From Campylobacteraceae bacterium (GTDB lineage Bacteria; Campylobacterota; Campylobacteria; Campylobacterales; Sulfurovaceae): a stretch of 52,405 nucleotides of DNA. The translations under genes were made by a program, and so were the position numbers. The notes under the pieces were generated by a model that saw only the letters and a program-made list of their open reading frames with translations, made no database searches and was not told the origin of the DNA. Where the stretch lies: contig JALVXD010000082.1 in assembly GCA_027038295.1 (NCBI GenBank), positions 1-52,405 of the forward strand. The letters are read 5' to 3'. The first letter of the stretch is position 1, and every line of letters begins with the position of its first letter. Of the stretch, positions 1-52,405 are shown piece by piece.

Positions 1-84
1 ATTTTGAGAGGGTTGAGGGGTTTTTAACCCACCATTAATTTAAACCTGCATGAAATAATATTTCGTCGAAAGGGTTAAAATCTT

Positions 85-93
85 TGGTATACT
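85..93 (+). promoter_or_regulatory. Putative extended -10 promoter of the HAD phosphatase gene
   Basis: TGGTATACT has the TG dinucleotide of an extended -10 followed by TATACT at 88-93, about 30 bases before the ATG at 124. No convincing -35 is visible, as is usual for this kind of genome. It is inferred from the motif only. Confidence 0.4.
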
Positions 94-123
94 GAAGTAA
101 TTGGAAAAGGTAGAGTAGAAGTA

Positions 124-666
124 ATGAAAAAATTATTGATTTTAGATTTAGATGAAACACTTATTCATGCAAGTGAAAAGGAACCTGAGAAATATGATTT
201 TAAAGTTGGTCATTTTTTTGTTTGTAAGCGACCCTATTTAGAAGAATTTCTACTATTTTGTAATGAGTATTTTGAACTTGCGATTTGGACTTCTTCAACT
301 GAAGACTATGCTACTCAAATTGTTAGTGAAATACTTCCTTTAGATGTAAATGTATCTTTTTTATGGTCAAGAATGCGTTGTACACCTACAAGAGATTATT
401 GTTCAGATGAATTAGGTTGGATAAAAGATTTAAAAAAAGTTACGAAACAAGGTTATGATTTATCACAAATAATTGTGGTTGATGATAGTCCTGAAAAACT
501 AAAAAGGCATTATGGGAATCTTGTCAGAGTAGAAGCATTTTTTTGTACTGAGGAAGATAGAGAATTATATGAATTAAAAAGATATTTAGAAACTTTAGTT
601 GATGTTGAGAATATTAGAGTACTTGAAAAAAGAGGTTGGAAACGAAAGCAAAAGTTAAGTACTTAA
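124..666 (+). CDS. HAD-superfamily phosphatase of the FCP1/NLI-interacting (NIF) type
   Basis: This 180-residue protein is a stand-alone HAD phosphatase domain of the kind best known from eukaryotic FCP1/SCP phosphatases that act on phosphoproteins. The motif DLDETL gives the nucleophile Asp8 and the acid/base Asp10. Motif II is the TSS stretch at 56-58. A late DDSPEKL motif supplies Asp120 and Asp121 for magnesium. The tail is basic (KRGWKRKQK) and there is no membrane segment or signal peptide, so it is probably cytoplasmic. It is a single gene that converges on the winged-helix gene downstream. The substrate cannot be told from the sequence; a protein or small phosphorylated metabolite are both possible. 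The family call is firm and the function is open. Confidence 0.82.
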   Translation: MKKLLILDLDETLIHASEKEPEKYDFKVGHFFVCKRPYLEEFLLFCNEYFELAIWTSSTEDYATQIVSEILPLDVNVSFLWSRMRCTPTRDYCSDELGWIKDLKKVTKQGYDLSQIIVVDDSPEKLKRHYGNLVRVEAFFCTEEDRELYELKRYLETLVDVENIRVLEKRGWKRKQKLST

Positions 667-694
667 ACATTTTAATTATTTAGGAGCCAAATAT

Positions 695-713
695 TGTTGC
701 AAAAAATGCAACA
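695..713. terminator. Possible hairpin between convergent genes
   Basis: TGTTGCA at 695-701 pairs with TGCAACA at 707-713 around an A5 loop, in the 73-base gap between two convergent genes. There is no clear T-tract after it on either strand, so its use as a terminator is only suggested by position. Confidence 0.3.
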
Positions 714-739
714 GTTCATACTCACATCTTTAATAATTT

Positions 740-1069
740 TCATAATGGTTTTCCTACACGACGTGGTCGCTTTCGTTGTTTTGTCAGTCGTTCTATTTCA
801 TCAGGAGCATAAAACTCTCTAGCTTTAATTAATAACGCCTCTAACTCATCTTTAAAAGCATAACGAGGGTTATACATAAAAAGTCGTGTACGTCCTACCG
901 TTTGACTCACCAAAATAGACCCTGATTCTAAGCGTTCCAACTGTTTTTGGATGGGGTCTACACTGCTTTCATAAAAATCGGCTATCTCTTTAGCATAGCC
1001 TTGACGGTTAGCCAAGATATACTGCAAAACCCGTTCACGATTCTTAGAACCAAATAGCTCTTCTAACAT
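740..1069 (-). CDS. Small winged-helix DNA-binding protein, probable autorepressor
   Basis: The 109-residue product looks like a minimal ArsR/MarR-like winged helix. It opens with LFGSKNRERVLQYIL, then AKEIADFYESSVDPIQKQLERLE as a likely helix-turn-helix, then ILVSQTVGRTRLFMYNP as the wing, and ends in a basic tail rich in Lys and Arg. Proteins of this type sit alone or next to minimal nucleotidyltransferase/HEPN toxin-antitoxin genes; no such partner is present here. The promoter upstream is a perfect consensus overlapped by a palindrome and phased repeats, so autorepression is a reasonable inference. The HTH assignment is by eye. It could regulate a distant gene as well as its own. Confidence 0.75.
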   Translation of the reverse strand: MLEELFGSKNRERVLQYILANRQGYAKEIADFYESSVDPIQKQLERLESGSILVSQTVGRTRLFMYNPRYAFKDELEALLIKAREFYAPDEIERLTKQRKRPRRVGKPL

Positions 1070-1085
1070 GCTTATTCCTTTTTTG

Positions 1086-1137
1086 TAGGTTTTATAAACT
1101 CTTATATAGTTTTTATTACCTATATTATAGGTTTTAT
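1086..1137. promoter_or_regulatory. Candidate operator: three 21-bp-phased repeats and a palindrome
   Basis: TAGGTTTTAT at 1086-1095, TAGTTTTTAT at 1107-1116 and TAGGTTTTAT at 1128-1137 begin exactly 21 bases apart, two helical turns. In addition CCTATATTATAGG at 1119-1131 is a perfect 13-base palindrome (6-bp arms, 1-base centre) lying over the -10 box of the minus-strand winged-helix gene. Binding there would block transcription. The repeats are seen directly; the role as operator is inferred. Confidence 0.55.
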
Positions 1138-1152
1138 TGGATTGTTTGTCAA
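1124..1152 (-). promoter_or_regulatory. Perfect-consensus sigma-70 promoter of the winged-helix gene
   Basis: Read on the minus strand, TTGACA (1152-1147) is followed after 17 bases by TATAAT (1129-1124). Both hexamers and the spacing match the textbook optimum. The predicted start of transcription is near 1117, giving a leader of about 48 bases. Most other genes in this window show only a -10. Confidence 0.8.
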
Positions 1153-1219
1153 GTGGGGGATTAAACAGCTTTAAAGAATAAAACTTAAAATATTGTATTT
1201 ATACCATTTTCCATAACAC

Positions 1220-1244
1220 GGTGTAGTCGGGGACTACACCCTAC
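1220..1244 (-). repeat. REP-like hairpin with GTAG foot (copy 1)
   Basis: Stem GGTGTAGTC (1220-1228), loop GGG (1229-1231) and stem GACTACACC (1232-1240) form a perfect 9-bp hairpin. It is followed by CTAC (1241-1244), so on the minus strand the element reads GTAG then hairpin. The same element recurs at 27298-27322 with an identical stem and at 27370-27394 with a changed but still fully paired stem. A GTAG tetranucleotide at the foot of an imperfect or perfect palindrome is the known signature of REP elements tied to Y1 (RAYT) transposases. It lies where the -35 of the next gene would be. Confidence 0.75.
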
Positions 1245-1250
1245 ATTTTT

Positions 1251-1259
1251 TGTTATAAT
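1251..1259 (+). promoter_or_regulatory. Extended -10 promoter of oligopeptidase B
   Basis: TGTTATAAT is a perfect extended -10 (TATAAT at 1254-1259). The start codon is at 1278, so the leader would be only about 12 bases. The REP hairpin at 1220-1244 occupies the -35 region. Confidence 0.6.
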
Positions 1260-1277
1260 ACGCAAAAAAGAAATTTT

Positions 1278-3308
1278 ATGACCCAACCAAAAGCCAAAAA
1301 AATCCCAAAGACCCTAAGCAAACACAATCATGAACGTATAGATAACTATTACTGGTTAAATGAGCGAGAAAATCCAGAAGTTATTGAGTACTTAAACGCT
1401 GAAAATGCCTACACAAAAGCCATGCTAGAACCTACCGAAGCTTTGCAGAAAGAACTCTTTGATGAGATAACAGCAAAAATAGTCAAAGATGACAGCTCTG
1501 TACCTTACGAGAATGACGGATATTGGTACTATGCTCGTTATGAAGATGGGAAGGATTATCCTATCTATTGTCGTAAAAAAGAGACGCTTGATGCTGATGA
1601 GGTGATTCTTTTAGATGTTAATGTATTGGCTGAGGGTCATGCTTATTATGCTGTGGGTGGTTTGAGTATTAGTCCTGACAATGCCATGCTTTGTTATGGT
1701 GTGGACAAGGTGAGTCGTCGTATTTATACGCTCTATTTTAAAAATCTTGAAACAGGTGAGACACTTGAAGAGACCATTGAAAATACAACAGGTGGAGCTA
1801 GTTGGGCAAATGACAATAAGACGCTTTTCTTTACTCAAATGGAAAAAGATACCTTACGAGCTTATAAAGTATTTAGATATGAGTTGGGTTCTAAAAAACA
1901 GACAGAAATTTACCATGAAAAAGATGATACTTTTGGAGTTTCGGTCTCTAAATCTAAGTCTAAAAAATACATTATGATAGAGTCGTACTCTACGCTCTCT
2001 ACTGAAACACAGATATTGTTGGCAGATGAACCCTTGGGTGAGTTTAAAGTGTTTGCTAAACGGGAGAGAGACTTAGAATACACCGTAGAACATAAAGATG
2101 ATAAGTTTTATATAGAGACAAACTATGAGGCTAAAAACTTTAGGTTAATGGTTTGTGGGCTTGACGCAACTTCTAAAGAAAATTGGACAGAACTCATAGC
2201 CCATAGAGAAGATGTTCTTTTAGAGGGCTTTGAGCTTTTTAATGACTATTTGGTTTTAGAAGAGAAGCAGAATGGCTTAACCCATATTCGGATTATTAAT
2301 ACCCAAACAGATGAGTCGTATTATTTAGACTTTGGAGAAGAGGTTTATGATGCTTATATCTCTACCAATCTTAATTTTGACACGCATCTGCTCTCTTATG
2401 GTTACAACTCTTTAACCACCCCTGACTCGACCATTGAGTTTAATATGCAGACAAAAGAGAAAAAGCTTTTAAAAGAGACTAAAATACTTGGTGACTTTAA
2501 CAAAGATGACTACGAGAGTAAAAGAGCATGGGCAACAGCCAAAGATGGGAAGAAGATTCCTATCTCCATTGTTTACAAAAAAGGCTTGGTTTTAGATGGC
2601 TCAAACCCAACACTTCAATATGCTTATGGTTCTTATGGCTACTCAATGGATGCTTCGTTTTCTATCTCACGACTCTCTTTGCTTGACAGAGGTTTTGTCT
2701 ATGCCATTGCCCACATAAGAGGTGGTGAAGAGTTAGGACGTGCTTGGTATGAAGATGGGAAGTTGCTAACTAAGATGAATACTTTTACTGACTTCATCGC
2801 TTGTTCAGAGTTTTTAATCGCAGAGGGCTACACTTCAAAAGAGAAGCTTTTTGCACAAGGTGGCTCTGCAGGTGGAATGCTTATGGGTGGCATAGCAAAT
2901 ATGCGTCCAGAACTCTATAAGGGAGTGGTGGCACAAGTTCCTTTTGTGGACGTGGTAACAACCATGCTTGATGATACCATTCCTTTGACCACAGGTGAGT
3001 ACGACGAGTGGGGAAATCCAAATGAGAAAGAGTACTATGACTATATGTTGGCTTATTCTCCTTATGATAATGTAGAGAAAAAAGCCTACCCAAACATGCT
3101 AGTAACCACAGGTCTACACGACTCACAAGTGCAGTACTGGGAACCTGCCAAATGGGTAGCAAAACTGCGTGACTATAAAACCGATGATAATATGTTGTTA
3201 ATGCACATAAACATGGACACAGGGCATGGTGGAGCTAGTGGGCGTTTTGAGGCTTTTAAAGAGGTTGCTATGGTTTATGGGTTTATTTTGGGGTTGGTAA
3301 TGGAGTAA
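1278..3308 (+). CDS. ptrB: Oligopeptidase B (S9A prolyl oligopeptidase family)
   Basis: At 676 residues this is the normal length for oligopeptidase B, a cytoplasmic serine peptidase that cuts short peptides after basic residues. The N-terminus (PKTLSKHNHERIDNYYWLNER) is typical of the family and is followed by the seven-bladed propeller region. The C-terminal alpha/beta-hydrolase domain carries the triad: Ser530 in GGSAGGM, Asp615 in GLHDSQV and His650 in GHGGASGR. HIRGGEELGRAWYEDGK is another family signature. No signal peptide is visible. It is a single gene with its own promoter. The family is certain; basic-residue specificity is inferred from similarity to the B type over prolyl oligopeptidase. 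Confidence 0.93.
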   Translation: MTQPKAKKIPKTLSKHNHERIDNYYWLNERENPEVIEYLNAENAYTKAMLEPTEALQKELFDEITAKIVKDDSSVPYENDGYWYYARYEDGKDYPIYCRKKETLDADEVILLDVNVLAEGHAYYAVGGLSISPDNAMLCYGVDKVSRRIYTLYFKNLETGETLEETIENTTGGASWANDNKTLFFTQMEKDTLRAYKVFRYELGSKKQTEIYHEKDDTFGVSVSKSKSKKYIMIESYSTLSTETQILLADEPLGEFKVFAKRERDLEYTVEHKDDKFYIETNYEAKNFRLMVCGLDATSKENWTELIAHREDVLLEGFELFNDYLVLEEKQNGLTHIRIINTQTDESYYLDFGEEVYDAYISTNLNFDTHLLSYGYNSLTTPDSTIEFNMQTKEKKLLKETKILGDFNKDDYESKRAWATAKDGKKIPISIVYKKGLVLDGSNPTLQYAYGSYGYSMDASFSISRLSLLDRGFVYAIAHIRGGEELGRAWYEDGKLLTKMNTFTDFIACSEFLIAEGYTSKEKLFAQGGSAGGMLMGGIANMRPELYKGVVAQVPFVDVVTTMLDDTIPLTTGEYDEWGNPNEKEYYDYMLAYSPYDNVEKKAYPNMLVTTGLHDSQVQYWEPAKWVAKLRDYKTDDNMLLMHINMDTGHGGASGRFEAFKEVAMVYGFILGLVME

Positions 3309-3351
3309 TTGACGATAGTTTTGATTAAAGCAGGATAAATATTTTTTAACC

Positions 3352-3360
3352 TGCTATAAT
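3352..3360 (+). promoter_or_regulatory. Extended -10 promoter of the DEAD-box helicase gene
   Basis: TGCTATAAT gives TATAAT at 3355-3360 with the TG of an extended -10. The start codon at 3431 leaves a leader of about 64 bases, with AAGG at 3417-3420 as ribosome binding site. Confidence 0.6.
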
Positions 3361-3430
3361 TCCATTAATTATACGACCCCACAAGTCTAACTCAATTATT
3401 ACTATTCTTAATTATCAAGGTATTCATTAT

Positions 3431-4747
3431 ATGACATTTTCATCACTTGGGCTTTGCGAGCCTATATTAAAAGCCATCAAAGAGACTGGCTACACTACAC
3501 CCACACCTATTCAGGCTAAAGCCATTCCACTTGTTTTAAAGGGCGACGATGTTTTAGCAGCTGCTCAAACAGGTACAGGGAAAACAGCTGGTTTTACATT
3601 GCCTCTTTTAGAACGAATGGTTCAGAACCATAAACCTACTGGTACACATAAGGGGCAACCAAAGCGTCATATACGTGCGTTGATTTTAACACCTACGCGT
3701 GAACTTGCAGCACAGATTGGTGAAAATGTAAATACATATTCAAAATATTTACCTTATAAATCAACAGTGATTTTTGGTGGAGTCAATATTAACCGTCATA
3801 TCAATATAATGAAGCAAGGGGTAGACATTTTGGTAGCCACACCTGGGCGACTACTTGACCTTTGTAGTCAAAAAGTTGTTGACCTTTCAAAGGTAGAAGT
3901 CCTTGTTTTAGATGAAGCAGACCGTATGTTGGATATGGGTTTTATTCATGACATAAAAAAGGTAGTACGTTTGGTTCCTAAAAATCGACAGACGTTACTT
4001 TTTTCTGCAACATTTTCAAAAGAAATTAAAGCTTTGGCAGCTGGTTTTCAACATAACCCATCGTTGGTTGAAGTAGCAGCTCAGAACAAAACAGCAGATA
4101 GAATCGCTCAGTTGGTTCACCCTGTAGATAAAAATAAAAAGAGAAATTTACTCTCTAAGCTTATTAAAGAGGGTGCATGGAAGCAGGTTTTAGTTTTTAC
4201 AAGAACCAAGCATGGAGCCAACAAACTTTGTGAGTATTTAGAGCAAGAGGGGATTCAGTCAGCAGCCATTCATGGCAATAAGAGCCAAGGGGCAAGAACA
4301 AAAGCCTTGGCAAATTTTAAAGCCAATAAGATTCGAGTTTTGGTAGCAACAGATATTGCTGCACGTGGAATAGACATAGATATGTTGCCTCATGTGGTGA
4401 ATTTTGAGCTTCCAAATGTTCCAGAAGATTATGTTCATAGAATCGGGCGAACAGGACGAGCAGGGCGAGAGGGTGAAGCTGTCTCTTTAGTCTGTGTAGA
4501 TGAGAACGATTACCTACGAGGGATAGAGCGTTTGATTTCTCAAAAAATAAAAAAAGTTGTCGTAGAAGGTTTTGAAGTAGACCCAAGTATAAAAGCAGAG
4601 CCTATTAACCAAGGTGGTGGAAGAGGACGACGTGGTGGAGGTCAGAAAAGAGGCTCATCACAAAAGAGTAATGGTGAAAACAGTGGTGGAGAGAAGAGAC
4701 GTACCAACAGTCGTAACCGAAGTAGAAGCCGTAGTCGAAACAGTTAA
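3431..4747 (+). CDS. rhlE: DEAD-box ATP-dependent RNA helicase, RhlE-like
   Basis: This 438-residue RNA helicase has all the family motifs: Q motif ([12 protein letters not shown]), Walker A AQTGTGKT at 45-52, PTRELAAQ, the DEAD box at 161-164, SAT, RGIDID and [13 protein letters not shown]. These drive ATP-dependent unwinding of RNA, probably in ribosome assembly or mRNA turnover in the cold. After about residue 390 the protein turns into a low-complexity tail with an RG-rich part ([14 protein letters not shown]) and a final Arg/Ser part ([16 protein letters not shown]). The tail probably binds RNA non-specifically. The helicase core is certain. RhlE is the closest subfamily by eye, though related DeaD/CsdA-type proteins cannot be excluded. 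Confidence 0.9.
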
Positions 4748-4791
4748 GGTTTGAGATATGATTATAGTGTAGAACTATAGGCTTTAAAAAC

Positions 4792-4820
4792 AAGAGCTTA
4801 ACGCAAAGCCTTAAGCTCTT
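4792..4820 (-). terminator. Rho-independent terminator overlapping the stop codon of the 95-aa gene
   Basis: AAGAGCTTAA (4792-4801) pairs perfectly with TTAAGCTCTT (4811-4820) around a 9-base loop. On the minus strand the hairpin is followed by GTTTTTAAA, a T-rich tract. The TAA stop of the minus-strand gene (4800-4798) is inside the stem. Confidence 0.65.
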
Positions 4821-5085
4821 CATGAATTTTATCCAAATTTTCTCTATCGGCTTTTAGTTTTTCCAATCTTAATCTCTCTCTTTTTGATGCAAAATAGAAT
4901 GCTCCAAGCATACCAATATAAGAAAAAATAGAAATAATAAGAGAGGTTATTTCTATAAATTTAATAGAAGTATTTATATTTATATTTTGTAAAATATCTT
5001 TTATGAAGTCTGGGAAAAAGGTACTACCTAAACAGATGGAAAGAGAAAGAGTAAATAGTAATGAAAAAAATGTTCTAAAGTTCAT
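4798..5085 (-). CDS. Small membrane protein with a charged C-terminal helix, function unknown
   Basis: I do not recognise this 95-residue protein. It starts with a hydrophobic stretch (FFSLLFTLSLSICLG, about residues 6-20) that may be a signal anchor. A second membrane segment (ITSLIISIFSYIGMLGAFYFA, about 46-66) follows. It ends in a charged amphipathic helix (SKRERLRLEKLKADRENLDKIHEELKALR) likely to form a cytoplasmic coiled coil. A GGA lies 7 bases before the ATG, and a minus-strand extended -10 is found at 5127-5135. It follows recO on the same strand after a 57-base gap but has its own promoter and terminator. It is real by these signals, without a known role. Confidence 0.65.
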   Translation of the reverse strand: MNFRTFFSLLFTLSLSICLGSTFFPDFIKDILQNININTSIKFIEITSLIISIFSYIGMLGAFYFASKRERLRLEKLKADRENLDKIHEELKALR

Positions 5086-5126
5086 GGTTTGTCCATATTA
5101 ATATTATTTTTTTAGTAAAATAACAT

Positions 5127-5135
5127 ACTATAACA
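5127..5135 (-). promoter_or_regulatory. Extended -10 promoter of the 95-aa membrane protein gene
   Basis: On the minus strand TGTTATAGT gives an extended -10 with TATAGT at 5132-5127. The predicted leader is about 35 bases to the ATG at 5085. Confidence 0.45.
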
Positions 5136-5163
5136 AAAAAAGTTAAAAGCCTTTTAAAACTGT
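5136..5163 (-). terminator. Possible terminator of recO
   Basis: On the minus strand GTTTTAAAAG and CTTTTAAC flank the recO stop codon and can pair imperfectly with a very small loop. They are followed by CTTTTTTT. The T-tract is good but the stem is AT-rich and weak. Confidence 0.35.
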
Positions 5164-5760
5164 GTTATATAAGATGTTAATCTCTTTATCTTCTATGTGT
5201 ACTGTACTTTTTGTGTTGAAAAGTTTGAAAATAGATTTTTTATCTAAGGGTGCTGCATAAATACAGTGTGGATGTGTAGGTAAAAAAGCACGCATAAGTC
5301 CTACCTCATCAGCTAGTACCTTTTCACAAACATGACAAAAACCATGGTCATAAAGTCTTCCTTCATGCTCAAGAAGTTCCATATATGCCTCTATAACCAA
5401 ACGTTTTGGATTTTGTTTCTCCCATCGGTTTGCAATTTTCAAGAGTAAATTAAAATAGAAACTATCTATTTCGGTGGTCTCCTTAAAGTGTGGCTCGAAG
5501 AGTTTGATAAAGTTTTGCCAAACTAAAAGGTGATTTGCTGAAAAAATCCAAGGAAAAGAGAGTTGAGAGAGGCTACGCATTTGGGGCATAAAATTGTTTT
5601 GTGACTCTTTCTCCTCAAAATCTACTAAATTACCTATTTGTAAAATAGAGTGTCTAGCTCCAAAGAATCTCCAGTAGCTTTGGACAGAATTATTGGTAAG
5701 AACGGTAACAACTATATCTTCATTTTTTGCTTTTCTTATGTTAATTATGAAACCACGCAT
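5143..5760 (-). CDS. recO: Recombination/repair protein RecO, short epsilonproteobacterial form
   Basis: The 205-residue protein matches the short RecO of Campylobacterota: MRGFIINIRKAKNEDIVVTVLTNN (OB-fold start), then YWRFFGARHSILQIGNLVDFE, then a helical domain. RecO helps RecA load onto SSB-coated single strands during gap repair. Only one CxxC pair (Cys142, Cys145) is present, half of the zinc finger found in many longer RecO proteins. The start is fixed by the MRGFI opening; the purine-rich AGAGGA upstream directly abuts the ATG, which is unusually close. The gene is divergent from gltB. Identification is by family pattern and is fairly secure. Confidence 0.85.
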   Translation of the reverse strand: MRGFIINIRKAKNEDIVVTVLTNNSVQSYWRFFGARHSILQIGNLVDFEEKESQNNFMPQMRSLSQLSFPWIFSANHLLVWQNFIKLFEPHFKETTEIDSFYFNLLLKIANRWEKQNPKRLVIEAYMELLEHEGRLYDHGFCHVCEKVLADEVGLMRAFLPTHPHCIYAAPLDKKSIFKLFNTKSTVHIEDKEINILYNTVLKGF

Positions 5761-5790
5761 TCCTCTACCTAATCTTAAACTTTTTTTAGA

Positions 5791-5796
5791 TATTAT
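5791..5796 (+). promoter_or_regulatory. Putative -10 of gltB
   Basis: TATTAT lies 60 bases before the gltB ATG in the 95-base divergent gap between recO and gltB. The leader would be about 53 bases. No -35 is clear. Confidence 0.35.
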
Positions 5797-5855
5797 CGAC
5801 CCAATTTGGGGGAATATTTTAGTAACCCTAACAGATATTAATTAAAGGTTGGCTT

Positions 5856-8800
5856 ATGCAAGATCTCTTTACGTCGTTTAAAGATAATTGTGGTTTTGGT
5901 CTATTGGCATCAATTGACAACAAACCCACTCACAAAAATTTGGAAGATGCTATTACTTCATTAGAGAGAATGATGCACAGAGGTGCAGTCGCAGCAGATG
6001 GTAAAAGTGGAGATGGTTCAGGTCTTCTTTTGTCGATTCCAAAATCTTTTATGGCACAAGAAGCAAAAAAACAGAATGTTGAGCTTCCAGAACAGTATGC
6101 AATTGCTATGGTTTTTAATAAGGATGAGAAAGATTTTGAATTGTTTGACAAATATTGTGATGCGAATGATTTAAGAATAATTATGAGAAGAGAAGTGCCT
6201 GTAAATACAGATGCCCTTGGAGAGTATGCTCTGAAGCTTTTACCAAATATTACTCAAGTGTTTGTTGCACCAAACTCTATTATGTCGTATAAGAGATTTG
6301 ATGCCATGGTCTACTTAACACGTAAAGAGATAGAACATGCATCAAAAGGGAGTGACCTTTATATAACCTCTTTCTCTAGTTCTACGCTCTCCTATAAGGG
6401 CTTGGTAATGCCCACACATATTAAAGCGTTTTATGTAGATTTACAGGATGAAGCATTTCAGATTTCATTTGCACTCTTTCACCAACGATTTTCTACCAAC
6501 ACACTTCCAGAGTGGAGATTGGCTCAACCATTTAGAACCATTGCCCACAATGGTGAGATAAACTCTGTAACGGCAAACCGATTTAATGTTGCTATTAAAA
6601 CAGGTTCTTTAAAATCAGATGTTTTTTCAGATGAAGAGTTAAAAAGAATTTCAGCAATTATTCAAGACAACATGAGTGATTCTGCCAGTCTTGATAACTT
6701 TTTAGAGTTTTTACATGCCAATGGTATGGACTTTTTTAAGTCTGCTAGAGCACTGCTTCCTGCACCATGGCACAATGCCCAAAATATGGATGCTGAACTA
6801 AAAGCATTTTATGAGTTTACAAGTGCATGTTATGAGCCTTGGGATGGTCCAGCTGCTGTTAGTATGACCAATGGTAGATTTATTGGTTGTGTTATTGATA
6901 GAAATGGACTTAGACCATCGAAGTATGTTATTACAAAAGATAACAGACTTTTGATTACTTCAGAGTATGGTGTACTTAAAATATCTGATGAGGATATTGT
7001 AGAGAGAGGTAAGTTAAACTCTGGTGAGATGATGGGACTTGACCTTAAAACAGGTGAAATACTTAAAAACGAAGATATTAATGATTATATCAAAACAGGT
7101 GTACCTTATGGAAAATGGCTAAATGAGCATACAACTTATCTTCAAGAGTATGAGTTTGATGGTGAGTTAGATACTGTTGAGCATAAAGATATGGAGGCTA
7201 AACAGCGTTACTTTAACTATACATTAGAGCTTATGAGGGAAGTTATACGCCCAATGATGCAAGAGGGTAAAGAGACCACAGCAGCGATGGGTGACGACAC
7301 ACCTTTAGCAGCTTTTTCTAATGAGCAGAGAAACTTTACTGATTTCTTTAGACAAAAATTTGCACAGGTGACTAACCCTCCTATTGACCCAATACGTGAG
7401 AAGAGTGTTATGAGTCTTAATGCTGGTTTTGGACCAATTACAAATGTGCTTGAAGAGTGTGAAAATAATGCTAAACGTATTAAAACAACACTGCCTATTA
7501 TGTCTGAACAACGTCTTAAGTTACTTTTAGAGTTTGGTGATGAGTCTAACCCTAAATATAGTGAGCTATATAAAGCTAAAAACTACAGTACTGTTTTTGA
7601 ATCTGACTTAGAAAATAGTCTTAAAAATTTAGTTGACACCATTATTAAAGATGTTAAAGAGAATGGTATAAGAACCATTACCCTTGATGATAGAGATATC
7701 AATGAACATACAAAAGTAATTCCTATGTTAATGGTGATTGGTCGTTTAAATCAAGAGTTGGTAAATGCTCAATTGAGACACTTAACCAATATTATTCCTA
7801 TTACAGGTGAGATGTTTGATCCACACTCAGCTGCTCTGATGTTGGGTTATGGTGCAACAGCCATTCACCCATACCTCTTTTTCTATACGATTACAGAGTT
7901 ACTTGAAGAGGGTGAAGATGTAGAGGCAGCACTGAAAAAAGCAAGAAGAGCAATTGGTGCTGGTATTCTTAAAATTATGTCAAAAATGGGTATCTCTACT
8001 TTAGCAAGTTATAGAAACTCAAAACTCTTTGATGTTCTTGGACTTAGTGATAAAATTGTAGCTGAATGTTTTGATGGTTCTCATGCTTTCTTATCTGGAC
8101 TCTGTTATGCAGACATAGAAGAGAGACTAAATTCTAACCACTCTAAAGCCTTTACTGATGCCTTTGATGGAAAGTCAAAAGCACTCTATAAAGGTGGCTT
8201 CTACAAGTATAAAAGTGGTGAAGAGTTCCATGACTTCTCACGTGCTACTATTGTAGCTATTCAAGCTTCTGCTGACAGTGGTGACAAAATTGAGTATGAA
8301 AAACTAAAGGTTTTAGTAAACAAAAGAGATAAGAAGTTTATTCGTGACTTCTTTGAGCTTACAAGCGATAGAGACGCTATTTCAGTTGATGAGGTTGAAC
8401 CTAAAGAGCGTATTTTCAAAAGATTCTCATCGGCTGCTATGTCTATGGGGTCTATTTCACAAGAGGCACATGAGACTTTGGCGATGGCGATGAACAGTAT
8501 AGGTGCTAAGTCAAACTCAGGTGAGGGTGGAGAAGACAAGCGAAGACTTCATGACCCAGAGTTGAACTCAAAAATAAAACAGATAGCATCTGGACGATTT
8601 GGGGTTACACCTGAGTACTTACGTTCGGCTGAAGAGATTCAGATTAAAGTAGCACAGGGTGCAAAACCAGGTGAGGGTGGACAGCTTCCAGGAGCAAAAG
8701 TTACACCATTGATTGCAAAATTACGATATACCAAACCAGGTGTAACACTTATATCACCTCCACCTCACCATGATATCTATTCCATTGAGGATTTGGCACA

Positions 8801-10259
8801 GCTTATTTTTGATATGAAACAAGTAAATCCAAAAGCCAAAGTTGCCGTGAAGTTGGTATCTACAGCAGGTGTTGGAACCATTGCTGCTGGTGTAGCAAAA
8901 TGTTATGCAGATAAAATCATTATCTCTGGTGCCGATGGTGGTACAGGGGCTGCACCTATTGGTTCTATTAGATTTACAGGTAACCCTTGGGAGCTTGGGC
9001 TTATTGAAGCACACAATTCACTTAAGGCAAATGGTTTAAGAGAGAAAGTAACTCTTGAGACTGATGGTGGACTAAAAACAGGTTTAGATGTTGTAAAAGC
9101 AGCAATATTTGGAGCTGAAGAGTATGCTTTTGGTACAGGTGCTTTAGTGGTTGTCGGTTGTAGAATGTTCCGTGTTTGTCACCTTAATACTTGTAATGTT
9201 GGTGTTGCAACTCAAGACCCAAAACTTAGAGCAAAATTCTCAGGTAATGTTGAAAAAGTTGTTAACTACTTTACACTACTTGCAGAAGATGTTCGTGAAA
9301 TTCTTGCTTCACTTGGTTATAAATCACTTGAAGAGATAATTGGTAAAAACCATCTATTAAAAGTTATTGATGATGAGTTTGCTAAGAAATTTTCACTAGA
9401 CAAGTTACTCTATAAACTCGATGGTATAGATACTTGTCAAGAGCCATTTAATGAGCCTTATGATAAAAATGAGTTTGAGAAAGACTTGGTAGAAAAACTA
9501 ATGCCAACCATTAAAGACCCTTCATCTCCTATTACTTTAGATTTAGAGATAGACAATCTAAAAAGAAGTTTTGCTACTAGAATTTCTGGTGAAATTGCGA
9601 ATATTTATGGAGACAAAGGTCTACCAAGAGATACTATTAATTTGAATTTAACAGGTAAAGCAGGACAGTCACTTGGAACACTCCTTGCAGAGGGTATTAA
9701 CATTAAACTGCTTGGTGCAGGAAATGACTATGTAGGTAAAGGAATGAGTGGTGGTTCTATCTCTATTACTTCTTCACTTCAAAATGCTTCATTGGCAGGA
9801 AACACTTGTCTCTATGGTGCAACAGGTGGGCGACTCTATGTTACAGGTTCGGTAGGTGAAAGATTTGCTGTACGTAACTCTGGTGCGAATGCAGTAGTAG
9901 AAGGTACAGGTGACCACCCTTGTGAATATATGACAGGTGGAACCGTTCTTATACTTGGTAAAACAGGAACCAACTTTGGTGCTGGTATGACTGGTGGGTT
10001 GGCATTTATTTACGATGAGACCAATGAGTTCTTTGAAAAAGTAAACAGAGAGTTGGTTGAAGCTGTTAGAATTGATACTGACGATAGAGACCAAGAGATG
10101 TTTATGATGAAGAGATTGCTTAAACAGTACTATGAAGAGACAAAAAGTTCAAAAGCTAAAATGATTTTAGATAATTTTAGAATAGAAATTTCTAAATTTT
10201 GGATGGTTGCTCCTAAAAATATGGAAGCTACATTAATTGTAGAGAAGAAAGGTGAGTAG
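5856..10259 (+). CDS. gltB: Glutamate synthase large subunit (GltB)
   Basis: GltB makes glutamate from glutamine and 2-oxoglutarate, the second step of ammonium assimilation. The 1467-residue length is typical. The chain begins with an 11-residue leader before Cys12 (NCGFGLLASI), which becomes the N-terminal nucleophile of the glutaminase domain. The central and FMN-binding domains include SNSGEGGEDKRR and GGTGAAPIGS. The 3Fe-4S cluster ligands are Cys1102, Cys1108 and Cys1113 (C-x5-C-x4-C). The C-terminal glycine-rich beta-helix (GGSISI, YGATGG, GGTVLILGKTG) is intact. The ribosome site is AAAGG before the ATG. The partner gltD does not follow; accD does, on its own promoter. Confidence 0.97.
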   Translation: MQDLFTSFKDNCGFGLLASIDNKPTHKNLEDAITSLERMMHRGAVAADGKSGDGSGLLLSIPKSFMAQEAKKQNVELPEQYAIAMVFNKDEKDFELFDKYCDANDLRIIMRREVPVNTDALGEYALKLLPNITQVFVAPNSIMSYKRFDAMVYLTRKEIEHASKGSDLYITSFSSSTLSYKGLVMPTHIKAFYVDLQDEAFQISFALFHQRFSTNTLPEWRLAQPFRTIAHNGEINSVTANRFNVAIKTGSLKSDVFSDEELKRISAIIQDNMSDSASLDNFLEFLHANGMDFFKSARALLPAPWHNAQNMDAELKAFYEFTSACYEPWDGPAAVSMTNGRFIGCVIDRNGLRPSKYVITKDNRLLITSEYGVLKISDEDIVERGKLNSGEMMGLDLKTGEILKNEDINDYIKTGVPYGKWLNEHTTYLQEYEFDGELDTVEHKDMEAKQRYFNYTLELMREVIRPMMQEGKETTAAMGDDTPLAAFSNEQRNFTDFFRQKFAQVTNPPIDPIREKSVMSLNAGFGPITNVLEECENNAKRIKTTLPIMSEQRLKLLLEFGDESNPKYSELYKAKNYSTVFESDLENSLKNLVDTIIKDVKENGIRTITLDDRDINEHTKVIPMLMVIGRLNQELVNAQLRHLTNIIPITGEMFDPHSAALMLGYGATAIHPYLFFYTITELLEEGEDVEAALKKARRAIGAGILKIMSKMGISTLASYRNSKLFDVLGLSDKIVAECFDGSHAFLSGLCYADIEERLNSNHSKAFTDAFDGKSKALYKGGFYKYKSGEEFHDFSRATIVAIQASADSGDKIEYEKLKVLVNKRDKKFIRDFFELTSDRDAISVDEVEPKERIFKRFSSAAMSMGSISQEAHETLAMAMNSIGAKSNSGEGGEDKRRLHDPELNSKIKQIASGRFGVTPEYLRSAEEIQIKVAQGAKPGEGGQLPGAKVTPLIAKLRYTKPGVTLISPPPHHDIYSIEDLAQLIFDMKQVNPKAKVAVKLVSTAGVGTIAAGVAKCYADKIIISGADGGTGAAPIGSIRFTGNPWELGLIEAHNSLKANGLREKVTLETDGGLKTGLDVVKAAIFGAEEYAFGTGALVVVGCRMFRVCHLNTCNVGVATQDPKLRAKFSGNVEKVVNYFTLLAEDVREILASLGYKSLEEIIGKNHLLKVIDDEFAKKFSLDKLLYKLDGIDTCQEPFNEPYDKNEFEKDLVEKLMPTIKDPSSPITLDLEIDNLKRSFATRISGEIANIYGDKGLPRDTINLNLTGKAGQSLGTLLAEGINIKLLGAGNDYVGKGMSGGSISITSSLQNASLAGNTCLYGATGGRLYVTGSVGERFAVRNSGANAVVEGTGDHPCEYMTGGTVLILGKTGTNFGAGMTGGLAFIYDETNEFFEKVNRELVEAVRIDTDDRDQEMFMMKRLLKQYYEETKSSKAKMILDNFRIEISKFWMVAPKNMEATLIVEKKGE

Positions 10260-10284
10260 TTTTACTCATTCTTGATAACGGTTA

Positions 10285-10293
10285 TGGTATAAT
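10285..10293 (+). promoter_or_regulatory. Extended -10 promoter of the accD operon
   Basis: TGGTATAAT gives TATAAT at 10288-10293 in the 63-base gap after gltB. TTGATA at 10272-10277 is too close to act as -35. The ribosome site GGAG is at 10311-10314, 8 bases before the accD ATG. Confidence 0.6.
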
Positions 10294-10322
10294 TTCGGCA
10301 ATATAAAAATGGAGCATCTAAT

Positions 10323-11186
10323 ATGAATTTTGCAAACCTTTTTTCTAGTATGATTGGTGGTAATAACAGTGCAGAGAGTGAACATAATAATTGGATTAAA
10401 TGTCCTAAATGTTTAGCTCTTATGTACTATAAAGAGGTTGACTCTAAGTGTAATGTTTGTCCTAAATGTAACCATCATTTTAGAATAAACGCAGCGAAGC
10501 GACAAGAGTTTTTGTGTGATGAAGATAGTTTTGTAGAGTATGATGCTTCTTTGGCACCCGTTGATCCTTTAAAATTTATAGACAAAAAGTCATACAAAAA
10601 GCGTCTTGAAGAGGCAAAAGCTAAAACAGGTAAGACATCATCTGTTGTTTCTGGTTCTTGTACTATTAATGGTATAGATACCGAACTGGTTATCTTTGAT
10701 TTCTCATTTATGGGTGGAAGTTTAGGTTCTGTAGAAGGTGAAAAGATAGTACGTTCTATTAATCGTGCTATTGAGAGAAAGTGTGGATTTATTATTATTT
10801 CTGCTTCTGGTGGAGCTAGAATGCAAGAGAGTACTTTTTCTTTACTTCAAATGAGTAAAACCTCTGCTGCTTTAAATCGTTTGCATCTTGAAGGTCTACC
10901 TTTTATTTCTCTATTGACTGACCCTACTATGGGGGGTGTTTCTGCTTCATTTGCAATGCTTGGTGACATTATTATTGCTGAACCTGGAGCATTAATTGGT
11001 TTTGCAGGACAAAGAGTTATTAAGCAGACTGTTGGTGTTGATTTACCAGAAGGTTTTCAACGTTCAGAATTTTTACTTGAACATGGTCTTATAGATATGA
11101 TTGTTGATAGAAATGATATGAAAGATACTATTTCTGGGTTATTAAAACTCTTTTTAGAAGACAATCCAAGGATTAAGCACAGCTAA
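10323..11186 (+). CDS. accD: Acetyl-CoA carboxylase carboxyltransferase subunit beta
   Basis: AccD joins AccA to transfer the carboxyl group from biotin to acetyl-CoA, the committed step of fatty acid synthesis, in the cytoplasm. The 287-residue protein has the N-terminal zinc ribbon (Cys27, Cys30, Cys46, Cys49) and then the crotonase-like carboxyltransferase fold. Diagnostic stretches are SASGGARMQEST, TDPTMGGVSASFAMLGD and AGQRVIKQTVGVDLPEGFQ. It heads a run of six same-strand genes with gaps of 1 to 18 bases or overlaps, so the genes up to dus at 14599 are probably one transcript. Nothing looks unusual. Confidence 0.97.
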   Translation: MNFANLFSSMIGGNNSAESEHNNWIKCPKCLALMYYKEVDSKCNVCPKCNHHFRINAAKRQEFLCDEDSFVEYDASLAPVDPLKFIDKKSYKKRLEEAKAKTGKTSSVVSGSCTINGIDTELVIFDFSFMGGSLGSVEGEKIVRSINRAIERKCGFIIISASGGARMQESTFSLLQMSKTSAALNRLHLEGLPFISLLTDPTMGGVSASFAMLGDIIIAEPGALIGFAGQRVIKQTVGVDLPEGFQRSEFLLEHGLIDMIVDRNDMKDTISGLLKLFLEDNPRIKHS

Positions 11187-11187
11187 T

Positions 11188-11748
11188 ATGATATATGCTT
11201 TATTCGATAAAGAATCCCTCTTAAAAAGAGGTCTCTCTTTAGCCAAACTCTCCCAAAAAATTCAGTTTTTAGATATTCCTATTGCTCAATATCGTAATAA
11301 AACAGGCTCTTTAGAAGAGAAAAGAGATGATTTACTTTTAATTCGTAAATTTTATAAAGGTAAGCTAATTATTAATGACACGATAGAGTTGATTGATTAT
11401 GCTGATGGTTTACACGTAGGGCAAGATGATATACGAATCTATGATAGTAATTTAGATAAAGCAGTAAAGATAATAAGAGAAACAATAGGCAAGAAATTAT
11501 TGGGACTTTCAACGCATAATAAAGAAGAGATTTTAGAAGCCAATGAACTGGATTTAGACTACATTGGATTAGGGGCATATCGAGGTACAGAAACTAAGTC
11601 TGAAGCAAAAGTTCTAGGAAGAGAAGCTTTGGATTTAGCAAAGCTTTCTAAACACCCAGTAGGGCTTATTGGTGGGGTTAAGTTAAGTGATATGTTTGAT
11701 AAAGAGATAACTTATAGTGTTATAGGTAGTGATTTGTATGAAAATTAA
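11188..11748 (+). CDS. ThiE-like thiamine phosphate synthase / TenI family protein
   Basis: The 186-residue protein is a short TIM barrel of the ThiE/TenI family. It keeps QYRNK at 34-38, IIND at 61-64, GLHVGQDD at 74-81, LGLSTHNKEE, YIGLGAYRGTETK and the phosphate-binding IGGV near 161-164. These match the substrate-binding and catalytic positions of thiamine phosphate synthase, which joins the pyrimidine and thiazole halves of thiamine. The N-terminus is shorter than in standard ThiE (about 205-215 residues). The gene starts one base after accD and overlaps rlmH by 11 bases, so it is translated with housekeeping genes, not in a thiamine operon. A genuine ThiE, a TenI-type role or a moonlighting function are all possible. 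Confidence 0.72.
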   Translation: MIYALFDKESLLKRGLSLAKLSQKIQFLDIPIAQYRNKTGSLEEKRDDLLLIRKFYKGKLIINDTIELIDYADGLHVGQDDIRIYDSNLDKAVKIIRETIGKKLLGLSTHNKEEILEANELDLDYIGLGAYRGTETKSEAKVLGREALDLAKLSKHPVGLIGGVKLSDMFDKEITYSVIGSDLYEN

Positions 11749-12199
11749 TATATATATTGTTGATAAAAAATCAAAAGATAAACTCTATGCTCCTCTTATA
11801 GAACACTACATAAAAATTGCTAAACCATTTGCAAAAGTAGAGGTTTTTGAAATTTTTACAAAAGAGATTAGTAAAGCACATGACATCTCTTCAGAAGCGT
11901 CACAAAAATCATACAGTTTTGCGTTTCAAAAGTATCTTAGTGGAGCCTATAACATAGCACTTAATCCATCAAGTAAAGAGTTAGATAGTTTTGAATTTTC
12001 AAATCTGCTTAAGGATAGAGGGGTTGTTAATTTCTTTATTGGTGGAGCTTTCGGGCTTGAGAGCACTTTTTTGACACAATGTAATAATGACATATCTTTG
12101 GGTAAAATAACGATGTCACATAAGTTGGCAAAAGTAGTACTAATGGAGCAGATTTTTAGAGGTTTAACAATCTTAAATAATCATCCATATCATAAATAA
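11738..12199 (+). CDS. rlmH: 23S rRNA (pseudouridine-1915-N3) methyltransferase RlmH
   Basis: RlmH is a small SPOUT methyltransferase that methylates pseudouridine 1915 in helix 69 of 23S rRNA on the assembled ribosome. The 153-residue product has the family's knot region with FFIGGAFGLE as the SAM-binding loop and ends in EQIFRGLTILNNHPYHK, a strongly conserved C-terminus. I place the start at the ATG at 11738 (MKINIYIVDKKSK). A GTG three codons upstream would also be in frame but adds MIC that homologues lack. The gene overlaps the end of the ThiE-like gene by 11 bases, suggesting translational coupling. Confidence 0.93.
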   Translation: MKINIYIVDKKSKDKLYAPLIEHYIKIAKPFAKVEVFEIFTKEISKAHDISSEASQKSYSFAFQKYLSGAYNIALNPSSKELDSFEFSNLLKDRGVVNFFIGGAFGLESTFLTQCNNDISLGKITMSHKLAKVVLMEQIFRGLTILNNHPYHK

Positions 12200-12217
12200 T
12201 TAGGAGAACATATAAAT

Positions 12218-12574
12218 ATGTTGAATACAATAGAATTAAAATTTTTTAAAACAGCATTAGAAGAGAGAAAAATTAAAATAGAAAAGAATTTAAGTGCAAC
12301 ATCTATTGAGATGAATGAGATGAGAAGAAATGAACTTAAAGATGAAGGTGATCATGCTGCAATGTCACTTGAAACAGCAGTAGATAACGCTATTTTAGGA
12401 CAACAAGTAAAAGAATTAGCAGAAATTGAACTAGCTTTAGGTAAAATTCATAACACTCTTTATGGCATCTGTGAAATGTGTGAAGAAGAGATAAATATTG
12501 AACGATTAAAAGTTAAAAATTTTGCTCGTTACTGCATTACTTGTAGAGAAGTTGTGGAGAAAGAGCACAAATAA
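12218..12574 (+). CDS. dksA: DksA/TraR-family zinc-finger transcription factor
   Basis: DksA-type proteins enter the RNA polymerase secondary channel and, with ppGpp, reset transcription of stable RNA and other genes. This 118-residue member has an N-terminal coiled coil with the tip motif DxxDxA (Asp42, Asp45, Ala47). It also has a C-terminal C4 zinc finger (Cys85, Cys88, Cys106, Cys109). It is shorter than E. coli DksA (151 aa), as usual in Campylobacterota. A good Shine-Dalgarno (TTAGGAGAA) precedes the ATG. Its place between rlmH and a membrane protein gene ties it to the ribosome and lipid genes of the operon. Confidence 0.9.
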   Translation: MLNTIELKFFKTALEERKIKIEKNLSATSIEMNEMRRNELKDEGDHAAMSLETAVDNAILGQQVKELAEIELALGKIHNTLYGICEMCEEEINIERLKVKNFARYCITCREVVEKEHK

Positions 12575-12584
12575 AGGAGTATTT

Positions 12585-13625
12585 ATGCGTTTAGGCTTAT
12601 ATGTTTTAGCTTCCATAATATTAATGTTAATAGTAGGTGCTGTAGTTTACTCTATTGAACCAACAAATTATAGTTATAGTTATTTGGGATTCACTATGGA
12701 TTTTCCTGTAGCAGTTTGGATAGTAGTACCAATGTTTTTACTTATGTTGGCGTCTATTGTTCATATGATGTTTTACAGTACAAAGAACTTTTTCAAATTT
12801 AAAAAATGGGAGAAAGAAGCAAGTAAGCTAAACGATGCTCTCTATTGGTCTTTATTACATGAACCTAAAACGCATAAATTTAACCTACCAAAACTTAAAG
12901 AATCTGCCTCTTTATTGTCTGTTGCTAGTGTAACAGTAGATGGTACAGTTGATACTGTATCTGAGAAATTACGAGATGCATTGAGCCTTTTATCTGAAAT
13001 AGATAGAGGTGAGTATGTTGATTTAAAATCAAAAAAACTGGCACATATCTTATCTTCAGACAACCCTGTTGTTCAAAAAAACATGATTAATCGTCTCAAT
13101 AAAGTTGATACTTTTGCAGAAGAAGTATTGCAAAACAAAGACAGTTACGATGAGCATATATTTAATTTAGCTCTAATTAAACTTGCTAATGAAGCTGATT
13201 TTGTTAAGGCAAGAAAATATATTAACGTTATGAATCGAGAAAGTTTTCTAATTTTATTAAAACGTGTAACTCGTGAGGATAATCTGGGAATTACTAAAGA
13301 TATTTTAGATGAATTTATTGTTGCTTTAGAAAATGAGTTAAAATGTGGTGATTATTTGTTTATTACTACGCTTACCATGAAACAACTTTCGCCTGATGAA
13401 AATTTAATCTTATGGAGAGAGTATGAGAAAAAGTATCCTAAGGCACAGATTGCTTATCTTTATTTACTTTTTGAATATGAAATGATTGATAAAGCTGGAG
13501 AATACCTTGATGAACATGAAGCAGAAGACTTTAAACGTTTTAGAGCTTTGTATGATTTGAAAAAAGAGCATAAAAAGTATAAAATTACAGATTTAATGAA
13601 TGTGCGTCATATTTGTGATGCTTAA
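12585..13625 (+). CDS. Inner-membrane protein with two N-terminal TM helices and a helical cytoplasmic domain, unknown function
   Basis: This 346-residue protein is conserved in this operon context but has no function I can name. Two membrane helices (LGLYVLASIILMLIVGAVVY and VAVWIVVPMFLLMLASIVHMMFY) lie in the first 60 residues. The layout resembles the LapA-type domain found in lipopolysaccharide assembly proteins. The remaining ~280 residues are mainly helical and charged and may hold TPR-like repeats. I start it at the ATG at 12585, which follows AAGGAG at ideal distance. An upstream in-frame ATG inside dksA is not needed. A link to envelope assembly is only a guess. Confidence 0.75.
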   Translation: MRLGLYVLASIILMLIVGAVVYSIEPTNYSYSYLGFTMDFPVAVWIVVPMFLLMLASIVHMMFYSTKNFFKFKKWEKEASKLNDALYWSLLHEPKTHKFNLPKLKESASLLSVASVTVDGTVDTVSEKLRDALSLLSEIDRGEYVDLKSKKLAHILSSDNPVVQKNMINRLNKVDTFAEEVLQNKDSYDEHIFNLALIKLANEADFVKARKYINVMNRESFLILLKRVTREDNLGITKDILDEFIVALENELKCGDYLFITTLTMKQLSPDENLILWREYEKKYPKAQIAYLYLLFEYEMIDKAGEYLDEHEAEDFKRFRALYDLKKEHKKYKITDLMNVRHICDA

Positions 13626-13633
13626 AGAGACAA

Positions 13634-14599
13634 ATGGCTACTTTAGATTTTGCTAAACCCCTTTTTGCCCTTGCCCCTCTGGCAGGGTTTACAGACCTTC
13701 CTTTTCGTTCAGTTGTTAAAAAATTTGGAGCTGATTTAACCGTTAGTGAAATGATTAGCTCTAATGCTTTGGCTTTTGAGAGTAAAAAAACTTTTAAAAT
13801 GTTGGAGAAAAATTCCCTTGAAACCCCTTATAGTATTCAAATAGCAGGTTCAGACCAACTTATTATACAAAAAGCTGTTGAGCTTTTAAATGAGCGAGAG
13901 GGTATAGATATTATAGATTTAAACTGTGGTTGTCCTGCTCCAAAAGTTGTTAATAACTTACAAGGTTCTTCTCTTCTTACTGATTTGCCTCGTATGGCTG
14001 AAACCATTAGAACTATAAAAAAATATTCCAATAAAGAGTATACTTCAGTTAAAATGCGTTTAGGATTTAATGAAAAAAATCATATAGAACAAGCCAAACT
14101 TTGTGAAGACAGTGGTGCTGACTTTATAGCTGTACATGGTCGAACACGAGCAGGTAAGTATAAAGCAGCTGTTGATTATGATGCCATAAAAGAGATAAAA
14201 GAGGCTGTCTCTATCCCTGTAATAGCCAATGGAGACATAAACAGTCCCGAAAAGGCAAAATGGGTTTTAGAGTATACAGGAGCCGATGGTATTATGGTCG
14301 GTCGTGGAGCTGTTGGAAGACCGTGGATGTTTCAATTGATGAAAAATTATATTAATGGAACAGGAGATGCAACGGTTACTTCTGCTTTGGTTCAAGAGGT
14401 TGTTTTGGAACACTTTGACCAAATGATAGCCCACTATGGAGCTCATGGTGCTTTAATTTTTAGAAAGCACTTACATACCTATTCAAAAGCAGGTTACCAA
14501 GGTGCATCAAAATTTAGAGATTTGGTTAATCGAATAGAAGATGTCTCTGAGATGAGAGATGTTACAAAAACATTCTTTTCTCAAGAGTATATAGTTTAG
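13634..14599 (+). CDS. dus: tRNA-dihydrouridine synthase (Dus family, DusB-like)
   Basis: Dus enzymes reduce uridine to dihydrouridine in tRNA using FMN and NADPH. The 321-residue TIM-barrel protein has LAPLAGFTDLPFR at the start, and DLNCGCPAPKV with the catalytic Cys100 (Cys98 also present). It also has VHGRTRAGKY and the FMN-phosphate site NGDI plus GADGIMVGRGAVGRPW. These match DusB more than DusA or DusC. It is the last gene of the accD run. Its TAG stop overlaps by 4 bases the end of the convergent roadblock-like gene, leaving no space for a separate terminator. Confidence 0.93.
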   Translation: MATLDFAKPLFALAPLAGFTDLPFRSVVKKFGADLTVSEMISSNALAFESKKTFKMLEKNSLETPYSIQIAGSDQLIIQKAVELLNEREGIDIIDLNCGCPAPKVVNNLQGSSLLTDLPRMAETIRTIKKYSNKEYTSVKMRLGFNEKNHIEQAKLCEDSGADFIAVHGRTRAGKYKAAVDYDAIKEIKEAVSIPVIANGDINSPEKAKWVLEYTGADGIMVGRGAVGRPWMFQLMKNYINGTGDATVTSALVQEVVLEHFDQMIAHYGAHGALIFRKHLHTYSKAGYQGASKFRDLVNRIEDVSEMRDVTKTFFSQEYIV

Positions 14600-14979
14600 A
14601 TAGCTTCAATTTCAGCTAAAATTTTGACAGCTGAACGGTCAACAACCATTTTTGCAAGAGGCACATTTCCATTGTCTTTAAAAATACTAAAGAAAGTAAG
14701 GTCTGTTGACTCATCAGTACCTTTGACACTTTTAATTAAAAATACATGACCATCCGTAGTTCTTGCTTCAAGTATATTCGCAGCAGAGAAACCGATGTCA
14801 AGTGATGATTCTGAAATTTCTAAAAAGGCATCATTAAAGACACTTGCTGAGTAAGCAATATCATTATTTGTTCCCTCTTCATCTAAATAAAGCGTCTCTC
14901 CACCCCTATTTAAAATAGCTGCTCCAAGGTATCCTTTTACCCCTTTTAATTTTTTCATTTGTTCTTCAAAATTAAACAT
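14596..14979 (-). CDS. Small roadblock/LC7-like protein, function uncertain
   Basis: The 127-residue protein has the size and pattern of a roadblock/LC7 (longin-type) domain. A starting helix leads to a strand (GYLGAAILNRGGETLYLDEE), a middle helix (NDIAYSASVFNDAFLEISESSLDIGFS) and paired strands (ILEARTTDGHVFLIKSV). Such domains form dimers and in bacteria often act with small GTPases in motility and polarity, or as scaffold proteins. AAAGGA precedes the ATG. It follows the PAS gene on the same strand after 35 bases and may be cotranscribed. The fold call is by eye and not certain, and no GTPase partner is nearby. Confidence 0.6.
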   Translation of the reverse strand: MFNFEEQMKKLKGVKGYLGAAILNRGGETLYLDEEGTNNDIAYSASVFNDAFLEISESSLDIGFSAANILEARTTDGHVFLIKSVKGTDESTDLTFFSIFKDNGNVPLAKMVVDRSAVKILAEIEAI

Positions 14980-15014
14980 ATTTTTTCCTTTGTATTGTTG
15001 TTGTATTATTCAAA

Positions 15015-15521
15015 TTAAGCATTATTCAGTTCAAGCATGAATTCGTTAAAATCTTTTTCATTTAACGTCTCCATTAGTACTTTATTTGAAGCCTCTATAC
15101 CATCATTTTTTTCTATCTCTAGTAATTTAGCATATAGAGGTTCTATAGTTTTTCTAGCTGTTAATGACATTATTTTACGAGTTGAGACATAATTTCTGAA
15201 AGTTCCATCAGGATTTAATGCAGGTCTAACATAAGCAAGTACCCAGTAAAAAGAGCCATCTTTTGTCATGTTTTTAACAAAAGCATGAACCTCGTTACCT
15301 TTTTTTAACTCATCCCATAGGTATTTAAAGACAACTTTTGGCATATCTGGATGACGTAGTATAGAGTGGGGTGCAAAAGTCAATTCTCTCTTATTGTAAC
15401 CTGAAAGTTTATAAAAAATCGGATTGGCATATTCAATGTTTCCTTCTTCATCTGATTTAGAGACAATAATATCAATAGCTTTGAGTTCTATTTCATCATT
15501 CTTCGGTGTTGGTCGTTCCAT
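15015..15521 (-). CDS. Stand-alone Aer/CetB-like PAS-domain protein
   Basis: The 168-residue protein is a single PAS domain of the aerotaxis type. It has the family run ANPIFYKLSGYNKREL, then HSILRHPDMPKVVFKYLWDELKKG, then MTKDGSFYWVLAYVRPALN. In Aer and in Campylobacter CetB this domain binds FAD and senses redox state. There is no HAMP, membrane or methyl-accepting part, so it must signal through a partner, as CetB does with CetA. A ~50-residue helical tail may provide contact. The Shine-Dalgarno AAAGG is 6 bases before the ATG. FAD binding is inferred from the family; no chemoreceptor gene lies in this window. Confidence 0.78.
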   Translation of the reverse strand: MERPTPKNDEIELKAIDIIVSKSDEEGNIEYANPIFYKLSGYNKRELTFAPHSILRHPDMPKVVFKYLWDELKKGNEVHAFVKNMTKDGSFYWVLAYVRPALNPDGTFRNYVSTRKIMSLTARKTIEPLYAKLLEIEKNDGIEASNKVLMETLNEKDFNEFMLELNNA

Positions 15522-15641
15522 AATTAGCCTTTACTCTATTTTTATAAATTGTATTGTATCTAAAATAAAATAAAAATGATGTAGAATAATTGAAGATTAT
15601 ATAATGTTATTTGTTAAATAATATTTTATTGTGCTTAAATA

Positions 15642-15650
15642 TGATAGAAT
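15642..15650 (+). promoter_or_regulatory. Putative extended -10 of the GAF/kinase-like gene
   Basis: TGATAGAAT (TAGAAT at 15645-15650) lies 39 bases before the ATG, followed by a good AAAGGAG ribosome site near 15675. Confidence 0.4.
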
Positions 15651-15688
15651 ACATTTAAATTTTATATGAATACAAAGGAGTTTAGAAA

Positions 15689-17557
15689 ATGAGTAAAACG
15701 AAAGAACAGTGTTTATCTATAATAGAAGAAAAATTTCTAAATTTAGAAACCGATTTATCATCTAAACTCTTAATTGTTGAAAAGACTATAAAAGAGATAA
15801 GTGGTGCTGAATATGGGTTTATATATCTATATAATGAAGAAAATAATCAATTAAAGTTTTTAATTGAAGGAAAAGAGTTGGATATTCCAATCGCATCTAG
15901 TATTGCAGAAGAGGTTCTTCTGACAAAAAAAGGTTTTTTTGATAATTATACGGTTAGTCATAAGAGATATAATCAAAAAGTTGATAATCCTTTAAATATA
16001 AAAATAAAGTCACTTTTGTTGGTTCCTATATTTGATAAAGAGAGAGAATGTGTTATCGGTTTAATCTCGGCGATGAATAGTGTTAATCATATTCAAAATT
16101 TCAAACGTTATGATATCCGTTGTTTGGGGTTTCTAAATTCAGAACTAAGAGAGATAATCAAACTTTTTCAGAAGGGAAATAGCGTCTATGAAAATAAACA
16201 GACCCCTTTAAAAGAGAGTAAAAAATCTCTTCCTCATGAAACAAAAAATCATGAAACAAAAAAAACTGAAAATAAGAAAACAGAGGTAGAAAAATTATTA
16301 TTAAAGTTGTCAGCACAAGAGGAAAAGATTAAAGAGTTAGAACAGCAATTACTGTTAAAGAAAGAGAATGTAAGTGATGATGTCTTGGTTATAGATGAAG
16401 CGTTATATCAAGAGACAAATAAGAGTACTAAACTAAAAGATATCTTAGAATTCTTAACCAATGAAGTAACCTATTTAGCACATGAAGAGCATAAAATATA
16501 CCTTTTTTTAGAAATAATTAAAAACTCTTTACATAATAAAGAACAATTAAATTTTATAAACCATATGCTTGATAAATCAAAGTTGGTTCATAAATTGGCA
16601 AATGATTTATATAATCGTGAAAAAATGCCTATGCTTTATGAGGAGTTTGATATATATCAACTTATATCTAGTATAACGAATCTATTTGCTTCACCGTATA
16701 AAGAAGAGAATATAACTTTTAATGTTTTTATTAATCCTCACATACCTAGACTATTGTATTCAGATATGATGAAACTTAAAAGTCTTATAACGCATTTACT
16801 CAATAATGTATACGGATTGGTTAACAGTGGAGGAGTTATTGAACTCTCTATTGATTATATTCAAGAGAAAGAATTTTTAAATATTGAGGTTAAGGCTATT
16901 AGATGTACTTCTGGAAAAGATATTAAAAAACTATTTCAAAGTAATCCAATTAGCAGTTATAGCTTGACAAGTGTAGATAGTGGTTTAGGTTTAAGTGTTA
17001 GTAGCAATCTTATAAATATACTAAATGGAAAATTAAAACTATCAACATTTGGAGATGATGAACATTCATTTTGTGTAACTGTTCCAGTTAAGATGGTAAA
17101 AGAGGTAAATAAAAAAGATTTTTCATCTAAAAAAAAGATAAAAATCGCCATCTTAATGGATAAGGAAAATAAACATGCTGCTCAAAATTTAATTCGCTAC
17201 TGCCAAAGTATGGGAATTAAAGAGCGTGATATCATAGTTTTTAGTGATTATAAAAAAATGAGTAATATGAAGTTTTCCCATCTATTTTGTTTTGAAAATA
17301 TGTTATCTAAAGTAATGAATTCTAGCAATTGTTCTTGCTTAATTATTTTAAAATATACAACATCTAAAATTCAAAAAGATTCTTTTGATAATAAAAAAAT
17401 TTATGATTTTTATATAAATAGTTATTATGGACAAGAACTTCAAGAACTTTTTTTCCCAGATACCATATCTGAAAAAGTTTTAGGAAAAACATTATTAATT
17501 GAAGATTCTTTTCTTAAGAAATTCAATAAGATTGTTAATAAATTAAAGTTATCTTAG
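15689..17557 (+). CDS. GAF-domain sensor with degenerate histidine-kinase and receiver-like regions
   Basis: This 622-residue cytoplasmic protein starts with a GAF domain (about 20-165: GFIYLYNEENNQLKF, SLLLVPIFDKERECVIGLISAMN). A charged linker with a coiled coil (about 170-230) and a DHp/HATPase-like region (about 245-480) follow. The H-box region reads FLTNEVTYLAHEEH with no His at the expected phospho-acceptor place. The N-box is weak (LLNNVYGLV) and the DxGxG loop is not recognisable, but GLGLSVSSNLINILNG survives. The last ~140 residues begin like a receiver (KIKIAILMDKENKHAAQNLIRY) but lack a clear Asp-Lys set. It is probably a pseudokinase or scaffold and not an autophosphorylating kinase. 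The gene stands alone and converges on the next gene. Confidence 0.72.
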   Translation: MSKTKEQCLSIIEEKFLNLETDLSSKLLIVEKTIKEISGAEYGFIYLYNEENNQLKFLIEGKELDIPIASSIAEEVLLTKKGFFDNYTVSHKRYNQKVDNPLNIKIKSLLLVPIFDKERECVIGLISAMNSVNHIQNFKRYDIRCLGFLNSELREIIKLFQKGNSVYENKQTPLKESKKSLPHETKNHETKKTENKKTEVEKLLLKLSAQEEKIKELEQQLLLKKENVSDDVLVIDEALYQETNKSTKLKDILEFLTNEVTYLAHEEHKIYLFLEIIKNSLHNKEQLNFINHMLDKSKLVHKLANDLYNREKMPMLYEEFDIYQLISSITNLFASPYKEENITFNVFINPHIPRLLYSDMMKLKSLITHLLNNVYGLVNSGGVIELSIDYIQEKEFLNIEVKAIRCTSGKDIKKLFQSNPISSYSLTSVDSGLGLSVSSNLINILNGKLKLSTFGDDEHSFCVTVPVKMVKEVNKKDFSSKKKIKIAILMDKENKHAAQNLIRYCQSMGIKERDIIVFSDYKKMSNMKFSHLFCFENMLSKVMNSSNCSCLIILKYTTSKIQKDSFDNKKIYDFYINSYYGQELQELFFPDTISEKVLGKTLLIEDSFLKKFNKIVNKLKLS

Positions 17558-17566
17558 TCTTTATTA

Positions 17567-17941
17567 CTATTTTCGATTAAATCTTATAGCACTTTTTAAT
17601 ATTGCTAAAAGGGATATGGCTGCTATAAGTTCATAACCAATAGTCCATGCTAAAAGAAAGGAGTTCATATCAGTTTTTCTATAAGTTTCTATATTGGCTT
17701 GTGCAATAATTAAAAAGATAAATGTAATGCCTATAATGTAGGGAAGAAGGGCAAATATACTTAACCCAACTACATTATTAACACTCTCTGGCAACTCTAC
17801 AGATTGGTCTAAAAATGTTTGAGATGTTTCATTGTTATTGTTTTTTAGAAAAATTTTTCTTCGTTCTTTACTTTGGTTGTCTTCTAAAGTTCTTTTTATT
17901 GTATTTCTATATGGGTCGGTTGAGTCAGTTATAGTAGGCAT
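17567..17941 (-). CDS. Small two-TM membrane protein, unknown
   Basis: I do not recognise this 124-residue protein. It has a polar, charged N-terminal half with many Thr, Asn and Lys (to about residue 55). Two membrane helices follow (VVGLSIFALLPYIIGITFIFLIIAQ and FLLAWTIGYELIAAISLLAIL) and the end is short and basic (RFNRK). It lies 9 bases from the end of the convergent GAF gene. A GGAGC sequence precedes the ATG on the minus strand, supporting translation. Nothing in it points to a function. Confidence 0.6.
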   Translation of the reverse strand: MPTITDSTDPYRNTIKRTLEDNQSKERRKIFLKNNNNETSQTFLDQSVELPESVNNVVGLSIFALLPYIIGITFIFLIIAQANIETYRKTDMNSFLLAWTIGYELIAAISLLAILKSAIRFNRK

Positions 17942-18071
17942 AAAAAGCTCCTTTACATTAATCTAATGTTAAAAATATATTATACTTAGTTAATATAAAA
18001 TTTTAGAAAGAAATTAAACTATAACTCTTAATTGGATAAAATTCACCATATTATTTATTAGGCTTTAACTT

Positions 18072-20756
18072 TTGAAAACATTAACAATTATTGACACTTT
18101 TGGCTTCTTCTTCCGTTCATACTTTGCCCTTCCTCCTCTTAAAAACTCAGATGGCTTTCCCACGGGTCTGCTAACTGGTTTTGTAAATTTAGTAGACTCT
18201 CTGCATCGTGACCATAACACCGACTACATAGTTTTCGCATTGGACTCTAAAGGAAAGACTTTTCGTTCAGAGATTTACCCTGAATATAAAGAGAACCGTG
18301 ATGCTCCACCTGAAGACCTTGTTAAGCAACTTCCTATTGCCATTGAGTGGATACGAGAGATGGGCTTTGCCCACTTGGCGAAAGAAGGATATGAGGCAGA
18401 TGATATTATTGCTACTTTAGCAAAGTATGGAAAAGAGCAGGGCTTAAACGTACGCATTGTCTCTCATGACAAAGATTTGTACCAAATGATAGAAGATGGT
18501 AAAGTAGTCATGTACGACTCTCTAAAACGAAAAGAGATAACAGCCAAAGAGTGTTTTGAAAAGTTTGGAGTTTACCCTAAAGATTTTATAAACTATCAAG
18601 CCATTGTGGGTGATGCTTCCGATAATGTTCCAGGAGTTAAAGGCATTGGTAAAGTAGGGGCGAGTAAGCTTATAAACAAGTACGGTACATTAGAAGCCAT
18701 ATATGAAGATATAGAAAATGCAGGAACAGCCAATATTCAAAAAAAACTTTTAGAGTCTAAAGAGAGTGCCTTTATGTCCAGAGAACTCGTCACCATGGAT
18801 CAAAATGTTTTTAAAGATTTTGACCTAGAGAGTTTTACTTTTGAGGACAAAAACTATTTGACCTGTCTCTTAGATGAGTTTGAACATTATGAGATGCGTA
18901 GAGCCATAGAAAAAGCAAAAGTAGGGGTTGATTTATCTGATATGCCTGAAGATGAAGAAGAGGATGAGATGGCTTTTGAAGCCATTACCCTTGATACCAA
19001 AGAAAAACTCTTTTCTGTAGTAGATAAAATAGATGAAAATACTCTTGTAGCTTTTGATACAGAGACCACAGGACTCGACACTAAAAAAGACAAAATGGTA
19101 GGTTTCTCATTTGCTACCGATGAAATAAAAGCCTACTATGTACCTATAACTCACGCCTACTTAGGGGTGACGGACCAAGTTAGTATAGATGATGCTATAG
19201 AAGCGATAAAAAATATATTAAAAGCCAAAGTAATAGGACAAAATTTAAAGTTTGACCTCTCATTGCTTTATAAGCAGTATGAAGTAGAAGAGATGGTACC
19301 TTTTGCAGATACCATGTTAATGGCATGGCTCTTAAACCCAGGCACTAAAGTAGGGCTTGATGCTTTGGCAAAAAAGTTTTTTAGATATGAAATGAAACCC
19401 TTTAAAGAGATGGTTAAAAAAGGTGAAAACTTTTCTAATGTAGATATAGAAGCAGCAACCTTTTATGCAGCAGAAGATGCTTGGATGACATTTATGCTTT
19501 ATGGTGCATTAGACAAAGCAATGGATTTAGCCTCTATATCACACCTTAAAGATGAAGCAAAAACTGTAGAATATCCGTTTATAAATACATTGATACACAT
19601 GGAAAAAAGAGGGATTAAACTTGATATTGAAAAACTTAAAACCTTACAAGAGAAGCTAAGTAGTAGAATTAATGAATTGACAAAAGAGATTTATGCTTTA
19701 TGTGACTCAGAGTTTAATATTAAGTCTACACAGCAGTTAGGTGTTGTATTGTTTCAGCACTTGGGTCTAAAGGGTGGAAAAAAGACAAAAACAGGTTACA
19801 GCACCAACGAAGCAGTACTTAGTTCTTTAAAAGATGAACATGAGGTAATTCCTAAAATTTTAGAATATCGTACCACTCAAAAACTACTCTCTACCTATGC
19901 TGAACCACTTCTCAAACTAGCTAAACAAGATGAAGAAAACCGAGTTTATACCTCCTTTCTACAAACAGGAACAGCAACGGGAAGATTGAGTTCAAGAGAC
20001 CCTAACTTACAAAATATTCCTGTACGTTCAGAGTTGGGTCGTTCGGTACGTGAGGTTTTTATAGCCAAAGAGGGCTACAAACTTCTAAGCATTGACTACT
20101 CGCAAATAGAGCTTCGACTGTTAGCCCACTTTTCTAAAGATGCCTCGTTAATAGAAGCCTTTAACAACGGTTTAGACATTCACATGGCAACAGCCATTAA
20201 ACTCTTTGGTGAAGAGGAGGCAGCAGCTAAAAGAAGCCATGCAAAGTCTGTAAACTTTGGTATTTTATATGGAATGGGACAGAAGAAACTCTCTGTTGAG
20301 TTAGGTATTAGTACTAAAGAGGCAAAAGAGATTATCGTGAGCTATTTTGAAGCGTTTCCTACCATTAAAAGCTTTTTAGAAAAGATTCAAGATGATGTCA
20401 AAAACATAGGTTATGTAGAGACCATTTTAGGGCGTAGAAGAATGTTTGACTATGAAAATGCCACAGGAATGCAAAAAGCAGCTTTTATGCGTGAGTCGAT
20501 TAATGCAGTTTTTCAAGGGAGTGCAGCTGATTTAATAAAGCTTTCAATGTTAGAGATAGAGAGCTTTATAAAAGAGGAAAGTATTGAGGCAGCAATGCTC
20601 TTGCAAATTCACGATGAATTAATATTTGAAGTCAAAGAAGAGATAATCGAAGAGGCAGGAGAGAAGTTTAAGCACATCATGAAAAACATCATGAAGTTAG
20701 ATGTTCCTTTAGAGTGTTCTGTAAGTATTGGTGATAGTTGGGGAGAGTTAAAATAA
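18072..20756 (+). CDS. polA: DNA polymerase I with 5' nuclease and proofreading domains
   Basis: The 894-residue enzyme fills gaps and removes RNA primers. The N-terminal 5'-nuclease domain (about 1-290) is complete, with YEADDIIATLAKYG, VVGDASDNVPGVKGIGKVGASKL. The 3'-5' exonuclease domain keeps its acidic residues: DTETTG, GQNLKFD and the YAAED motif, so proofreading should be active, unlike in Taq-type enzymes. The polymerase domain has TGRLSSRDPNLQNIP, LLSIDYSQIELR, KSVNFGILYGMG and LQIHDELIFEV. Translation starts at TTG (18072, MKTLTIIDTFGFFFRSYFALPP), about 9 bases after TTAGG; no in-frame ATG fits the conserved N-terminus. Confidence 0.96.
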   Translation: MKTLTIIDTFGFFFRSYFALPPLKNSDGFPTGLLTGFVNLVDSLHRDHNTDYIVFALDSKGKTFRSEIYPEYKENRDAPPEDLVKQLPIAIEWIREMGFAHLAKEGYEADDIIATLAKYGKEQGLNVRIVSHDKDLYQMIEDGKVVMYDSLKRKEITAKECFEKFGVYPKDFINYQAIVGDASDNVPGVKGIGKVGASKLINKYGTLEAIYEDIENAGTANIQKKLLESKESAFMSRELVTMDQNVFKDFDLESFTFEDKNYLTCLLDEFEHYEMRRAIEKAKVGVDLSDMPEDEEEDEMAFEAITLDTKEKLFSVVDKIDENTLVAFDTETTGLDTKKDKMVGFSFATDEIKAYYVPITHAYLGVTDQVSIDDAIEAIKNILKAKVIGQNLKFDLSLLYKQYEVEEMVPFADTMLMAWLLNPGTKVGLDALAKKFFRYEMKPFKEMVKKGENFSNVDIEAATFYAAEDAWMTFMLYGALDKAMDLASISHLKDEAKTVEYPFINTLIHMEKRGIKLDIEKLKTLQEKLSSRINELTKEIYALCDSEFNIKSTQQLGVVLFQHLGLKGGKKTKTGYSTNEAVLSSLKDEHEVIPKILEYRTTQKLLSTYAEPLLKLAKQDEENRVYTSFLQTGTATGRLSSRDPNLQNIPVRSELGRSVREVFIAKEGYKLLSIDYSQIELRLLAHFSKDASLIEAFNNGLDIHMATAIKLFGEEEAAAKRSHAKSVNFGILYGMGQKKLSVELGISTKEAKEIIVSYFEAFPTIKSFLEKIQDDVKNIGYVETILGRRRMFDYENATGMQKAAFMRESINAVFQGSAADLIKLSMLEIESFIKEESIEAAMLLQIHDELIFEVKEEIIEEAGEKFKHIMKNIMKLDVPLECSVSIGDSWGELK

Positions 20757-20835
20757 GCTTCTTTATATTAATAAATTCTAAAATCTATAATTATTAGATT
20801 ATCTAAGTCGGAGTAAATTAAGTTTAATATAGAAT

Positions 20836-20862
20836 AAAAAACAAAAAACAAAAAACAAAAAA
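20836..20862 (+). repeat. Tandem heptamer repeat (AAAAAAC)3 + AAAAAA
   Basis: Three exact 7-base units AAAAAAC followed by six further A bases fill 27 bases, ending 21 bases before a glycosyltransferase start codon. Short tandem repeats in such a place can change copy number by slipped replication. Whether this one varies cannot be told from a single sequence. Confidence 0.8.
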
Positions 20863-20883
20863 TACTAAATTAGGATTACTTTA

Positions 20884-21813
20884 ATGAAAAAAATAACTAT
20901 CGGAATTATCACCTATATGCGACCCGTAGGTTTAGAAAGAATACTAAATTCATTTAAACCACTATCTTTAAATAACATTGACTTGTCCATTATTGTTGTT
21001 GACAATGATGCTACGGGAGAGAATCAAAAAGTAATAGATAAACTTAAAAAAGAAGATTATCCATATAAACTGGATATGTTTGTAGAGAGAACAAGAGGAA
21101 TAATTGCAGCACGAAATTGTACTGTAAGAGAATTTCTTAAAACAGATTCGGAAAGTTTACTCTTTATAGATGATGATGAGTGGCCTGTACATAACAATTG
21201 GGTTGAGAAATTGGTTGAAGTCCAAGTAGAGTATGATTGTGATGTTGTATATTCACATGTCGATATTATTCCAGAAACAGATGAAATATCATGGGTTAAA
21301 ACAGCTTATACCATTGAATATGGAGATACCATTATGCCTACAAAACAATTTTACACCAATAATTTATTTATTAAACGACATGTCTATGAAGAGTTAAATC
21401 CACCTTTTGATAAACGTTTTGCAATGACAGGGTCAGACGATGTACACTTTTGCCTTCGGGTAAATAATGCTGGATATAAAGCATATTATACACCAGAAGC
21501 CCCTGTTGCTGAGTTGTTTCCTCTAACTAGGGCATCACTTAAATGGTTTTTCCTTAGAGGTTATAGATCAGGAGAGGGATCAACAAAGTCACATATATAC
21601 GAAAGTAAGGGTCTTGCTTCTTTGTCTGGATATATACTTTATAAATTTGTTGGTCGATTTGTTCGTGCCATTGAAATGTTTGCTAAATCATTGTTTACAT
21701 TAGATAAGGGCTACTTTGCTAGAGGATGCACCTATGTGGGTGCTACAATAGGAACTGTTGCTGGAATCTTTGGATGGGAATATAACGAATATACTACAAC
21801 ACATGGTAAGTAA
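20884..21813 (+). CDS. Family 2 glycosyltransferase
   Basis: The 309-residue protein has the GT-A fold of family 2: ITIGIITYMRPVGLERIL at the start, VVDNDATG for nucleotide binding and LFIDDDEWP as the DxD-like metal site. SDDVHFCLRVNNAGYKAYYTPEA covers the acceptor/catalytic region. A C-terminal hydrophobic or amphipathic portion may bind the membrane. It probably builds a surface polysaccharide, lipooligosaccharide or protein glycan; the sugar cannot be read. AGGA (20872-20875) is the ribosome site, 8 bases before the ATG. A heptamer repeat just upstream could alter expression. It follows polA but by 127 AT-rich bases. Confidence 0.88.
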   Translation: MKKITIGIITYMRPVGLERILNSFKPLSLNNIDLSIIVVDNDATGENQKVIDKLKKEDYPYKLDMFVERTRGIIAARNCTVREFLKTDSESLLFIDDDEWPVHNNWVEKLVEVQVEYDCDVVYSHVDIIPETDEISWVKTAYTIEYGDTIMPTKQFYTNNLFIKRHVYEELNPPFDKRFAMTGSDDVHFCLRVNNAGYKAYYTPEAPVAELFPLTRASLKWFFLRGYRSGEGSTKSHIYESKGLASLSGYILYKFVGRFVRAIEMFAKSLFTLDKGYFARGCTYVGATIGTVAGIFGWEYNEYTTTHGK

Positions 21814-21838
21814 AGATATATAATAATTTTATTATCTA

Positions 21839-21871
21839 AATCTATAGTTAAATCTGTTTTAACTATAGATT
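21839..21871. terminator. Long hairpin, probable bidirectional terminator
   Basis: AATCTATAGTTAAA (21839-21852) pairs perfectly over 14 bases with TTTAACTATAGATT (21858-21871) around a 5-base loop. It lies in the 70-base gap between two convergent glycosyltransferase genes. T-rich sequence follows on both strands but is not a clean tract. Confidence 0.6.
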
Positions 21872-21883
21872 GTTTCTGAAAAT

Positions 21884-22759
21884 TTATTGTGCTTTTTTAT
21901 TCAAACTCTCTTTCATCCAATCTCTTAAATACCCTACAATTCGTCTACCATTACCTATCACTAAACATCGAAGTAAATATTTTTTAGGTGCATTTTTTAT
22001 GATAAAAATTGTAAACCATTTTAAGTTACCTTCTCCTTTAAAACCAAATAAGTGTAAATAGTAGTTTTTTAAACTTTTCTCTGCTCTAATACTTACTCCA
22101 CCACTCTCTTCAGGGTACTCTTTAATTCTTGCATCATAGTTACAGTATATTTTGTATCCAAAATTTGTTGCTCTAAGAGAAAAGTCATCATCTGCTACAG
22201 TTTGAGGAAAGTTTTTTTCATCGTAAAAACCTATATCACTAAATACTTTTATCGGAATGAGTAGTCCTCTACCTGGAAATGTATTTACTTCATGTAGTCC
22301 AGTATACTCTTTTTCAAAAGGCTCTTTAACTAAGTTATTAAAAGCACATTTTTTCCAATCTAGTGGCTTTCCACCATAGAGAGGCTTTCCACTATGTGCA
22401 TCAACAGTAAATGCACCAAATAATGCATCAGGGTGTTCTTTTGCAGATATAAGCATCTGTTCTATATAATCTTCATGTGGAAGGGTGTCATCATTTAAGG
22501 TCATGATATATGTTATGTCATCTTGTTCTAATGCATATTTAATGCCAATATTAGTAGCAGCTGTCCACCATAAATCACCTTTTTCTCTTAATAAAATTAC
22601 TTCTGGAAACTCTTCTTCTATCATCTCAGCTGTACCATCAGTACATCCATCATCAATTATAATTGTTTTAAAATCTTTAACAGTTTGTTTGCTAAGAGCT
22701 TTTAGGTAGTTTTGTGTGAAATCTTTTCTATTGTAGACAGGTGTTATGATGTATATCAT
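21884..22759 (-). CDS. Family 2 glycosyltransferase, rhamnosyltransferase-like
   Basis: This 291-residue protein is a second family 2 glycosyltransferase, of a different branch from the convergent one. It opens with IYIITPVYNRKDFTQNYLKAL, has IIIDDGCTDGTAEMI for the nucleotide and GDLWWTAATNIGI. MTLNDDTLPHEDYI holds the metal site, and FPQTVADDDFSLRATNFGYKIYC is the catalytic part. The GDLWWTAATN stretch is common in rhamnosyl- and related transferases. A basic C-terminal region (NAPKKYLLRCLV) may lie on the membrane. AAGGAA precedes the ATG. The pair suggests a surface-glycan locus of only two genes, not a full cluster. Confidence 0.86.
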   Translation of the reverse strand: MIYIITPVYNRKDFTQNYLKALSKQTVKDFKTIIIDDGCTDGTAEMIEEEFPEVILLREKGDLWWTAATNIGIKYALEQDDITYIMTLNDDTLPHEDYIEQMLISAKEHPDALFGAFTVDAHSGKPLYGGKPLDWKKCAFNNLVKEPFEKEYTGLHEVNTFPGRGLLIPIKVFSDIGFYDEKNFPQTVADDDFSLRATNFGYKIYCNYDARIKEYPEESGGVSIRAEKSLKNYYLHLFGFKGEGNLKWFTIFIIKNAPKKYLLRCLVIGNGRRIVGYLRDWMKESLNKKAQ

Positions 22760-22887
22760 TTGCTATTTCCTTGCATATATATATTATGAATTTTGAATAG
22801 AAGTTTATCATATTCTTGTTCAAGTCTACTTTATTGTTGCTTCAAAAAGTAATTTAATATAACAATTTTAAACTATTGATTAAGAAA

Positions 22888-22912
22888 AAAAGGTGCTAGA
22901 ATAACACCTTTT
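22888..22912 (-). terminator. Rho-independent terminator of the CoA-binding protein gene
   Basis: On the minus strand AAAAGGTG pairs with CACCTTTT around a 9-base loop, followed by an unbroken run of T bases. It begins 2 bases after the stop codon of the CoA-binding protein gene, a standard arrangement. Confidence 0.72.
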
Positions 22913-22914
22913 GG

Positions 22915-23349
22915 TTAGTAAGAGAATATTGCTCTATGCTCAACCATAGCACAATAATTTTGAACAACATGAATTCCAGCCTCTTTAACTTTGTCAGCTG
23001 CATTGTTGTTAATGAGTTCCAGTTGTGTCCAGTAGGTTTTTACATCACCACGTGCTATAACTGCGTCGGCTATGGCATCTAAGGCTGCTGGTTTTCTAAA
23101 TACTACGACCATGTCAACAGGTACGTCTATTTCAGCCAAACTTCTATAAACTTTTTGACCTAAAATAGTCTCCTCTTTTGGGTAAACAGGTATCATGGTA
23201 TACCCAGCATCTCTTAGATACTCGGCAACATGATTACTTGCTTTTGTTGGATTGGGCGAACATCCTAAAATAGCAATTGTTTTTGCCTCTTCAAAATATT
23301 TTTTCATCTCATCATGATTTGAGTTAACTCTTGGTAATTCACATTCCAT
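22915..23349 (-). CDS. CoA-binding domain protein (YccU-type)
   Basis: The 144-residue protein is a single Rossmann-like CoA-binding domain. Key stretches are AILGCSPNPTKASNHVAEYLRDAGYTMIPVYP and ILGQKVYRSLAEI, then VDMVVVFRKP and VVQNYCAMVEH. It resembles the first domain of succinyl-CoA synthetase alpha without the ligase part. Its role in cells is not established; binding of CoA or acyl-CoA is expected. The Shine-Dalgarno AAAGGA precedes the ATG on the minus strand. It is divergent from the threonine dehydratase gene with a 52-base shared promoter region and has its own terminator. Confidence 0.86.
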   Translation of the reverse strand: MECELPRVNSNHDEMKKYFEEAKTIAILGCSPNPTKASNHVAEYLRDAGYTMIPVYPKEETILGQKVYRSLAEIDVPVDMVVVFRKPAALDAIADAVIARGDVKTYWTQLELINNNAADKVKEAGIHVVQNYCAMVEHRAIFSY

Positions 23350-23365
23350 ATTTAATCCTTTTGGT

Positions 23366-23371
23366 TATAAT
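23366..23371 (+). promoter_or_regulatory. -10 promoter of the threonine dehydratase gene
   Basis: TATAAT preceded by TTGGT lies 31 bases before the ATG region at 23402. AGGA at 23391-23394 is the ribosome site. Confidence 0.55.
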
Positions 23372-23401
23372 TCGATTTAATATACTATCTAGGAAAAATT
23401 A

Positions 23402-24613
23402 ATGTTAGATTTAAATTCTATAAAAAAAGCCCAAAAAAGATTGGATGGAGTGGTACATCATACTCCTTTTTCTTATGCTCCAATACTTTCAGAAATGAGT
23501 GGATATAAGGTTTATTTGAAAAAAGAGAACCTCCAAAGAACAGGTGCTTTTAAACTTCGTGGTGCGTTTAATAAGATAGCAACGCTTGTTGAAGAGGGAC
23601 AAAAAGGTGGAGTGGTAGCAGCATCTGCAGGCAATCATGCACAAGGTGTGGCTTTTTCTGCAAAACATTTTGGCATAGAAGCAACTATTGTAATGCCTGA
23701 CTCTACACCGTTAAATAAGATTCAAGGGGTAAAAGAGTTGGGGGCAAGGGTTATTCTTCATGGCTCTAACTATGATGAAGCGTATGCACATGCCATCACC
23801 TATGCTAAAGAGCAAAAGCAAGAGTTTGTTCACCCTTTTACGGATGATGAAGTAATGTCTGGTCAAGGAACAGTGGCTCTTGAGATGCTTGAAGTTCAAA
23901 ACGATTTAGATGCTATAGTTGTTCCTGTCGGTGGTGGTGGGCTTATTGCAGGTATGGGGGTGGCTGTTAATGCCATTAGTCCAAATACAAAAGTTATTGG
24001 TGTTGCTTCGGCAGGAGCTCCTGCCATGAAAGAGTCTTTTGATGAAAAAAATGCACATGGAACGAAAAGTGTCAAAACCATTGCCGATGGAATTGCCGTG
24101 CGTGATGCTTCTCCTATTACTTTGGAGCATATTCTTAAAGAGGTTGATGCTATAGAGTTGGTTTGTGAAGATGAGATAGCAGCAGCCATTCTGTTTTTAC
24201 TAGAGAAACAAAAACTTTTAGTTGAGGGTGCTGGTTCTGTAGGTGTGGCTGCTCTTTTACACGGTAAAATAGAGCTACCAAAAGGTTCTAAAGTAGGTGT
24301 AGTGCTTAGTGGTGGAAACATAGATGTAACCATGCTTTCACTTATTATAGAAAAAGGACTGGTAAAAAGTTCTCGGAAGATGAAACTTTCTGTTGTCCTT
24401 ATAGATAAACCAGGTTCATTAATGATGTTTACAGAGTTATTAACTGAGGCTGGAGCCAATATTGTTCAGATAGGTTATGATAGAACGTCAACTGACTTGG
24501 AGTTTGGTGATGCTGTTGTCTCTGTTAGCTTAGAAACCAAGGGTGTTGAGCATCAAGATGAAGTAAGAGAGCTGTTACGTAGTAAAGGGTTTAAGTTTAG
24601 TGAATTACACTAA
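23402..24613 (+). CDS. ilvA: Threonine dehydratase (threonine ammonia-lyase), PLP-dependent
   Basis: This enzyme turns threonine into 2-oxobutanoate and ammonia, the first step towards isoleucine. The 403-residue protein has the PLP lysine Lys51 in RTGAFKLRGAFNK, SAGNHAQGVAFSAK and the glycine loop VPVGGGGLIAGMG. A C-terminal ACT-like domain (about 330-403: KLSVVLIDKPGSLMMFTELL) suggests allosteric control. This single-ACT ~400-residue form differs from the ~510-residue two-ACT IlvA of E. coli. A biosynthetic role is assumed since no catabolic genes lie beside it, but a TdcB-type role is not excluded. Confidence 0.92.
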   Translation: MLDLNSIKKAQKRLDGVVHHTPFSYAPILSEMSGYKVYLKKENLQRTGAFKLRGAFNKIATLVEEGQKGGVVAASAGNHAQGVAFSAKHFGIEATIVMPDSTPLNKIQGVKELGARVILHGSNYDEAYAHAITYAKEQKQEFVHPFTDDEVMSGQGTVALEMLEVQNDLDAIVVPVGGGGLIAGMGVAVNAISPNTKVIGVASAGAPAMKESFDEKNAHGTKSVKTIADGIAVRDASPITLEHILKEVDAIELVCEDEIAAAILFLLEKQKLLVEGAGSVGVAALLHGKIELPKGSKVGVVLSGGNIDVTMLSLIIEKGLVKSSRKMKLSVVLIDKPGSLMMFTELLTEAGANIVQIGYDRTSTDLEFGDAVVSVSLETKGVEHQDEVRELLRSKGFKFSELH

Positions 24614-24625
24614 GCACCTTTTAGA

Positions 24626-24631
24626 TATAAT
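24626..24631 (+). promoter_or_regulatory. -10 promoter of valS
   Basis: TATAAT lies 45 bases before the valS ATG, in the 57-base gap after the threonine dehydratase gene, predicting a leader of about 33 bases. Confidence 0.55.
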
Positions 24632-24670
24632 CGCGACAATTTAAAAACTTCATAATATGGAACTACACAG

Positions 24671-27301
24671 ATGAGCGAAACCAAAAAAAACGTATACAAC
24701 CCAAAAGAGATAGAAGAGAGCTACTATAAACTTTGGGAAGAGAGAAACTACTTTGAGATAGAGGGTAATAAGTCTATCCAACAACCTGATAAGCACTTTA
24801 CTATTATGATGCCACCACCAAACGTAACGGGTCGGCTTCATATTGGTCATGCTTTGACCTTTACACTTCAAGATATTATTGTTCGTTATAAAAGAATGGA
24901 TGGGTACAAAACCCTTTGGCAACCAGGGGTTGACCATGCTGGGATAGCAACTCAAAATGTGGTTGAAAAACAGCTTTTAGCAGAGGGTACTACCAAAGAG
25001 GCAATAGGGCGTGAAGCCTTTTTGGAACGTGCTTGGATGCAAAAAGAGAACTCACAAGATGCCATTACTTCTCAGCTTAGAAAGCTGGGTGTATCTCCTG
25101 CGTGGAGTCGTGAGCGTTTTACCATGGATGAAGGTCTTGGAAATGCAGTAAAAAAATCATTTAAACAGATGTACGACAACGGTTTCATTGTTCGTGACAA
25201 CTACATGATTAACTGGTGTACTCATGATGGTGCGTTGAGTGACATCGAAGTAGAACATGAAGACCACATGGGTAAAATGTACCACATTAACTACCCATTG
25301 GCTGATGGTTCAGGAAACATTACCGTAGCAACCACACGTCCAGAGACCTACTTTGGAGATACTGCCGTGATGATTCACCCTGATGATATGCGTCATAACC
25401 ACTTGATAGGTAAAAAAATTAAACTGCCTTTAATTGAGCGTGAAGTAGAGATTATTGCTGATAGTCATGTAGATATGGAGTTTGGAACAGGGTTTGTAAA
25501 AGTTACTCCTGCTCATGATACAAACGATTATGAAGTTGGAAAAAGACATGATTTAGAGTTTATTACTATCTTTGATGAGAAGGGAATTTTAAATGAGTAT
25601 TGTGGAGAGTTCCAAGGCTTAGAGCGTTTAGAAGCTAGAGATGTAATTGTTCAAAAACTAGACAATGCAGGGTTTATGGTTAAAATAGAAGACCACCCTC
25701 ACCAAGTGGGTCACTGTTACCGATGTAAAAACATTGTAGAGCCGTACATCTCTAAACAGTGGTTTGTTAAAAAAGAGTTTGCAGCTTCGTCTATTGAAAA
25801 AGTAAACAATGGAGAAGCAGAGTTTTTCCCAAGCCATTGGATTAACTCTTACAACGCGTGGATGGGTGAACTACGCGACTGGTGTATCTCTCGTCAGCTT
25901 TGGTGGGGACATCAGATTCCTGTCTTTTACTGTAACGACTGTGACCATGAGTGGGCTGTAGAGGGTGAGAACCCAACGTGTTGTGAAAAGTGTAACTCTG
26001 AAAACATTCACCAAGACCCTGATGTTCTTGATACTTGGTTCTCTTCTGGTTTATGGCCGTTCTCTACTCTTGGTTGGGGAAATGGTGAGTTTGGAAAAGA
26101 TGCTTTATGGAATGAAGAGGACATGAAGAACTTCTACCCAAATAATTTGCTTATTACTGGGTTTGATATTCTTTTCTTTTGGGTAGCTAGAATGCTTATG
26201 ATGGGTGAAAATATTACAGGTGAGTTGCCATTTAAAGACATCTATCTACACGCACTTGTAAAAGATGAAAAGGGTGAGAAGATGAGTAAATCTAAAGGGA
26301 ATGTTATTGACCCTTTAGAGACCATTGACAAGTACTCAACCGATGCACTTCGATTTACTTTGGCTGTTCTTGCTGTGCAAGGGCGTGATATTAAACTAAG
26401 CGAAGACAAACTAGAGCAGAGCCGTAACTTTACCAACAAACTGTTCAATGCGACAAACTTCTTGCAGTTAAATCAAGAGCATTTTGATGACCTAGACCCT
26501 GCAAACATTAAAACCCCTCTTGGGCGTTATATGTTGGCACGATTTAACGTGGCTGTTAAAGAGACACGTGAGTTTATGGACGTTTATCGTTTTAATGATG
26601 GGGCAACGGTTCTTTATCGTTTCTTATGGGGAGAGTTCTGTGACTGGGGAATTGAGCTAAGTAAAGCAGACAAAGCCTCTGTAGCAGAGCTTGGAAGCAT
26701 CTTTAAAGAGTCTATGAAGTTGCTTCATCCGTTTATGCCGTTTATTACTGAGAACCTCTATATGCGATTGAGTGAAGAGAGCTTAGAAGAGGGTGAATCT
26801 ATCATGGTTAAGGCTTATCCTACTGTAAGTGAAGCAGATGATGAGGTAATCAAACAGTTTGACCTTATTATGGAAGCGATTGTTTCTGTACGTCGTTGTA
26901 AAACGCTTATTGACAAGGGAAACCAAAAAATAGAAAAAGCCTCTGTTAAACTTCCTGCTGGTTCAGACTTAGAGATGATGAAACCGTTCATAGAGAAGCT
27001 TGGAAAGGTAGAAGAGCTTACTTTTGTAGATGAGAAAATAGCTAATTGTGTAACCGATGTTTCTGATAATTTAGAGACATTTATCTCTACTGATGATGTG
27101 GATATGTCGGCAATTATTGGAAAGCTTACTAAGCAAAAAGAGAAGCTTGAAAAAGAGATAGCTAAACTCAATGGAATGCTGAATAATGAACGATTTGTGG
27201 CTAATGCACCAGAGCAGGTTATTGCAGAAAATAGACAGGCTTTGGATGATGCTTCTGAGAAGATGGCTAAGGTTGAGGGGGAACTTAAAGGATTTGAGTA
27301 G
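24671..27301 (+). CDS. valS: Valyl-tRNA synthetase
   Basis: ValS charges tRNA-Val. The 876-residue class I synthetase has the HIGH motif at 57-60 (RLHIGHALT), a CP1 editing domain (VATTRPETYFGDTAV, VKVTPAHDTNDYEVGKRH) and zinc-binding CNDC...CCEKC residues in the insert. KMSKSKGN follows at 537-544, then the anticodon-binding helical domain and a C-terminal coiled-coil arm (KLTKQKEKLEKEIAKLNGML). The length is normal. Its final codon and stop are GAG TAG, and the TAG belongs to the GTAG foot of a REP-like hairpin that starts at once. Confidence 0.97.
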   Translation: MSETKKNVYNPKEIEESYYKLWEERNYFEIEGNKSIQQPDKHFTIMMPPPNVTGRLHIGHALTFTLQDIIVRYKRMDGYKTLWQPGVDHAGIATQNVVEKQLLAEGTTKEAIGREAFLERAWMQKENSQDAITSQLRKLGVSPAWSRERFTMDEGLGNAVKKSFKQMYDNGFIVRDNYMINWCTHDGALSDIEVEHEDHMGKMYHINYPLADGSGNITVATTRPETYFGDTAVMIHPDDMRHNHLIGKKIKLPLIEREVEIIADSHVDMEFGTGFVKVTPAHDTNDYEVGKRHDLEFITIFDEKGILNEYCGEFQGLERLEARDVIVQKLDNAGFMVKIEDHPHQVGHCYRCKNIVEPYISKQWFVKKEFAASSIEKVNNGEAEFFPSHWINSYNAWMGELRDWCISRQLWWGHQIPVFYCNDCDHEWAVEGENPTCCEKCNSENIHQDPDVLDTWFSSGLWPFSTLGWGNGEFGKDALWNEEDMKNFYPNNLLITGFDILFFWVARMLMMGENITGELPFKDIYLHALVKDEKGEKMSKSKGNVIDPLETIDKYSTDALRFTLAVLAVQGRDIKLSEDKLEQSRNFTNKLFNATNFLQLNQEHFDDLDPANIKTPLGRYMLARFNVAVKETREFMDVYRFNDGATVLYRFLWGEFCDWGIELSKADKASVAELGSIFKESMKLLHPFMPFITENLYMRLSEESLEEGESIMVKAYPTVSEADDEVIKQFDLIMEAIVSVRRCKTLIDKGNQKIEKASVKLPAGSDLEMMKPFIEKLGKVEELTFVDEKIANCVTDVSDNLETFISTDDVDMSAIIGKLTKQKEKLEKEIAKLNGMLNNERFVANAPEQVIAENRQALDDASEKMAKVEGELKGFE

Positions 27302-27322
27302 GGTGTAGTCCCCGACTACACC
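27298..27322 (+). repeat. REP-like hairpin with GTAG foot (copy 2), supplies valS stop codon
   Basis: GTAG (27298-27301) is followed by stem GGTGTAGTC (27302-27310), loop CCC and stem GACTACACC (27314-27322). The 25 bases are identical to copy 1 at 1220-1244 read on the other strand. The TAG at 27299-27301 is the stop codon of valS. With the opposed copy at 27370-27394 it forms a head-to-tail palindrome pair like a BIME. Confidence 0.78.
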
Positions 27323-27369
27323 GTCAAAATAAAGCCATGAGTTATTAAAATATTTAAATATATTAACAC

Positions 27370-27394
27370 GGTGTTTTCGGGGAAAACACCCTAC
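27370..27394 (-). repeat. REP-like hairpin with GTAG foot (copy 3), supplies GGDEF-EAL stop codon
   Basis: On the minus strand GTAG (27394-27391) is followed by stem GGTGTTTTC, loop CCC and stem GAAAACACC, ending at 27370. Relative to copies 1 and 2 the stem has two changed positions, each matched by its partner, so the 9-bp pairing is kept. The TAG at 27393-27391 is the stop codon of the minus-strand GGDEF-EAL gene. About 47 AT-rich bases lie between copies 2 and 3. Confidence 0.78.
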
Positions 27395-29706
27395 AAGAAT
27401 CTCTCTTCAAACTCTTTAGCAGGAATGGCTCTACTACATAAAAAACCTTGGTAGTAGACATCTTTATCTATACACATTAGTTTCTCTTTTTGTTCTTCTG
27501 TTTCGACACCTTCAACAATTATTTTATAACTAAACTGCTTCCCAATAGCTACAATACTCTTTACAAGTTCATAACTATCTTCATTGGTTTCAATATCTGT
27601 AACAAAAGTCTTGTCAATCTTTAGTACCTTAAATGCAAATTTTTTCAAATAAGATAGTGAAGAGTAACCTGTACCAAAGTCATCAATACTACACTCAATA
27701 CCTATTGTTTTTAATTTCTGAATAATGGTTTGTGTATTTGAAAAATTATCTAAAAGTGTGGTTTCTGTTAATTCTAATTTGAGTAGAGAAGGAGCTATTC
27801 CTCCTTTTGTGATGCAGGTATTTAGTTGTTCTACAAAGTTAACTTCATTTAATTGTCTAGCATTAATATTGATAGATATGTATTCAAAATTGATGAGTTT
27901 ATTTGTTTTCCAAATATAGAGTTGCCTACAAACTTCTTTAGCTACCCACCAACCTATTTTTGTAATCAGCCCTGATTCCGTAGCCATAGGTAAGAAGCTG
28001 TCTGGCATGATAAGACCTCGGGTAGGATGGTTCCATCTAATTAATGCCTCTATGGCATTAAGTTTGTTGTTATGCATGGAGACAATGGGTTGATAGTATA
28101 GCTCTAGTTCACTCTTCTCAAGAGCAGATTTTAGGTCATGTTGTAAAGAGGTAAGTTCACGCTGTTTTATATCAAGAGAATGGTCATAGAAACGAATGTT
28201 ATTTAAACCTTCTCTTTTAGTTTGATACATTGCCATATCGGCTTGTCTTATAATGTGTTCGGTGTTGTTGCTTAGAGGTTCTATCATAACAATACCAATA
28301 CTTGTAGTCATAAAAAGATCCAGTCCTTCTATTTCAAATGCTGGAGTAAATATCTCTTTCATCTCTTTAGCTAACTCTTGTGCCTGTTTTTTTGTTTCAG
28401 TTCTATCTATAGAATGAAAAGGAATAATCATAATGAACTCATCTCCTCCTATACGAGAAAGATACTTATTGGGAACTTTAACTGTTTGGAGTCGTTTAGC
28501 AACTTCTAACAGTAGTTTATCACCCACAACATGACCAAAAGTATCATTAATTTGCTTGAAGTGATTTAAATCCATATAAAATAGTATAGAGTAGTAGATT
28601 TTATGTTGCTCTTTTTTTATAAGGTCAAGCATATACTCTTGGTAGCTTCGTCTATTTGGCAAACTTGTCAATGCATCATGAAGGGATATGTAGTTGATTT
28701 TTTCATAGGCTTCATGTTCCATGGTTTTATCCTCTACTGTTCCTATTCCACCAATAATATTGTTGTCTTCATCAAGCAATGCTGAGCAGGTCAATTCAAC
28801 CCATATTTTCTCCTCTTGAAAGGAAAAATTATAGGAACCTATAAGTTCATGTGACTCTTTATCTTCAAGAACACTTTTCATGAGTTTTATAGCATATTTG
28901 TCCTTTAAATTATTGAGGTCAAACCCATTTAAATTACCTCCTAAAGCAAATATTTCATCAAATAAGGCATTGTAACTCAGTATTTTCAACTCTTTATCAT
29001 AGTAAAAGATACCAATAGGTGCTTGATTAAGCAATGAACTTAACTTTTTTTCTTTTAGGCTTAACATATCTTTTGCCCAGTGATATTTCTCTTGATTTGT
29101 ATAGGTTTGATGAAAGAGTTGGTTTAAATGTTTATTTGATATTAAAAGTAAAATGTAAAAAATAAATATTAAAAATTGTGTAATATGTGCATACTCCATA
29201 GTTGAGAATGAGACCATAAATAGAAGAGGAAGAATGAGTATACTTATAAATAATGACGAGATTCTAAAGTCAAATAATAAACCTGTCATTGCCCCTGCAA
29301 AACCACTAATGAAAAATATCATAATTAATTGATAGTTATGATTTAAATCATTAAAAAATAGAAGGGGTGTAATACCCCATAAGATTGCATGAAATATAGA
29401 TTTATATTTAAAAATTTCATACCAATTTAAACTGTTTTTTGTAGTTTTAGATTGAATTCCAAATTTTACAGTATATTGGGTATAGTTATAGAACCAACTC
29501 ATATTTAATAGTAAAAGTAGTACGTACCAAATTATCAATAGAATAGTATTTGTTACTTGATTATAAAAGAGATAAAGAAATATAGATGCTAAAATAAAAG
29601 TAGCTATAATAATTTTGGGTAATATTTTATATAATTCTTCAGTTACTCTACTTTTAACATTAGGAAAATGTATTTTTTCAGAGATATAGTATATAAGACT
29701 TTTCAT
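27391..29706 (-). CDS. Membrane-anchored PAS-GGDEF-EAL cyclic-di-GMP enzyme
   Basis: This 771-residue protein has about six membrane helices in its first 195 residues, a PAS domain (about 215-330: IGIFYYDKELKILSYNALF), a GGDEF domain and an EAL domain. The synthase site GGDEF is at 420-424 and intact. The usual RxxD inhibitory site before it reads VPNK, so product inhibition is probably lost. The phosphodiesterase domain has EAL at 553-555, INARQL, ELTETTLLDN, DDFGTGYSS, KIDKTF, EGVETEEQ and YYQGFLCSRA, all the usual metal and catalytic residues. It could therefore make or break c-di-GMP. Its signal is unknown. The gene is convergent with valS. Confidence 0.93.
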   Translation of the reverse strand: MKSLIYYISEKIHFPNVKSRVTEELYKILPKIIIATFILASIFLYLFYNQVTNTILLIIWYVLLLLLNMSWFYNYTQYTVKFGIQSKTTKNSLNWYEIFKYKSIFHAILWGITPLLFFNDLNHNYQLIMIFFISGFAGAMTGLLFDFRISSLFISILILPLLFMVSFSTMEYAHITQFLIFIFYILLLISNKHLNQLFHQTYTNQEKYHWAKDMLSLKEKKLSSLLNQAPIGIFYYDKELKILSYNALFDEIFALGGNLNGFDLNNLKDKYAIKLMKSVLEDKESHELIGSYNFSFQEEKIWVELTCSALLDEDNNIIGGIGTVEDKTMEHEAYEKINYISLHDALTSLPNRRSYQEYMLDLIKKEQHKIYYSILFYMDLNHFKQINDTFGHVVGDKLLLEVAKRLQTVKVPNKYLSRIGGDEFIMIIPFHSIDRTETKKQAQELAKEMKEIFTPAFEIEGLDLFMTTSIGIVMIEPLSNNTEHIIRQADMAMYQTKREGLNNIRFYDHSLDIKQRELTSLQHDLKSALEKSELELYYQPIVSMHNNKLNAIEALIRWNHPTRGLIMPDSFLPMATESGLITKIGWWVAKEVCRQLYIWKTNKLINFEYISININARQLNEVNFVEQLNTCITKGGIAPSLLKLELTETTLLDNFSNTQTIIQKLKTIGIECSIDDFGTGYSSLSYLKKFAFKVLKIDKTFVTDIETNEDSYELVKSIVAIGKQFSYKIIVEGVETEEQKEKLMCIDKDVYYQGFLCSRAIPAKEFEERFL

Positions 29707-29796
29707 AAAGATTATTATATACTAATAGTTATTAATTATATATAACATGTATTGTTGAATTGCATAAATAAAGATAAATTATGACTCATATCTAAA

Positions 29797-29802
29797 TATA
29801 AT
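29797..29802 (+). promoter_or_regulatory. Putative -10 of the rplI operon
   Basis: TATAAT lies 51 bases before the rplI ATG in the 146-base divergent gap after the GGDEF-EAL start. A second -10-like TAGAAT lies a few bases on. Which is used cannot be told. Confidence 0.4.
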
Positions 29803-29852
29803 TTGATAGAATTATGGATTACATAAAAAAATAATCTATAAAGGGTTAAACA

Positions 29853-30299
29853 ATGAAAGTATTATTAATTAAAGATGTAAAAAGCCTTGGAAAAAAAGGT
29901 GAAATAAAAGAAGTAAAAGATGGATATGGTCAAAACTTTTTAATTGGAAAAGGTATGGCTAAATTGGCAACACCAGATGTGGTAGCTAATTGGAAGGCAG
30001 AGCAAGAGCGAATGGAAAAAGAGTTAAAAGAGACTTTAGCTCGTTTAGCCAAAGAAAAAAAAGAGTTGGCTTCTAAAAATCTTGTTATTAAAAAGAAATT
30101 GGCTCCTGCTGGAATTCAAGGTTCAGTTGGTAAAGATGATATTGCTAAAGCTATTAAAGAGCAGATGGATATTGAGATTGATAAAAAGATAGTTGAACTT
30201 AAAAAAGCACTTAAAACTGTGGGTGAACATAAAGTGGACATCAAGTTGGGTCATGGTATTCATGCTACTGTAACAGTTGCGATAGTAGGGGAAGAGTAG
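29853..30299 (+). CDS. rplI: 50S ribosomal protein bL9
   Basis: bL9 binds 23S rRNA at the base of the L1 stalk and helps keep reading frame. The 148-residue protein is of standard length. The N-terminal RNA-binding domain reads [37 protein letters not shown] long connecting helix rich in Glu and Lys (about 45-75) and the C-terminal domain ([31 protein letters not shown]) follow. AAAGGG precedes the ATG. It leads a four-gene run with hslV, hslU and era with gaps of 0 to 11 bases. Confidence 0.97.
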
Positions 30300-30300
30300 A

Positions 30301-30831
30301 GTGTTTCACGCAACAACAATACTTGCCTATAAAGGTAAAGATAATGCAGTCATTGGTGGTGATGGTCAAGTGAGTTTTGGTGACACCATTTTAAAAGGAA
30401 ATGCAACTAAAATTCGTTCACTCTATAAGGGACAGATTTTGGCAGGTTTCGCAGGAAGTACAGCTGATGCTTTTAATCTATTTGATATGTTTGAGAACAT
30501 TTTAGAGGAGAAAAAAGGTGATATTTTAAAATCTGTTATTGAATTTTCTAAAATGTGGAGAAAAGACAAACATTTACGTCAACTTGAAGCGATGATGTTG
30601 GTACTTAATCGTGACCATATATTTATCTTGACAGGTACAGGTGATGTGGTTGAGCCAGAAGATGGAAAGATTGCTTCTATTGGTTCAGGTGGTAACTATG
30701 CCATATCTGCAGCACGTGCTTTAGATAAACATGCTGAACTATCAGCAAAAGATTTGGTTAAAGAGTCTTTAACCATTGCTGGTGAGATTTGTATCTACAC
30801 CAACACAAATATTAAACTACTGGAGCTTTAA
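30301..30831 (+). CDS. hslV: ATP-dependent protease peptidase subunit HslV (ClpQ)
   Basis: HslV is the proteasome-like peptidase that degrades proteins fed by HslU. The 176-residue product starts with GTG one base after the rplI stop. The chain opens [12 protein letters not shown], so the catalytic Thr is Thr5 and a 4-residue leader must be removed; many bacteria have the Thr directly after Met. [21 protein letters not shown] and FAGSTADAF are family signatures. The Gly-rich metal-binding loop [16 protein letters not shown] is intact. Its place between rplI and hslU is the usual one for Campylobacterota. Confidence 0.95.
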
Positions 30832-32181
30832 TTGAGTAATGTTATTCCAACCAATCTTACACCAAAAGAGATTGTTTCATTTTTAGATAAATATGTTATT
30901 GGTCAAACCAATGCAAAAAAGACTATTGCAGTAGCTCTTCGTAATCGTTATAGACGTTTACACTTAGATGAAGATATGCAACGTGATGTAATGCCTAAAA
31001 ACATCTTGATGATAGGTAGTACAGGAGTTGGTAAGACAGAGATAGCAAGAAGACTAAGTAGCATGATGCGTTTGCCTTTTGTAAAAGTTGAAGCGAGTAA
31101 ATTTACCGAGGTTGGTTTTGTAGGTCGTGATGTAGAGTCAATGATTCGTGATTTAGCAGCCAATGCACTACAACTGGTTCGTGAAGATCAAAATGAGCTA
31201 AATCAAGAGAAGATAGAAGCGTATATAGAAAATAAGATTATAGAGAAACTTCTACCACCACTTCCTGCAGGGGCAAGTGAACAGAAACAAGCAGACTATG
31301 AAATTTCATTTGCAAAGATGCAAAAGAAGTTTGAAAGTGGTGAGCTTGACCATCTGAAAATAGAAGTAGATATGCCAACACCAAGTATTGAAGTTATGGG
31401 TGGAGGAAATGTACCACCTGAAATGGCAAATGTGCAGGAGTCTATTATAAAAGTGATAGGTGGACTCAATAAAAAAGGTAAGAAAAAAGAGGTAACGGTT
31501 AAAGAGGCTAAAAGTATTTTAGCCACAGAGGCTAGTGAAGAGCTTTTTGATGAAGAGAAATTAAAAGATTTGGCTTTAACAAAAATTCAAGAAGGTGGAA
31601 TAGTCTTTTTAGATGAGATAGATAAAATAGCTGTTCCAGCCAACTCTAGCTCTCGTCAAGACCCAAGTAAAGAGGGTGTTCAAAGAGATTTACTTCCTAT
31701 AGTTGAAGGCTCAAATGTTCAGACAAGAATTGGTATGGTTAAGACAGACCATATTTTGTTTATATCTGCAGGTGCATTTCATCTAAGTAAACCAAGTGAT
31801 TTAATCCCTGAACTTCAAGGGCGTTTTCCTCTAAGAGTTGAACTAGATTCACTTGATGAAGAGGCACTTTATAGAATATTAACAGAGCCTAAAAATTCAC
31901 TTATAAAACAGTATACAGCACTATTAGAAGTAGAAAAAGTAGAGTTAGAGTTTGCAGAAGAGGCTTTAAGAGCCATTGCAAAATATTCAGCAGTTGCTAA
32001 TGAAAAAACAGAAGATATTGGTGCAAGACGTTTACATACTATTATGGAGCGTATTATTGAAGATATCTCTTTTAATGCCGATGAGTATGCAGGTCAAAAA
32101 GTTGTGGTTGATGAAGCTCTTATAGAAGAGAAGCTAGAGAAACTTGTTGATGATGAAGATACGACAAGATATATATTATAG
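30832..32181 (+). CDS. hslU: ATP-dependent protease ATPase subunit HslU (ClpY)
   Basis: HslU unfolds substrates for HslV. The 449-residue AAA+ protein has Walker A GSTGVGKT at 62-69 and the pore motif region VEASKFTEVGFVGRDVES. An intermediate domain (about 110-245), Walker B (GIVFLDEIDKIA) and a sensor 2 segment near GARRLHTIMERI follow. The C-terminus (DDEDTTRYIL) is of the conserved type that docks into HslV. Translation begins at TTG directly after the hslV TAA, with GGAG inside hslV at 30822-30825 as the ribosome site. Overlapping signals suggest coupled translation and balanced amounts of the two subunits. Confidence 0.96.
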   Translation: MSNVIPTNLTPKEIVSFLDKYVIGQTNAKKTIAVALRNRYRRLHLDEDMQRDVMPKNILMIGSTGVGKTEIARRLSSMMRLPFVKVEASKFTEVGFVGRDVESMIRDLAANALQLVREDQNELNQEKIEAYIENKIIEKLLPPLPAGASEQKQADYEISFAKMQKKFESGELDHLKIEVDMPTPSIEVMGGGNVPPEMANVQESIIKVIGGLNKKGKKKEVTVKEAKSILATEASEELFDEEKLKDLALTKIQEGGIVFLDEIDKIAVPANSSSRQDPSKEGVQRDLLPIVEGSNVQTRIGMVKTDHILFISAGAFHLSKPSDLIPELQGRFPLRVELDSLDEEALYRILTEPKNSLIKQYTALLEVEKVELEFAEEALRAIAKYSAVANEKTEDIGARRLHTIMERIIEDISFNADEYAGQKVVVDEALIEEKLEKLVDDEDTTRYIL

Positions 32182-32192
32182 TAAGGATATAG

Positions 32193-33074
32193 ATGACAAA
32201 ATCAGGTTTTATAGCAGTAGTAGGACGACCAAACTCAGGGAAGAGTACACTTCTTAACTTTTTAGTGGGTGAAAAACTTGCTATGGTTTCAAAAAAAGCA
32301 CAAGCCACTAGAAAACGTATGAATATCATTGTAATGCATGATGATAACCAGCTTATTTTTGTAGATACTCCAGGAATCCATAAAAAAGAACGTTTGATTA
32401 ATGAGTTTATGCTTGAAGAGGCTTTAAAGGCAATGGGTGATGCAGATTTGATTTTGTTTTTAGCACCGATTACCGATAAGCTTGATGAGTATGAGAAATT
32501 TTTGGCACTAAAAGAGAGTTCAAAAGCTAAGCATATTGTACTTTTGACCAAGATGGATCATGTACCTCAAGGAAAAATTTTAGAAAAACTTGGGGAGTAT
32601 CAGAAGTATCAAGATAGATTTGAGGCGATTATTCCTTTTTCTGTCAATAAAAAAGTAGGTAAAAAACCACTTCTTGATGAGGTAGTGAAATATTTGCCAG
32701 CATCTCCTGCTCTGTTTGATACAGATATTACGACTACAGAATTTGTTCGTGATATCTACAAAGAGTTAATTCGTGAATCTATCTTTGAGAACCTTTCTGA
32801 TGAAATTCCTTATGAGTCTGATGTGACTATTGAAAAGATAGATGAAGAGGATAATATAGATAGAATTTATGCAACCATTATAGTAGAAAAAGAGACTCAA
32901 AAGGGAATTATAGTAGGAAATAGAGGAGAGGGGATTAAGCGTGTAGGAAAATTGGCTCGTCAACAGCTTGAACTTTTTTCTGGAAAAAGAATCTATTTAG
33001 ACCTTCATGTTGCAGTTAAAAAAGGCTGGAGTAAGTCACGTGGTGGATTAGAAGATATGGGGTATATATTTTAA
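32193..33074 (+). CDS. era: GTPase Era, 16S rRNA maturation factor
   Basis: Era binds the 3' end of 16S rRNA and helps finish the 30S subunit. The 293-residue protein has G1 GRPNSGKS at 11-18, G3 DTPG at 58-61 and G4 TKMD at 119-122. A C-terminal KH domain has IVGNRGEGIKRVGKLARQQLE and ends in KKGWSKSRGGLEDMGYIF. The length is standard. It is the last gene of the rplI-hslVU-era run; downstream AT-rich sequence separates it from the pilus operon. Confidence 0.96.
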   Translation: MTKSGFIAVVGRPNSGKSTLLNFLVGEKLAMVSKKAQATRKRMNIIVMHDDNQLIFVDTPGIHKKERLINEFMLEEALKAMGDADLILFLAPITDKLDEYEKFLALKESSKAKHIVLLTKMDHVPQGKILEKLGEYQKYQDRFEAIIPFSVNKKVGKKPLLDEVVKYLPASPALFDTDITTTEFVRDIYKELIRESIFENLSDEIPYESDVTIEKIDEEDNIDRIYATIIVEKETQKGIIVGNRGEGIKRVGKLARQQLELFSGKRIYLDLHVAVKKGWSKSRGGLEDMGYIF

Positions 33075-33107
33075 GTTAAAAGCCTTATTTAATAAAAAAA
33101 AACAGAA

Positions 33108-33191
33108 AATATTTTGTAATATTAAAATATTTATATAATAATAAAAATTAATATTATATTAAGAAAATATTAATGACATAAGCAATATAAT
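33108..33191 (+). promoter_or_regulatory. AT-rich promoter region of the MSHA-type operon
   Basis: The 136-base gap after era is very AT-rich. It holds five AATATT motifs starting at 33108, 33118, 33126, 33150 and 33166, then a -10 TATAAT at 33186-33191. Transcription should begin near 33198. The dense A/T tracts may bend DNA or bind an H-NS-like or curved-DNA factor; that is inference. Confidence 0.5.
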
Positions 33192-33210
33192 CGCTATATC
33201 TTAAAAAGGA

Positions 33211-34764
33211 ATGGTAGATTTAAAAATTATGTCAACAGAAAATATTGATCCTAGAATTAAAAAATATAAAAATATTATTACCATTAATCCATACACGGAT
33301 ACCTACTATCAGTTTAAAAACCAAGAGTTAAAAAAGTCAGAAACTTTAACTTATAATGATAAGAATTATAATATTTCTTATGTTACTAATAAAGATATGA
33401 TTATAGCTTCATTAGATGTAGGAGAAGGGATTGATGAAGATGAGTTAGAAGAGACTTTAGATTTACAAGCCTATGAAGAGTTAGGCTTAGATGAAGAGTT
33501 AGAGTATACTATAAAGTATGAAAAACAGGAGAGTGATGAACTCTCAACTGTTTATAATCTTTTTATTACAGAAACAGAAGTTTTAGAAGAAAAATTCTCT
33601 TCTATCGTTGAAGAGACAAAATATATAGATCTGCTCATACCTGCCCCACTACTTTATAAAACACTTTATACCAATAATGTTTTGGAGAATAATAATACGC
33701 ATTGTTACATCTATTTTACGATGCAAGATGCTTTTGTTACTATTTATAAAGATGGTAATTTTATTTACTCTAAATCTATAGAGTTTTCCCTTACTCAAAT
33801 ATATGAAAAATATTGTGCTTTAATTGGCGAAAAAATTCCTGAAAAAGAGTTCTTTGAAACCTTTGAATCTGAAGGCTTAAAAAGTACCAGTGGACTTTAT
33901 CAACAAAACTTAATGAAGCTTTTTGGGGAAGTCTTTTTACAGATTAATGATATTTTGATTTATGCTAAACGTGCTTATGGCATAGAGAGTATACAGAAGC
34001 TTTTTTTAGGGTCGGTAAAAGGTCCGATTATTGGTCTTGGTGATTATGGTTATAACTATTTAGGTATACCTACTTTCAATTTAGATTTTAATTTTGATAT
34101 CAAAAATGATGAGTGGTATGTTGACCAATTTCAATACTTTATGGTTAAATCTGCTTTAGACTATATTCAATCTCCATCAAAAATTTTAAATCTTACATTT
34201 AATCCTCGACCACCAACTTTTGCTAAACGTGCCAGTGGTCAGTTTATTATTGCTACTGTATTGGCTTCCGTATTGGCATTGGGTATACCTTTGGTTTATT
34301 TAATTCCATCCTACATGAATGATGCTTATAATTTAAAACTTAAATCTGATGATGCTAAACTCTCTAAAGAGTCTAATAAATATAAAAAGATATTAAAAGA
34401 GAAGCAGTTAGATATTAAAGCAGATAAAGCAGAATTGAAAAAACTAAATAATATTTTTGAGGGTAAAGCAAAAACATTAACATCAATTCATAATAAAAAA
34501 GTAAATTATAAATTTAAATCAGGGTTCTACTATATTATTGGAAGAGATTTAAAGCAGTTTGGTGTGCATGTCGAGCAAATATTAACAAATGAAAATAGTT
34601 TGACACTTTATCTTTTAAGTAATGATGAGAAAAAAATAACAAAATATATTAAATATATTTCAAAAAAATATTTTGAGAACATTAAGAATATAGATATAAA
34701 ACGTATTGAAATAGATGATAAAGATTTCTCTTATCGTGGAATATTAAAGGTTGAATACAAATGA
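33211..34764 (+). CDS. mshI: MshI-like pilus assembly protein (PilM-PilN-like fusion)
   Basis: The 517-residue protein opens the pilus operon. Residues 1-330 look like the actin-like PilM/MshI domain (SIVEETKYIDLLIPAPLLYKTLY, CYIYFTMQDAFVTIYKDG) without clear ATPase motifs. A single membrane helix follows at about 341-363 (FIIATVLASVLALGIPLVYLI), then a coiled coil (about 370-425) and a PilN-like ferredoxin fold (GVHVEQILTNENSLTLYLLS). PilM and PilN, usually two proteins of the inner-membrane platform, thus appear joined. The start could be ATG 33211, directly behind AAAAAGGA, or ATG 33229, which is farther from it; I report the longer form. Function is assigned by order and fold. Confidence 0.75.
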   Translation: MVDLKIMSTENIDPRIKKYKNIITINPYTDTYYQFKNQELKKSETLTYNDKNYNISYVTNKDMIIASLDVGEGIDEDELEETLDLQAYEELGLDEELEYTIKYEKQESDELSTVYNLFITETEVLEEKFSSIVEETKYIDLLIPAPLLYKTLYTNNVLENNNTHCYIYFTMQDAFVTIYKDGNFIYSKSIEFSLTQIYEKYCALIGEKIPEKEFFETFESEGLKSTSGLYQQNLMKLFGEVFLQINDILIYAKRAYGIESIQKLFLGSVKGPIIGLGDYGYNYLGIPTFNLDFNFDIKNDEWYVDQFQYFMVKSALDYIQSPSKILNLTFNPRPPTFAKRASGQFIIATVLASVLALGIPLVYLIPSYMNDAYNLKLKSDDAKLSKESNKYKKILKEKQLDIKADKAELKKLNNIFEGKAKTLTSIHNKKVNYKFKSGFYYIIGRDLKQFGVHVEQILTNENSLTLYLLSNDEKKITKYIKYISKKYFENIKNIDIKRIEIDDKDFSYRGILKVEYK

Positions 34765-35414
34765 AAGCATTGATGAATTTATTAAACAGTTTAGATGAAT
34801 TTTTTGAGCCTAAAAGTGATAATGAAAAATGGATGGCAATTGGTATGGTGTTTGTAGTTATAGGGTATTTATCTTATAGTCTATTTTTACCATATGCTGA
34901 AGATAGATACAATGCATCTGATCGTGAAAAAAAGAAACTTCAAAAAAGTATCATTACACATAAAGAGTATCTGAACAGTATTACAATTAATGGGGATAGA
35001 GGATTTTATGTTAAAAAGTATGATAATGATATAAAAGTATTGAAAAAGAAAATAGTAGATTCAAATGATGATATATCTTTTATATCTTCTAGTTTAGAAG
35101 AGCTATCGGGACTAATGTTTAACAAAGAGAATTGGTCAAAATTTTTAAATAGCATTGCACAACAAGCAAAAAAACAGAGTGTTAATATTAACTATATAGA
35201 AAATAATTATGTTGATAATAATGGTAGTTTTGGACATGTTTTACAGATTGCAGTTGGGTGTGATGGTTCTTATAAAAATATTACTAAGTTTATGAATCAA
35301 TTAGAAAAAAATGTTTTAGTTACAGATATCTATGGAACACATATTTATTTGGATAAAAACAATACTACAACAGCAGCAGATATTAATATTTCAGTATGGG
35401 GGATTAATCACTAA
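34761..35414 (+). CDS. mshJ: MshJ/PilO-like inner-membrane pilus assembly protein
   Basis: The 217-residue protein has a short cytoplasmic start, one membrane helix at about 27-48 (WMAIGMVFVVIGYLSYSLFLPYA), a periplasmic coiled coil (about 50-110) and a ferredoxin-like domain. The last part is typical of PilO/MshJ (FLNSIAQQAKKQSVNINYIE, VGCDGSYKNITKFMNQLEKN). It would pair with the PilN-like part of the preceding protein in the alignment subcomplex. It overlaps the mshI-like gene by 4 bases (ATGA) and ends in TAATG shared with the next start, so translation is coupled. Sequence similarity in this family is low; size, topology and place support the call. Confidence 0.75.
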   Translation: MKALMNLLNSLDEFFEPKSDNEKWMAIGMVFVVIGYLSYSLFLPYAEDRYNASDREKKKLQKSIITHKEYLNSITINGDRGFYVKKYDNDIKVLKKKIVDSNDDISFISSSLEELSGLMFNKENWSKFLNSIAQQAKKQSVNINYIENNYVDNNGSFGHVLQIAVGCDGSYKNITKFMNQLEKNVLVTDIYGTHIYLDKNNTTTAADINISVWGINH

Positions 35415-35839
35415 TGAAAAAAGTATATATAATGGCTATGTTCGCCTCATCATTATTATCTGCTGGTTCTTTAAGCTCTGAAGAGATTACAAATATGATT
35501 TCTAAAATAAAAGAGGAGCGAGCTGGTATTGCTATAAGTAAGCTTGAAAATACAGAAAATCCTTTTATTATTGTAAAAAAAGAGAAAGCTGTTAAAGTTG
35601 CAGAAAAAAAGGTTATTGAAGCTGTTCGAAAAGAGATTGATTATCAGCTACATGCAATTTTAAATCATGCTGCATTTATTAATGGTAAATGGTATAAAAA
35701 AGGCAGTAAGCTCGGAAATTATCGTATTACTTATATTGGTAAAAAAAGTGTTGATTTAACCAGTAAAGAAGGTGCTAAAACACTTTCAATTAAAAAAAGA
35801 AAAAAGCAATTTATTAAGTTAAATAAAGGAAATAAATAA
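35414..35839 (+). CDS. mshK: MshK-like periplasmic protein (PilP/GspC homology region)
   Basis: The 141-residue protein has a signal peptide (VYIMAMFASSLLSAG) and a Lys-rich linker. A small beta domain follows, LHAILNHAAFINGKWYKKGSKLGNYRITYIGKKSVDLTSKEGAKTLSIKK. This pattern, a residue-by-residue match to the AVING.....G....G..V..I....V.L style of GspC/PilP/MshK, links the inner-membrane platform to the secretin. It sits directly before the secretin gene, as mshK does. Junctions on both sides are TAATG. No lipobox Cys is present. Confidence 0.72.
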   Translation: MKKVYIMAMFASSLLSAGSLSSEEITNMISKIKEERAGIAISKLENTENPFIIVKKEKAVKVAEKKVIEAVRKEIDYQLHAILNHAAFINGKWYKKGSKLGNYRITYIGKKSVDLTSKEGAKTLSIKKRKKQFIKLNKGNK

Positions 35840-37359
35840 TGAACTATATTAATAAAATTTTAGGAACAGGTGCATTATTTACATTATTGATAGCTCCTAT
35901 ATATGCCAATAAATGTGAAACTCAACTTTTTACAACTACTTTAAATAGTGCATTAACTATTGGAGATGTTGTTGAAAATTTGGCTGATGCTTGTGAATTA
36001 TCACTAATAGTCAAAGATAAAGAAGCAAAAAAGAAATTATCTGATAAATTATATTACGTTAGTTTAAATAATGCCTCACTTGATGAGTTTTTAGATACGG
36101 TTTTGGTGGAAAATGATATCACCTATGAATTAGAAGATAATAAACTTAGAATATCTTATTTGAATACTAAAACATATAATTTAGATTATATATCTGGTAG
36201 TAGAGTAGGAAAGAGTAATGCACATGTAACTATTGCTAATTCAGGTAGTGCAGGTGGAAAATCTCAATCTAAAGATAGTGCTTCTGGTAATGGTTCAAAA
36301 ACGGGTGTTTCTATTGAGAGTAATGATGAATTTAAGTTCTGGACTACAATTGAAAAAGAGATACAATCCTTAATTAATAGACCAGAAGACCCCTATACTG
36401 CACCTACACCGATTATAAATCCTGAAGCAGGGATGATAACCGTAACAGGTACAGCTAAACAGCTAAAAAGAGTTTCAACTTATATTTCAAATGTCTCTAA
36501 ACAGTTAAAAAATCAAGTACTTATAGATGTTCAAATTTTAAGTGTAACTTTTGATGACAGTTATACTACTGGTGTTGATTGGTCTCAACTCTATAATTTT
36601 CAAAATATGGCAATTGCATCTGCTAGTATGATTCAAAATAATGTTTCATCATTAACATCTGTAACTGATGGTGAGTTATCAATTGGAGATATAACCTCTG
36701 CACCAAATACGGAACCTAAAAGTTCAGGTGCTATTATTACAAGAGGTTCTGTAAAAATTAGTGATGTTGTTAAATTTTTAAAGACACAAGGAGATGTAAA
36801 GTCTATTTCAAATCCTAAAATTTTAACACTTAATAATCAACCAGCCTTAATATCTGTGGGTAAAGAGCTTTTCTACAAAATACAATCTACTTCGATACTT
36901 CAAGGCTCTAGTGGAGCAGGTAGTCAGCAAAGTGGTGAGACTATAGACTCTGTATTTGCAGGAATATTACTGGATATAACCCCTGAAATATCAGAAGATG
37001 GTTCAATTACCTTAAAAATAAATCCATCTATCTCAGACACTATAGATACGGTAAGTCGTGATAATTCAGGAGCTAGGAATATTCCACCTGATTTATCAAG
37101 AAAACAGATATCTTCAGTTGTAACACTTCAAGATGGTCAACATGTAATTTTAGGAGGGTTAATATCTTCTAAAACAGGAATGAAGGTTTCTAAGGTACCT
37201 CTTCTTGGAGATTTACCACTCTTGGAGTATCTGTTTAAGCATGAGGTTAAGGTAAATAATGTAGATGAATTGGTTCTTATTATTACACCACATATTATTA
37301 AACTGGATACTGAACTTTCATTAGAAAATTTGGGTTATAAGAAATTAAGTTATGACTAG
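35839..37359 (+). CDS. mshL: MshL-type secretin, outer-membrane pore
   Basis: This 506-residue secretin forms the outer-membrane channel of the assembly system. It has a signal peptide (residues 1-24, ending IYANK), a Secretin/STN N-terminal domain (VGENLADACELSLIV-like region at about 38-95) and an N-domain. A Gly/Ser linker around 128-150 (SGSAGGKSQSKDSASGNG) precedes the secretin core. Core signatures are ISNPKILTLNNQPALISVG and VTLQDGQHVILGGLIS, with LVLIITPHII near the end. A pilotin is not seen. The gene is coupled to the flanking genes (1-base overlap before, 8-base overlap after). Confidence 0.92.
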   Translation: MNYINKILGTGALFTLLIAPIYANKCETQLFTTTLNSALTIGDVVENLADACELSLIVKDKEAKKKLSDKLYYVSLNNASLDEFLDTVLVENDITYELEDNKLRISYLNTKTYNLDYISGSRVGKSNAHVTIANSGSAGGKSQSKDSASGNGSKTGVSIESNDEFKFWTTIEKEIQSLINRPEDPYTAPTPIINPEAGMITVTGTAKQLKRVSTYISNVSKQLKNQVLIDVQILSVTFDDSYTTGVDWSQLYNFQNMAIASASMIQNNVSSLTSVTDGELSIGDITSAPNTEPKSSGAIITRGSVKISDVVKFLKTQGDVKSISNPKILTLNNQPALISVGKELFYKIQSTSILQGSSGAGSQQSGETIDSVFAGILLDITPEISEDGSITLKINPSISDTIDTVSRDNSGARNIPPDLSRKQISSVVTLQDGQHVILGGLISSKTGMKVSKVPLLGDLPLLEYLFKHEVKVNNVDELVLIITPHIIKLDTELSLENLGYKKLSYD

Positions 37360-38164
37360 TCGTTTTGAGAATGTAAAAAATATTTTTATTGATTCTGTTG
37401 AGAGAAACAATTATGTTGAGTTGGAATCAGCACAACATAATTATAAACTTTTAGAGAAGAGTTTAGATAAACCTCTTAAGATGATACTTCTTTTTGGAAA
37501 ACCAGGAACAGGTAAGAGTATGTTGCTAAACAAGCTCTACCACAATTTAAAAGAGAGTAGAGAGATTCACTATTTTGATGCTCCTATTTTAAGTGAAAAA
37601 GAGTTTTTACGACGGGTGTATGAAGCAATAACGGACAAAGCCGTTCCCAATGAACTTCGTGTAAATTTTGATGGCTTATTACGATTTTGTCAGAAGTTAA
37701 AAGGTGAAAGAGAGATAGTTTTTTTACTTGATGAGTGTCAACTTTATTCTGAGGCACTTATGGAAAAGATTCGACTTCTTTCTGATACCAGAGTGATTAA
37801 GTTTGTTATTACTCTACATAAAACAGAGAATGAAGATATTATTGCCAAACAGCATTTTAAAACACGTATTTGGGAAGTTATAGAGCTTTCTAATGCAAGT
37901 GAAGATGATTTATATATTTATATACAAAAGAAGTTAATTCAAAAAGGTTTTGTTGAAATTTCAAATATGATAAAAAAGAAACATATTAAGTTTATCTACA
38001 CCTATAGTTATGGAAATTTTAGAGAGAGTAATAAATTTTTATATACGCTTTTTGATATTTATGAATATTTTGATGAAAATAGACCTCATAAAGTATCAAC
38101 TGAAAAGATTTCTAAAAAATTTCTTGAGATGGCAGCATTAAAATTAGGATACATAGATGGATAG
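37352..38164 (+). CDS. mshM: MshM-like AAA ATPase (ExeA/GspA family)
   Basis: The 270-residue AAA protein has Walker A GKPGTGKS at 49-56 and Walker B IVFLLDECQLYS, then LSDTRVIKFVITLHKTE with sensor-like residues. ExeA/GspA/MshM proteins use ATP to help place the secretin through the peptidoglycan. Unlike ExeA there is no long C-terminal periplasmic peptidoglycan-binding domain and no membrane helix is seen, so it is the short MshM form. It overlaps mshL and mshN by 8 bases each. The family call is firm; the exact role is inferred from place. Confidence 0.85.
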   Translation: MTSRFENVKNIFIDSVERNNYVELESAQHNYKLLEKSLDKPLKMILLFGKPGTGKSMLLNKLYHNLKESREIHYFDAPILSEKEFLRRVYEAITDKAVPNELRVNFDGLLRFCQKLKGEREIVFLLDECQLYSEALMEKIRLLSDTRVIKFVITLHKTENEDIIAKQHFKTRIWEVIELSNASEDDLYIYIQKKLIQKGFVEISNMIKKKHIKFIYTYSYGNFRESNKFLYTLFDIYEYFDENRPHKVSTEKISKKFLEMAALKLGYIDG

Positions 38165-39029
38165 TATGAAAGAGTTAGAAAAACGTTGGTATTTTTACAG
38201 AGCTAAAGAGAGTTTACGTTCTATAAATATTTTTGCTTTTATGGGAATGATGACTCTTGTGAGTTATTATACTTATACACAAGTAGATGTGATTAAAAAT
38301 TTATTTAATGAGAATATATTGGTTGCAGAGGCAAAAGTTGAACCTAAAAAAGTAACAGTTGAGCCAATTATCATAGCTAAAACTGTAGAAAAACCATTAG
38401 AAGAGCGTCTTAAAAGTACTAAAGTAGCAGATGTTGTATTGGCAAGTAAAAATGAAGGTCTTGATGATTCTGCCTTGCATGTGGTCTCTTTAGAACCAGT
38501 TATTCCTATAATAGATATGGAGAAAGAGACCCGTAAAGTAACTTCTACGAAGAGAGTATACAAGGCTACTCGTCATAATACAACAAGTCAAAGAAAAATG
38601 GTTAAAGCAAAAGCTTCAACCTATTTAACTGCTAGTGAACTCTCAACCATAAAGCATGAAATTAAGCGTAGCAATAGGGTTGCCTCACGAAATACAGAAA
38701 ATATAAAAAAAATAAACTTAAATGGAAGTTCTATAAATTATATAGAGACCATGAAAAAGAAATTTACACGAAGTAAAAATCCTAGAGATGCACTTCTTTT
38801 AGCAAAAGCTTTTTATGAAAAAAAAGAGTATTCCCAATCAGAAAAATGGGCATTAACAGCTAATAAAATAGACAGTTCCAATGATGAAAGTTGGCATATG
38901 TTTGCAAAGTCTAAGTTAAAACTGGGTCAAAAAAATGAGGCATTGAAAATTTTATCGAGTTATTATAAAAAGAGTCATTCACCTAAAACAAAGGCACTGA
39001 TAATAAAAATAAAAACTGAAAGATTATAA
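38157..39029 (+). CDS. mshN: MshN-like TPR protein of the pilus operon
   Basis: The 290-residue protein has one membrane helix at about 23-40 (INIFAFMGMMTLVSYYTYT) and a long Lys/Val/Pro-rich periplasmic linker (about 55-190). Two or three TPR-like helices end it (ALLLAKAFYEKKEYSQSEKWALTANKIDSSNDESWHMFAKSKLKLGQKNEALKIL). This is the layout of MshN, which lies between mshM and mshE in Vibrio. It overlaps the preceding gene by 8 bases and the following by TAATG. A second ATG three codons on could also serve. TPR and topology are seen; the name rests on synteny. Confidence 0.72.
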   Translation: MDSMKELEKRWYFYRAKESLRSINIFAFMGMMTLVSYYTYTQVDVIKNLFNENILVAEAKVEPKKVTVEPIIIAKTVEKPLEERLKSTKVADVVLASKNEGLDDSALHVVSLEPVIPIIDMEKETRKVTSTKRVYKATRHNTTSQRKMVKAKASTYLTASELSTIKHEIKRSNRVASRNTENIKKINLNGSSINYIETMKKKFTRSKNPRDALLLAKAFYEKKEYSQSEKWALTANKIDSSNDESWHMFAKSKLKLGQKNEALKILSSYYKKSHSPKTKALIIKIKTERL

Positions 39030-39580
39030 TGATGAAAATAATATTATTTATATTGGTGACAACATCTCTTTTGTTCTCATCAAACTTATCAAAACTTTAT
39101 AAGATGTACGAAAAGCAAGAGTACACAAAAGCTTGTGATTATGCTTTGAAGTATTATAATAAAAATAAAAAAGATGAAAAGTATGTAACGCTTTATGGAT
39201 TATCATGTTTAGAGACAGACAATATACAGCGTATAGCAACACCTATAATTCAATTGGAAAAGACGAAGAGTGCTAGAGCAAATGCAAGTTATTTTTCAAC
39301 CATACTTTTGCAAAAACAGCTACTTAGACAAGCCCTTTTTGATGGCAAACAAATAGATGATTTACATTTGCCTACGACCAATTTTATCTTATCTAAAATT
39401 TTTAACCTTTTTGTAAATAAAGAGTATGTATTAAAAGATGGTATTTATAAATTTGAAGATAAAGAGAACAAAGAAAAAACTTATAAATTATATATAGATG
39501 ATAGTAGTAAAAATAAAAAATACATGATGATAGATGTCTATAAAGATGAAAAATTTATAAAACGATATCGTTATAATTAA
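39029..39580 (+). CDS. Exported TPR-like protein, extra gene between mshN and mshE
   Basis: I do not recognise this 183-residue protein. It has a signal peptide (KIILFILVTTSLLFSSN) without a lipobox Cys. One or two TPR-like helices follow (LSKLYKMYEKQEYTKACDYALKYYNKNKKDEKYVTLYGLSCLETDN), and a C-terminal part with strands (KEKTYKLYIDDSSKNKKYMMIDVYKDEKFIKRYRYN). It should act in the periplasm, perhaps with MshN and the secretin. Classical Vibrio msh loci have no gene at this place. Junctions show a TAATG overlap before and an 11-base gap with AAGGAGAG after. Confidence 0.65.
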   Translation: MMKIILFILVTTSLLFSSNLSKLYKMYEKQEYTKACDYALKYYNKNKKDEKYVTLYGLSCLETDNIQRIATPIIQLEKTKSARANASYFSTILLQKQLLRQALFDGKQIDDLHLPTTNFILSKIFNLFVNKEYVLKDGIYKFEDKENKEKTYKLYIDDSSKNKKYMMIDVYKDEKFIKRYRYN

Positions 39581-39591
39581 AAGGAGAGATT

Positions 39592-41331
39592 ATGCATAAA
39601 GTAATTAATATATTAGTAAAAAATGAAGTTATAGATGAAAGAAAACTAGAAGCATTTATAGAGAAATACACCGAAGAAAAACTCTCCATACTGAATTTGA
39701 TTAAGGTTCGTATTATTAATGAAGATGAGATGGAAAAGACACTGCTTCAAGAGATAAGACTACAAAGTATTGAAATTAATGACCTTGAGGGAATAGTAGG
39801 AATAGATACAACAGCTCTGCTTAAACGAATGGCAAAAGAGCTGGATATAGAGTATATGGAAGTTAATGAATCTGATATTGATTTTAAACTTGTTAAGCGT
39901 TTACCTCTAAAGCAGTTGGTTAGATACAATGCTTTACCACTGTATATGGAAGACAATGAGGTAACTGTTGCTTTTTCAAACCCTGCTAATTATGAAGCAA
40001 AAGGTGCTGTAGAGCGTTTTTTTCGTGGGAAAATGATGAAGGTTGTACTTGTTCGTAAAGAGATTATTCAACAAGTTTTAGGGCAACTAAATACGGCTGA
40101 AAAAGTAGAAGAGTTTTCGGAAAGTATCAAAGAAGATTTAGAGCATGGTGGTGCAGAGGTAATGAAGACAGATGCGTCTCCAGCTGTATTACAACTTATC
40201 GAACTGATTTTAGCAACAGCTATTGAAAAGGGTACGAGTGATATTCATATAGAAGCCACTGAAAACTATTGTTTGGTTCGTTATCGTATTGATGGAATGT
40301 TGCAAGAGACTTTTAGAATGGAAAAAAATATCTTCTCCCCCTTGGCATCCCGTATGAAACTTTTGTCAAATCTTGATATTGCAGAGAAGAGAAAACCTCA
40401 AGATGGAAGATTTACTCAGATTGTAAAAGGTCATATTTTTGACTTTAGGGTTTCAACACTTCCTACAATGTTTGGTGAATCCATAGTAATGAGGATTCTC
40501 GATAAATCTAAAGCATTGGTTCAACTTGAAGATGCTGGTATGAACCCAATATCTTATAAAAAGTTTATTCAAGGTATTCACTCTCCTTATGGAATTGTTT
40601 TGGTAACAGGACCTACGGGTTCTGGTAAAACAACCACACTTTATGGAGCGTTAAATGAGATTATTAATGTTAAAGATAAAACCATTACCGTTGAAGACCC
40701 TGTGGAATATCAAATGGAAGGAATTCAACAAGTACAAATAAACGCAAATGCAGGTTTAGATTTTCCTGCTGCTTTACGTTCTATTTTGAGACAAGATCCC
40801 GATAAGATTATGATTGGTGAGATTCGAGACCAAGAGACGCTTAGAATTGCTATTCAAGCTGCATTGACTGGTCACTTGGTTCTCTCAACTTTGCATACCA
40901 ACTCTGCTATTGCGTCTATTGGTAGAATGTTGGACATGGGAATTGAAGATTATCTTATATCTGGTGCTTTGGTTGCTATTCAGGGTCAGCGTCTTATTAG
41001 AAAAATATGTCAAAGTTGTAAAGAAGAAGTCGTGCCAGACTCAACCGTTTTGGAAGATTTAGTTGCACATTTACCTAAAAATCCAAAGTTTTATAAAGGT
41101 AAAGGTTGTGCTGTTTGTGGTGGGTCTGGTTATGCAGGTAGAGAGATGATATCTGAAGTTCTAACTGTTTCAGAAAAGATATCGCGTATGATTGCCAATG
41201 GTGCGACCAATGAGCAGTTGACAGAACAGGCTATAAAAGAAGGATTCTTTTCCATGTTCCAAGATGGTATTCAAAAAGCATTGCAAGGAAAAACTACTGT
41301 TGAAGAGGTAGTGAGAGTTGCGAGGTCATAA
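39592..41331 (+). CDS. mshE: MshE-type pilus extension ATPase (GspE/PilB family)
   Basis: This 579-residue ATPase powers pilin extraction or secretion. It has an N-terminal pair of MshEN-like helical repeats (1-60), an N2 domain, an N-terminal PAS-like fold and the ATPase. Walker A GPTGSGKT is at 340-347, the Asp box TITVEDPVEYQ and Walker B KIMIGEIRDQET follow, and the His box is GHLVLSTLHTN. The zinc knuckle Cys473, Cys476, Cys506, Cys509 is intact. The N-terminal repeats lack the RLG and the following Gly that bind c-di-GMP in MshE, reading KVINILVKNE and KLSILNLIKV. So c-di-GMP control is doubtful. Confidence 0.92.
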   Translation: MHKVINILVKNEVIDERKLEAFIEKYTEEKLSILNLIKVRIINEDEMEKTLLQEIRLQSIEINDLEGIVGIDTTALLKRMAKELDIEYMEVNESDIDFKLVKRLPLKQLVRYNALPLYMEDNEVTVAFSNPANYEAKGAVERFFRGKMMKVVLVRKEIIQQVLGQLNTAEKVEEFSESIKEDLEHGGAEVMKTDASPAVLQLIELILATAIEKGTSDIHIEATENYCLVRYRIDGMLQETFRMEKNIFSPLASRMKLLSNLDIAEKRKPQDGRFTQIVKGHIFDFRVSTLPTMFGESIVMRILDKSKALVQLEDAGMNPISYKKFIQGIHSPYGIVLVTGPTGSGKTTTLYGALNEIINVKDKTITVEDPVEYQMEGIQQVQINANAGLDFPAALRSILRQDPDKIMIGEIRDQETLRIAIQAALTGHLVLSTLHTNSAIASIGRMLDMGIEDYLISGALVAIQGQRLIRKICQSCKEEVVPDSTVLEDLVAHLPKNPKFYKGKGCAVCGGSGYAGREMISEVLTVSEKISRMIANGATNEQLTEQAIKEGFFSMFQDGIQKALQGKTTVEEVVRVARS

Positions 41332-42575
41332 TGAAATATTTTAACGTTACAGTTAGTAATAAAGGTAAAAAACGTACAGAGCTTATTAAGGCAAAAAGTA
41401 AGATATTGGCGTTAAAGGTTGCAAAGCAAAACTTTCCAAAAGAACGTGTTTCAAAAGCTGTAGAAACTGCTAAACCAACAGACGAGAAGATGAAAGATTT
41501 GGTTGCTGGAGTTAAAAAATCTTTTGAAGGAAAGATAAGTATTGACAGTAAAATTTCAGCCATTCGGCAGATATCGGTTATGACCGATGCTGGTATATCT
41601 ATTCATGATGCGATAAATGAAGTTGCAATCAATACAGAAGATCCTAAACTAAAAAATATTTTTGAAAATATTGGTTCTGATATCAATGCTGGTAAATCTA
41701 TTGCAGACTCTATGGAGCCTTATGCCGAGGAGTTTGGTCATGTAACCATAGCAATGACAAACTTAGGTGAAAAAACAGGTAATATTGCTGGTTCCTATGC
41801 AAAACTGTCAACCATATTGGAAGATATTCGAGATAACTTAAAGAAGTTTAAAAAAGCAATTCGTACACCTATGATTACTTTGATTGCTATGGGAATAGCA
41901 TTTACCATTTTGATTATGGTGGTTGTCCCAAAGTTTAAGGAGATGTTTGAAAAGTTTGACTCTGCTCTCCCTGTACCTACCATAATTTTATTATGGTTAG
42001 AAAATGCACTGAGTCATTATGGACTTTATATTTTGATTGGTTTGGTTGTAGGGATATTTCTTTTAAAGCACTTTCATAAGACAGATGAGAAGTTTAGATA
42101 TAAAATTGATAAGATAATGGTTAACCCTAAGTTTTATTTAATCCACAAGATAGTATTCTTTTCTAGTATGCATAAATATATGTTGGTATTTGGAGAGTTG
42201 GTTAAGTCGGGTATTCCTGTTTCAGAAGCTTTAGATACAGCTGTTGATATGGTTGATAATGCTTATATAAAAGAGAAGCTATTGGGTGTAAATGCGAACA
42301 TTGCAAGAGGTATATCTCTTTCAGATGCTTTTGAACAGACAGGACTGTTTGAAAATATGTTACTTCAAATGATACGAGCAGGGGAAGCAGGTGGACAACT
42401 TGATGCAATGTTAGGAAAAGTTACGGATTACTATGATGCAAGATTTCAAGACCTTATTGATAACCTTGCTGCTTATATAGAACCAATAATGCTTTTCTTT
42501 ATTGCTGGTTTGGTTCTTTTAATGGCTCTTGGTATCTTTATGCCTATGTGGGATTTAGGAAAAGCAGTTAAATAG
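41331..42575 (+). CDS. mshG: MshG-type inner-membrane platform protein (GspF/PilC family)
   Basis: The 414-residue protein is the polytopic platform on which the ATPase acts. It has two GspF domains: IRQISVMTDAGISIHDAINEVAIN with GEKTGNIAGSYAKLSTIL, and FSSMHKYMLVFGELVKSGIPVSEALDTAVDMV with RAGEAGGQLDAMLGKVTDYYD. Three hydrophobic segments are visible (ITLIAMGIAFTILIMVVVPKF; YGLYILIGLVVGIFLLKH; IEPIMLFFIAGLVLLMALGIFMPMW). It starts in the TAATG end of mshE. No pilin or prepilin peptidase gene follows, only a small unknown gene. Confidence 0.92.
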   Translation: MKYFNVTVSNKGKKRTELIKAKSKILALKVAKQNFPKERVSKAVETAKPTDEKMKDLVAGVKKSFEGKISIDSKISAIRQISVMTDAGISIHDAINEVAINTEDPKLKNIFENIGSDINAGKSIADSMEPYAEEFGHVTIAMTNLGEKTGNIAGSYAKLSTILEDIRDNLKKFKKAIRTPMITLIAMGIAFTILIMVVVPKFKEMFEKFDSALPVPTIILLWLENALSHYGLYILIGLVVGIFLLKHFHKTDEKFRYKIDKIMVNPKFYLIHKIVFFSSMHKYMLVFGELVKSGIPVSEALDTAVDMVDNAYIKEKLLGVNANIARGISLSDAFEQTGLFENMLLQMIRAGEAGGQLDAMLGKVTDYYDARFQDLIDNLAAYIEPIMLFFIAGLVLLMALGIFMPMWDLGKAVK

Positions 42576-42590
42576 AAAGGAGAATATAAG

Positions 42591-42935
42591 ATGGTAAGTA
42601 GAGTAAATATTATAGACAACAAAGGAAATATGGCTATTATAGAAGTTCCTCCTTATGTAACAGAGGTACTTCAAGAGTTAGAGGTTGGGGAGTTGTCAAC
42701 CTTTGATACGGTGATGGAGTTTTGTCATATATACAATTTAAAAGTTATAGAGTTTAATGGAAAAGTAATCAATAAATATACAACCTGTATAGATGTCAAT
42801 GATTCGGCTATTGTTTTAGATGGAGATAATAGTCTTATCTATATTGAACTAGAAGATACAACGGTTACATTTGAAGATTCAAAAACGTGTGTATTCAGAA
42901 AGTTTAATAAATTTCTTTCTAAATATATGAAGTAA
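42591..42935 (+). CDS. Unknown small protein ending the pilus operon
   Basis: I do not recognise this 114-residue protein. It is acidic, has no signal peptide and no membrane helix, and looks alpha/beta: INNKGNMAIIEVPPYVTEVLQEL, then alternating strands (AIVLDGDNSLIYIELEDTTVTFEDSKTCVFRKF). Three Cys residues (in FCHIY, YTTCID, KTCVF) do not form a known motif. AAAGGAGAA precedes its ATG 15 bases after mshG, so it belongs to the operon. It occupies the place where Vibrio has mshF and the pilin genes. A cytoplasmic regulator or adaptor of the ATPase/platform is possible, but only by position. Confidence 0.7.
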   Translation: MVSRVNIIDNKGNMAIIEVPPYVTEVLQELEVGELSTFDTVMEFCHIYNLKVIEFNGKVINKYTTCIDVNDSAIVLDGDNSLIYIELEDTTVTFEDSKTCVFRKFNKFLSKYMK

Positions 42936-42976
42936 AACAATGATTGAAGTAGGTTTTTCTTAATTGTCTCCAAACA

Positions 42977-42985
42977 TGTTATAAT
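42977..42985 (+). promoter_or_regulatory. Extended -10 of a probably leaderless mRNA
   Basis: TGTTATAAT has TATAAT at 42980-42985. The ATG of the radical SAM gene is at 42991, so transcription, normally starting about 7 bases after the -10, would begin on or next to the A of ATG. No Shine-Dalgarno lies between. Confidence 0.6.
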
Positions 42986-42990
42986 TTTAA

Positions 42991-43860
42991 ATGAAATTTT
43001 ACCGAATATATATAGAATTAACCAATATTTGTGGGCTTAGATGCACTTTTTGTCCTACTAAAAACTTGCCCAATACCACCATGAGTCTTGAGCTTTTTGA
43101 GTCAGTAGTAAAACAGAGTAAAGCTTTTACCAATGAGATTGCCTGTCATGTGGTGGGTGACCCTTTGACCCTTTCTAACTTAAATGACTATTTGGATGTT
43201 ATTCATAAATATAAAATGAAAGCACTCTTGACAACTTCTGGCTATTTTATGAAAAAACATAGCCATGAGACCCTTTTTCATCCACCTGTAAAACAGATAA
43301 ATATCTCACTTAATGCCTTCAATAAGAATGATACCTCTATAACTTTTGAACAGTACATGAAGCCTATTTTAGAGCTTTGTCATGAAAAAGTTAGGCAAAA
43401 AAAAGAGTTATTTATAAATCTACGTATGTGGAATCTTGATGAGATTATGAGTGAAGAGGCTTTTAACTTGGAACTTTTTTCTTTACTAGAGAGAGAGTTT
43501 GATGTTAGTTTAGATTTAAATAGCTTAGACCCTAAAGAGAAGAAGAGCATACGACTTGATAACAAAGTGTTGCTTCATTTTGATAACTATTTTGAGTGGC
43601 CCTCGTTGTCAAATCCTAACTATGGTCATGGTACTTGTCAAGGTTTGAGTTCTCACATAGGAGTTTTGGCAACAGGGGAGGTTATTCCTTGTTGTTTGGA
43701 CAATGATGCTGTAATGAAACTGGGGTCTTTGAAAGAGCAGAGTTTAGAGGAAATAGTCTATGGTAAAAGAGCTACATCTATGATAAATGGATTTAAGAAA
43801 AGTTACTGTTCAGAAGAGATGTGCTTAAAATGTGCGTATAAGAGCCGATTTAATACTTAA
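42991..43860 (+). CDS. Radical SAM/SPASM-domain protein, substrate unknown
   Basis: The 289-residue protein has the radical SAM cluster motif CGLRCTFC with Cys14, Cys18 and Cys21 (CxxxCxxC). Its C-terminal SPASM-like region has several cysteines (GHGTCQGLSSH, GEVIPCCLDND, KKSYCSEEMCLKCAYKSRF) likely to bind an auxiliary iron-sulfur cluster. SPASM proteins modify peptides, proteins or small molecules. No precursor peptide with a clear leader-core layout lies beside it; the 114-residue gene upstream is the nearest candidate partner but is not typical. The promoter suggests a leaderless mRNA. The family is clear; the reaction is not. Confidence 0.86.
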   Translation: MKFYRIYIELTNICGLRCTFCPTKNLPNTTMSLELFESVVKQSKAFTNEIACHVVGDPLTLSNLNDYLDVIHKYKMKALLTTSGYFMKKHSHETLFHPPVKQINISLNAFNKNDTSITFEQYMKPILELCHEKVRQKKELFINLRMWNLDEIMSEEAFNLELFSLLEREFDVSLDLNSLDPKEKKSIRLDNKVLLHFDNYFEWPSLSNPNYGHGTCQGLSSHIGVLATGEVIPCCLDNDAVMKLGSLKEQSLEEIVYGKRATSMINGFKKSYCSEEMCLKCAYKSRFNT

Positions 43861-43923
43861 ACTCTATATTGATATTTATTTTTAATTGTTTTTGTTATTT
43901 TTTATTATAATTAAGTTTAACTG

Positions 43924-43932
43924 TGATATTAT
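43924..43932 (+). promoter_or_regulatory. Putative extended -10 of the 95-aa exported coiled-coil gene
   Basis: TGATATTAT (TATTAT at 43927-43932) lies 29 bases before the ATG, followed by a good AAGGAGTGA ribosome site. Confidence 0.42.
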
Positions 43933-43960
43933 GGTTAATAAAGATAATAAGGAGTGACAG

Positions 43961-44248
43961 ATGTTAAAAAAAGTACTAATCGGTCTTAGTTTGGTTTTAA
44001 TTGTTGCCATGGCGAATGAAGGTCAGAAGAGTTATCATGAGATTGATGTTAAAACTGAGAACTATATACTAAAATTAAAGCTAGAAATTTTTGAACTCAA
44101 AGAGCAAAACTCTGAACTAAAAAATGTTATCGAACAATTGGAATTAAAGGAATCTAACTCTACTATAGTTGGAGAGAAGCTTGATAGAGCCCAAGCGATA
44201 GCAAAACTCAGAAGAGATTTGAGTTCAAGAAAAGAGATGTATCAATAA
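43961..44248 (+). CDS. Small exported coiled-coil protein, unknown
   Basis: This 95-residue protein has a signal peptide (KKVLIGLSLVLIVAMANE) with a cleavage site near Ala17-Asn18. A single long coiled coil follows (ENYILKLKLEIFELKEQNSELKNVIEQLELKE) with heptad-spaced Leu and Ile, and the end is basic. It should reside in the periplasm as a dimer. It is not a pilin: there is no Gly-Phe cleavage motif. AAGGAG precedes the ATG and it has its own likely promoter. No known family is recognised; it may act in the envelope near the pilus or heme genes, but nothing ties it to them. Confidence 0.65.
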   Translation: MLKKVLIGLSLVLIVAMANEGQKSYHEIDVKTENYILKLKLEIFELKEQNSELKNVIEQLELKESNSTIVGEKLDRAQAIAKLRRDLSSRKEMYQ

Positions 44249-44286
44249 TAGGCTAACCTACAACATAAAATGCTAAAATACTCGCC

Positions 44287-44292
44287 TATAAT
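44287..44292 (+). promoter_or_regulatory. -10 promoter of the hemH operon
   Basis: TATAAT lies 34 bases before the hemH TTG start, predicting a leader of about 22 bases that contains a strong AGGAGGAG ribosome site. Confidence 0.55.
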
Positions 44293-44320
44293 TATAGCCT
44301 GATTTTTAGGAGGAGTTTTT

Positions 44321-45259
44321 TTGAAAAAAGCATTAATGTTACTAAATATGGGTGGTCCTAACTCTGTTGATGAGGTTGAGATGTTTTTACAGAATATGTT
44401 TTCCGATAAAAATATCTTAACCATGGACAGGTACACCCGTAAACTTGTTGCTGGTATTATTATTTATAAACGGCTTGATGAGGTTAAAGAGAACTTTGTC
44501 AAGCATTTAGGTGGAAAGTCTCCTCTACCAACGCTTACAAACAGACTCATAAAAAAACTTAATAATAAGCTCGGTATCCCCATAGCTCCTGCCATGCGTT
44601 ATGTTCCTCCTTTTGCAACACCTGCACTTGAAAAATTTAAAGCTGAAGGCATTGAAGAGCTACTCCTTTTTCCTATGTATCCTCAGTACTCTACCACGAC
44701 TACACTTTCATCGGTTGAAGATATAGAAGAGCGATGTGCTTTATTGGATTATGCTCCTAAAATTACTCTTATAGAGCCTTATTATGATGATTATGACTAT
44801 ATTAAAATGTCAGTAGAGAAAATCATGGAAGCATTAGAAAACAAAAAGAGTGAAGATTATGATTTACTTCTTTCAGCTCATGGTTTGCCCATGAGTATCA
44901 TCAAAGCAGGTGACCCCTATCAAAATCAGATAGAGGCAAATGTCTCAGCCCTAAAAATTTATCTGCATGAACGAGGGGTTAAATTTAATAACATTAAGTT
45001 GGTTTATCAGTCAAAAGTAGGTAGCTCAGCATGGTTAGAGCCCAACTTGGTAGATGTGCTTCGTAACCCTTATCATAGAAAAGTTCTTATCTACCCTTTG
45101 GCATTTACGGTTGATAACTCTGAAACGGTTTATGAACTGGACATTGAGCATAGAGAGATAGCTGATAAGATAAAATATGATGACTATAGAGTGGCAAAAT
45201 GTTTCAATGATGATGATGCTTTTGTAGACCTTATAGTAAAAAAAGTTAAAGAATTATAA
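44321..45259 (+). CDS. hemH: Ferrochelatase
   Basis: HemH inserts ferrous iron into protoporphyrin IX to finish heme. The 312-residue protein has LMLLNMGGPNSVDEVEMFLQNMFSD at the start and MRYVPPFATPALEKF in the middle. The catalytic His187 lies in LLSAHGLP, and YPLAFTVDNSETVYELDIEHRE holds the second conserved acidic site. Translation starts at TTG (44321) behind AGGAGGAG (44308-44315), one of the strongest ribosome sites in the window, which may offset the weak start codon. It opens a three-gene run with yigZ and dedA, joined by TAATG overlaps. Confidence 0.95.
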   Translation: MKKALMLLNMGGPNSVDEVEMFLQNMFSDKNILTMDRYTRKLVAGIIIYKRLDEVKENFVKHLGGKSPLPTLTNRLIKKLNNKLGIPIAPAMRYVPPFATPALEKFKAEGIEELLLFPMYPQYSTTTTLSSVEDIEERCALLDYAPKITLIEPYYDDYDYIKMSVEKIMEALENKKSEDYDLLLSAHGLPMSIIKAGDPYQNQIEANVSALKIYLHERGVKFNNIKLVYQSKVGSSAWLEPNLVDVLRNPYHRKVLIYPLAFTVDNSETVYELDIEHREIADKIKYDDYRVAKCFNDDDAFVDLIVKKVKEL

Positions 45260-45810
45260 TGCAAACTATAGAGAAATCTTTTGTTGGAAACTATGAAGTA
45301 AAAAAGTCTAAGTTTATAGCTCATTTAGTATCTATAGCTGAATATAAAGGCTTACAAGAGAAGTTAAAAGCTGAACATCCAAAAGCTAGACATGTTATTT
45401 ATGCCTTGCGTTACCTCAATGAGTTTGACCAAATAGTAGAAAACTCTTCAGATGACGAAGAACCAAAAGGAGCTGCTGGAGTTCCTTCTCTTAATGTACT
45501 TCGAGGGGAAGAGCTTATCAATGTAGCACTGCTTACGGTGCGTTACTTTGGTGGAACAAAACTAGGAATAGGGGGCATGGCTAGAGCCTATGCTTCTGCT
45601 GTCAAAGCAGTGGTAGCTGAGGCAGAATTAATAAAGTATGAGAAAGAGTTTCTTTATGAATTTGATACTACTTATTCTGATGTGCAAAGAACTGAATATA
45701 TGTTAAAAAAGTTAGAGATAGTTCAAGTAGAGCGAGAATTTTTAGGTGATAAAGTGGCTTGGAAAATACGAGCTAATGAAGAGAAATTAAATAAATTTAA
45801 GGAAGCGTAA
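45259..45810 (+). CDS. yigZ: YigZ/IMPACT family protein
   Basis: The 183-residue protein has the IMPACT N-terminal domain signatures [23 protein letters not shown] and [17 protein letters not shown], followed by a small C-terminal domain. The biochemical role in bacteria is not settled; the fold resembles ribosomal S5 domain 2 and nucleic-acid binding is suspected. It lies between hemH and a DedA gene with 1-base TAATG overlaps at both ends, so all three should be translated together. The link to heme is by co-transcription only. Confidence 0.88.
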
Positions 45811-46412
45811 TGTTACATGAAATAGTGAATATGGTAGTAGAATTGGTTAGTCAGTTTGGCTATTTGGGAATATTTATAATGATGTTTTTAGAGAGTACTT
45901 TTTTCCCTTTTCCAAGTGAAGTGGCTATGGTACCAGCTGGGTATTTGGCAGCTAAGGGTGAGATGAACTTGATAATTGCTATTGTTGTTGGAACAGTTGG
46001 GTCATTGACGGGGGCTTTGTTTAACTACTATTTGGCACGAAAATATGGACGAAAAGGGGTACTTCGTTTTGGGAAGTATTTTTTCTTTACAGAAGAGAAG
46101 TTACAGAGAATGGAAGCATTTTTTGTAAATCATGGCTCATTTTCTACTTTTGTAGCTCGTCTTATTCCTGGGGTTCGTCAGTTGGTGTCTCTTCCTGCAG
46201 GTCTTTCAAAAATGCCTTTAGATAAGTTTGCTCTACACACAGTTTTAGGTGCTGGATTATGGGTCACAGTTTTAGCACTTTTAGGGTACTTTTTAGGTGA
46301 TAATGAGGCACTCATAAAAGAGTATCTACATCAAATTGTTTTAGTTACCTTGGGATTAATTGTCATTGCTTCTATGATATATATATTTATGAATAAAAGA
46401 ATTAAGAAGTAA
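45810..46412 (+). CDS. dedA: DedA-family inner-membrane protein
   Basis: The 200-residue polytopic protein belongs to the DedA (VTT/SNARE-associated) family of lipid-carrier transporters, some of which flip undecaprenyl phosphate or phospholipids. It has [22 protein letters not shown] and the re-entrant loop motif [19 protein letters not shown]. Several hydrophobic helices follow, ending in [17 protein letters not shown]. The acidic Glu in FPSE and the two Arg residues around RLIPGVRQ, important in the family, are present. The actual lipid substrate cannot be read. It ends the hemH run. Confidence 0.9.
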
Positions 46413-46424
46413 GAAAAATATAGA

Positions 46425-46430
46425 TATAAT
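46425..46430 (+). promoter_or_regulatory. -10 promoter of proA
   Basis: TATAAT lies 29 bases before the proA ATG, in the 41-base gap after dedA. AAAAGGGA near 46438 is the ribosome site. Confidence 0.5.
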
Positions 46431-46453
46431 GAGATTAAAAAGGGATATTTTAT

Positions 46454-47686
46454 ATGAAAGATTTTTTAAGAAAAGCTAAGGCATCTACACAGGTTATAGC
46501 AACATTAGATGGAAAAACAAAAAATAGAATTTTAAATGAGATGGCAGATGCTCTGTTAGAGAACGCTTCATCTATAGTATCTGCAAATGAAAAAGATATG
46601 CAAGCAGGTAAAGAGAATAACTTAGACTCTGCACTACTTGATAGGTTGTTACTAGATGAAAGTAGAGTGTCAGCCATAGCACAATCACTTAGAGAAATAG
46701 CAGGTCTCAAAGAGCCAGTAGGGCGTGTTTTAGAGGGTTGGGTAACAGATGATAACTTGCGTATAGAAAAAGTCTCTGTGCCTATTGGTGTGGTGGGAGT
46801 CATTTATGAGTCTCGTCCAAATGTTACCTCTGATGTGGCTGCTTTATGTTTTAAAAGTGGAAATGTAGCCATATTAAAAGGGGGTAAAGAGGCTGAACAC
46901 TCAAACTTTGCTATTGCTAAAGTATTGCAAAGTGTGTTGAGTAACAATAATTTGCCAGTTGAGCTTATATCTCTGTTACCTGACTCTTCAAGAGAGGGTG
47001 TGGCTAAGTTGATTAAAGAAGATGCGTATGTAGATTTAATTGTTCCTCGTGGTGGTGAAGGGTTGATACGTTATATATCTCAAAATTCATCTGTTCCTGT
47101 AGTTAAGCATGATAAGGGTTTGTGTCATACCTATATTCATGCCAATGCAAACTTGAATAAAGCTGTAGAGATAGCTCTTAATGCAAAGTGTCAACGCCCA
47201 GGGGTTTGTAATGCTATGGAGACACTTCTTGTGGACAAAGCAGTTGCAAAAGATATACTACCTGCACTCTATAAACGTTTTGTAGATGCTGGTACAAAGC
47301 TTAAAGGTTGTGCTGCTACGAAGCAGTTTATATTTATAGACTCTGCTACCGATGAAGACTATAATACAGAGTATTTAGCCAATGAGCTTAATATTAAAAT
47401 AGTAGAGGGTGTTGATGCTGCTATAGCTCATATTACCCATTATGGTTCTGGTCACTCTGAGGCTATTGTTACTGAAAATCACAGCGTTGCAGAGAAGTTC
47501 TTAGATACCATTGATGCTGCTTGTGTATATGTGAATGCCAGTACACGTTTTACTGATGGTGGGGCATTTGGATTTGGTGCAGAGGTTGGGATTTCTACCA
47601 ACAAACTTCATGCTAGAGGACCCATGGGAATAAATGAACTAACAACCTATAAATTTAAAATATATGGTAGTGGACAAGTAAGATAG
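46454..47686 (+). CDS. proA: Gamma-glutamyl phosphate reductase
   Basis: ProA reduces gamma-glutamyl phosphate to glutamate semialdehyde with NADPH, the second step of proline synthesis. The 410-residue aldehyde-dehydrogenase-fold protein has PIGVVGVIYESRPNVTSDVAALC, LKGGKEAEHSN and LIVPRGGEGLIRYI. The catalytic Cys252 is in RPGVCNAMETLL, and the C-terminal block is FTDGGAFGFGAEVGISTNKLHARGPMG. The kinase ProB is not next to it. It may be followed by the outer-membrane gene in the same transcript, since only 20 bases separate them. Confidence 0.96.
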   Translation: MKDFLRKAKASTQVIATLDGKTKNRILNEMADALLENASSIVSANEKDMQAGKENNLDSALLDRLLLDESRVSAIAQSLREIAGLKEPVGRVLEGWVTDDNLRIEKVSVPIGVVGVIYESRPNVTSDVAALCFKSGNVAILKGGKEAEHSNFAIAKVLQSVLSNNNLPVELISLLPDSSREGVAKLIKEDAYVDLIVPRGGEGLIRYISQNSSVPVVKHDKGLCHTYIHANANLNKAVEIALNAKCQRPGVCNAMETLLVDKAVAKDILPALYKRFVDAGTKLKGCAATKQFIFIDSATDEDYNTEYLANELNIKIVEGVDAAIAHITHYGSGHSEAIVTENHSVAEKFLDTIDAACVYVNASTRFTDGGAFGFGAEVGISTNKLHARGPMGINELTTYKFKIYGSGQVR

Positions 47687-47706
47687 TTCTGTCTACTAAT
47701 TACCAA

Positions 47707-49428
47707 ATGAGATATATTTTACTTTTTGTTATTTTTACTACATTTATAAGTTCTAAGACGCTTGGTGACTCTATGTTTACCATAACTTTTGAAGGTAATA
47801 AGCATGTTAGTAGCTCTGATTTAGAAAAGTTTGTTGGAGCAAAACGACCTTTATTTATAAAAAGATTATGGACAAAAGATGAAGCAAAAATAAACAGTAT
47901 ACTTTTACCAAAACTCGATGAGACTTTTCAACATTTTTATAAAAACGAGGGTTTCTATGATGCCAATGTTACTCATGTACTGGGTGACTACAAGAGTGTA
48001 AAGTTTATAATTAAAGAGAATAGACCTATAATTATAGATAAAATTATGATTGATAGTGACTTAGATATATCTGATACCATTACGCTTGAAGAGCATAGTC
48101 GTTTTAGAGCAGAGGATTTTACTCAGACTAAAAAAAATATAAAAAAACTTCTTCTCTCGGAGGGATATTGTAGTCCAAAACTGGATACTAAAGCCTATTT
48201 GGACATAGAAGAGTATAATGCAACGATTAAGATAAAGTTAGAAAAACAGAAAATATGTCATTTTGGTAATATTACCATAGAAACCTCTTCCCCTACGATG
48301 AGTAATGACATTATTCTTTCTCGTCTACAGTTTGAAGAGGGTGATGTTTTTGATATTAATAAAATAAAAGAGAGCTATGAGTCTCTTTATGGTCTGGAGG
48401 CTTTTGACCAAATTAATTTAGATTATAGTTTGAATATCTATAATAAAAAACCTGTAAAGATTAAATATAAAGAGATTCAACATAATATTCACTCTCGTAT
48501 TGGTGTTGGGTATGCTACTGATTTGAAGTTTCAAGCCAAGTATCAGTGGGAGTATAAAAATTATCATGGCAATGGTAAAAAACTTAGTTTTGATACCTTG
48601 GTATCAGAAAAACAAAAAAGGGTAGAGAACAGTTTTTTTATTCCCTATGTTTTTTCTTTTTATAATTATCATATGGATTTTCAAAACAGTATTGGGTATT
48701 CTGAAGAGAGAAATATTCATGAGTATGATGAGAAAGTTTTTTATGATAAATTCTATTTTTCTCATAAAAGCAGTCGCTGGTACAACAGTTTTGGTTTTGG
48801 TATAGAAAATAGAGATATTTCAAATGATAAAACATTTTTCTTAATTTACCCTTTCATGAAATTGGTTTATGACAGACGTGATTCAAAGCTTAATCCCACA
48901 AAAGGTATCTACTTTTCACATGAGATGGAGTATGGCTTACCTTATTCAGCAGACAGTACTACGTATTTAAAATACATAGAAGAGTTTAGGGCTATTTATA
49001 CACTAAATGACATAACCCTTTCTGCTGTAGGTAGAATGGGAGCTATTGAAGTTTATAGCAACGATATGCCTGAGTCAAAAAAGTTTTTTGCTGGGGGAGC
49101 CTTTTCAAATAGAGCCTATGGTTATGATAGAATAGGAATCGTAGAGAGTCAAATAAAAGATTCGGTAGAGGGTGGTTCTACTCTTGCCAACTTAAGTGTT
49201 GAAGCCAACTTTCCTATTTATAAAAAAATTAGAGGTGCTTTTTTTACAGACAATACAATGATATCTGAAAATCAAGGTATATGGGAATTTTCTAATAATG
49301 TGATAAGCTCAGTAGGTTTAGGTTTTAGGTACATGACCCCCATTGGTCCATTTAAAATAGACATGGGATTTAATGTTAAAGACAGTCATCAAAATGCTGT
49401 TCATTTTCAGGTAGGACAATCATTTTGA
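47707..49428 (+). CDS. tamA: TamA-like outer-membrane protein of the BamA/Omp85 superfamily
   Basis: The 573-residue protein has a signal peptide (ILLFVIFTTFISSKTLG) and three POTRA-like domains (about 24-260; MFTITFEGNKHVSSSDLEKFV begins the first). A 16-strand barrel follows, with KLVYDRRDSKLNPTKGIYFSHEMEYGLP and the lid motif region FFAGGAFSNRAYGYDRIG (the RGY-like loop). The last strand ends in Phe (VHFQVGQSF), as the BAM machine requires. The size and the tamB gene directly downstream make it TamA and not BamA. It overlaps tamB by 4 bases. Confidence 0.9.
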   Translation: MRYILLFVIFTTFISSKTLGDSMFTITFEGNKHVSSSDLEKFVGAKRPLFIKRLWTKDEAKINSILLPKLDETFQHFYKNEGFYDANVTHVLGDYKSVKFIIKENRPIIIDKIMIDSDLDISDTITLEEHSRFRAEDFTQTKKNIKKLLLSEGYCSPKLDTKAYLDIEEYNATIKIKLEKQKICHFGNITIETSSPTMSNDIILSRLQFEEGDVFDINKIKESYESLYGLEAFDQINLDYSLNIYNKKPVKIKYKEIQHNIHSRIGVGYATDLKFQAKYQWEYKNYHGNGKKLSFDTLVSEKQKRVENSFFIPYVFSFYNYHMDFQNSIGYSEERNIHEYDEKVFYDKFYFSHKSSRWYNSFGFGIENRDISNDKTFFLIYPFMKLVYDRRDSKLNPTKGIYFSHEMEYGLPYSADSTTYLKYIEEFRAIYTLNDITLSAVGRMGAIEVYSNDMPESKKFFAGGAFSNRAYGYDRIGIVESQIKDSVEGGSTLANLSVEANFPIYKKIRGAFFTDNTMISENQGIWEFSNNVISSVGLGFRYMTPIGPFKIDMGFNVKDSHQNAVHFQVGQSF

Positions 49429-52405
49429 TACGTTTGTTTTATTGGATACTGTTTATTGTTGAGATTTTTTTAATTCTCTTTGTCCTTTTACTGTTTATCG
49501 CCACCGATGCTCGAACCATAAAAATGATTGCTGACCAATCACTCTCTTCTACAAAGTTTACATATAAATCAATAGAAGGGAACTTTATAACAGGTTTAGA
49601 GATAAAAGGTTTGGCATATAACAATAAAACATTGGCCCATAGTGCAACATTACACTGGAATCCAATGTCACTCATGTATAAAAAAATTACATTGACACAA
49701 CTTGATGCTAAGGGTGTTGATATTGATAATATCGTTACGATGTTAGATGGATTTGACAAGAAGAAAAAACCTAAATCTGCTCTCTCTTTGCCTTTAACTC
49801 TCTCTGCTCGAAATATACATTTGGATATTAATCCCTATGTTTATGATGGTGTGAAGTTGGACTCTTTTATTTTTGAAGCAGATAAAATAGGGATAGGTAG
49901 GGATATGTTAATAGATGCAGATAAATTATATTTGTATTTTAAATCTAATATTGTCAATGTTGAGCTAATGGGTGATATAGAGAAAAGCAGGGTTTCACTA
50001 AGAAATGTAAACTTAAAGGAGATAGGTAGTAAGGAGATTGCTTATTTTATGCATGAGATACGCAAAATGAAAAAAAAATATAAGCGTAAAGATAAGAATG
50101 TTACCTCTATTAATAAAAAGTCAGAACCTATTTTAAAAGAGTTAAAAATAGACCATATTTTTGCAACCATGAAAGATGTCACTTATGGTCCATTTTCTAT
50201 GAACGGTGTTAAACTTTTTATAGATGATGCAGAGATTGATACCTACAATAATTATAGATATAAAGCAAAAAAAGTAGAGCTTAAAGGAGATACCACTTTT
50301 GGTTCGGTTAAGTACAGAGGCTATATTAAAGATTCTAATATTTATGCTAAAGGTAGACTATTATTAAGCAAAAAACTTTTTACTATGTACCATTTACCTC
50401 TTAATTATAAAAATTTAAGAAAATTATCGGGAACGTTGCATTTAAATCATAAAGGTGTATGGCTTACCATTAACCATAAAGTCAACAAACTTCTAAATTT
50501 AAAGTCAGATTTTAATATAGATGTTACAAAAGCCAAACATAAATTGGAGTATATTTATCGTGATAAAAAAATCACAATAGATAGTAAAATAAAAGCCAAT
50601 ACGACTTATGGAGATAATGTAGATATAGAGAATAGGGTGCTTGTCGATATTGCAAAAAAAGGTTATACGACCTATACAGGGAATGTAAAAGTTCCAAAAG
50701 TTAAAAACTTACCACCTATGTTAACGGACTACCTTCTAAGCAATGTAAGTGCTAAATATAAAGGCGATAAAGAGGGATTGGTCGTTGATGTAGACTCAAA
50801 ATTAATAGATGGAACCTTTAAAACAACAGATAGATATAAGGGTGCTGTTTTAAAATTAAAGAGTAAAGGGAAAAATATTGTTTTAAAAAAGCTGGTTTCT
50901 GCTTTACCTGATGAGTTAGAAAATGAGCTAGTAGCATTAGAGAGTGAAAGCTTGTTAGATTTTAAAGAGATTAAAAAGTCAAAAATCAATGTAAAAGTAG
51001 GCTCTAATATAGTAAATGCAGATGTAAATATGAAGCTACAGAAGCCTTATAAAATTTTATTTACAGGAGTTATTCCTTCTAACAGCTCACTCTTAAAGCT
51101 TAATAAGAGCATTAAACTACAGCAAATTAAAAATATATCAGGAGAGCTTTTAATAGAAGATGGTCTATACAGTATTAAAATTAAAGATAATAAAGATTTA
51201 TCATTCTCCTTAAACTATAATGCTAAAAATAAGCTAATAAGCAATGGGCATCTACTATTGGCAGGAGAAGATATAAGCTTTTCCAATAGTAATAGTAACA
51301 ATATAGAACTGACATCAAATGTGACAGATTTAAAAAGACTGCTCTCTATCGTTGAAAACTATTATGATATTACTTTCCCTAAATTAGAGGGAAAAGTTGA
51401 TGTTACGCTTACAAAAAGTAAAAATGGTCTTTTAAAAATTTCTTTAAAAAGCCCTCTTATAAAGTATCTCTCTGACTCAACATTGGATATAGAAAAGATA
51501 GATGCTTCATTTACTTTAGATAAAAATGGAGATATTGTTATTGATAAGTACCGTTTTAGACTGGATACCAATCCTTATTTTAAAGATTTTTATGCCAATA
51601 ATAAATCATATTTAAATTTAAAAAATAATAAATTAACTGTTAAAAAATTATGGCTTAATAATAAAATTCTTGTTGATGGTGACTATGATTTAAAAAGTTC
51701 AAATGGTGACTTTACGGTTTCTACAAAAGAGTTTCCTTTTATTAACAAAGATTTTGATTTGCTTTTTGATGTGGATGCCAACTTAAAACTTCATGGAAAA
51801 AAGGTGGAAGTAGATGGTAATGTTAATATCTTAGGAAACTCTGTTCATTATGATGTTTCTGGGTCAAGTATTGTGGAAGATGCTGATATTATCATTGTTC
51901 AAGAACAGAAAAAAAAGAAAGCATCAGCTCTTCAAAATTTGAAAGTCAATTTAAAAATTAGAAGTGAAAAGCCTTTGAACTATTATGGGAAAAATACAAC
52001 CATAGAGTTTTATAATGAGTTAAGGGTTGTAAAAGAGTACAAGACAGATTTTATGGTAACAGGAATGTCTACAGTTACAAAGGGTTTTTATCAGATGGAA
52101 GATAAATATTTCACCCTCAATGAGAGTCACTTATACTTTGCAGGAGACCCTAAAAAACCTCTTCTTGATATAAAAGCAAATTATAAAAAAGATGAATATA
52201 CCATTCATATTTTTATATCAGGAAGTGTTGAAGAGCCTATTGTTAACTTTAATTCAGAACCATACTTGACACAACAAGAGATTTTGTCATTAATTCTTTT
52301 TGATGGAACAGGTTCCAATGGTCAAGGAGCAGATGCTTATACCTTATTGGGTGGTGCCTTTGCAAAAGGACTTATAAAAAGTTTAGGAATAGACGTTGAC
52401 CACTT
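49425..52405 (+). CDS. tamB: TamB-like AsmA/DUF490 translocation-assembly protein, cut by window end
   Basis: An open frame runs from TTG at 49425 to the window edge (about 993 codons). Its start overlaps the tamA stop as TTGA and AGGA lies 8 bases before it. The N-terminus has a signal anchor (YWILFIVEIFLILFVLLLFIATDA). The body is a long series of beta strands of the kind that makes the hydrophobic groove that carries lipids or nascent outer-membrane proteins between membranes. The last visible part is the conserved DUF490 block (SGSVEEPIVNFNSEP, LTQQEILSLILFDG, GGAFAKGLIKSLGID). Only the extreme C-terminus is missing. The size fits TamB of this phylum. Confidence 0.9.
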   Translation, partial: MIRLFYWILFIVEIFLILFVLLLFIATDARTIKMIADQSLSSTKFTYKSIEGNFITGLEIKGLAYNNKTLAHSATLHWNPMSLMYKKITLTQLDAKGVDIDNIVTMLDGFDKKKKPKSALSLPLTLSARNIHLDINPYVYDGVKLDSFIFEADKIGIGRDMLIDADKLYLYFKSNIVNVELMGDIEKSRVSLRNVNLKEIGSKEIAYFMHEIRKMKKKYKRKDKNVTSINKKSEPILKELKIDHIFATMKDVTYGPFSMNGVKLFIDDAEIDTYNNYRYKAKKVELKGDTTFGSVKYRGYIKDSNIYAKGRLLLSKKLFTMYHLPLNYKNLRKLSGTLHLNHKGVWLTINHKVNKLLNLKSDFNIDVTKAKHKLEYIYRDKKITIDSKIKANTTYGDNVDIENRVLVDIAKKGYTTYTGNVKVPKVKNLPPMLTDYLLSNVSAKYKGDKEGLVVDVDSKLIDGTFKTTDRYKGAVLKLKSKGKNIVLKKLVSALPDELENELVALESESLLDFKEIKKSKINVKVGSNIVNADVNMKLQKPYKILFTGVIPSNSSLLKLNKSIKLQQIKNISGELLIEDGLYSIKIKDNKDLSFSLNYNAKNKLISNGHLLLAGEDISFSNSNSNNIELTSNVTDLKRLLSIVENYYDITFPKLEGKVDVTLTKSKNGLLKISLKSPLIKYLSDSTLDIEKIDASFTLDKNGDIVIDKYRFRLDTNPYFKDFYANNKSYLNLKNNKLTVKKLWLNNKILVDGDYDLKSSNGDFTVSTKEFPFINKDFDLLFDVDANLKLHGKKVEVDGNVNILGNSVHYDVSGSSIVEDADIIIVQEQKKKKASALQNLKVNLKIRSEKPLNYYGKNTTIEFYNELRVVKEYKTDFMVTGMSTVTKGFYQMEDKYFTLNESHLYFAGDPKKPLLDIKANYKKDEYTIHIFISGSVEEPIVNFNSEPYLTQQEILSLILFDGTGSNGQGADAYTLLGGAFAKGLIKSLGIDVDH

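Follow-up and report, generated by a model that had tools for sequence, protein, structure and literature searches.

Sharing of stop codons by GTAG REPs was already published in 2013. In the passages of Di Nocera et al. (PMC3733652) that concern this point, GTAG REP termini are stated to "often provide" adjacent ORFs with their TAG stop, REPs between convergent genes are mostly no more than 20 bp from either 3' end, and a Sulfurovum strain is named as a carrier. These passages make their statements without counts and without a test of stops in relatives, unlike the present analysis. The elements examined here resemble that superfamily in their GTAG tag, perfect short stem, short loop, and head-to-head dimers, as well as in their location immediately 3' of genes and in the gaps of convergent pairs. 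The likeness is one of architecture; that study gives 24 family consensi (PMC3733652). As described in part for Pseudomonas fluorescens SBW25 (PMC3116915), REPINs form one long hairpin and are associated with RAYTs, features that are shared by the element reported here (about 71 bp between hairpin starts), which differs from the SBW25 elements in sequence and in phylum. TnpA-REP, the RAYT of Escherichia coli, has CT as its known cleavage dinucleotide (PMC8266576), and E. coli REPs ≤15 nt from stop codons are reported to stall ribosomes (PMC12306157). Term searches of the REP literature, covering these sources in part, returned no precedent for conserved protein ends, truncation of some proteins, or docking by unrelated families.

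The element between valS and the GGDEF-EAL gene

The host is a vent-dwelling relative of Sulfurovum, and its own genome (G000) comprises 2.8 Mb in 293 contigs. The window, meaning the whole stretch of 52,405 nucleotides that was analyzed, contained the following features.

24671 to 27301, plus strand: valS, valyl-tRNA synthetase, 876 aa, ending GAG TAG
27299 to 27301, plus strand: TAG stop of valS, within the GTAG tag of REP 1; same position in element-free relatives
27298 to 27394: GTAG-REP doublet with the GTAG tags outermost, read as a REPIN; 97 bp, the whole intergenic gap between valS and the GGDEF-EAL gene
27298 to 27322, plus strand: REP 1, GTAGGGTGTAGTCCCCGACTACACC; GTAG tag and hairpin GGTGTAGTC-CCC-GACTACACC
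27323 to 27369: spacer, AT rich, the ends of which (GTCAAAA... and ...TTAACAC) are conserved in the family
27370 to 27394, minus strand: REP 2, GTAGGGTGTTTTCCCCGAAAACACC; GTAG tag and hairpin GGTGTTTTC-CCC-GAAAACACC
27391 to 27393, minus strand: TAG stop of the GGDEF-EAL gene, within the GTAG tag of REP 2
27391 to 29706, minus strand: gene for a PAS-GGDEF-EAL protein, 771 aa, ending TTG TAG
1219 to 1244, minus strand: solitary REP of the same family (half-REPIN), between two genes and not at a stop codon

The gap is laid out as GTAG, hairpin, 47 bases, hairpin, and CTAC, with no bases left over between the convergent genes, and each gene, read in frame, terminates at the TAG contained in the outer GTAG of the REP that it enters. 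The coordinates thereby confirm the arrangement described in the initial annotation, namely, GTAG-footed hairpins in opposite orientations, 47 bases apart, whose feet supply both TAG stops. The description of two separate elements facing each other was replaced by that of one repeated 97-bp unit, a REPIN, because doublet length is constant across the genome: many REPs of G000 occur in head-to-head pairs, and 22 of the 26 distinct doublets measured were 94 to 99 bp long. In each REP, a short palindrome is flanked on one side by the GTAG tag, which is unpaired, and the 97-base stretch folds into one long imperfect hairpin (RNA, z = -8.36; DNA, z = -6.40). The pattern GTAGGGTGN{3,14}CACC had three matches in the window versus 0.01 expected. 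The solitary REP at 1219 to 1244 has a REPIN-like inner end, ATAACAC, and no partner, and it is probably a decayed half-REPIN.

Copies of the family and associated RAYT genes

A stricter pattern, GTAGGGTGN{3,20}CACCG, gave 68 matches in the G000 genome and 0 for the reversed control; part of the 68 represented a second stem type, GGTGCG. By genome-wide counts, which were derived from pattern searching and from about 50 retrieved loci, the copies are numerous, dispersed, and mainly extragenic, as is characteristic of GTAG REPs. The doublets combine two inverted REPs at constant spacing in one joint hairpin, and their inner ends are conserved in the family (e.g., GTCAAAACCAAA and TATAACAC). A looser pattern matched 31 of the 34 genomes of the genus, across which the stems vary (GGTGTAGTC, GGTGCGATTGC, GGTGCAATTTATTGC, and others) and the GTAG tag is constant. 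Exact matches to the 25-mer were found in Campylobacteraceae, Sulfurovum, and Epsilonproteobacteria metagenome genomes.

Several copies departed from the common layout. Longer composite REP doublets of 136 and 138 bp were found at L105 (2544 to 2680) and L118 (1495 to 1632), respectively; the spacer of the former contains another inverted repeat, AACGAAGCTACAGCTTGGGAACG, making it a mosaic of repeat families. At L113 (C273), L115 (C277), and L117 (C285), a near-identical flank, AAGTGAAA.AC., lies upstream of GTAG, which suggests duplication of a segment that included the REP. In G029 and G031 (L232, L233, L040, L202, and L262), several stops are followed by short GTAG-stem-CTAC palindromes, such as GTAGGGGTAAACCCTAC and GTAGATTTGAGAATTTCAAATCTAC, which may be other GTAG families or collapsed REPINs.

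Five Y1_Tnp matches were found in the G000 genome. One was an ordinary IS200/IS605 TnpA adjoining a TnpB, another was broken by a stop, and three proteins passed the curated cutoff of NCBIfam NF047646, REP-associated tyrosine transposase. The C285 protein matched a TnpA-REP chain (PDB 4er8) at 2e-20. Two of the three RAYT genes, those on C285 and C231, have a REP of this family within about 200 bp, and they constitute candidate REPtrons in a Campylobacterota genome (L117, 1057 to 1713, and L110, 789 to 1560). The three proteins thus resemble the described RAYTs (NF047646; E. coli TnpA-REP; PMC8266576), and the expectation that REP-like elements would be accompanied by RAYT-type Y1 transposases was borne out. 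The feature between valS and the GGDEF-EAL gene is very probably a REPIN. Such a miniature transposon consists of two GTAG-tagged REPs in inverted orientation, is non-autonomous, and would owe its spread to a RAYT (HUH/Y1 transposase) moving it as single-stranded DNA.

Stop codons as sites of occupation

We examined 77 distinct GTAG feet. For 41 of them, an ORF on the same strand (at least 100 codons, defined by openness and without a gene finder) ends at the foot or ≤80 nt before it. Of these 41 ORFs, 22 end exactly on the TAG of the foot (offset 0), and the remainder end 5 to 58 nt upstream; in total, 35 end ≤15 nt from the foot. ORFs of at least 100 codons that are open up to the foot (n = 26) were distributed over the three phases as 22:2:2, with 22 in the TAG phase (binomial test against 1/3, P = 1e-7). 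Stops within GTAG were found in 15 of 32 genes with a REP within 90 bp versus 6 of 59 other genes (P = 1.5e-4). A genome-wide bias to stop codons, set as a check by the initial annotation, was thus present. The argument that both genes ending alike speaks against chance adds no evidence, as about half of the flanking genes end on a foot and double ends are therefore expected among convergent pairs.

With respect to distance, these hairpins resemble the E. coli REPs that are reported to stall ribosomes (PMC12306157) in lying close after the stop in 35 of 41 genes, but they differ in having zero spacing at 22 genes, where the stop is inside the element. CC or CT preceded the tag at 25 of 55 feet outside stop codons (background, 9%) versus 2 of 22 stop-codon feet (P = 0.003). 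This enrichment resembles the CT cleavage rule of TnpA-REP as given in PMC8266576, whereas the stop-codon copies are without a CT/CC context, and the pairing of RAYTs with these REPs is putative. The contrast would fit two insertion contexts, one of which we infer to be an existing GTA(G); part of it could reflect constraint on the codon of the last residue.

In addition to valS and the GGDEF-EAL gene, 19 genes were compared, with 3' ends fetched from up to 12 relatives; the assemblies are drafts, one per species, and the genes with offset zero had been selected from a single genome. For about 10 of the 21 genes, species share the stop, but the REP stem immediately after it clearly differs from one species to another. 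After the valS stop, stems GGTGTA, GGTGCG, and GGTGCA were found in different species, and after the stop of the L123 gene, stems GGTGTT, GGTGCA, and GGTGCG were found. Tentatively, stops preceded by G may be recurrent docking sites for unrelated REP families, perhaps served by different RAYTs: across species, these families would arrive at the same GTA(G) stop of a gene, or take each other's place there, in a mode that would differ from CT-flanked insertion and would leave a TAG end and an intact protein.

The same distribution could also arise if REPINs insert anywhere and copies that spare the protein survive, so that copies in the TAG phase at stops become overrepresented. A position immediately downstream of a gene is the usual one for REPs (PMC3733652), and phase-1 insertions, which add two or three residues (RV or CRV), exist in G022, G023, and G027. 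That phase costs only about three added residues, however, which is difficult to reconcile with the observed 22:2:2 ratio, and neither the abutment of unrelated families on the same stop in different species nor the difference in CC/CT context between stop-codon feet and other feet is favorable to insertion without targeting. We therefore regard untargeted insertion as possible but not the better account, while part of the phase bias could be due to selection after random insertion.

Protein ends in relatives with and without the element

In relatives without a REP at this position (G021, G025, G017, and G001), valS ends in KGF(E/A) or a near variant followed by TAG or TAA at the same codon, and its end therefore predates the REPIN. 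Relatives without a REP at the end of the GGDEF-EAL gene encode six further residues, TYIYHI, followed by TAA; the ends are FLTYIYHI or FLTYVYHI in G013, G015, G031, and G032 and FLTFIYHI in G014. The protein ends in FL and TAG in G000, G023, and G024 and runs into a REP in G027 (FLCRV), and in G009 it ends in FLL, the TAG belonging to a REP of another family. The 3' ends of these genes yielded a tree of the 15 retained genomes in which G009 falls outside a clade of G000, G023, G024, and G027; the simplest history is therefore two losses of the tail, both accompanied by a REP. Arrival of the element thus probably set the C terminus of the GGDEF-EAL protein. The initial annotation had proposed that such arrival defined both C termini, a proposal that fails for valS, where the unchanged stop in element-free relatives is an outcome that the initial annotation had itself named as refuting, and stands for the GGDEF-EAL protein, the tail of which is missing where the REP is present.

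For 15 of the 21 genes, the final codon is shared with an element-free ortholog in at least one relative; 2 genes differ by one residue, and 4 end elsewhere. The ends that moved were those of the GGDEF-EAL gene, L104, L112 (a response regulator shortened by 3 to 5 residues), and L124; the L124 orthologs of G022, G023, and G027, which pass the element-free filter but carry a REP in another phase, were not counted as empty. The closest sister species often have TAA where G000 has TAG and a REP, as for uvrB, a DEAD-box gene, and an MlaE-like gene, the last of which has TAA at that codon in G027 with the downstream flank resuming directly. In fabG, ATG TAG is already present without a REP in four relatives. 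The empty site at the phosphoribosyltransferase locus L119 is without GTA, and the element therefore brought its own tag there. It follows from these comparisons that the element changes the stop codon often and the protein rarely.

Two general rules were tried and rejected. That the element always sets the protein end is ruled out by valS and 14 other genes, and that the target GTAG always preexists is ruled out by uvrB, the DEAD-box gene, and L119 (sister-species stops, TAA).

Clean empty sites were few because most sites are filled in sister species. An empty site was found for L001/L002 in G027, with flanks about 97% identical, and a joined-flank search of five relatives, covering another 15 REPIN loci, yielded essentially one, so that close relatives provided only one or two.

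An account in which insertion usually creates the stop, and so provides flanking proteins with new C termini, draws on the four shortened or altered ends (including the six residues lost by the GGDEF-EAL protein) and on TAG bases that seem to derive from the element where sister species have TAA. It is unlikely, given that element-free orthologs share the last codon in 15 of 21 genes, valS among them, and come within one residue of it in 2 more. As a general rule this account is largely refuted; individual genes, the GGDEF-EAL gene among them, still fit it. A shared bidirectional intrinsic terminator, also suggested initially and considered here as host selected, has in its favor the stable hairpins on both strands and the convergent genes, but it is unsupported and very improbable, as a T-tract was sought after the GC hairpins on both strands and was absent, 0 terminator-like sites were found, and a multicopy mobile family with turnover needs no terminator function.

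Under the REPIN interpretation, copies landing at an existing stop or one codon from it, in the TAG phase, would survive because the protein is unchanged. At some genes, GTA or GTAG would have been in the target beforehand, and insertion would have followed that sequence; at others, the TAG of the element itself would have replaced TAA or TGA within a codon or two. The end of valS would have been kept, and the GGDEF-EAL protein would have lost a dispensable six-residue tail through the element. Hairpins in this position, immediately behind a stop, can delay termination or shield the 3' end. Any effect on expression would most likely come from such a strong hairpin right after the stop (protection of the mRNA 3' end, slowed termination, or both) and not from an intrinsic terminator.

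A mobile hairpin can thus share its tag with the stop of a gene at almost no cost: the stop may turn to TAG with no change in the protein, and loss of a tail is confined to some of the genes. To our knowledge, the insertion rules of RAYTs in vivo are poorly known. The bias to stop codons, together with repeated occupation of the same stops by unrelated REP families, suggests a target rule for RAYTs.
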